Part shown: positions 1 through 33,350 of the stretch, piece by piece
Position numbering within the stretch: position 1 is the first letter of the stretch
Layout: every line of letters begins with the position of its first letter
Made by a program: the position numbers and the translations under genes
From: Flavobacteriales bacterium
GTDB lineage: Bacteria > Bacteroidota > Bacteroidia > Flavobacteriales_F > PHOS-HE28
Length of the DNA stretch: 33,350 nt
NCBI GenBank assembly: GCA_017987115.1
Contig: JAGNUG010000034.1
Coordinates: 1 to 33,350, forward strand
Direction: 5' to 3'
The notes under the pieces: generated by a model
The model's database searches: none
What the model was told of the DNA's origin: nothing
What the model saw: the letters and a program-made list of their open reading frames with translations, nothing else

Positions 1-770
1 CAATTGTCCGTGCCAACAGGTGTGGCATAGGTCACAACGGCACTGCACATTCCAGGATCGTTGTTCACGATGATGTTGCTCGGGCAGGTGAGTTCCGGAA
101 CAATGTTGTCCTCAACGGTTATATCGAAGCTGCACGTACTGATATTGCCATAAGTATCGGTAGCAGTATAGGTTACAGAGGTGGTACCAACACTGAAAGC
201 GCTACCCGGAGCATGTGATGAAGAGATCGATCCGCCGATACAGTTGTCTGAGAATGTTGGAGCAGTCCAAGTTGCAATTCCGTTGCACGCCGCTCCAGCG
301 GCAATTATTTGATCACCGGGGCATCCGGAGATCACTGGATCCTGGTTATCCAATACGGTAATGGTCATAGAGCACGTCTTCGCTCCGTTGCCATCATCGG
401 CACTAAAGATCACGGTTGTTACACCAATGGGATAGGTGCCGGAAGCATCGGCGGTATTGTTGAAGTCATTGGTTAGAGTGTAGGAAGCGGAAGAGCTCGA
501 AACGGTTGGTCCTGGCACGGTAACGGATACGGAACAGTTACCGCTGGAAGTAAAACCACTGATGTTTGCAGGGCAGGTAACGGAAAAGACCTCCTCACGA
601 TCAGATGTAGGTTTGTCGTTCACAACGAAATACCTGGTATTGCCGGTCCGAGCACTAGTACCGGTTGAAATACCGAGTGATATCAAGATGCACAGAGACG
701 AACGCAGCAGCCTGGAACTTGTTCCCGACAGGCACAGGAAAGACCCATTGATATGAATGCCGTTCAACAT
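1..770 (-). CDS. HYR-domain secreted/surface protein, N-terminal part (runs off left edge)
   Basis: An open frame runs on the minus strand from an ATG at 770 to the window edge (256 complete codons, no stop). The first 40 residues contain a hydrophobic stretch (LLRSSLCILISLGISTGTSA) that reads as a signal peptide, after an unusually long n-region of about 20 residues. From about residue 65 there are at least three HYR/Ig-like beta-sandwich repeats, recognisable by the recurring pattern TCP.NI, then GT/P..V.Y.A.D..GN..TC...ITV.DN..P. Such repeats are known in Bacteroidota extracellular adhesins and T9SS cargo. The C-terminus is outside the window, so a sorting domain cannot be confirmed. It lies downstream of, and on the same strand as, the giant repeat protein, about 430 bp away. 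The HYR assignment is secure; the biological role is inferred only in general terms (cell surface, adhesion). Confidence 0.85.
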   Translation of the reverse strand, partial: MLNGIHINGSFLCLSGTSSRLLRSSLCILISLGISTGTSARTGNTRYFVVNDKPTSDREEVFSVTCPANISGFTSSGNCSVSVTVPGPTVSSSSASYTLTNDFNNTADASGTYPIGVTTVIFSADDGNGAKTCSMTITVLDNQDPVISGCPGDQIIAAGAACNGIATWTAPTFSDNCIGGSISSSHAPGSAFSVGTTSVTYTATDTYGNISTCSFDITVEDNIVPELTCPSNIIVNNDPGMCSAVVTYATPVGTDN

Positions 771-1200
771 GGATATATACTTCAACCTAGAGAGTTGTCG
801 TTCTGCATCAAGCGCTTATAGGCCATTTATACGCAGGTACTTCCAAAGGGTTCACTTGTCGAAACAATCCGGATCTTGAACGGATGGATCGACCTGTCGG
901 TCATGAAAGGTGTTTGATACTCGAAAATGCACGAACGGGATGTCAAAAGGACATGGAACTGATGGCTTGCCTGTAGCTCGTGACAACCGTAGGTCGGTTT
1001 CGACCTAATGCTGACTCCCTGAAATACAGGCTAATAGATACGACCACGCTCATTCCAAGCGAATGATGACTTACGTTTCCATGAATAAATGGATACCACC
1101 ATCATTTGAGCTAAATGGACCCAAGTCTCTCCTTAAGTATTGGCGTTGCAACGGTCTCCTGTTGCCGAAGCCTCCGAAATATCAGACGGTAGTGTCGGAC
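771..1200. other. Intergenic region, no gene seen
   Basis: No convincing coding frame is present between the giant repeat gene and the HYR gene; short plus-strand frames here lack coding character. It should hold the end of the upstream transcript and the promoter of the HYR gene. The only structure noted is the short hairpin at 990-1007. Confidence 0.6.
990..1007. other. Perfect inverted repeat (7-bp stem, 4-nt loop)
   Basis: TAGGTCG, loop GTTT, then CGACCTA. It lies about 200 bp past the stop of the giant repeat gene on the minus strand. There is no T-run on either side, so it is not a typical intrinsic terminator. It could be a 3'-UTR hairpin or chance. Confidence 0.35.
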
Positions 1201-4200
1201 CTAGTGTTTGATCCACATCTGCGTGTGCATCACTCTGCCACGATCCGAGATCACGACCCGATAGGCGCCGGTACAAAGGCCGCTCGCATCCAAATGGAAT
1301 AGGGGAGGGTAGCCATATTCCGAGATGATCACCCGACCCATGGCATCGTGTAGCTCAACAGTCAATAAGTCCTCCGTAATGTTGTTGATCACGATGTTGA
1401 TCATTCCATCTGACGGGTTAGGATAAACCAGCACATTGTCGTTCTCGGTCGATTCCGATCGATATATGGCGACTACTTTGGATCGATGCAGCGTCCCATC
1501 GCTGTCCATCTGTAGTAAGCGGTAATATGAAATTCCTGTGATTGGAGCTCTATCGACTAATGTATAGTGCTGCACAATCAAAGAGGTTCCTGCTCCTGGA
1601 GTGTTCAGAATTGGCTCGAAATCTTCTGCATCGACGGAACGCTCGATAATGAAAAGCTCATTATTCACTTCGCTGGCTGTTGACCAGATCAGATCAACCA
1701 CTTTGCCATTTGGCACGGCGTTGAACGAGATCAACTCGACCGGTAACGGATTCATGCCCAAAGCAGAGGATAACGTGAATGGCCCGAGTTCATTCAGCGT
1801 GCCATTGCTTGTTATTGTTCCAGCGCTCACATTACCTGTAGTCCCACCGTTGCCATGATGCTGCCACTGACTTGGTCCGGAAGACCATCTTGCGACCTGA
1901 AGGTCTATCAGTAATGCTACCAAGCAGTTCGGAGTTGCGGTGGAGCTCCAGCTCAACGTAACTTGAACTAGGCCTGAGCCCGCGATCCTGTCGAGGTCCC
2001 AATATTCGCATAGATCCAGATTCTGGATGGTCGGTACGCGCTGTGAATGGGGATAGAATGCATTTGAGTTCAATGGATGATATTCTGCTGAAATAGTGGA
2101 GAGCGATGTAGGAGCGGAGATCGCTATCGGTCGATAGAATGAACCATCGCCAACTGGGAAAACAAATGCCATGGCACCGGCCTTTTGTATTGGACCCACA
2201 ACGTGGCTGATATCGCTCATATTTGTTGCAGTAGCGGTAGTTTGCAAGATCAGTATCGAAGTATTGGTTACGATGCCCTGGACGAATTCGACGTTGGCGT
2301 TAACCGAATGGATCCCGCTCGTGAAATTCACACCGTTCGCATTGTCGATAACAACGTTATGGAAAGCTTCTGATGAGGAGCATGACACGTTATTGGCCAC
2401 CTCGCACCCCATGAATCGCACTGTACTTGTATTGGCGTTCAAAGAGCCACCATTGGACCAATTACCCGTTAAATCAAGTTGTAGACCTGCCGCTAGGGTC
2501 AAGGAACGACCTGTACCGATCGAAATACTATGGATGGCGGTGTTATGGATGATCACTGGATCCATAGTGCCTGAATTGATCACAGCATCACGTTTTGTGT
2601 TCGGAACGCCGTTGGTCCAATTGTCAGGATCATGCCAAGCAGCGGTAATACCGAGCCATGCTGTCGTGCTGTTGCCCGTGATCCGAATAGCATTGGATGC
2701 GTATGCGCTGTTGGCACATCCGCTGATGTCAGGCGTTAGTAAGCACGTTACCTCATCGCCGGTAGTTATCAATGCATTGACATAGGTGGGGGAGTTGGTC
2801 CCCGCATTGGAGCCATTCAGCTGCCATTGATAGGTTGGCGAGCTGCCTGCGTTACTTGCTGAGGCAGTGAAAACGGTACCACCAAGATTGCCAATTCGAA
2901 CATTAGAAAGTGTAGCTCCCATTCCTGCGGTAGAACCATCTACGAACAGTGGATAGGACGGAGCAGCCGCACTTGTATAAAGTATTGCTCCGTTCTGTAG
3001 ATATTGCACCACGCCGTTATTGATCGCTATCCTCAGTTCATCGCCGGTTGAATAGGGACTTGTTGCTAATGCGGTACCTCCATTCTCGTATACCTTAAGC
3101 ACGCCATTCGATTGTAGAACGAATGCATAAGAAATTGAGGTATAGTCCCCGTCAATATCAGCATTGCTTAACCCGATGGCACGCGATCTATTCGTTTCCT
3201 GGACGGTTGTTTCCATGAACCCATTGTCCGGTACTGATTGCCAAGAGAACGCATTTCCGTTCCAGACCAGATTGTCATTGGTCTTTACAAGACTATTGCC
3301 CGCTATATGATGATGTAACGATGAGGCCGAAGCTCGCCAGGTAACATCCGTTAGCGTATTGGCACACAAGTCCAGGTCATCGTCAACGGAGATATACGTT
3401 TCGTTCCATGACCCAGGATGGGTACTCATGATCAAATACTCGGTCGAATTTGTAATGACCCCACCACAACCGGCAAGACCTGTTGTTAGCTGGCATGCCA
3501 CAATATCACCGACGACCAGAGACGAATTGGAATAGGTTGGGGTCCCTGAGCCTACATTGGCACCATTCAGTTTCCATTGGAAGGCTGGAGTTGAAGCGTT
3601 CACGGATGGGCCGGTTTCCACATCGAAAGTTCCTTGCGTTCTGTTTCCTACTCGGACATTGTCGATCGAGCCACCTACAGTGTGTATCGAAGCGTCAACA
3701 TACAAAGGCAAGGCAGGTACTGTAGTACTGGTATACAGAGGAGAGCCGTTCTTGTAGTATCGGACAATGCCGTTCTCCACAGCTAAGCGAAGAAGGTCGC
3801 CTGCAGAATGTGTGGAAGTATGGACCAAGGTTCCACTTTCGAATAGTCTTAGATCGCCTGAGGCCTGGATCACGAACGCGTGATCAATGGATAAATGCGA
3901 AGCATCGGTATCTGCGCTGCTTAAACCGATGGATCGGTCGGTTGCAGATTCCTGGAGCGTGGTTTCCATGAATCCATCATCATGGATCGCATCCCAGGAG
4001 AAACCATTGCTGTTCCAGGCATCATAACCGTTCACTTTAGTGAGCCGGTTCCCTGTGATCTCCGTGAATGCATCAACTGAGGATCTGCGCCAACTTGCGT
4101 TGGTGACTGCTAAGAGACAAGCCGGTGATGCAGCTGGGATCGTAATTCGGAATTGATCGGGGCTGAACGGTACATGGGCTGATATCTCGATAGGATTCGA

Positions 4201-6642
4201 TGACAGCGTGTTCGATGAACAGCCATTCTGATCAAGGGTCATGTGGCAGGTAAGTACATCGCCATCTGCGAAACTGCTGTTCGTATAAGTTGGACTATTG
4301 ATGCCAACATCGATCCCATTCAGTTTCCATTGGAAGCTCGGCGAAGCGCCAAGGTCGCTAGCATCAGCAAGAAAAGCACCTTGTGAGACATTGGCGATCT
4401 TCACATTGGACATGGTGCCTGGGATCCGTTTCAACGACATATCCACGAACAACGGTAATGAAGGTGTTGATCCACTGAAGTAGATCGGCTGACCATTCTG
4501 GTAGTACACGACAACTCCATTCTGCACTTCAATGCGCAGAACATCTCCGTTCACGTATGGTATGGATGTGGTGCGGGGTACACCGCTTTCGAAGACCAGC
4601 AGACCACCTACCTCGTTCAAGTAGAAGGCGTATTGAATGGATGAATAGTGGGAGTTGGCATCCACGGAACTCAGACCGAACATGCGTGCATTCACCGGAC
4701 CTGTAATAGTTGTTTCCATATAGCCGTTATCGGCCACGGATTGTAATGAGAATGCGTTGCCATCCCATTGGCCCTCGTTTCCGAGCTTGGTAGCATTATT
4801 GCCGGTTACAACTATACCACCATCCAATGAGTTCATCTTCCAACGCGCATCTGCTGTTGCATAGTAGCAGCCGGTTGTCGAAGGAGTGTTGGCAATATTC
4901 AGATCCACCTGTGGCGAAGGGTCATGTGCAATAATGTTGATCGTATTGGATGTGAACGAAGTACCCGAGCACGAGGCAACATTCGGCGTCAGGTCACAGG
5001 AAATGACATCGCCATTCATTAACCCACCATTCGTGTACGTAGGACTGTTCGTCCCGACAGGGTTTCCATTCAATTTCCATTGGTAGCTAGGGGAGACCCC
5101 GGCATTGTTCGCTACGGCGGTGAATACACCTTGCTCCATATTGCCCACTTTTACGTTTGCAACAGTTGCGCCGGCATTTCGGGTCGAAACATCCACATAC
5201 ATCGGTAACGTCGGTGTCACAACGGTAACGTGCAGTAACACACCGTTCTTCAAATACTTTACACCTCCATCATCCACAGCGATACGAAGTACATCACCCG
5301 TTGCATAGGAGAACATTGTCGGAACGGCGGATCCACTTTCGAAAATACGGAGGACCGATCCGGTGTCGAGATAGAATGCGTAGTCGATCGTCTGGTAATC
5401 AGCATCGGTATCCACAGCGCTCAGACCCACCATTCGGAATCTATTGGTTTCCTGTGCCGTGGTTTCCATGAAGCCGTTGTTACCAACAGCCTGCCAAGAA
5501 AAAGCGTTGCCATCCCAAGCATTCGTGCTACTTATGTTCGTAAGCGAATTACCGTAGATCGCATGTTGCTGGCCTGAAGTTGGTTGTCTCCAAACCACAT
5601 CGACCAGTGATGCGATACAAGCTGTTGCAGCCGTGGTCCCTTGAATATGGAACGTATTCGATAGTGTTGGGTCCCTATTCTGAAGAACGATCGAATTGCT
5701 TGGTATCAATGTGGAGGGCACACAACCGTCCACATCAGTGGTCATTGCGCAAGTAAGCATGCTTCCTGCGGTGATGGACCCGTTCGAGTAGCTGGTGCTC
5801 GATGAACCTACATTTCCTCCGTTCAATTTCCATTGATAACTGGGCGAAGTACCACCACCGGAGGTATTTACCACAAAGTTGCCCTCGGTAGGGTTCGCGA
5901 CTTTAACATTGGCCACAGTTGCACCAATATCATAAGTGGATACATCTACATATAACGGTAAAACAGGTGTTTGTGAACTGGTGTAAAGGACGATACCGTT
6001 CTGATAGTAACGCACTTTGCCATGCTCAATGGCAATACGAAGCACATCTCCAGTGGAATAGGTCGTGAATACAAGATTGGAACCGCCGTTCTCCACCACC
6101 CTTAATACACCAGCGGTGTTCAGAACGAAGCCGAATTGGATCGTGGCATAGCTAGCATTCGCATCAACGGAGCTGATCCCTACCGCTCGAATTGTAGTGG
6201 TCTCTTGTACTGTGGTCTCCATATAGCCATTGTCTCCAATGGACTGCCATGAGAATGCATTCCCATCCCAGAGCCCCGAACTGGACGCTTTTGTGACGTT
6301 ATTGCCACTGACAGTATTCACGGCGCTCAGGCTCGTCGCTCGCCAAACGACGTCAGCGATCGCAATCGAACACCCTGAGTTGGAATGCACCGCGGCGATA
6401 TGATTTTCTGTGCATTGAGCTTGCACAACGCAAGTGGACATGCATAGGGCGGAAATGGCCGCAAATAGCGAGCGTACGCTCCAATTGGATCGGTCCGTTT
6501 GATCAGGAATGCTTGCAAAGCCAGAGTTCCTACGGAAGAAGGGGCCAGGTACTGAACTGGTCGTTAAATGCTGAACGGTGGAAATTGCACGATCGATGAC
6601 AGCCAGGAATCTAAGGAAGAATTGAGTCAGACCCTTAGACAT
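1201..6642 (-). CDS. Giant T9SS-secreted protein with five lectin-like/Ig-like tandem units
   Basis: 1813 residues from the ATG at 6642; the frame is also open from an upstream ATG at 6795. A hydrophobic signal segment (SVRSLFAAISALCMSTCVVQA) sits at residues 55-75, so even from 6642 the n-region is long. Residues about 95-1317 hold five tandem units of about 250 residues. Each begins with a beta-rich domain (WR..., WDGNAFSWQ, GYMETT, GDVLRIA, YYQNG, LPLYVD) of a type seen in bacterial surface proteins, followed by an Ig-like domain (PSYQWKLNG, TYTN). Next come a W-rich segment near residue 1327 (AWHDPDNWTNGVPN), a fibronectin-like module (LPVELISF, STASEVNNELFIIERS), and a C-terminal sorting domain of about 80 residues (VLVYPNPSDG, DAMGRVI, GAYRVVI). 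It follows the SiaC gene on the same strand with no clear terminator between. Probably an exported surface adhesin; the ligand is unknown. Confidence 0.88.
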   Translation of the reverse strand: MSKGLTQFFLRFLAVIDRAISTVQHLTTSSVPGPFFRRNSGFASIPDQTDRSNWSVRSLFAAISALCMSTCVVQAQCTENHIAAVHSNSGCSIAIADVVWRATSLSAVNTVSGNNVTKASSSGLWDGNAFSWQSIGDNGYMETTVQETTTIRAVGISSVDANASYATIQFGFVLNTAGVLRVVENGGSNLVFTTYSTGDVLRIAIEHGKVRYYQNGIVLYTSSQTPVLPLYVDVSTYDIGATVANVKVANPTEGNFVVNTSGGGTSPSYQWKLNGGNVGSSSTSYSNGSITAGSMLTCAMTTDVDGCVPSTLIPSNSIVLQNRDPTLSNTFHIQGTTAATACIASLVDVVWRQPTSGQQHAIYGNSLTNISSTNAWDGNAFSWQAVGNNGFMETTAQETNRFRMVGLSAVDTDADYQTIDYAFYLDTGSVLRIFESGSAVPTMFSYATGDVLRIAVDDGGVKYLKNGVLLHVTVVTPTLPMYVDVSTRNAGATVANVKVGNMEQGVFTAVANNAGVSPSYQWKLNGNPVGTNSPTYTNGGLMNGDVISCDLTPNVASCSGTSFTSNTINIIAHDPSPQVDLNIANTPSTTGCYYATADARWKMNSLDGGIVVTGNNATKLGNEGQWDGNAFSLQSVADNGYMETTITGPVNARMFGLSSVDANSHYSSIQYAFYLNEVGGLLVFESGVPRTTSIPYVNGDVLRIEVQNGVVVYYQNGQPIYFSGSTPSLPLFVDMSLKRIPGTMSNVKIANVSQGAFLADASDLGASPSFQWKLNGIDVGINSPTYTNSSFADGDVLTCHMTLDQNGCSSNTLSSNPIEISAHVPFSPDQFRITIPAASPACLLAVTNASWRRSSVDAFTEITGNRLTKVNGYDAWNSNGFSWDAIHDDGFMETTLQESATDRSIGLSSADTDASHLSIDHAFVIQASGDLRLFESGTLVHTSTHSAGDLLRLAVENGIVRYYKNGSPLYTSTTVPALPLYVDASIHTVGGSIDNVRVGNRTQGTFDVETGPSVNASTPAFQWKLNGANVGSGTPTYSNSSLVVGDIVACQLTTGLAGCGGVITNSTEYLIMSTHPGSWNETYISVDDDLDLCANTLTDVTWRASASSLHHHIAGNSLVKTNDNLVWNGNAFSWQSVPDNGFMETTVQETNRSRAIGLSNADIDGDYTSISYAFVLQSNGVLKVYENGGTALATSPYSTGDELRIAINNGVVQYLQNGAILYTSAAAPSYPLFVDGSTAGMGATLSNVRIGNLGGTVFTASASNAGSSPTYQWQLNGSNAGTNSPTYVNALITTGDEVTCLLTPDISGCANSAYASNAIRITGNSTTAWLGITAAWHDPDNWTNGVPNTKRDAVINSGTMDPVIIHNTAIHSISIGTGRSLTLAAGLQLDLTGNWSNGGSLNANTSTVRFMGCEVANNVSCSSSEAFHNVVIDNANGVNFTSGIHSVNANVEFVQGIVTNTSILILQTTATATNMSDISHVVGPIQKAGAMAFVFPVGDGSFYRPIAISAPTSLSTISAEYHPLNSNAFYPHSQRVPTIQNLDLCEYWDLDRIAGSGLVQVTLSWSSTATPNCLVALLIDLQVARWSSGPSQWQHHGNGGTTGNVSAGTITSNGTLNELGPFTLSSALGMNPLPVELISFNAVPNGKVVDLIWSTASEVNNELFIIERSVDAEDFEPILNTPGAGTSLIVQHYTLVDRAPITGISYYRLLQMDSDGTLHRSKVVAIYRSESTENDNVLVYPNPSDGMINIVINNITEDLLTVELHDAMGRVIISEYGYPPLFHLDASGLCTGAYRVVISDRGRVMHTQMWIKH
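2685..6360 (-). repeat. Five tandem ~750-bp coding repeats inside the giant surface protein
   Basis: The unit-start motif (WR followed by a small polar stretch, then WDGNAFSWQ) recurs with starts near 6350, 5600, 4850, 4100 and 3345. The spacing is therefore almost exactly 750 bp (250 codons). The units are diverged in nucleotide sequence but share the same domain order. The regular period suggests successive in-frame duplication of a lectin-like plus Ig-like pair. Confidence 0.85.
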
Positions 6643-6804
6643 CACTTCGGATACCAGAAGTGATCTTGGCGCACCTGTGCAATGTGAGGAGTCGAAATAC
6701 AGATCTTCCTTTTTTCTGCGAGTATGTCCGTGCCACTTCATTATGGGAACACATGGGCCAATCCTCAAATGGCCTATCGCCATAAGCAACCACATGAAAT
6801 TGGA

Positions 6805-7218
6805 TCAAGCGACTTTCTTATCACTGCTAGTGTCGATTGGTCCTTTACGTAGATTTAGTTTGATACCCACCATTTCAGTGAAGGTTTCAGCAGCATCGGT
6901 CATGAAATCATCATCATCCTCGATGTACCAATCCACCTCGAATTTTTTACCCTTTTCTGATTCTTTCTTGACCTCCATCAGCATCATGTAGAGTGCCTTT
7001 AGAGACGATGAATTGAAATAGGGTAGGCAGAATTCAAAAACTGACCCAGTGTTGATAAGCGTAATATTCTCGCGCAACCATTCCAGCACGGGAGTATAGA
7101 ATTTTCCGGCATTCTCAGGAATGGAGTGTCCAACTACACGGTAAACGCCGTTTTCGGTATCTAAGAAAATTTCCGGTGTACTGCGTGTTGCGGGTATATG
7201 GAATTGATTCATCGTCAA
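6805..7218 (-). CDS. siaC-like: SiaC family regulatory phosphoprotein (DUF1987)
   Basis: 137 residues, full length for the family. Conserved features visible are ATRSTPEIFLD near the N-terminus, the GHSIPENAGKFYTPVLEWL segment at about residues 30-48, the PYFNSSSLKAL loop at 66-76, and the acidic WYIEDDDDFM stretch near 96-105. In Pseudomonas aeruginosa, SiaC is phosphorylated by SiaB, dephosphorylated by SiaA, and in its unphosphorylated form activates the diguanylate cyclase SiaD. No SiaD is encoded here. Position 70, aligned with the threonine of the orphan paralogue, is serine in this copy. Its ATG overlaps the SiaB stop codon (ATGA), so it is probably translationally coupled as the last signalling gene of the operon. 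Family assignment is confident; the target is unknown. Confidence 0.9.
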   Translation of the reverse strand: MTMNQFHIPATRSTPEIFLDTENGVYRVVGHSIPENAGKFYTPVLEWLRENITLINTGSVFEFCLPYFNSSSLKALYMMLMEVKKESEKGKKFEVDWYIEDDDDFMTDAAETFTEMVGIKLNLRKGPIDTSSDKKVA

Positions 7219-7757
7219 GCGCGTTTTTGATCAATGGAGAGATCCGTACTTACCTTACTGGTGCACATGAATTCGTTGGGATCGATGGGATGTACCTCGG
7301 CACTTATGTTCTTTCCGACCTTCCTGGCGATCTGAAGCATGCCAAGACCAGCACCTCCTTTGTCTCCGAAGCCTTCATTCTTAAGCTGGGCCATAAATGC
7401 TTTACTGATCTCTTCCGGCGTCATTCGGTCAATGGAGTTTACTGCTTCCAGCAACCGCTTTGCATCGGTTTCCGATGCTTTGTTCTTTATGGTCACGACC
7501 AGGTGGGTATCTTCTATATGCCATCTGAAATCAACGTCGTTGCTTGAATTGTATCGTTGAGCGTTGTCGAGCAGTTCCAGAGCGATCCCGATCAATTTTT
7601 TAAGGTCGTTACGTTTACCAAGGTTGCAGAGCGCGATACATTTGAGCAGGTCGAACAGCTGTACGCGCACATCACTCGTAAGCCGCCCCTTGTATTCAAG
7701 GAGGCTTGACGCTGTCTGGGTGCTATCCAGGTTATCGTTTATGATATCCATGATCAT
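7215..7757 (-). CDS. siaB-like: SiaB family protein kinase (GHKL ATPase fold, DUF6272)
   Basis: 180 residues with no membrane segment. An N-box (ELLDNAQRY, residues 61-69, catalytic-type Asn65) and a glycine-rich G-box (GDKGGAGLGMLQIAR, 131-145) mark a histidine-kinase-like ATPase fold. There is no dimerisation/phosphoacceptor histidine domain, as expected for SiaB kinases, which phosphorylate SiaC on Ser/Thr. The start overlaps the phosphatase stop codon (ATGA) and the stop overlaps the SiaC start (ATGA), placing it between its predicted antagonist and its predicted substrate. An alternative start at 7751 (ATG two codons in) cannot be excluded. Function is inferred from family and context; the cognate substrate is most likely the adjacent SiaC. 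Confidence 0.9.
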   Translation of the reverse strand: MIMDIINDNLDSTQTASSLLEYKGRLTSDVRVQLFDLLKCIALCNLGKRNDLKKLIGIALELLDNAQRYNSSNDVDFRWHIEDTHLVVTIKNKASETDAKRLLEAVNSIDRMTPEEISKAFMAQLKNEGFGDKGGAGLGMLQIARKVGKNISAEVHPIDPNEFMCTSKVSTDLSIDQKRA

Positions 7758-10300
7758 GCTGCGTAACGCAGTCCAAGGAGTAATACGTCATCGGTCTGTG
7801 CAGAGTTTCCTTTCCAGTCCAAAAATTCACGTTCCGCGCGTTGTTTGACCTGCAAAAGGTCCAAATGGGCGGTACTTGAAAGTAACTTGACTAATCTCTG
7901 CATGGAGAACTTCTTTTGGCCTTCAGTACCACCGAATTGATGGATGATCCCATCGCTGAAAAGGAACATAGCGTCACCGCTGACCAATTGCATGTCGTGG
8001 TCTTTATAGCCTGTGGTACGTTTAAAATGACTGTCTCCTAATGGATATACGTCTCCCTTGAATCGGATCACCTCTCCGTTACGGATCACGATCAATGGAA
8101 GCTGTGCTCCTGAGAACGAGAGTTTACCGGTATCCATGTCCAAACTGCAGAGCCCAATGTCAAATCCATCATTGTACAAAGCCTGATGACCTCGGGCATC
8201 CATCGTTTTCTTTACATGTTCGTGTAACAGGTCCATCAGTACACCGCAGGATGCATTCGGGTTCTGTGCCAATAGTTCACTTAAACCGTAATACGCAATG
8301 AATGTCATCATGGCGGCAGGAACTCCATGTCCGGTGCAATCGATGGCAGCAACGAATAACTTGTTTCCGATCCGTTTAAGAAAAGGCAGATCACCACTAA
8401 CGGTTTCCAAGGGTTTGTATAGTAAGAAGCTGTCCGGTATCGTATTTCGCAGATCGGTCTCAGTGGGCAGAATGGCAGATTGGATCGTTTGTGCATAGTC
8501 CAAACTGCTTTGAATATTCTGACTTTTCTCAGCCAGTTCATCATTATTGCTTTGGATCAGCGTGTTCTGTTCATGAATTGTCCTGTTCTTCTTGCGCGTA
8601 ATGTTCCAAGCTCGCGCCATATACATGGCCAATAGTGCAGCACATATCGCGGCAGCTATGCTGAAGCGCTTTACCGAGGCGTCATGTTTCTGTTGGATCA
8701 TCAACGCATCACTTTTAGCTTCTACTAGCTCATTGCGTTGCAATAGCACGTCCATGGCACTTTCCTGGGCCTTATGCTCAAGTTCCATTTTACTGACGTT
8801 CAGCGCTTGCAGCATCCGACTGTTGTTCAACGATTCGATCTCGCGCTGTTGTTCAACATCCTGAAGCGCTGCTTGTGTTAATTGTAGGTCGTTGTACGCC
8901 TTTTCCCGCAGGATCATTTCCTCCCTTCTTCCAGCTTCTTCAAGTTGCTTTTCGTAAACGAGAAGGGCCATTTGCTTTTCACGGTTCTCCGCGTCAAGCG
9001 CGAGCTGCTTTAATCGTCCTTCTTTGCGTTGTTCGCGATTCAGCAGGTCTACCTGCTCCCGCTCGATCCGTTGTAGTCGCAGCAATTGAGCATCTCGGTC
9101 GGTTTTGGCCTGTGTGGTTTTAGCGGTCAGGATCTGTTCCAGGTCACGTGCCTTTTTATTGAAGCTGCGGGCCTCGTTCGGGAGGTCGCGTTGTTCGAAA
9201 ATGTTGGCCAAAAGGTCACATGCCACACTTTGTTCCTTCAGGTCCTTATCCTCTTCTGCAAAGGATAGGGCCTCCAAAGCAGTATTCTGTGCACCGACCA
9301 TATCGCCTCTTAGTAGTTGAATGGCAGCCTTAGTGCGTAACAGGCGAGGCATAAGTCTCGTGAAGTTCTTTGCTCGCGCTGCAACATCTGCTTCCTCGAT
9401 CAAGCGAACTGCACTTTCCATATTGCCTCCGGTAGCTTGGGCATGGGCCGCATTCACTTGCACGCTCAAGCGCAGATAAGGGACATCTTCCACGAGTATC
9501 AGGCCTTTCCCGAATGCGATCATGGCCTCCTCGTTCCTACCCAGGCGTTGATTCAATTCGCCCATATTGTTGGCACATATACCGGACTGTAGCGTTCTGT
9601 CCAAAGCCGCGGCAAGTTTCATGACTTCGACTTCCGTGTTCAGCGCAGCTTGGTTCTGTTTCTCCTTTGCTTGTGCAGTGGCAAGTATTGAAAGCAGGTC
9701 CAACATCAGTTCACGATCTGCTAGCGCATTCACTTCTTCTTTTTGACCTAGACAATATGTGATGAGGAGATCGGGTTTCATGACCATTGCACGAGCTCTG
9801 ATATCAGCACGTATGTATCGCGAACGATCCATTTTGCCTGCGCCGGTCGTATTTTTTGCTTCCTCCAAGTGCTCCAATGCTTTCTGCGGATGACCGGATT
9901 CCAAATAGAGTTCTGCCAATTGAAGCATGGCATTTGTGCGGATACTACTGTGATATGTACCATTGATCATAGTCGCGCGGATGCTGGCTCCGATCGCATT
10001 GTCCAGATCTCCGTTTGCTTTGTGTGCTTCAGCTAGTTCGATCAACGCTTGGGCCAGTGTGCTTTCCAGCCCGTTACGTTCCGCTTCCGCAGAACCAAGG
10101 ATCGCGAATTCCACGGCTTCTCGATAATGTCCGCGACCTCTTTCAAATATTGAAAGGTCCAGCAATCGTTGCGCTCGGTCCTGACCCTGCTTGGACTTTT
10201 GCATATCAGAGAGCATGGACGCATAATCCTGTGCATGACCGTAGTGCACCGATATCGTGCATATGGTCGCAAATAGAAATTTTGCTAGTGCGCTCTTCAT
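7754..10300 (-). CDS. siaA-like: TPR/coiled-coil sensor with C-terminal SpoIIE-type PP2C phosphatase (SiaA-like)
   Basis: 848 residues. A signal peptide is at 1-23 (cut after GHA). TPR-like helices occupy about 40-390, a long charged coiled coil about 385-545, one membrane segment 547-565 (FSIAAAICAALLAMYMARAW), then a short coiled linker and a PP2C/SpoIIE phosphatase domain at about 605-848. Metal-ligand aspartates are present: D637 (SGD), D654 (DCTGHG), D783 (FSDG) and D837/D838 (TDD). The predicted topology is a large periplasmic TPR sensor with a cytoplasmic phosphatase. By analogy with SiaA it should dephosphorylate SiaC. It differs from Pseudomonas SiaA, whose sensor region is not TPR-based. 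Its ATG overlaps the TonB-receptor stop (ATGA). The residues after SGD (LPFLK) depart from the aromatic pattern common in Bacteroidota relatives, but no catalytic residue is missing. Confidence 0.9.
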   Translation of the reverse strand: MKSALAKFLFATICTISVHYGHAQDYASMLSDMQKSKQGQDRAQRLLDLSIFERGRGHYREAVEFAILGSAEAERNGLESTLAQALIELAEAHKANGDLDNAIGASIRATMINGTYHSSIRTNAMLQLAELYLESGHPQKALEHLEEAKNTTGAGKMDRSRYIRADIRARAMVMKPDLLITYCLGQKEEVNALADRELMLDLLSILATAQAKEKQNQAALNTEVEVMKLAAALDRTLQSGICANNMGELNQRLGRNEEAMIAFGKGLILVEDVPYLRLSVQVNAAHAQATGGNMESAVRLIEEADVAARAKNFTRLMPRLLRTKAAIQLLRGDMVGAQNTALEALSFAEEDKDLKEQSVACDLLANIFEQRDLPNEARSFNKKARDLEQILTAKTTQAKTDRDAQLLRLQRIEREQVDLLNREQRKEGRLKQLALDAENREKQMALLVYEKQLEEAGRREEMILREKAYNDLQLTQAALQDVEQQREIESLNNSRMLQALNVSKMELEHKAQESAMDVLLQRNELVEAKSDALMIQQKHDASVKRFSIAAAICAALLAMYMARAWNITRKKNRTIHEQNTLIQSNNDELAEKSQNIQSSLDYAQTIQSAILPTETDLRNTIPDSFLLYKPLETVSGDLPFLKRIGNKLFVAAIDCTGHGVPAAMMTFIAYYGLSELLAQNPNASCGVLMDLLHEHVKKTMDARGHQALYNDGFDIGLCSLDMDTGKLSFSGAQLPLIVIRNGEVIRFKGDVYPLGDSHFKRTTGYKDHDMQLVSGDAMFLFSDGIIHQFGGTEGQKKFSMQRLVKLLSSTAHLDLLQVKQRAEREFLDWKGNSAQTDDVLLLGLRYAA

Positions 10301-12318
10301 TGAATGAACTTGTAGGTAATGCCGAAGGTGTATTCCCTACCGTTAAGAGCGAATGGTGTGGTGTCGTTCCGTACCGGACCAATAAGGGTCCGTCGTGTAT
10401 CGGTAATGTTCCTACAGCCAATATCCACAGCCAATCGCATTGAAGCCTTGGGTCGCCAGGTAAGTCCGGCATTCACTGTCAACTCAGCTGGCCAAGCGAT
10501 CAATGAGAGCTGATCGTTTATTTGACCAGTAGCTCCGTAAGACCATACTTCCCCTCTGTAATTCGCATTGGCCCTTAACGTGAATGATGGACTAGCGTCG
10601 ACTGCGATCACCAAAGAACCACGTTGTTCGGGAAGGGCCGTAATACCGTTGGATGAACTATCGGGTAGCTCTACCTCAGACGGGGCCGATGCGTTCATTG
10701 GCCGGTTGAAACCATAGCTTGCTAACACAGTAGTACGTTTGGTCTCCCACGAAAATCGGAGGTCGAGGCCAAACCTACCTGCAATACTCCCATTCAAGTA
10801 GCTACTTCCAAGGCTATCTCTGTATGAATGAAGGATCGGATCAGTGAACCGGGTTTGATAGCCATTTGCGGTAAGCGTTGTGGACTTACCGATCATATAT
10901 CCCAATTCGCCTTCAGTAGTCGTAACATATTCAAGGCTCACCGGGCCATTTTCAGACCAATTGTTCAGGTTCATAACAGTAGGTGCCCTGAAGCCTCGGC
11001 CCCAAAGTGCCTTTACGTGTAAATTGCCAATAACCTTGGTATAGGCAAATCGCGGTGCGAAGAAGTCGCCAACCAGATCATTGGCCTCGAAGCGACATCC
11101 TGCCGTTAGCATCCCTGGTTTTCCGAATACAGCTAGCTCAGCGAAAACGGCACCATCATTCATCCTAATGGCACGTGCACCGTTCATTCGGAAGGTCGAA
11201 TGTTCGTTGCGTTGGTAGAAGGTTGATAGCAGGGTATAGCCGGAAATACCAATTCGGCCAGTAAACCATTCAGCCGGTTTGAAACCGATCGACCCGGTTG
11301 CCGAGGTACGTTGGTTGTTGGTGTTTCTGTTGAGCCGATCCGTTTCACCGGTATTCAAATAATACCAAGGCAATTGATTGGTGTGGTTCACGTTCCACGA
11401 CAGATCCATACGCTGGCTCAGTTGCTTCTTGTACTCAATACCGAATATGACATCGCGCTTTTGAATACTGTATGCTGCATCACTGACCCTGAATGTTTCT
11501 TCAAGGTAGGTCATGGACGCCTTGAAATTCTTCCAGCGGTAATTGAACTGGAAGGTGCTGGCCTGTACGGCTGTGCTATCGGCAAGATCCAATCGCGTAC
11601 TATCTGGCATAAGTCGAAGTGCGTTTGATCGCTTACCACGCGTATAGCTGGTCATGTAGCTGATCTCCCGATCACGATCAAGTCGGTGTGAGCCGCTGAC
11701 AGTAGTAGTTGTTCGCGTTAGGTCATTGTTGCTGAAACCGGTCTGCACGTTGGCCCGCGCGCCTGTTCCTTGATCTGCACTGCGCGTTACAATATTTATG
11801 ACACCCAGCGATGCATAACCTCCGTGTATCATGGAACCTGGACTTATGACCACTTCAATTCGATCTACATTGCTGATCGGGATACGGTCACCAATTGCAT
11901 ACGTGCCGAGATCATTTTCATTCAGCTGACTGCCGTTCAACATGAAGAGGCATTTGCCTTCTTCGGCCCAATTGCCGTGAATACCGATCCCGATCACATC
12001 ATCCGCGTCACGCCCGAAGGAAATTCCCGGGATCAATTGCAATGCCTCATAAAGCGTACGAGCACCTGCGGCTTGGATCTGGCGCGATGTAATGATCGTA
12101 ACATTGGCCGGTGATTCACGCACTGGACGGCTTTCCTGATCGGCAATGCTTGTTAAAAGAACAGCTTTTCCACCGTCGCGCGAGATCTCCAGAAGCTGAT
12201 CAGGGTCGTTTAGCAGCACGCGTTCATCAACCACCGATTGAGCGCAGACATGCGTACTAAGCGATGCCGTGAGCAGAATGGAAACCCAGAAGAGCGTCCG
12301 ATGTTTGTATGATCTCAT
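10297..12318 (-). CDS. TonB-dependent outer-membrane receptor
   Basis: 673 residues from the ATG at 12318, chosen because it directly precedes a signal peptide (RSYKHRTLFWVSILLTASLS...CAQ); the frame is open to 12414. A plug domain spans about residues 55-185 (SPANVTIITSRQIQAAG, LYEALQLIPGISF, NVDRIEVVISPGS, GVINIVTRSA). It is followed by a beta-barrel rich in alternating aromatic strands, ending in an aromatic C-terminal strand (REYTFGITYKFIQ). There is no N-terminal carboxypeptidase-like domain, so it is not a SusC-type protein. The substrate cannot be told from sequence. It is the first gene of the minus-strand operon and its stop overlaps the start of the phosphatase gene, which suggests that receptor and SiaABC module are made together. 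Confidence 0.9.
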   Translation of the reverse strand: MRSYKHRTLFWVSILLTASLSTHVCAQSVVDERVLLNDPDQLLEISRDGGKAVLLTSIADQESRPVRESPANVTIITSRQIQAAGARTLYEALQLIPGISFGRDADDVIGIGIHGNWAEEGKCLFMLNGSQLNENDLGTYAIGDRIPISNVDRIEVVISPGSMIHGGYASLGVINIVTRSADQGTGARANVQTGFSNNDLTRTTTTVSGSHRLDRDREISYMTSYTRGKRSNALRLMPDSTRLDLADSTAVQASTFQFNYRWKNFKASMTYLEETFRVSDAAYSIQKRDVIFGIEYKKQLSQRMDLSWNVNHTNQLPWYYLNTGETDRLNRNTNNQRTSATGSIGFKPAEWFTGRIGISGYTLLSTFYQRNEHSTFRMNGARAIRMNDGAVFAELAVFGKPGMLTAGCRFEANDLVGDFFAPRFAYTKVIGNLHVKALWGRGFRAPTVMNLNNWSENGPVSLEYVTTTEGELGYMIGKSTTLTANGYQTRFTDPILHSYRDSLGSSYLNGSIAGRFGLDLRFSWETKRTTVLASYGFNRPMNASAPSEVELPDSSSNGITALPEQRGSLVIAVDASPSFTLRANANYRGEVWSYGATGQINDQLSLIAWPAELTVNAGLTWRPKASMRLAVDIGCRNITDTRRTLIGPVRNDTTPFALNGREYTFGITYKFIQ

Positions 12319-12535
12319 ACCAAGAGCCTTGCAAATAGTGCGTTGCTCCTGCCATTTAATCGTATTAGACGGCCGGAAGGTTGCATTCGTCGTTGATCCT
12401 ATGCCTCCCGTCACTTGTCAAAGTAATAATGCCATCCAGAGACGTTTGCGCCGCACAGAACCTACATTTGCCGCGACTTTCCCAAGGGGGATCCCAAGAT
12501 CCTGGTCCCTTGTTCCACGTTTAATGTAAGACCCA

Positions 12536-13858
12536 ATGAAGGCCCGCACACTTAAAACCACGAAGGTCAACGTCATTACCATGGGTTGCTCCAAGAACAC
12601 GTTCGATAGCGAAGTGCTCATGGCCCAATTGAAGGCGAACAACATCAGTGTGGATCATGAGAGCAACAGTGGGGAGCACAACGTGGTAGTGATCAATACA
12701 TGCGGGTTCATTGAGAATGCCAAGCAGGAAAGCATTGATACCATACTCAACTATGCGCGTGCCAAGGATGAAGGGTTAGTCGAAAAGGTCTACGTTACGG
12801 GATGCCTGAGTCAGCGGTATGCCCCGGAATTGAAAGCCGAGATCCCGCAGATCGATGCGTGGTTCGGAACACGGGATCTTCCGCGTTTGCTCAAAACCTT
12901 GAAAGCGGATTACAAGCACGAGCTAGTAGGGGAGCGATTGCTCACAACACCAGCGCATTTCGCCTACTTCAAGATCAGTGAAGGTTGTGATCGTAAATGT
13001 TCATTCTGTGCCATACCCTTGATGCGTGGCAAGCATATCAGCACGCCCATTGAGCAATTGGTGACGAATGCCAAGGGTTTGGCAGCGAATGGCGTGAAGG
13101 AACTTATCCTCATCGCACAGGACCTTACCTATTACGGACTGGATATCTACAAAAAGCGCAACCTCAGTGAGCTCTTGGCCCAGCTAAGCGATGTGGAAGG
13201 AATTGATTGGATCCGCTTGCACTATGCATTCCCCAGCGGTTTCCCGATGGATATCCTGGATATCATGCAAGAGCGCAAGAACATCTGCAACTACCTGGAT
13301 ATGCCGTTGCAACATGGCAGCACGAACATGCTCACCCGTATGCGAAGAGGCATTACCCAAGAAAAGACCGAGGCATTGGTTGATACCATTCGTGAAAAGG
13401 TGCCCGGCATCGCTATTCGTACCACATTGATCGCTGGCTTCCCCGGTGAGACCGAAGCAGATCACCAGGACAACCTGCAATGGATAGAACGCATGCGGTT
13501 CGATCGCTTAGGAGCTTTCACCTACAGCCACGAAGAAGACACACACGCACATACCATGGAAGATGATGTGCCCGAGGAACTGAAACACCAGCGCGCCAAC
13601 GAGATCATGGAATTGCAAGGCGGCATCAGTTTGGAGCTGAACCAAAAGCGGGTAGGGAACATCCAGACCGTGCTCGTGGACAAAGCCGAAGGCGACTATT
13701 GGATATCCCGCTCAGAATTCGATAGCCCTGAAGTGGACAATGAAGTGCTCATCGCGCGCAAGAATTCAGAAGGTCCAGTACACTTGCGCGTTGGCGATTT
13801 TGCAGAAGTACTGATCACGGAAGCGAATGAGCATGACCTGCGGGCGGAGGTGGTGTGA
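12536..13858 (+). CDS. rimO: Ribosomal protein S12 methylthiotransferase RimO
   Basis: 440 residues, usual for RimO. The N-terminal UPF0004 domain carries its three iron-sulfur cysteines (C18 in MGCSKN, C56 in NTCGF, C90 in TGCLSQ). The radical-SAM core has the CxxxCxxC motif at C151, C155 and C158 (CDRKCSFC), followed by MRGKHIS. A TRAM domain occupies the C-terminus (about 375-440). RimO adds a methylthio group to an aspartate of ribosomal protein S12. It is distinguished from MiaB by MGCSKN, the RLHYAFPSGFP segment and the DMPLQHGS context. It is transcribed divergently from the receptor operon across a 217-bp gap. There is no obvious Shine-Dalgarno before the ATG, as is common in this phylum. 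Confidence 0.96.
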   Translation: MKARTLKTTKVNVITMGCSKNTFDSEVLMAQLKANNISVDHESNSGEHNVVVINTCGFIENAKQESIDTILNYARAKDEGLVEKVYVTGCLSQRYAPELKAEIPQIDAWFGTRDLPRLLKTLKADYKHELVGERLLTTPAHFAYFKISEGCDRKCSFCAIPLMRGKHISTPIEQLVTNAKGLAANGVKELILIAQDLTYYGLDIYKKRNLSELLAQLSDVEGIDWIRLHYAFPSGFPMDILDIMQERKNICNYLDMPLQHGSTNMLTRMRRGITQEKTEALVDTIREKVPGIAIRTTLIAGFPGETEADHQDNLQWIERMRFDRLGAFTYSHEEDTHAHTMEDDVPEELKHQRANEIMELQGGISLELNQKRVGNIQTVLVDKAEGDYWISRSEFDSPEVDNEVLIARKNSEGPVHLRVGDFAEVLITEANEHDLRAEVV

Positions 13859-13974
13859 GGAGATTGCAGATCAGCTGGTCGATAGTAACTTGGACCTATT
13901 AGGAATCAATTAATGCATGGAATTGAGAAAGAACCAGACTATAGACAAAACCGTGGAAGGCCAACAACCCTAAA

Positions 13975-14409
13975 ATGAAGATATGGCTATCAATATCGTT
14001 GTGTCTAATATTTATTCATTGTCCTTCGTGTAAAGCACAGGTTTTATATAATTATGAAAAAACCATTGACACGCCTATACAACATGAACTACGCCGTCTA
14101 GATGGCCCCTGCGCAATTAAAGTCGTATTTGGTAAAGGATATTACAATACCCTTATTGGATTGACAATTGAATCAAGTGGTGATACACTGTTTATGGAAA
14201 AATGTAAAACGAATGAAGTTTCAAGATTCGCTTGTGATTATTGCATAAAAAATAGTAAAATAGTAGAATTTCCTAAAAGTATTTCCATAAGAGTTGACAA
14301 TAATCACTACTTAGTAAAAACAGATAGTACATATAAGAGATTGATTATTGACAAGTCGGGGCGCGAACTGATTTGCACTTATTCAAATAATGTTAGTCTC
14401 TACGAATAA
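13975..14409 (+). CDS. AT-rich hypothetical secreted protein
   Basis: 144 residues with a clear signal peptide (IWLSISLCLIFIHCPSCKA, cut before QV). The mature part is mixed alpha/beta and contains cysteines at CKTNE and CDYC-like positions. I do not recognise the family. The gene is visibly richer in A and T than its neighbours (many AAA, ATA and TTA codons), and the surrounding 13860-14500 stretch shares this bias. That suggests recent acquisition. It lies just upstream of a REP-like inverted repeat pair. The start is the only Met before the hydrophobic segment. The reading frame is uninterrupted, so it is likely a real gene. Confidence 0.7.
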   Translation: MKIWLSISLCLIFIHCPSCKAQVLYNYEKTIDTPIQHELRRLDGPCAIKVVFGKGYYNTLIGLTIESSGDTLFMEKCKTNEVSRFACDYCIKNSKIVEFPKSISIRVDNNHYLVKTDSTYKRLIIDKSGRELICTYSNNVSLYE

Positions 14410-14686
14410 TGACTCAGATAGTCGTACTTGCGATTCTATGCGCGCTTCATTGCAATCCAAGTCAATCATTAATGCCCAGCTCCCTCGAATGTTCAGACGC
14501 TACCGCGGATCTGCGATCCGTGCGTAAGCTTTATGGAGTTGGTGAGAATTATCATAGATCAGCTGTATCATAATATCTTAGTGCGCTGATGTTGAATGTG
14601 TCAGGGGAGGAGAACCACACATCGCAGATCCGCGGCAGCAGGGGTACAAAACATTGTGCCGGAAACCCTGCGTTGCTGACAACAAG
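14410..14686. other. Intergenic region with inverted repeats, no gene seen
   Basis: No plausible gene lies between the AT-rich secreted protein and the terminator of the minus-strand small secreted protein. The stretch holds the paired REP-like sequences (14499-14639) and an adjoining short hairpin at 14643-14660 (GGTACA, loop AAACAT, TGTGCC, with one G-T pair). Confidence 0.6.
14499..14639. repeat. REP-like inverted repeat pair (19-bp arms, 18 matching)
   Basis: The left arm at 14499-14517 (GCTACCGCGGATCTGCGAT) and the reverse complement of the right arm at 14621-14639 match at 18 of 19 positions, with 103 bp between. The left arm also contains its own small hairpin (CGGATC, TGC, GATCCG). 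A pair of GC-rich palindromic elements in opposite orientation outside genes is typical of REP/REPIN or MITE-type elements. No transposase is present nearby. Confidence 0.6.
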
Positions 14687-14718
14687 AAAAGGGCCATCTC
14701 CTAAATGCGAGATAGCCC
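14687..14718 (-). terminator. Intrinsic terminator of the small secreted protein gene (14749-15150)
   Basis: On the minus strand, GGGCTATCTC, an 8-nt loop, then GAGATGGCCC form a 10-bp stem with one G-T pair, followed by TTTTCTTG. It begins 31 bp past the stop codon. Confidence 0.85.
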
Positions 14719-14748
14719 CTTTCATTAAAATCCCAACTTGGACGTGGA

Positions 14749-15150
14749 TCACTCCGTCATTCCATCTTTCGACTTCATACCGTCCGATTTGCCCATTTCG
14801 GGATGCATTTTCTTGCCGTGTTGCTCGGAGCACCATTTGGTGTAATTCGCGTACTGTTCAGGTGTCAGAACGCCCTTCAACTCTTCTTCATGCTTGTCCA
14901 CGGATGCCATGGCCTTATCATCTGCCTTTGCATCCATATGGTCCGCATTGCAAGACTTCTGGATCTCTTTCACTTTGGTCATTTGGTCACTTGTCAATCC
15001 CAAGGTCTTCCACGTTTCGTCTCCGGCCATCATGCACTTATGCTTTTCATTCTGCATAGTGGAGTGGTCCATCTTTCCTTTGGTTTCTTGCGCCTGCGCT
15101 GTGAATGCGGTACAGATAGCTAGGCAAACTGTTATAATCGTCGTTTTCAT
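14749..15150 (-). CDS. Small secreted LTxxQ-like protein, Met/His-rich (paralogue A)
   Basis: 133 residues from the ATG at 15150, which directly precedes a signal peptide (TTIITVCLAICTAFTAQA). The mature part is helical and highly charged, with two LTxxQ-like motifs (LTSDQ 52-56, LTPEQ 95-99). These recall Spy/CpxP-type periplasmic chaperones, but the similarity is too slight to name it so. Cysteines are at 39, 67 and 107. Met, His and Lys are enriched at both ends (MDHSTMQ; KKMHPEMGKSDGMKSKDGM), which would fit metal binding. The next gene upstream (15552-15899) is a paralogue with the three cysteines at the same positions. It has its own terminator and a leader resembling that of the paralogue, so it is probably a separate transcript. 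Function unknown. Confidence 0.85.
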   Translation of the reverse strand: MKTTIITVCLAICTAFTAQAQETKGKMDHSTMQNEKHKCMMAGDETWKTLGLTSDQMTKVKEIQKSCNADHMDAKADDKAMASVDKHEEELKGVLTPEQYANYTKWCSEQHGKKMHPEMGKSDGMKSKDGMTE

Positions 15151-15433
15151 TGGTTCGTTGATTTGGTTAGGCCAAGGGTAATGCAGATCATGCACCGATC
15201 ATTCCAGGCCCACTAAGGCATTGGCCAATAGTGGTCATTTCGACGAAGGCCTGAATTCCACGACGAATGGAACGTGGAATAAGTGCCCCGATCATGGTGG
15301 TCAGCGGGCCTTGATGTACTCATTCTTTAAGTTGGATGCAGAGAGAACCTATACTTGGTAGTGAAAATGCACTGCCCCTGATAAAAGAAATTTGAGCTTA
15401 GGATCTCGGCTTAGATCCCGTCGGATCGAATAC
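15151..15433. other. Intergenic region upstream of paralogue A
   Basis: No gene is visible. On the minus strand it should hold the promoter and leader of the gene starting at 15150. It includes a GCAGATC-N4-ACCGATC element at 15183-15200, 33 bases before the start codon, that is shared with paralogue B. Confidence 0.6.
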
Positions 15434-15467
15434 AAAAAAAAGGGCCGCCCGCATGATGGGGCAGCCC
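15434..15467 (-). terminator. Strong intrinsic terminator of paralogue B
   Basis: On the minus strand, GGGCTGCCC, an 8-nt loop, then GGGCGGCCC form a 9-bp GC-rich stem with one G-T pair, followed by eight T. It lies about 85 bp past the stop of the gene at 15552-15899. Confidence 0.9.
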
Positions 15468-15551
15468 GTTCTATTCAAATTTCCGAATGCTCAGGAACTC
15501 TTCTCCATGCCAATACGGCACTTCAGCCTGTCCCGACCTTCGTCTCGGACC

Positions 15552-15899
15552 TTACTTTTTCTCACCGTAGTTGTCAATACACCAAGCTGTGTATTTAGTA
15601 TACTGGTCGTCCGTAAGAGCGGCTTTAAAAGCGGCTTCCTGCACCTCCAATGAAGCCATGGCTTCTTGTTCGTTCTTTGAAGCATTACGACCTTGCTTGC
15701 AAGCCTCTTGGATGGCTTTTACCTGAGAGAGTTCATCAGCATTCAAACCAAAGGACAACAGTGTTTCCTCGTTCGCCATAATGCAGGCATGCCGATCGAC
15801 AGTGATCGTCGGGTTCTCCCCAGTTCCTTTGGCTTCTTGCGCTTGTGCTGCGAACGCGGTGCAGGCCACAAGACAGATCGTTAAGATGGTGGTTTTCAT
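15552..15899 (-). CDS. Small secreted protein with three conserved cysteines (paralogue B)
   Basis: 115 residues with signal peptide TTILTICLVACTAFAAQA, almost identical to that of the downstream paralogue. The mature part aligns without gaps through HxCxMAxxET, FGL/LGL, QVKAIQEAC and LTDDQYTKYTAWC. Cysteines fall at 39, 67 and 107 exactly as in paralogue A, while the Met/His-rich ends of A are missing. The region is probably helical and periplasmic; LTDDQ recalls the Spy/CpxP LTxxQ motif. The leader carries a perfect 7-bp hairpin (15932-15950). The pair clearly arose by tandem duplication. Function unknown; a periplasmic stress or metal-related role is only a guess. Confidence 0.82.
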   Translation of the reverse strand: MKTTILTICLVACTAFAAQAQEAKGTGENPTITVDRHACIMANEETLLSFGLNADELSQVKAIQEACKQGRNASKNEQEAMASLEVQEAAFKAALTDDQYTKYTAWCIDNYGEKK

Positions 15900-15931
15900 T
15901 GGTTCTTGTTTTGGTTGGATGGTTCAATGAG

Positions 15932-15950
15932 CAGATCGCATACCGATCTG
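15932..15950 (-). promoter_or_regulatory. Leader hairpin/possible operator upstream of paralogue B
   Basis: CAGATCG, loop of 5, CGATCTG: a perfect 7-bp inverted repeat centred about 42 bases before the start codon at 15899. A related GCAGATC-N4-ACCGATC sequence stands at the same distance before paralogue A (15183-15200). An AT-rich TATATTTATA-like stretch lies just upstream on the minus strand and could be the -7 region. Confidence 0.4.
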
Positions 15951-16146
15951 GCCGGTATAAATATAACATTGGTTTGATCCGTTGATCTCGAAGGACCCGC
16001 GTTGCTCTACAAATAGATGATCATCGGCTGACCGATCCTTCACTGAATAAGGTCAGATCGTTCTCAAAGTAATGCTGATACACATCCTTTGGAAGCCCGT
16101 TCAGCATAATTCCACCCGACCATTCACTTTACCCTACCAGCCATTA

Positions 16147-16160
16147 GAAAGTATACTTTC
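16147..16160. promoter_or_regulatory. Perfect 14-bp palindrome just before a start codon
   Basis: GAAAGTATACTTTC ends 5 bases before the ATG at 16166, covering the ribosome-binding position. It could be a repressor operator or a small structure limiting translation. Confidence 0.4.
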
Positions 16161-16165
16161 ACACA

Positions 16166-17179
16166 ATGTTTTCTGAGGTCCGTAGTATTGCTTTAGTGTG
16201 TGGCGTGCTACTAGTGAGCTGCGGATCCGCGCAGGATAAGGTATTTGTGAGCACTGATCAGGGTGGTTTATACCAAGTGGATATCGACGCGTGTTATACT
16301 CGCACGGTCGGATATTCACCAGTTACGTTCCTGGATATTGCCTTTACCCCGAACGGGCGATTGTGGGGGATCCTTGGCAATGCATTGTATGAGATCGATA
16401 CCACCGATGCGAGCATAAGCTTAGTGGGCATTACGCCGGGTTTCGGAACTCCAGGTCTGGTTTCGTTCGATAATGATGTACTGCTTGGCGAGCGAGGTGG
16501 ATCCCTATGGGGTATTCGTACGATCGACGGTTTTGCATGGCCCATTGCACCGATCGGTTTTACAGTATCCGGTGACCTTACTTGGTTCGAAGGTAAATTG
16601 TACATCACCGCCAATTCACCATTCCGTTTGGTGCGCATGGATGTGGCTCCCGACCTGAGTGCAGTGACCAACATTGAAGTAATGGGTCTATTGGGTGGTG
16701 GATTTGGGCAATGGTACGGTGCCAATACCACCTTTGTGGCACCGTGCGCAGCGGAACCTTACATTATGCTCGCATTGGATGGGGTCGATGTATATAAGGT
16801 CTCGCCAGTTGATGCCAGTGTGCAGCCGCTCTGTTTGGGATTGTTCATCTATGGAACGCACGGTGCAGCTTCCTTCGGTGAATCACGTGATGCACCGGTT
16901 CGTGATCTTAGGATCCCGAATGTATTCTCACCGAATAAGGATGGCAGCAACGAGCTCTTCGGGCCGATCTTCGAGAACACGACAGCTCAGTGGCACCAAC
17001 GGATCTATGATCGATGGGGCCAATTGGTGCACGATAGCGGTGGTCGCCCTATTGCGTGGAACGGTCGCACCAAAGCCGGTGAGTCGTGCCCAGAAGGAGT
17101 TTACTTCTATTCCATACAACTTACCGAGGAATGCGGCGGTGCAGAGGAATACCATGGACATGTGTCCCTATTGCGATGA
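16166..17179 (+). CDS. Secreted protein with CHU_C (gliding-associated) C-terminal domain
   Basis: 337 residues. The signal peptide is SIALVCGVLLVSCGSAQ; LVSC resembles a lipobox, but cleavage after GSA is equally possible. Residues about 25-245 are made of short beta repeats (GGLYQVDIDAC, GRLWGILGNALYEIDTTD, GSLWGIRTIDG, GKLYITANSPFRLVRMD), suggesting a beta-propeller-like fold. The last 90 residues match the CHU_C/TIGR04131-type domain (IPNVFSPNKDGSNELFGP, IYDRWGQLVHDS, AWNGRTKAGESCPEGVYFY), which directs T9SS export or surface anchoring (type B sorting). It converges on the FAD oxidase gene with only 17 bp between stops. A 14-bp palindrome abuts its start codon. The specific role is unknown. 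Confidence 0.88.
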   Translation: MFSEVRSIALVCGVLLVSCGSAQDKVFVSTDQGGLYQVDIDACYTRTVGYSPVTFLDIAFTPNGRLWGILGNALYEIDTTDASISLVGITPGFGTPGLVSFDNDVLLGERGGSLWGIRTIDGFAWPIAPIGFTVSGDLTWFEGKLYITANSPFRLVRMDVAPDLSAVTNIEVMGLLGGGFGQWYGANTTFVAPCAAEPYIMLALDGVDVYKVSPVDASVQPLCLGLFIYGTHGAASFGESRDAPVRDLRIPNVFSPNKDGSNELFGPIFENTTAQWHQRIYDRWGQLVHDSGGRPIAWNGRTKAGESCPEGVYFYSIQLTEECGGAEEYHGHVSLLR

Positions 17180-17196
17180 GCGAAATTGCATATGAT

Positions 17197-18318
17197 CTAG
17201 ATCGATCCCACAGCCCGCTTCGCCACTTCGATCCCGATCGCTACACCCATGCCACCTAAGCGCACGGCAACCGTGGTTCGTTCTCCTATGCGCTCTATTA
17301 ATGGGTTCTTATTGGCTGCACCCATGGCCATGATCCCGCTCCATCGCTGAGCAATGCGGAAGTCCTTGCCCGGAAGTACGATCTCGCGCAGGAAATTCTC
17401 CAGAGCATTCTGGATGGGATCCGTGGTCCCTTCTTCCATTGTTGTTTCTCCGGCAACATCCAAGTTCCGAGCACCGCCTAATAGTACCGCGCCACCCAGA
17501 TCCCGGAAAAAATAAAAGCCTTCGTCATAATGAAATGTTCCCTTTAATTTAAGTGATCCAATATGTTCTGTTAGAAGCACTTGTGCGCGTGCAGGTATTA
17601 CGTCCAATTCAGGCGCTAAGAGCGGGGTAAAGCCGTTCGTTGCAAGTAGAACATGACGGGCCTTTGTCGGTGTGTTATCTGCTAATTGTATACTAACATG
17701 GTCGGCATTTTCTTCTAACGCAATTACCTGCGAATTGGTGCGAACAAGTACCCCTTCAGCCTGAACCTTTTGGAGCAAGGTGCGCATCATGGCCCCAGTA
17801 TCCACTGATCCTTCCAGATCGGTAGTGGCCATTTTAAGAGCGGGAGCTAGGCCAAAGGCCCGAGGGCCATCAGCATTCCAACGATAAACCGGATTCTTGA
17901 ACAACGGCAAAAGTAAGTCGTTCAATTCATCGAACTTCTCCAACACTCGTGTGTACAGAGGGTCATGCGCGCTGAAGACTTCATGTCCACCACTTGGTTC
18001 GAAACCGATGTTCGTATCTCCCAGCTCAGCACGAAGTTGCAAAAGGCCTTCCCATCGCATTTCGACCCGGGAAATTGCACGATCAAGTCCTTCTTTCTCT
18101 ATGTCCGCAAGCAGTTCGCTTGGGCTGCCAAAGCAAGCAAAACCAGCGTTCTTAACGCTCGCACCAGAAGGATATGCACCGCGTTCCAATACCAGAACAT
18201 GATGCAAAGGATTTGCGCGTTTATAGAACAATGCCGCGAACAAACCCACGATGCCTGCTCCTACAACAGCAAGATGCGGTTCGGCATGAAAATGGCGACT
18301 TTCCCAGGGGCTAAGCAT
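17197..18318 (-). CDS. FAD-dependent oxidoreductase (DAO family)
   Basis: 373 residues from the ATG at 18318. That start is preferred to the one at 18336 because related proteins of the phylum begin with MLS-W-E. A Rossmann FAD-binding motif (VVGAGIVGLFAALFYK) is near residues 18-33, followed by LVLERG and SGASVKNAGFACFGS, the glycine/D-amino-acid oxidase signature region. The C-terminal part has the second FAD contact region (RWSGIMAMGAANKNPLIERIG; VRLGGMGVAIG). It likely oxidises an amine or amino acid, or acts as a related FAD dehydrogenase in the cytoplasm; the substrate cannot be told. It has no signal peptide. It stands alone, convergent with the CHU_C protein gene and divergent from the large repeat protein gene. 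Confidence 0.88.
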   Translation of the reverse strand: MLSPWESRHFHAEPHLAVVGAGIVGLFAALFYKRANPLHHVLVLERGAYPSGASVKNAGFACFGSPSELLADIEKEGLDRAISRVEMRWEGLLQLRAELGDTNIGFEPSGGHEVFSAHDPLYTRVLEKFDELNDLLLPLFKNPVYRWNADGPRAFGLAPALKMATTDLEGSVDTGAMMRTLLQKVQAEGVLVRTNSQVIALEENADHVSIQLADNTPTKARHVLLATNGFTPLLAPELDVIPARAQVLLTEHIGSLKLKGTFHYDEGFYFFRDLGGAVLLGGARNLDVAGETTMEEGTTDPIQNALENFLREIVLPGKDFRIAQRWSGIMAMGAANKNPLIERIGERTTVAVRLGGMGVAIGIEVAKRAVGSI

Positions 18319-18362
18319 TGGTGCTATGATAGGCATTTGGTGCCAATGGGTAAAACTAGAAT

Positions 18363-18405
18363 GGTCACTTCGATACTTGTTCTCAATTAATTGTTACAAG
18401 TGACC
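18363..18405. promoter_or_regulatory. Inverted repeat in divergent promoter region
   Basis: GGTCACTT at 18363-18370 and AAGTGACC at 18398-18405 are perfect 8-bp arms 27 bp apart. They lie between the divergent FAD oxidase gene and the 1399-residue repeat protein gene. The AT-rich centre includes AATTAATT. Possibly an operator pair or a leader stem. Confidence 0.4.
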
Positions 18406-18457
18406 GCTAATAACTTGTTCAACTCCAACACAAAGAAGTCGTAAATTGCCGCGTTAA

Positions 18458-21400
18458 ATGCAACTGCAAGAATCTTCGTATCCCGTGAAAAGAACTGGAA
18501 TCATAGAAGCCGTACTCCGTGCGTGCATGGCCATGGCGCTATTTGTTATCGTGGGGAGTGTAAATGCCCAAGTAGATAACGTTATGGTTTATGGTACGGT
18601 GAAGGACATGAGCACCGGAAAAAAGCTTGATGGTGTAACCGTAACTGTCTTTAAGAACGGCGCTAAACTGATCGATGTCATCACCAATGCCAGTGGGAAA
18701 TATGAAGTGAATTTGGATTATGGTGCGGATTTCAAGGTCATGTGTACCAGGGACGCATTCGTGGGAAAGAACATTACCATCAACACGAAGTCCGTACCGG
18801 AAGAAGAACGACAAGGAGGCCATGGTATGAACATCGATTTTACGATGATGTCCAAGATAGAAGGAGTGGACTATAGCGTGCTACTAGAGCCCTTCGGTAA
18901 GGCGAATTATACGGGAGCCAGTGGTAATTTCGAATGGGATATGGAGTATACCAACAGTATGCGTGATAAACAGGCGAAGCTGTTGAAAGAGTATGACGAT
19001 CTTAAGAAACGAGAGGCTAACGCCGATGCCGATTTCGCCAAGTTGATGTCCCAAGGCGGTGAGGCGATGAATGCAGCTGATTTCAAGAAAGCGGTAGGTA
19101 GCTTCACGGAGGCGTTGACCTTGAAACCAGGCGATGCGATCGCAACGGCCAAGCTGAGCGATGCGCGGATGCAAATGGACAGTCAGGAAGCTGAGAACAA
19201 GCGCAAGGAACAATATGACGCGCTTGTTAAAGCCGGTGATGCATTGATCACAAAAAAAGATTACGAAGGAGCCAAGGGCAAATTCAATGAAGCACTATCC
19301 ATTAAAGAGACGGAAGCCTATCCGAAACAGAAATTGAAGGAGATCGAAGCTATTCTGGCCGATCTGGCAAAACAAGCTGAGGAAGAGAAGAAGAACAAGG
19401 AGCTTCAGGGAAAGTATGATGCAGCTATTGCCGCGGCTGATGCGGCTTTTAGTGCACAGAATTGGGATCAGGCTACCACGAAGTATACGGAGGCGAGTGG
19501 TTTGAAAAATGAAGAAAAATATCCGAAGGACCAGCTTGCGGCCATAGCGGTAAAAAAGGCCGAGAGCGAGAAAAAGGCAGAAGAGGAACGGTTGGCGAAG
19601 GAATTGGATGAAAAATACAAAGCAGCCGTTGCGGCAGGAGATGCAGCCTTCAAAACGTCCAACTGGGATGAGGCGACTAACAAATACAACGCTGCAATTG
19701 CACTAAAGGAAAACGAGCAATACCCGAAAGATCAACTTGCCGCTATTGCAGTTAAGAAGGCGGACGAAGCGAAAAAGGCGGAAGAGGAAAAGTTGGCCAA
19801 GGAACTTCAAGCAAAGTACGATGCGGCCATAGCTGCGGCTGATGCAGCCTTCAACGGAGCGAACTACGATGTTGCCAAGGGTAAGTACGAAGAAGCCATT
19901 GCATTGAAGGCGGAGGAAAAATATCCAAAAGACCAGTTGGTCGCGATACAGAAGAAACTGGATGAGATCGCTGCAAAAGAAGAAGAGGAGCGTTTGGCGA
20001 AAGACCTCGATGCCAAGTATGAAGCCAAATTAGCGGAGGCAGCGCAAGCGTTCACTGGAGAAAAGTATGACGATGCAATAGCGCGATATACCGAGGCATC
20101 CGAGTTGAAGCCTAAGGAAGTTTATCCGAAGGACCAGATAGCTGCCATCCGCAAGAAGAAGGATGATCTGGCCAAAGCCGAAGAGGACGCACGAAAGGCG
20201 AAAGAACAGCAAGAGCTGTACGATAAAGCCATCGCTGATGCGGATAAGGCATTCGGCAAAGAGAGCTGGGAAGAGGCTAAGGCAAAGTACACCGAAGCAT
20301 CGGGTATAAAAGCCAGTGAGCAATACCCAAAAGACCAGCTAGCGGCAATTGTAGCCAAGATCAAGGAGGCCGAAGCGCGCAAATTGGAAGAAGAGAAACA
20401 AGCGAAATACGCCGCTGCTATTGCGGAAGCGGATAAACTCTTCGGTAAAGAGGAACTCGCATCTGCAAAGACGAAATACACCGAAGCCAGTGGTATCCGT
20501 CCGGAAGAAGCGCATCCAAAGCAACGGTTGGCGGAGATCGAAACAATGCTGGCGGAGCAAGCGAGACTGGCGGAAGAAGAACGGAAGCGCCAGGAAATGG
20601 AGAAGCGGTACACCGACCTTATTACAAAAGCAGATGCTTCATTCCAAGGCGAAAAATGGAGCAATGCTTTGAACGACTACAAGGACGCGCTGGCCTTGAA
20701 ACCTGCGGAATCACATCCGAAGGACCGTATTTCGGAGATCGAAGGAAAGCTGGACGCAGCTGCCAAAGCCAAGGCCGAAGAAGAACGTTTGGCACGCGAC
20801 AAGCAGGATAGGGATAAACAGTACAGCGACCTTATTGCATCAGCTGATAAAGCATTCCAAGCGCGGAAATACGAAGAAGCGCGAACGGTATACAGTGACG
20901 CAGCGGGAGTGAAGAGCGAGGAACAATATCCAAAGGACCAATTGGCGGAGATCGAACGTGTGCTAGCGGAATTGGCACGGAAAGCGGATGAAGCAAAGAG
21001 CGCCGCAGAACGGGACGCCGCCGAAAAGGCTCGCCAAGCGGAGGCTGATAGTCTTGCAGCACTTGCCGCAGCTGCGGAGAAAGAACGGCTGGCGGAGGAA
21101 GAACGTCAACGCAATGCATCTGCTGCTGAGACGGAAGCGCGTTACCAGGAATTCATCACCACCGCGGATCGTGCTTTCGAAGGAAAGGACATGGAATTGG
21201 CACGCACCAATTACACCAGTGCATTGGGTGTAAAACCCGGAGTGAAATATCCCACGGACCAGCTGGCGGCCATCGATGCGGCTTTAGCAGCCAAAGCTGA
21301 CGCAGCTTCCGAGGCAGAGCGCTTGGCCGCGGAAAAGAAACGGTTGGAGGAGCAAGCGCGATTGAATGCGGACAAAGATGAAGCCGCCCGTTTGGCTGCG

Positions 21401-22657
21401 GAGGAAGCCCGAAAACGCGAAGAGGAGGAACGGTTGAAAGCGGAACGTGATGCCGAAGCAGCGCGATTGTCCGAGGCAGACAGGGACCGTGCGGAACGTG
21501 AAGCGGCCAAAGCGAAAGAAGAGAATTACCGCAACGCTATACTTGCAGCGGATGAAGCGCTTGCTTCGAAAGAGTATGACGTTGCACGCAGTGGCTATGC
21601 ACAAGCCAGCGATATTAAGCCGGATGAAACCTATCCGTTGGCCAAGATCGACCAGATCGACAAGATGTTGGCCGAACTGGAGCGTTTGCGCTTAGAGGCT
21701 GAGGCTGCAGCCCAGACCAAGACGGAAGCTCCGGTAAAAGTGGGGAACACTGTGGATGTGCGAAAAGAAGAAGAAGCCGAGGCGTTCATGCGCGAAGCTC
21801 GTGAACAAGAGGAGCGTGAGAAGTACGAGCGCATAAAGAAACTTCAGGCCGATCTGGAGGAAGAGACTGCGAATAATACGGACGAAGCTGCTGATCGCCG
21901 AATGGTAGGTGTACAACAGAAGGAGCAATTCCAAGAGGCTTCTGCTGGTCTATATACAGGGGATGAAGCGCGTCGTGAACGAGCGGCACAGGAGCTCGAA
22001 GCCTACAAGACGGATCTGGAACTTGCTGAACAACGCCGTCGTGAGCGAGCAAAGGGATCGAGTGAAGAGAGCTATGACCAAACGTTGGCCATACAGGAAG
22101 AACATGTGCAACGTGCGCAGACTTGGGATGAGCGCCAAACGGATGCAGCGCGCGCCATGGCCGACCGCAAAGATGAATTGGCTACGGTCGAACAAGGGCG
22201 CGTGCAGGCAAGCAATGAACGCAAGCAATTGGCGAATGACCGTATACAAGCTCAGATGGAGTATCATGCAGCGTTGCATGAACGGGGTTCGGGTAACGTG
22301 GAGGAAGGGCGCCAGCGGGTAGAAGATGCAAAACGCGCACAACAAGCACGAGAGGCGAGCTATGCGCAAACGAGCGAGCAGAAGCGCAATTTGGCCAAAG
22401 AGCAATTGGATAATTTGCCGAAGAACCAACCACGATCCGAAGAAGATTACAACCGCTCCAAGCTAGCACAGGAATACCCACCGGGCGTAACGGAGGAAAG
22501 CTACACGGAAGGCAATAAGGTCATTATTCGGCGCGTAGTCGTAGTTGGCAACAAGGCCGATGAATTCAGTAAGGTCATTGCGAAATGGGGAACCTTCTAC
22601 TTCAAGAATGGGCAGAGCATCTCGGAAGTGACCTGGAGCAAGGAAACTGCGAATTAA
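18458..22657 (+). CDS. Large secreted TPR-like/coiled-coil repeat protein
   Basis: 1399 residues. The signal peptide ends at about residue 37 (ALFVIVGSVNA, then QVDN). A carboxypeptidase-regulatory-like beta domain spans about 42-115 (VYGTVKDMSTGKKLDGVTV, SGKYEVNLDYG). From about residue 190 comes a degenerate TPR-like unit and then 11 repeats of the form KYDAAIAAADAAF...W..A..KYTEA..LK..E.YPKDQLAAI, joined by EEE/K-rich coiled-coil linkers. Repeats 1-8 are about 67 residues apart; the last three have longer linkers. A charged helical region follows (about 1060-1335). A conserved-looking globular tail ends the protein (EGNKVIIRRVVVVGNK, KWGTFYFKNGQSISEVTW). It has no sorting domain of the usual T9SS type. 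Probably periplasmic or cell-surface scaffolding; I do not recognise a named family. It is monocistronic as far as can be seen. Confidence 0.88.
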   Translation: MQLQESSYPVKRTGIIEAVLRACMAMALFVIVGSVNAQVDNVMVYGTVKDMSTGKKLDGVTVTVFKNGAKLIDVITNASGKYEVNLDYGADFKVMCTRDAFVGKNITINTKSVPEEERQGGHGMNIDFTMMSKIEGVDYSVLLEPFGKANYTGASGNFEWDMEYTNSMRDKQAKLLKEYDDLKKREANADADFAKLMSQGGEAMNAADFKKAVGSFTEALTLKPGDAIATAKLSDARMQMDSQEAENKRKEQYDALVKAGDALITKKDYEGAKGKFNEALSIKETEAYPKQKLKEIEAILADLAKQAEEEKKNKELQGKYDAAIAAADAAFSAQNWDQATTKYTEASGLKNEEKYPKDQLAAIAVKKAESEKKAEEERLAKELDEKYKAAVAAGDAAFKTSNWDEATNKYNAAIALKENEQYPKDQLAAIAVKKADEAKKAEEEKLAKELQAKYDAAIAAADAAFNGANYDVAKGKYEEAIALKAEEKYPKDQLVAIQKKLDEIAAKEEEERLAKDLDAKYEAKLAEAAQAFTGEKYDDAIARYTEASELKPKEVYPKDQIAAIRKKKDDLAKAEEDARKAKEQQELYDKAIADADKAFGKESWEEAKAKYTEASGIKASEQYPKDQLAAIVAKIKEAEARKLEEEKQAKYAAAIAEADKLFGKEELASAKTKYTEASGIRPEEAHPKQRLAEIETMLAEQARLAEEERKRQEMEKRYTDLITKADASFQGEKWSNALNDYKDALALKPAESHPKDRISEIEGKLDAAAKAKAEEERLARDKQDRDKQYSDLIASADKAFQARKYEEARTVYSDAAGVKSEEQYPKDQLAEIERVLAELARKADEAKSAAERDAAEKARQAEADSLAALAAAAEKERLAEEERQRNASAAETEARYQEFITTADRAFEGKDMELARTNYTSALGVKPGVKYPTDQLAAIDAALAAKADAASEAERLAAEKKRLEEQARLNADKDEAARLAAEEARKREEEERLKAERDAEAARLSEADRDRAEREAAKAKEENYRNAILAADEALASKEYDVARSGYAQASDIKPDETYPLAKIDQIDKMLAELERLRLEAEAAAQTKTEAPVKVGNTVDVRKEEEAEAFMREAREQEEREKYERIKKLQADLEEETANNTDEAADRRMVGVQQKEQFQEASAGLYTGDEARRERAAQELEAYKTDLELAEQRRRERAKGSSEESYDQTLAIQEEHVQRAQTWDERQTDAARAMADRKDELATVEQGRVQASNERKQLANDRIQAQMEYHAALHERGSGNVEEGRQRVEDAKRAQQAREASYAQTSEQKRNLAKEQLDNLPKNQPRSEEDYNRSKLAQEYPPGVTEESYTEGNKVIIRRVVVVGNKADEFSKVIAKWGTFYFKNGQSISEVTWSKETAN
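19207..21680 (+). repeat. Eleven tandem TPR-like coding repeats with YPKDQLAAI motif
   Basis: Repeat starts lie near 19210, 19412, 19613, 19814, 20014, 20216, 20404, 20607, 20819, 21138 and 21524. The first units are about 201 bp (67 codons) apart; the last two intervals are 319 and 386 bp because of longer charged linkers. Units 2-6 are the most alike (YPKDQL[AV]AI almost unchanged), and the outer ones are more diverged, a pattern expected if the array grew from its centre. Confidence 0.85.
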
Positions 22658-22669
22658 GGGTCCGGAGAT

Positions 22670-22696
22670 CGATACGGTATCGAGTAGCTGTTACTC
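22670..22696. terminator. Possible back-to-back hairpins after the repeat protein gene
   Basis: CGATA-CGG-TATCG (22670-22682) and GAGTA-GCTGT-TACTC (22682-22696) lie between two converging genes, followed by TGTATTTCC. Stems are only 5 bp, so this is a weak candidate for a shared terminator. Confidence 0.3.
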
Positions 22697-22723
22697 TGTA
22701 TTTCCTCTCCAATTCACCCAACC

Positions 22724-24229
22724 TCACTCCTTCGCAACCCCCTTGCGTTCCCTGATCTTCTTCACCAGGTCCTCGATCTGATCAACCGATAGCTGCTTAC
22801 CAACGAACTTGCGGTCGCCATCGACGAGGAATACTTTCGGTGTGCTGTACACATCGTATGTATCGGCATAGTTCAGGCTTTCTAACGTGGTGTGTTCCGG
22901 AATGTACATTCGTGGATTCTTCTTCGCGTTCTCGAACACGGTTTTCGTGAGGCCCACGTTCACCCAATCCAACTCGTTCTCGCGAATGAATTTCTTCCAA
23001 TCCTTCATCAGCGTTTCATCGACTGCTTTGGACACCGCATACACTTCGATGCCCATGTCCCTAAGCTTCTCCTTATAAACTTTGTAGATATCCGGTAGTT
23101 CGGTTTTGCAATGCCCGCAATGTGGATCCCAGAAAAGGATCACTACGAATTCAGCAGGAAGGTCATAGAAATTGATCCAGTTCTCCTCAGTGCTGTCGGT
23201 GAGCGAGAGATAAGGAGCTTTCTTGCCGATCAACAACGGCGCTAGTTTTTGTGTTTTATCACAGAGTTTGGTCAGATTCTCGTCGGTCATCCAAGGTGTG
23301 CGGCTTGCCTTACCAGTTCCAGGACAGTAATACGTTTGGGCCATGTGTACCAATACGGCGTCCATGCCCATGATGTCACTGGTCTCGTAACGGTGTGTAA
23401 CGTTGTGAACAATGTACTTGAAGGTCTCTGGATCGTCGTTGGTCTTGGCAACCAGTTCATCGACCAGTTTGTTGATGGTATCCGGTACCTGCGGAAGCAC
23501 TTTGCTCATGTATTCTTCGAACTTATTCGCAAAGACCGGAATGCGTACGATACGCTCATCGGACAGATCGAAATTGTCCCAGAAATGTGCGCGGTACTGA
23601 TAATACGATGCGGCACTATCCAATGTGCCATCGGCCTTGCGAGGTTCAGGCAGCTCCACGGCCATGCTCATACGTACTAAAGATGCCACCACTGTGCCGG
23701 GGTTCTTCGCCATAAGGTCTCGTTGGTAGCCTTTCACAGCCTTGTCCAATTCCTCCATTTCGGCCTTCAGCGCAGAGCGGCCAATGGGGTCTAGTTGCCC
23801 GTCCATCTTGGCTCGCAATGCATCGCTATCCAGCTTACGGTCGTTCAGGAAACGGATGTAATCCACAAAGAGCTGGTTTTCGTTGCTCTGGTCAACAACC
23901 AGGTATTTTAACATATCCTCTTTCTTGGTGGTCACTTTGATCGTTGGTTCGTTCACGACCATTTCAAACATCTTCGGCCCCGGTGCCACTACGGCATACA
24001 TACCGGTTTTGTATCCCTTCGGACTGTTGAAGACCACCTTGCCCTTGCCATCTGCAATTGCGGTATCCGCGTAGTACAATTTGTTGCCGTAATAGTTCGC
24101 CAAATAGATCGTGTCCTTAGCAGCACCTTGAATGGTAACCTCGATGTTGCGCTTTGGCTCATCCTGCGAAAAAAGCAGGGTAGTGGAACACGTAAAGATG
24201 GTCAAGAAAAAAAGTACTCCGTATCGCAT
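22724..24229 (-). CDS. TlpA-like thioredoxin-fold protein with DUF4369/DUF5106-type N-terminus
   Basis: 501 residues from the ATG at 24229, which directly precedes a signal peptide (YGVLFFLTIFTCSTTLLFS, then QDEPKR). The frame is open further upstream to 24385, but that extension looks non-coding. Residues about 25-110 are a DUF4369-like beta domain (KDTIYLANYYGNKLYYADT). A helical DUF5106-like region follows (about 110-320). The C-terminal thioredoxin domain (about 335-495) has the redox motif CGHC at C371-C374 and a cis-proline context (YSTPKVFLVD). Such proteins act in the periplasm as disulfide reductases or oxidoreductases. The neighbours give no hint of a specific client. A single-gene unit, convergent with the large repeat protein gene. 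Confidence 0.9.
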   Translation of the reverse strand: MRYGVLFFLTIFTCSTTLLFSQDEPKRNIEVTIQGAAKDTIYLANYYGNKLYYADTAIADGKGKVVFNSPKGYKTGMYAVVAPGPKMFEMVVNEPTIKVTTKKEDMLKYLVVDQSNENQLFVDYIRFLNDRKLDSDALRAKMDGQLDPIGRSALKAEMEELDKAVKGYQRDLMAKNPGTVVASLVRMSMAVELPEPRKADGTLDSAASYYQYRAHFWDNFDLSDERIVRIPVFANKFEEYMSKVLPQVPDTINKLVDELVAKTNDDPETFKYIVHNVTHRYETSDIMGMDAVLVHMAQTYYCPGTGKASRTPWMTDENLTKLCDKTQKLAPLLIGKKAPYLSLTDSTEENWINFYDLPAEFVVILFWDPHCGHCKTELPDIYKVYKEKLRDMGIEVYAVSKAVDETLMKDWKKFIRENELDWVNVGLTKTVFENAKKNPRMYIPEHTTLESLNYADTYDVYSTPKVFLVDGDRKFVGKQLSVDQIEDLVKKIRERKGVAKE

Positions 24230-24345
24230 GGCGGCAAAAATAAACTGAACTGGTTGGTTGTCCGAAGGGCAATTCTTAGGCCAAGACGGATATGAAGGAA
24301 AGGAAGGCTGCTTGTTCACATCATTTAACCTGCGGACTCTCACGT

Positions 24346-24365
24346 ACATTCGAAGTGGCGAATGT
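24346..24365. other. Inverted repeat in intergenic region
   Basis: ACATTCG, a 6-nt loop, then CGAATGT: a perfect 7-bp stem between prfC and the thioredoxin-fold gene, without a T-run. It may lie in the promoter region of the thioredoxin gene. Confidence 0.3.
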
Positions 24366-24431
24366 GCGGTATGTGGGTCTGCCAATGAAGTCCAACGTTA
24401 ATTACCGTTCATCGACGTTCATTAGCGGTTG

Positions 24432-24467
24432 AAAAACACTGCGATGCGCGAAGCGCTGAGCATCAAG
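24432..24467 (-). terminator. Candidate terminator after prfC
   Basis: On the minus strand, about 20 bp past the prfC stop, GATGCTCAGCGC, loop TTC, GCGCATC can fold with a bulge on one side, followed shortly by TTTTT. The bulged stem makes it a moderate candidate only. Confidence 0.35.
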
Positions 24468-24484
24468 AACCGTGAGAAAAGGCA

Positions 24485-26095
24485 CTATCTGTTCTGCACC
24501 AGGTCAATATCCGTCTTGAACTCACTGGTGGTGTGGAAGGTGATCTCCGGATTGTTGCGCCGTTCAAGATCCAGCATGTAGGCACTGGGCGCCATGAATA
24601 CAGGGTTATCGTCCTTATCCTGTACGATCTGCTGTGCCTTTACGCGAATGAACTTGTCCAGAGCATCCTCGTCCGTGCTGGTCATCCAACATGCTTTGTA
24701 TGCTTGAATTTGCTGGAACGCGCATTTGGCACCATACTCGTGCTCCAAGCGATAGCTTATCACTTCGAACTGCAGTTCACCGACACAACCTACGATCTTC
24801 TTGTTGCCCGGCTGTTGCGTAAAGAGCTGCGCAACACCTTCATCCGTAAGCTGCCGAATGCCTTTATCCAACTGCTTGGACTTCATTGGGTCCAGGTTCA
24901 CCAACTCGCGAAACATCTCCGGACTGAAGGCAGGGATACCTCGGAATTGGAAGTCGGCGCCATCGGTGAGCGTATCACCGATCTTGAAGTTTCCGGTATC
25001 GAACAGGCCGATCACGTCACCCGGCCATGCTTCTTCAACGATCTGTTTGCTAGCTGCCATAAATGACGTTGGAGCTCCGAAGCGAAGTTGTTTTTCCAGT
25101 CGAACGTGCTTGTATTGCGCATTACGGACGAATTTGCCTGAGCAGATCCTCAAGAAAGCGATCCGGTCCCGGTGGTTCGGGTCCAGGTTCGCATGGATCT
25201 TGAAAATGAAACCGCTGAAATGTGGGTCGGTCGGTGCAACAAGACCTTTGTCGGTAGCGCGTGGTTGTGGTGTTGGTGCAATTTCCACGAAGGCGTTCAA
25301 CACCTCCTTGACTCCGAAGTTATTGAATGCACTTCCGAAGAACACCGGCGCTATGCGGCCCTCGCGGTAGGCTTCAATGTTCAGTGGGTCGTATACACCT
25401 TCGATCAAGTGAATATCCTCCCGAAGTGCAGCCGCAGGGTCCGCACCGATCCTGCTATCCAAAAGTGGGTCCTTCAGGTCTTTGATGCTTACACTGTCCT
25501 GCTCCACTTTGGTCTTTCCTGGGTCGAACAAACGCAAACTCTTGCTGTAAAGGTCATAGACACCTTTGAATGTTGCACCGATGCCGATCGGCCAGCTCAT
25601 AGGCCGCACTTTAATGGAAAGCTTCTCCTCAAGTTCATCCAGAAGATCGAATGGGTCTCGACCTTCAAGGTCCATCTTATTTATGAAAACGATGACCGGT
25701 GTGTTGCGCATGCGGCAAACCTCCATAAGTCGCTCGGTCTGTGCCTCTACTCCTTTGACACAATCGATCACAAGGACAACACTGTCAACGGCCGTGAGCG
25801 TACGGTATGTATCCTCGGCAAAATCCCTGTGGCCGGGCGTATCCAACAGGTTGATCAATTTGCCGCCATAATTGAACGTCATGACGGAAGTGCTCACGCT
25901 GATGCCACGCTGGCGCTCGATGTCCATGAAATCACTGGTAGCTCCTCTTCGGATCTTATTGCTCTTTACGGCTCCCGCTGTTTGTATGGCGCCACCATAC
26001 AACAGGAATTTCTCTGTTAGCGTGGTTTTGCCAGCATCAGGGTGGCTGATGATCGCGAACGTTCGCCGGTGATCGATCTCTTCTTTAAGGCTCAT
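24485..26095 (-). CDS. prfC: Peptide chain release factor 3
   Basis: 536 residues from the ATG at 26095 ([20 protein letters not shown]), the usual family start; an in-frame ATG at 26170 would add 25 residues lying in the promoter region. GTPase motifs are G1 SHPDAGKTT (17-25), the switch I region [20 protein letters not shown]3 DTPGHRDF and G4 NKMD. Domain 2 (beta-barrel) and the RF3-type C-terminal domain ([26 protein letters not shown]) follow. RF3 is a cytoplasmic GTPase that recycles RF1/RF2 from the ribosome after peptide release. It is divergent from the sugar dehydrogenase gene. SHPDAGKTT and the C-terminal domain distinguish it from EF-G and TypA. Confidence 0.97.
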
Positions 26096-26245
26096 AACAC
26101 GATATGCTCCCACGATCCGACCCTCTGGGTTTCCGGCAATGGGGCCGCAAATGTAGCCGGTTGGTAGCACACGCGTCGTTCACATGAAAAGCTTCCTTCT
26201 TACTTTCGCGCCGCTCCGGAAATCGGAGAACAACCTGCAACCTTC

Positions 26246-27865
26246 ATGAAGAAACTCTTGTTACTCGTTTTCCTACCGGCCACATTTGCGTATTCGCAAA
26301 CGCCGGTTTCGATAAATCTACAGTCCTTCGCGACAGGTCTGCCGAACGTGGTGGACCTTGCACACGCTGGTGATGAACGCCTGTTCGCAGTGTTGCAGCC
26401 TGGCACGATCCGTATCATTAATTCTGATGGAACCGTTGTTCCTACTCCATTCCTGGATATTGAATCACGCGTGAATGGTGGTGGTGAGCAAGGGCTATTG
26501 GGTCTTGCATTCGACCCGAACTACGCACAGAACGGATTCTTCTATGTGAATTACATATTTGGTAGTGGAAATGGCAATACGCGTATTTCACGTTTTCAAG
26601 TATCCAGTGATCCGAACATAGCGCTCGATACCACCGAGCAAGTGATCTATACATGGCCACAACCATATAGCAATCATAACGGTGGTGATCTGGATTTTGG
26701 TGCGGATGGCTACCTCTACGTTGGTTTTGGTGACGGTGGCAGTGCTGGAGATCCAGAAGGTCGTGCGCAGGATCTAAGCGAACCGATGGGCGATATCATC
26801 CGTATTGATGTCAGCGATCCGGATACGACCTATACCATTCCAGCGACGAACCCGTTCGCGAATGTTACAGCGAGTAGTGATACCCTTCCTGAGATATGGG
26901 CATCAGGATTGCGAAACCCATACCGCTTCGGCTTTGATGCGCTTACGGGTGATATTTGGATCGGTGATGTTGGGCAGAACGCCTATGAAGAAGTTGATTT
27001 CTGGCCAGCAGGAGACAATACCCACCCTAATTTCGGCTGGCGCTGTTATGAAGGTCTTCATCCTTACAATACGGGTGGCTGCTTGCCTATTGATAATTAT
27101 GTTGCTCCTGTTTCCGAGCATGCCCAAGGTGCTTTCGGTTGGTATTCGGTTATTGGAGGACGTGTTTATCGCGGTCAGGAATTCCCACGTTTGGAAGGCC
27201 GATACATCTATACGGATTATGCAGGCGGTGATTTCTTTTCATTACTGCCGGACGGAGTTGGTGGTTGGGACCGTGAAGAGATCAGGAACAGCAATACGAC
27301 GGGGTATACCTGCATTGCTGAGAATAACGTAGGCGAACTTTTTGTGTGTAACCTCTCCAGCGGAATTGTCTATCACATTGTCGATGCATGCCCGCAGGAT
27401 GCACCAACAGTGGATCAGAACGCGAATACGCTCACGAGCTCCCAGGCAACGGCTTATCAGTGGTATCTGAACGGCCAAATGATCACTGGCGCTCTTGACC
27501 AGACCTACGATGTTGAAATGTCCGGAACTTATTATGTAGTTGCAACGGTTGGTCCTAATTGTCAATTGGCGTCGGATACGATCCAGGTCGTTTTCAATGG
27601 TATTGGCGACACTGTCCTTTCCGGCTTGGAAATTTACCCAAACCCGGCGAAGGACCTTATTAGTATTACTGGAATGCCAGCAACCGTCGCGTTGATCAAG
27701 TTGTTCGATGTATCCGGTAGAGAGCTTCTGAATTCTTCTGTCGGTTCGGTAAACGGGAACACTACGCTGAATATAAATGATATTTCAACCGGACGCTATT
27801 CATTGGTGTTCTTATCAGTTAAAGGTGAGGTATTGGATCAGCGATCGGTTACTGTTCAACATTGA
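26246..27865 (+). CDS. PQQ-dependent sugar dehydrogenase-like protein with T9SS tail
   Basis: 539 residues. The signal peptide is KKLLLLVFLPATFAYS. A six-bladed propeller of the soluble aldose sugar dehydrogenase (GSDH) family spans about 25-380: GGGEQGLLGLAFDPNY (78-93), SNHNGGDLDFGADGYLYVGF (142-161, with His144 as the likely catalytic base), ASGLRNPYRFGFD (219-231) and GDVGQNAYEEVDF (240-252). An Ig-like segment (ATAYQWYLNGQMITGA) and a C-terminal T9SS sorting domain (LEIYPNPAKDLISI, DVSGREL, STGRYSLVF) follow. It is probably exported across the outer membrane and oxidises a sugar or related alcohol; the true substrate is uncertain, since many family members are not characterised. It ends at a strong terminator and is divergent from prfC. 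Confidence 0.92.
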   Translation: MKKLLLLVFLPATFAYSQTPVSINLQSFATGLPNVVDLAHAGDERLFAVLQPGTIRIINSDGTVVPTPFLDIESRVNGGGEQGLLGLAFDPNYAQNGFFYVNYIFGSGNGNTRISRFQVSSDPNIALDTTEQVIYTWPQPYSNHNGGDLDFGADGYLYVGFGDGGSAGDPEGRAQDLSEPMGDIIRIDVSDPDTTYTIPATNPFANVTASSDTLPEIWASGLRNPYRFGFDALTGDIWIGDVGQNAYEEVDFWPAGDNTHPNFGWRCYEGLHPYNTGGCLPIDNYVAPVSEHAQGAFGWYSVIGGRVYRGQEFPRLEGRYIYTDYAGGDFFSLLPDGVGGWDREEIRNSNTTGYTCIAENNVGELFVCNLSSGIVYHIVDACPQDAPTVDQNANTLTSSQATAYQWYLNGQMITGALDQTYDVEMSGTYYVVATVGPNCQLASDTIQVVFNGIGDTVLSGLEIYPNPAKDLISITGMPATVALIKLFDVSGRELLNSSVGSVNGNTTLNINDISTGRYSLVFLSVKGEVLDQRSVTVQH

Positions 27866-27888
27866 TCAGAACCTTTTCCAATTGAAGA

Positions 27889-27916
27889 CCCTGGACATTC
27901 GTGTTCAGGGTTTTTT
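27889..27916 (+). terminator. Strong intrinsic terminator (TTCG tetraloop)
   Basis: CCCTGGACA, loop TTCG, TGTTCAGGG form a 9-bp stem with one G-T pair, followed by six T. It lies 24 bp past the sugar dehydrogenase stop. Confidence 0.93.
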
Positions 27917-28001
27917 CATGCGCGATCGATTCACCGGATTGAAGGAAGACGTTGCTCTGAAAAGGAATTTGGGTTAGTTTCGGTGACCCTTTTTAGAAGC
28001 C

Positions 28002-29984
28002 ATGAGATCATTTCTTACACTCGTATCAATTGTATTTTCACTATCGATATGTGCGCAGACCGTGCTGTTCAGTGAAGATTTTGAAACTGCCCTTCCTGCA
28101 TTTGCACCGAACACTCCGGATATGGGTTCGGTGCAGACCGGGGACAATACATGGCTTATCAATAACTCATATGCCGGTGGAAGCGGTGAGATACTATGCT
28201 TAGGCTTCCCGTTCTCATTTACAATACCGACCACTGCAGCTCAACCTGCTGGGATATCGATGGCCAATGGTAAATACCTGCATATTGCAAGTACCCCTGG
28301 TATTGCTGCCGGGATCACTAATTGTTCGTTCGTGGCCGCGGATGGCTTATGTACCAATGCTGCGAACCATTTTGCGCGCATGACTCAGGATGTGAACACG
28401 GTTGGAGCGAGTGATATTACGGTATCGTTCTGGTGGCTTTGTGGCGGCAGTGCGAGCAACTATGGAGAGATCTACTACAGCACGAATAGCGGCAGCTCTT
28501 GGACACTTGTCAATACACCTATTAGCCAATATTCGAACCAATCCAACTGGGTAGAACAGACCATTTCTGATCCCGCTTTCGCAGGGCACACAACCTTACG
28601 GTTTGGATTCCGATTCGTGAACAACACAACACTGAGTGCAACCGACCCGGCGTTCGGTATCGACGATGTTGAGATCACATCAGGTTCGACAGTTGCCAAT
28701 AGCATATCAACTGGAACGATAGCACCTGTTTCTTACTGCCAAGGAACCGGGCTTAACATACCCTATACAGCGAATGGAACATATTCCGCAGGCAATTCAT
28801 TCACTGCTGAACTTTCCGATGCGACCGGGAGTTTCGCTGCACCTGTGATCATTGGAACGGTTAGTTCAACTACGAGCGGGTCCATAGTAGCCACTATTCC
28901 TGCGAACACACCGGTGGGCACTGAATATTTGGTCCGAGTGGTCAGCTCAACGCCCTTTACAGTAGGAACACCATTTGGCATTTCACTTTCTGTAAGCGAA
29001 GCGCCATTCGCCGGCGACGATAGGTCGATCATACTGTGTAAGAATTCAGGTACATATGACCTATTGCAATTGCTTACAGGAACACCAAGTACGTGTGGCA
29101 CATGGGCTGGGCCTGCTGGAACGTTAGCAGGTGGGATGTTCAATACGGCTACGAATAATCCTGGAGCATATGTATACACGACGAACTGCCCCAGTGCCTG
29201 TCCACGGGATATGGCAACATTAACGGTAACGCTGCAGAACCCTGCAAATGCGGGAAGCAACGTGACCGCCGAATTATGTAATAATGATCCACCAGCAGAT
29301 GTGCATGATCTCGTATTGAATGGTGATGAGGATGGTTTCTTTTACTACCAAGGACAATCATCTCCGCAGCCTGACCTTACCATTCCTGGCAGTTATCCGC
29401 TGACGTACATTGTATTTGGCGTTGGCCCGTGTGTAAATGATACATCCGATTTCATTTTGAACGTGAATGAAGCACCGAATGCCGGTGCGAGCGCATCTGC
29501 AACAATTTGCACGAATGCAACCGCCACGGAATTGATATCATTAATTGGTGGAACCCCGGATGCTGGAGGTACGTGGACCGATCCATCCGGTCTGGTCACT
29601 TCAGGTATTCTAACCCCAGGAACTTCGGTTGCCGGTCTATATACCTATACCGTTCCTGGTATAGCGCCATGCGAAGATGAGCAAGCTTTCGTTGCGGTCG
29701 TATTCGACCCTTGCACTGGAGTTGAGGATCAGGGTGAGCGTATGACATCGATACGCTGGGTAGGGCAAATGGGTAATGTGCATACGGTAATGATCGGATA
29801 TAGCGACCTGGACCACTACGAGTTGATCGATGCTACCGGTCGCGTCCATATTCAACAGCGTGATCTTGTACAGGGTGATCGGATCTTGTTGGACCTTGCA
29901 GGTCAACCAACTGGAATTTATTTCCTGCGAGCCAGCGACAGGTCCGGGCAGTCAGTGATCAAGTTGTTGCATCGGGGGAGCTGA
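28002..29984 (+). CDS. T9SS-secreted multidomain surface protein
   Basis: 660 residues with signal peptide FLTLVSIVFSLSICAQ. Residues about 20-230 resemble a MAM/jelly-roll type module (LFSEDFETALPAF, ITVSFWWLCGG, FGIDDVEITSG), common at the N-terminus of Bacteroidota secreted proteins. Residues about 235-330 are Ig-like (YCQGTGLNIPYTANGTYSAG, PVGTEYLVRV). Then come three related repeats of about 85 residues (AGDDRSIILCKNSGTYDLL; AGSNVTAELCNNDPP; AGASASATICTNATATEL), each with a GTW or equivalent core. A T9SS C-terminal domain closes the protein (HYELIDATGRVHI, GIYFLRASDRSGQSVIKL). It lies downstream of the terminated sugar dehydrogenase unit, so it is probably transcribed on its own. Likely adhesin or matrix protein; no enzymatic motif seen. 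Confidence 0.88.
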   Translation: MRSFLTLVSIVFSLSICAQTVLFSEDFETALPAFAPNTPDMGSVQTGDNTWLINNSYAGGSGEILCLGFPFSFTIPTTAAQPAGISMANGKYLHIASTPGIAAGITNCSFVAADGLCTNAANHFARMTQDVNTVGASDITVSFWWLCGGSASNYGEIYYSTNSGSSWTLVNTPISQYSNQSNWVEQTISDPAFAGHTTLRFGFRFVNNTTLSATDPAFGIDDVEITSGSTVANSISTGTIAPVSYCQGTGLNIPYTANGTYSAGNSFTAELSDATGSFAAPVIIGTVSSTTSGSIVATIPANTPVGTEYLVRVVSSTPFTVGTPFGISLSVSEAPFAGDDRSIILCKNSGTYDLLQLLTGTPSTCGTWAGPAGTLAGGMFNTATNNPGAYVYTTNCPSACPRDMATLTVTLQNPANAGSNVTAELCNNDPPADVHDLVLNGDEDGFFYYQGQSSPQPDLTIPGSYPLTYIVFGVGPCVNDTSDFILNVNEAPNAGASASATICTNATATELISLIGGTPDAGGTWTDPSGLVTSGILTPGTSVAGLYTYTVPGIAPCEDEQAFVAVVFDPCTGVEDQGERMTSIRWVGQMGNVHTVMIGYSDLDHYELIDATGRVHIQQRDLVQGDRILLDLAGQPTGIYFLRASDRSGQSVIKLLHRGS

Positions 29985-30013
29985 ACTTCATTGACCCAGG
30001 AATTTTCTACCCA

Positions 30014-30027
30014 CACGATCGATCGTG
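30014..30027. other. Perfect 14-bp palindrome upstream of phoH
   Basis: CACGATCGATCGTG, about 120 bp before the phoH-family start and 30 bp after the stop of the preceding gene. No T-run follows. It could be a regulatory site or simply a short palindrome. Confidence 0.3.
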
Positions 30028-30145
30028 CATAAGTGGGCGTTCATGACCCTGTAGCTGAGATCCGTGGTCCAATACATTTGATCGAACGAAATATGCATTG
30101 GAAGTTGCAATGCACATTCCGCGCTAAACACAGTTCATTGATCGC

Positions 30146-31480
30146 ATGAAGAAAAAGGACCGAAAGATCTTCGTATTGGATACTTCCGTTATTCTGTACG
30201 ACCATTCAGCCATTGAAAACTTTGAAGAGCATGATGTGGCCATACCCATACAAGTCTTAGAAGAACTAGACACATTCAAAAAAGGTAACGACACAATTAA
30301 TTACGAGGCGCGTGAATTCATTCGCCACTTGGACAGCATTGCACAACGCGATGTACTTACGGATTGGATCCCCTTGAATGGTGCTACACATGGGAAGTTC
30401 AAAGTAGTTGCCAAGCACGACCTGAATGGTGTGGATGCAACCAAGGTGTTCGACGACGCCAAGGCCGATCATCAGATCCTGAATGCTACGCTCACGCTAC
30501 AGCGGCAGAACAAGGACCGCACCGTTGTTCTGGTCAGCAAGGATATTGCACTTCGCTTGAAAGCGAAGAGCTTGAATATCCTTGCAGAGGATTATCTCAC
30601 AGGGAAGGTCCGTGATGTTCGTGAAAAGTTATATACAGGTCGCACTGGCATTGAAGACTTCAGCGAAGAACTCATAGACAGCTTATTCGAGCGCGGTAGC
30701 ATGCCGGTAGAGGATATTGGGATCGAAAGACCGAAAGGCAATCACTTTTTCATCCTGAAACACAAGAAGAAAAGTATCCTCGCCAAATTCGATCCGCGTA
30801 CCGGAAAATTGAATCGTGTAGAGAAGCATAGCGTGTTCGGTATCGGTCCGAAGAATGCGGAACAGGCACTGGCAATGGCAGCTTTGCTTGATCCTGAGAT
30901 CAAATTGGTAACCTTACAAGGTGCTGCTGGTACTGGAAAGACATTACTTGCTCTGGCTTGTGCATTGGAACAGCGCAGAGAGTATCGCCAGATCTACGTA
31001 ACACGTCCTGTAGTGCCGCTGAGCAATAAGGATATTGGTTATCTACCTGGAGATATCCAAAGCAAATTGGACCCGTATATGCAACCGCTTTGGGATAACC
31101 TGAAGTTGATCAAAGGACAGTTCGAGAAGCATGATAGTACCCCTAAGCGGATCGATGAGATGCTAGAGAATGAAAAGATCTCCATTGCTCCATTGGCTTA
31201 CATCCGTGGCCGGTCATTGAGCAACATCTTCTTCATTGTTGATGAGGCTCAGAACCTTACGCCTTTGGAAGTAAAGACAGTGATAAGTAGAGCAGGGGAA
31301 GGCACCAAGATCGTCTTTACGGGTGATGTACATCAGATCGATTCACCGTTCCTGGATTCCGAGAGCAACGGATTAAGTTACTTGATCGATAAAGCGAAAG
31401 GAGACCCGTTGTTCGCGCACATTACGTTGGAAAAAGGCGAACGCAGTCCTCTCGCTAATCTAGCCAACGAATTGTTGTAG
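30146..31480 (+). CDS. PIN domain plus PhoH-like ATPase (PhoH2/YlaK type)
   Basis: 444 residues. The N-terminal PIN nuclease-fold domain spans about 7-150, with acidic residues D12 (VLDTSVIL), E39/E40 (VLEELD) and D133 (SKDIAL). The C-terminal PhoH ATPase spans about 235-440, with Walker A GAAGTGKT (259-266), VTRPVVPLSNKDIGYLPGD, Walker B FFIVDEAQN (362-370) and the FTGDVHQID sensor motif. PIN-PhoH fusions are reported to act as RNA helicase/ribonuclease proteins in some bacteria; the physiological substrate here is unknown. It is cytoplasmic with no signal peptide. It is monocistronic, ending in a hairpin terminator shared with the convergent SiaC gene. Confidence 0.95.
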   Translation: MKKKDRKIFVLDTSVILYDHSAIENFEEHDVAIPIQVLEELDTFKKGNDTINYEAREFIRHLDSIAQRDVLTDWIPLNGATHGKFKVVAKHDLNGVDATKVFDDAKADHQILNATLTLQRQNKDRTVVLVSKDIALRLKAKSLNILAEDYLTGKVRDVREKLYTGRTGIEDFSEELIDSLFERGSMPVEDIGIERPKGNHFFILKHKKKSILAKFDPRTGKLNRVEKHSVFGIGPKNAEQALAMAALLDPEIKLVTLQGAAGTGKTLLALACALEQRREYRQIYVTRPVVPLSNKDIGYLPGDIQSKLDPYMQPLWDNLKLIKGQFEKHDSTPKRIDEMLENEKISIAPLAYIRGRSLSNIFFIVDEAQNLTPLEVKTVISRAGEGTKIVFTGDVHQIDSPFLDSESNGLSYLIDKAKGDPLFAHITLEKGERSPLANLANELL

Positions 31481-31495
31481 AAAGTGCCAATTGTA

Positions 31496-31532
31496 AAGTC
31501 CGGTCAGTTTCATGAACTGACCGGGCTTTGTT
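31496..31532. terminator. Bidirectional terminator between phoH-like gene and orphan SiaC gene
   Basis: AAGTCCGGTCAGTT, loop TCATG, AACTGACCGGGCTT: a 14-bp stem with one T-G pair, flanked by short T-rich tracts on both strands. It lies 16 bp past the phoH stop and downstream of the minus-strand SiaC gene. Confidence 0.85.
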
Positions 31533-31632
31533 CTTGGTCATGGTCCGATGTCACTGATAAAGGGACGATCAATGCACAAGCATCATCGATAACGTTGGCC
31601 GCTCGAAGGCATTTTAAGAAGACAAAAAGGGA

Positions 31633-32025
31633 TCAGAATAGCTCTTCAACCTCGATGAACTTGAACTTCATGTTGAAGAAGCTCTGGTAGTCCTTACCTG
31701 TTTCGGCCATTTCTTCATCGCCGCTTTCAAAATGCCAGTTCACCTGGATCTTGTTTCCTGTCTCACCAGCGGTATTGAGACGTTTGAAGATATTATACAG
31801 ATGCCTCGAAGAACTGGTGTCCAAATAATCCAGATGCATGTTCACGGTCGTTTCTTCGGAGGGCTTTTCCAAATACTCATCCAACCAGTTATAGACCTGT
31901 GCATAGAATTGCTCAGAGTTATGGGGTAAAGACCGTCCGATGAACTCCATGATCCCACTGTCCACATCTATATCAATAAGCGGAGATGTATCCGTTCGTT
32001 CAACATGGTAGCGTTTTGTGATCAT
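31633..32025 (-). CDS. siaC-like: Orphan SiaC family regulatory phosphoprotein (DUF1987)
   Basis: 130 residues. It aligns over its whole length with the operon SiaC: TDTSPLIDIDVDSGIMEFIG, GRSLPHNSEQFYAQVYNWLDEY, LDYLDTSSSRHLYNIF and WHFESGDEEMAETGKDY. Position 70 is threonine (DTSS), where the operon copy has serine (NSSS). No SiaA or SiaB gene adjoins it; neighbours are the PIN-PhoH gene (convergent) and two small secreted protein genes on the same strand. It might therefore be served by the SiaA/SiaB pair at 7215-10300 or by another pair elsewhere. The start ATG at 32025 gives the usual family length. The role is inferred as a phosphorylation-switched binding protein with an unknown partner. 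Confidence 0.88.
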   Translation of the reverse strand: MITKRYHVERTDTSPLIDIDVDSGIMEFIGRSLPHNSEQFYAQVYNWLDEYLEKPSEETTVNMHLDYLDTSSSRHLYNIFKRLNTAGETGNKIQVNWHFESGDEEMAETGKDYQSFFNMKFKFIEVEELF

Positions 32026-32139
32026 TGCAAGGGTCAGGTATTTTGAACACCACGTGTTATCCTGTTACATGCAAAGAAAACGGCACCATGACCAGATCAT
32101 AAGTGCGATCACAGTGATCCATTAACAAAATGACGTTGA

Positions 32140-32175
32140 TACCGTGACAGCAGCGATAGGCCTATCCTAACGGTA
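32140..32175 (-). terminator. Nested palindrome, candidate terminator
   Basis: An inner perfect 12-bp palindrome (GATAGGCCTATC, 32155-32166) is enclosed by TACCGT (32140-32145) and ACGGTA (32170-32175). It starts directly after the stop codon of the minus-strand gene ending at 32177; a short T tract (ATTTTG) follows further down. Confidence 0.4.
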
Positions 32176-32176
32176 C

Positions 32177-32581
32177 CTACTTGGCGGCATACGCCGTAAG
32201 TATATCCTGATCGCTTGGTAAAATGATCTCCGTATCATCGACCCGCCGAACCCAGTACAAGTATTTCCCGCTTCCATGACATGCGAATGCGGAAGTTGAT
32301 TCTTGAGGCTCCAATGCCCTTACTGGGAAAGTTCGCCAAGATCCATTTTCTTCCTCCATTGCGATCTTTACTTCCACTATCACCGAGCAGGAGTTCTTCA
32401 TTTCCAATTGGAAGGTACCGCTATAATCGCGCTTATAGCCTTCGGTATAGTATTCGCATTTTTCGCATACCGAGCCCCATTTCGTATCGGTCCTTACGAG
32501 GCAATCCGCATAGTTCGTATCCTGCGCACCTGCCCAGAAAGCAGCAAGTACGAGAACGATCAGGAGGATGATCTTCTTCAT
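32177..32581 (-). CDS. Small secreted cysteine-containing protein, unknown function
   Basis: 134 residues from the ATG at 32581, directly before the signal peptide KKIILLIVLVLAAFWAGAQ. In-frame ATGs lie two and four codons upstream and cannot be excluded. The mature part is probably beta-rich (SGTFQLEMKNSCSVIVEVKIAM, GSWRTFPVRALEP, GKYLYWVRRVDD) and holds cysteines at 27, 39, 42, 65 and 101, including a CxxC pair (CEKC). I do not recognise the family. The start lies 2 bases past the stop of the upstream TPR gene, so the two are almost surely co-transcribed and translationally linked. Likely periplasmic or extracellular. Confidence 0.83.
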   Translation of the reverse strand: MKKIILLIVLVLAAFWAGAQDTNYADCLVRTDTKWGSVCEKCEYYTEGYKRDYSGTFQLEMKNSCSVIVEVKIAMEEENGSWRTFPVRALEPQESTSAFACHGSGKYLYWVRRVDDTEIILPSDQDILTAYAAK

Positions 32582-32583
32582 GT

Positions 32584-33120
32584 TCATTTGCAACCGGTGT
32601 TGTTCAAAATGATCTTTGCTTCTGCATTCCCGAATTTCTTACTGGTCTTCCAGTCCTTGCATGCCGACTTCATGTCATCTTTCCCTTTGTAAGCCCAACC
32701 TCGGTTGTTGTACCCTTCCTCATTCTTCGGCTCCAGTTCCAATCCTCTGTTGAAGTCATTCAATGCGAGATCGAATTTTTGCATTTTGTTATAGGCACTA
32801 CCACGGCTGATATATGCCCATACATGATCCTCCTGGCGGGTGATCACCGAAGTGAAATCTTCAACTGCATTGTCGTATTGTTTGAGGAGACTGTAACAAA
32901 ATCCACGCTGCAGGTACGCGTTCACATGATTCGGGTCAGCCTTCAATGTTTCACTGAAATAGAGAATTGCTCCTTTATGATCTCCTGATCGATACGCTGC
33001 TTCACCTGTCTTGAACATCACCTCCGCGTCTGCGGGTGGTTTGGACGCATCCATATAGGACTGCGCATTAATGGATAGTGAAAGCGAGATCGCTGCTGTG
33101 GTGGTCAATAGTGTTTTCAT
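32584..33120 (-). CDS. Periplasmic tetratricopeptide repeat protein
   Basis: 178 residues with signal peptide KTLLTTTAAISLSLSINAQ. Four TPR units lie at about 33-64, 66-98, 100-132 and 134-165, with the expected AY..RG..Y and YF/DF...L...P pattern. The last one carries the DDMKSACKDWKTSKKFGN ending common in Bacteroidota TPR proteins. TPRs mediate protein-protein contacts; nothing shows the partner, though the co-transcribed cysteine-containing secreted protein just downstream is a natural candidate. It is the first gene of a two-gene unit whose promoter should lie in 33121-33300. Confidence 0.88.
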   Translation of the reverse strand: MKTLLTTTAAISLSLSINAQSYMDASKPPADAEVMFKTGEAAYRSGDHKGAILYFSETLKADPNHVNAYLQRGFCYSLLKQYDNAVEDFTSVITRQEDHVWAYISRGSAYNKMQKFDLALNDFNRGLELEPKNEEGYNNRGWAYKGKDDMKSACKDWKTSKKFGNAEAKIILNNTGCK

Positions 33121-33307
33121 CGGTCGGTGCCATTTGTACGTAGGCCATCCAAGGAGGTTTCATCGAACAAGTATTGAAACAGCAGTTCGTTAACGAATAT
33201 GCTTGGTACCTGAACTGTCCATCAATGATCGAATTGGTCGGTCGGAAAATTGGATCATCCGGTAACCCTAAGATCCGGATCACCGTAAAACGCAGCAGAG
33301 ATCCGGT

Positions 33308-33350
33308 ATGAAGAGTAGAATGATATATGACTTTGGCCGCTTCCTGGCCA
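33308..33350 (+). CDS. Possible start of a plus-strand gene (runs off right edge)
   Basis: An ATG at 33308 opens 14 codons (MKSRMIYDFGRFLA) up to the window end, with a purine-rich AGAG stretch upstream. It lies about 190 bp from the divergent TPR gene, a normal promoter distance. Too short to identify a family or to be sure it is coding. Confidence 0.4.
   Translation, partial: MKSRMIYDFGRFLA

Follow-up and report, generated by a model that had tools for sequence, protein, structure and literature searches.

A TonB receptor gene joined to SiaABC-type genes in a genus of Flavobacteriales without GGDEF proteins, and a possible link to surface adhesins

SiaC-type proteins are widespread, and the sole target that our literature search found for them is a diguanylate cyclase. 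What could such a protein control in a genus without GGDEF proteins, and from where could it receive its input? The question is raised by the window, the whole stretch of 33,350 nucleotides analysed here, whose minus strand carries, in this order, genes for a TonB receptor, a SiaA-type phosphatase, a SiaB-type kinase, SiaC and T9SS proteins. The order, strand and identities of these genes, as given in the original prediction, were confirmed by profile matches. The neighbours of SiaC offer a surface adhesin as its candidate output and an outer-membrane receptor as its candidate input. We give about even chances to the reading that the block is a receptor-linked SiaABC partner switch controlling a surface-adhesin programme without c-di-GMP.

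Proteins and gene junctions of the block

The block begins with a TonB-dependent receptor of 673 amino acids (10297..12318, minus strand), next to rimO (12536..13858, plus strand), which lies outside the system and is a constant neighbour of the block throughout the relatives. The receptor consists of a plug and a barrel (Pfam scores of 51 and 58 bits). A Pfam search for an STN signalling domain gave no match, and the extension before the plug is short, at about 65 amino acids including the signal peptide and the TonB-box region. Ahead of this region, an alignment of 11 orthologs revealed a largely conserved LL..D...LL motif in the N-terminal tail. Among NCBIfam models, the receptor came closest to those for B12 and siderophore receptors, with scores far below the cut-offs. 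Because the receptor has no STN domain, the FecA-type signalling route is not applicable to it, and neither a FecR anti-sigma factor nor an ECF sigma factor was found among the block genes of the window and its relatives.

The phosphatase (7754..10300, minus strand; 848 amino acids; SpoIIE, 72.7 bits) comprises a signal peptide, a TPR solenoid (about 40-370), a coiled coil, one transmembrane segment (about 546-564) and a PP2C domain (611-848). The PP2C domain matched Pseudomonas SiaA-PP2C (6k4e) in sequence (phmmer E 1.7e-27) and in fold (Foldseek TM-score 0.84 by target length). The metal-binding residues of Pseudomonas SiaA have been named (PMC7647112); these ligands have invariant counterparts in 9/9 orthologs, in which D637, D654, G657, D783, G784 and D837/D838 are invariant. 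An AlphaFold2 model built from nine orthologs gave a pLDDT of about 90 for the TPR solenoid, followed by a long coiled coil that was poorly predicted from 477 to 548, and Foldseek placed the solenoid structurally nearest to peptide-binding TPRs such as LGN. Given the signal peptide and the one membrane segment, the topology implies that the TPR part should be periplasmic and the PP2C domain cytoplasmic. The ortholog alignment and the model support the earlier proposal that a periplasmic TPR/coiled-coil sensor replaces the sensor of Pseudomonas SiaA. The score against NF038263, whose N-terminal sensor differs, was 151.6 against a cut-off of 700. Periplasmic TPR sensors were also found in SiaA of other Flavobacteriales and are not particular to this locus.

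The kinase (7215..7757, minus strand; 180 amino acids) is a SiaB-type GHKL Ser/Thr kinase that scored above the cut-off for DUF6272 (62 bits) and under it for the SiaB subfamily model NF038262 (64.5 bits; cut-off 85), with a partial match to the SiaB chain of 6kko. The SiaC phosphoprotein (6805..7212, minus strand) scored 103.5 bits against PF09345 (cut-off 24.5) and 73.8 against the NCBIfam equivalog NF038265 (cut-off 150), and it matched the PDB entries of Pseudomonas SiaC (6kko/6k4f). At the position of Pseudomonas Thr68, the alignment shows Ser in the window SiaC and in 15/17 orthologs, and Thr in 2/17; a Ser acceptor would be chemically compatible with the role of Thr68. Pseudomonas SiaC is active and binds its partner when unphosphorylated (PMC8457831, PMC12834913), and by analogy we take the unphosphorylated form to be the active one here too.

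We searched for GGDEF domains and found none in the window's own genome, with a control search positive in 8/14 genomes, and none in 45 genomes of the genus. The predicted absence of SiaD thus extends to the whole genome. Judged by this gene content, SiaC would act on no diguanylate cyclase of the GGDEF kind, and it must have another target, since a conserved unit sits in a genus without any GGDEF protein. The block resembles P. aeruginosa SiaABCD (PMC7647112, PMC8457831) in combining a PP2C membrane phosphatase, a GHKL kinase and SiaC in one operon, in its PP2C ligands, and in a probable link to surface attachment. It differs in having no SiaD, in a SiaA sensor that is a putative periplasmic TPR solenoid with a signal peptide, in the receptor gene that overlaps siaA upstream, and in the Ser acceptor, and its SiaA, SiaB and SiaC all score below the NCBIfam equivalog cut-offs.

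The receptor and SiaA genes overlap by ATGA at 10300-10297, and the SiaA and SiaB genes at 7757-7754, where a second in-frame ATG of SiaB lies 6 nt past the overlap ATG. Of the three ATGA overlaps initially claimed, these two stand; the third, between SiaB and SiaC, was rejected, as the junction reads TGA-CG-ATG, with the SiaC ATG (7212) 2 nt after the SiaB stop, and an overlap would need a TTG start. Behind SiaC follows a T9SS type A cargo of about 1,760 amino acids (1201..6477, start approximate, minus strand). A start at ATG 6642 was rejected; GTG 6477 is most likely because the signal peptide begins there. Counted from this GTG, the gap to SiaC is about 327 nt. It contains a hairpin with a 9-bp stem and no T run (GATCACTTC-TGGTATCC-GAAGTGATG, at about 6640..6668, minus strand, from sequence and fold), and the gap region as a whole was no more stable than its shuffles (z 0.48). 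Neither an intrinsic terminator nor a TAnnTTTG promoter was found in the gap. A giant T9SS repeat protein had been predicted to follow within 6642-12318; it does follow on the same strand with no terminator called, but nearly all of its gene lies outside that interval.

Conservation and remodelling between rimO and ftsY

We analyzed the conservation of the block across 45 genomes of the genus. The receptor family occurs in 12/45, in one copy each and always beside rimO, and the TPR sensor half of SiaA in 10/45, all within these 12 (Fisher p 2e-8, a statistic that ignores shared descent). Genome counts are not independent, because the block may be shared by descent. Receptor, SiaA, SiaB and SiaC are contiguous in ten genomes (the window, G008, G013, G040, G033, G030, G017, G019, G007 and G012), including one with an in-frame TAA in SiaA (G040) and one with a diverged SiaA of 29% identity (G012). 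In G042 and G031, parts of the block lie at contig ends, consistent with the same order; the G031 contig ends within SiaA. The proposed adjacency of receptor and SiaABC therefore held in the genus wherever the receptor was present and the junction readable (10 genomes, the window's own included), and in the genus the receptor family was never found away from SiaA.

The receptor/SiaA junction is the tightest in the block. Its ATGA overlap is kept in 10/11 readable loci at a receptor identity of only about 41%, with a 2 nt gap in G031, whereas the SiaA/SiaB and SiaB/SiaC spacings are looser and drift among loci. Mean pairwise identities among nine genomes were 41% for the receptor, 46% for SiaA, 63% for SiaB, 50% for SiaC and 86% for rimO. 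Pairwise identities of receptor and SiaA were correlated (Spearman 0.77, and 0.76 with rimO removed), a tracking that would fit either selection acting on both proteins together or a transfer of the block as a unit.

Where the block is missing, ftsY adjoins rimO with 0 or 1 gene between them, for example a SulP-type transporter. The site is empty in G001, G002, G003, G014, G022, G024, G032, G034, G037, G038 and G043. It holds a lone membrane SpoIIE phosphatase in G010 and G023, related to one that lies after SiaC in G040, G007 and G031. Only SiaB-SiaC occupy it in G018 and G039, and in G041, G028, G006 and G005, a LuxR-type response regulator precedes SiaB-SiaC together with a Reg_prop histidine kinase. 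In all, SiaB and SiaC occur without receptor or SiaA in 7 genomes of the genus, at least four of which have a histidine kinase and regulator instead. On the rimO tree, the site states are scattered, requiring at least 13 changes for six states compared with 18 with shuffled labels; the G031 row is unreliable, and G004 carries the label empty, but its contig stops a short way upstream of rimO, and the absence there is based on whole-genome searches. Because of this scatter, the interval appears to have been gained, lost and remodelled in steps.

Surface proteins behind SiaC

Next, we examined the genes that follow SiaC. The window cargo has a signal peptide, five repeats of about 250 amino acids and a type A C-terminal sorting domain (Por_Secre_tail). 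Each repeat joins a lectin/SPRY-like jelly roll to an Ig-like part (AlphaFold2 pTM 0.75), and Foldseek found resemblance to SPRY, galectin and CBM66 folds. We rejected this type A protein as the conserved adhesin, as no relatives of its repeat lie behind SiaC elsewhere. The next gene, 3..785 on the minus strand, is the start of an HYR-repeat surface protein (PF02494, 72.9 bits, two domains); the window contig (C136) begins within it. This HYR protein may correspond to the adhesin found behind SiaC in relatives.

In G008, G033, G030, G017 and G019, the gene after SiaC, on the same strand, belongs to one giant beta-helix/HYR family, which at the threshold used occurs only in those 5/45 genomes (Fisher p 6e-4, again ignoring shared descent). 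G013 has an HYR protein that shares the HYR part of this family. Taken together, and counting the window, seven receptor-bearing genomes have a giant T9SS or HYR protein behind SiaC, in the same direction in 7/7. The expected neighbourhood of adhesin and SiaABC was thus recovered in part, in 7/12; in the remaining 5/12 no giant was seen: ftsY takes this position in four, preceded by a second phosphatase in three of those, and a contig break interrupts the fifth. By these comparisons, it is the adhesin slot that appears conserved, not the adhesin, and the slot is usually filled by an unrelated HYR adhesin.

The only complete case, G033, runs from rimO through receptor-SiaA-SiaB-SiaC-giant-SprF-OmpA on one strand to SulP and ftsY. 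Its giant has a CHU_C type B tail, and the last protein of the block combines TPR, PD40, carboxypeptidase-regulatory-like and OmpA domains, the layout of PorE. This arrangement resembles the T9SS type B systems SprB-SprF and PG1035-PorP-PorE (PMC9143113), with a CHU_C giant, SprF and a TPR-PD40-CRD-OmpA protein after SiaC. Unlike in those systems, the type B unit stands directly behind a SiaABC switch, and the window has a lectin-like type A protein as its first cargo, with the HYR protein truncated where the contig stops. PorP-like proteins have been shown to hold type B cargo, and those with PorE-like partners have been proposed to be non-mobile (PMC9143113). Because of that proposal, we would sooner expect a fixed adhesin than a gliding one.

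The varied contents of the interval (nothing, a lone phosphatase, SiaBC, SiaBC with a histidine kinase, or the full block) could also mean that rimO-ftsY is a functionless insertion hot spot, in which receptor-SiaABC and the giants landed independently and the adhesin is no target of the switch. The giants are of different kinds, and the genus is rich in T9SS cargo, with 14 PorP/SprF genes in the window's own genome. We nevertheless consider this rather unlikely: among the intervals read, no giant occupies the site without SiaABC, the HYR giants are absent from the other 40 genomes, and the giants always share the direction of SiaC.

Proposed signalling route from receptor to SiaC

For the receptor-linked switch, the following route can be outlined. 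Ligand binding or transport by the outer-membrane receptor would be the input. It would be relayed across the periplasm, most simply by the receptor N-terminal tail or plug touching the TPR solenoid of SiaA, and would change the PP2C activity of SiaA. SiaA would then dephosphorylate SiaC at Ser68, the equivalent of Thr68, and SiaB would rephosphorylate it. Unphosphorylated SiaC would bind a partner other than a diguanylate cyclase, and the most likely output would be that the large T9SS surface protein, whose gene follows on the same strand, is produced or displayed. We put forward this specific version, with a direct contact between receptor and TPR domain and a T9SS adhesin under the control of SiaC and no diguanylate cyclase, as tentative and give it clearly less than an even chance.

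Several observations argue for a receptor-linked switch. The genes co-occur in contiguous order, the receptor/SiaA overlap is kept, and the identities of the two proteins track each other. The site is empty in genomes without the block, the HYR giants of the one family all stand directly after SiaC, and SprF and a PorE-like protein complete the unit in G033. Moreover, the PP2C ligands and the SiaC acceptor are conserved, GGDEF proteins are absent, and the TPR domain is of a peptide-binding-like kind. Against it count the receptor's lack of STN and the five receptor-bearing genomes in which no giant was seen, the window's next gene, unrelated to the HYR family and set off by the hairpin-bearing gap, as well as the SiaB/SiaC pairs that stand without receptor or SiaA and the possible shared descent.

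The other main rival is that the receptor is an ordinary nutrient importer, regulated by SiaABC or merely co-expressed with it in a shared operon, and sends no signal. A plug and barrel without a signalling domain, nearest to B12 and siderophore receptors, would suit this role, and operons joining uptake and regulation are common. However, the receptor is paired with a membrane phosphatase that has a large, probably periplasmic domain, the genes of the two overlap at nearly every readable locus, the family is not found apart from SiaA, and the block contains no inner-membrane transporter or binding protein in the window or its relatives. An importer alone is thus unlikely in our view. It is improbable that the output of SiaC is transcriptional, by way of the LuxR-type regulator and its accompanying Reg_prop histidine kinase, with the adhesin only one regulated gene: this pair lies directly upstream of receptor-SiaABC in G008, G040 and G007, as it does before SiaBC in four further genomes, but it is absent at the site in the window, G013, G033, G030, G017 and G019 and so is not a general SiaC partner unless encoded elsewhere.

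Under the receptor-linked reading, the block points to a mechanism, so far undescribed, by which external signals could govern stickiness independently of c-di-GMP. Like the FecA-FecR-FecI transducers, it ties an outer-membrane TonB receptor genetically to a trans-envelope regulator; unlike them, it has no STN domain and no FecR or ECF sigma factor, and it gives the receptor a Ser/Thr phosphatase as partner. Should the receptor pass a signal to this phosphatase, TonB receptors would have a further means of steering cell behaviour, and FecA-FecR-FecI would be joined by a second type of TonB-receptor signalling. Our literature searches found no paper that treats a TonB receptor together with SiaABC, DUF1987 outside Pseudomonas, or SpoIIE phosphatases in connection with T9SS adhesins.

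Outside the genus, we examined 42 SiaB/SiaC loci: 26 from the class, with flanks of up to 10 kb (some shorter at contig ends), and 16 SiaC loci from a species-wide scan. The SiaB subfamily of the block is restricted to the genus at ≥47% identity, whereas the best matches in the rest of the class sample reached 26-33%. The class commonly has SiaBC together with SpoIIE phosphatases of the TPR or another type; unlike the block, none of the 42 loci, which belong to the Bacteroidota SiaB-SiaC-SpoIIE loci without SiaD, has the receptor-SiaA arrangement, and the TonB receptor of L011 lies 3.5 kb off on the opposite strand. A general tie of Bacteroidota SiaABC to SprF or TonB receptors was rejected on the 26 class loci. 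SprF lies nearby only in a marine Flavobacteriales group (L018-L022) and in L025, where it is near SiaA. From these arrangements, closeness to type B adhesin genes appears to have arisen in at least a second lineage and not to be general. In the marine group, SiaB-SiaC-OmpA/PD40-TPR-SiaA are neighboured by OmpA/PD40 and SprF genes in convergent orientation, at least one of the two lying within reach in each locus, and L019 has an SprB-repeat type B adhesin in addition.

SiaABC and type B adhesins in other Bacteroidota

Marine Flavobacteriales outside the genus (L018, L019, L020, L021 and L022) are a second lineage in which SiaABC is combined with T9SS type B adhesins. At these loci, the genes for SiaB-SiaC, an OmpA/PD40 protein and a SiaA-type phosphatase with a TPR sensor adjoin convergent type B adhesin genes, which encode OmpA/PD40 and SprF and, at L019, SprB repeats. 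Another Bacteroidota group (L010, L011, L013, L014, L015 and L017) carries OmpA-like proteins, then SiaB, followed by a tandem SiaC-SiaC pair.

Variants of the receptor-SiaABC block

At L066, L069, L074, L079, L080, L081 and L083, a Reg_prop histidine kinase gene and the gene for a response regulator of the LuxR type stand immediately in front of receptor-SiaABC or SiaB-SiaC, with a 4-base overlap between the two genes at L066, L069 and L074. In L069, the locus of the congeneric genome G040, an in-frame TAA (12621-12631) splits SiaA into two ORFs, reflecting either decay or an assembly error. In two further genomes of the genus, G010 and G023, the ftsY-rimO interval holds a single membrane SpoIIE phosphatase (L088 2151-3590 and L089 3654-5105), as if the remainder of the block had been lost.

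Type A cargo repeats and additional SiaC copies

The T9SS type A protein of the window (1201-6477, minus strand) contains five repeats in tandem, each about 250 aa long and predicted to comprise an Ig-like part and a SPRY/galectin/CBM66-like jelly roll, the latter covered by no Pfam family.

A second SiaC of the window (31633-32025, minus strand; PF09345, 125 bits) lies near phoH without SiaB, and its orthologs in G002 and G037 are 69-72% identical to it. In total, the genome encodes four SiaC and five SpoIIE proteins.
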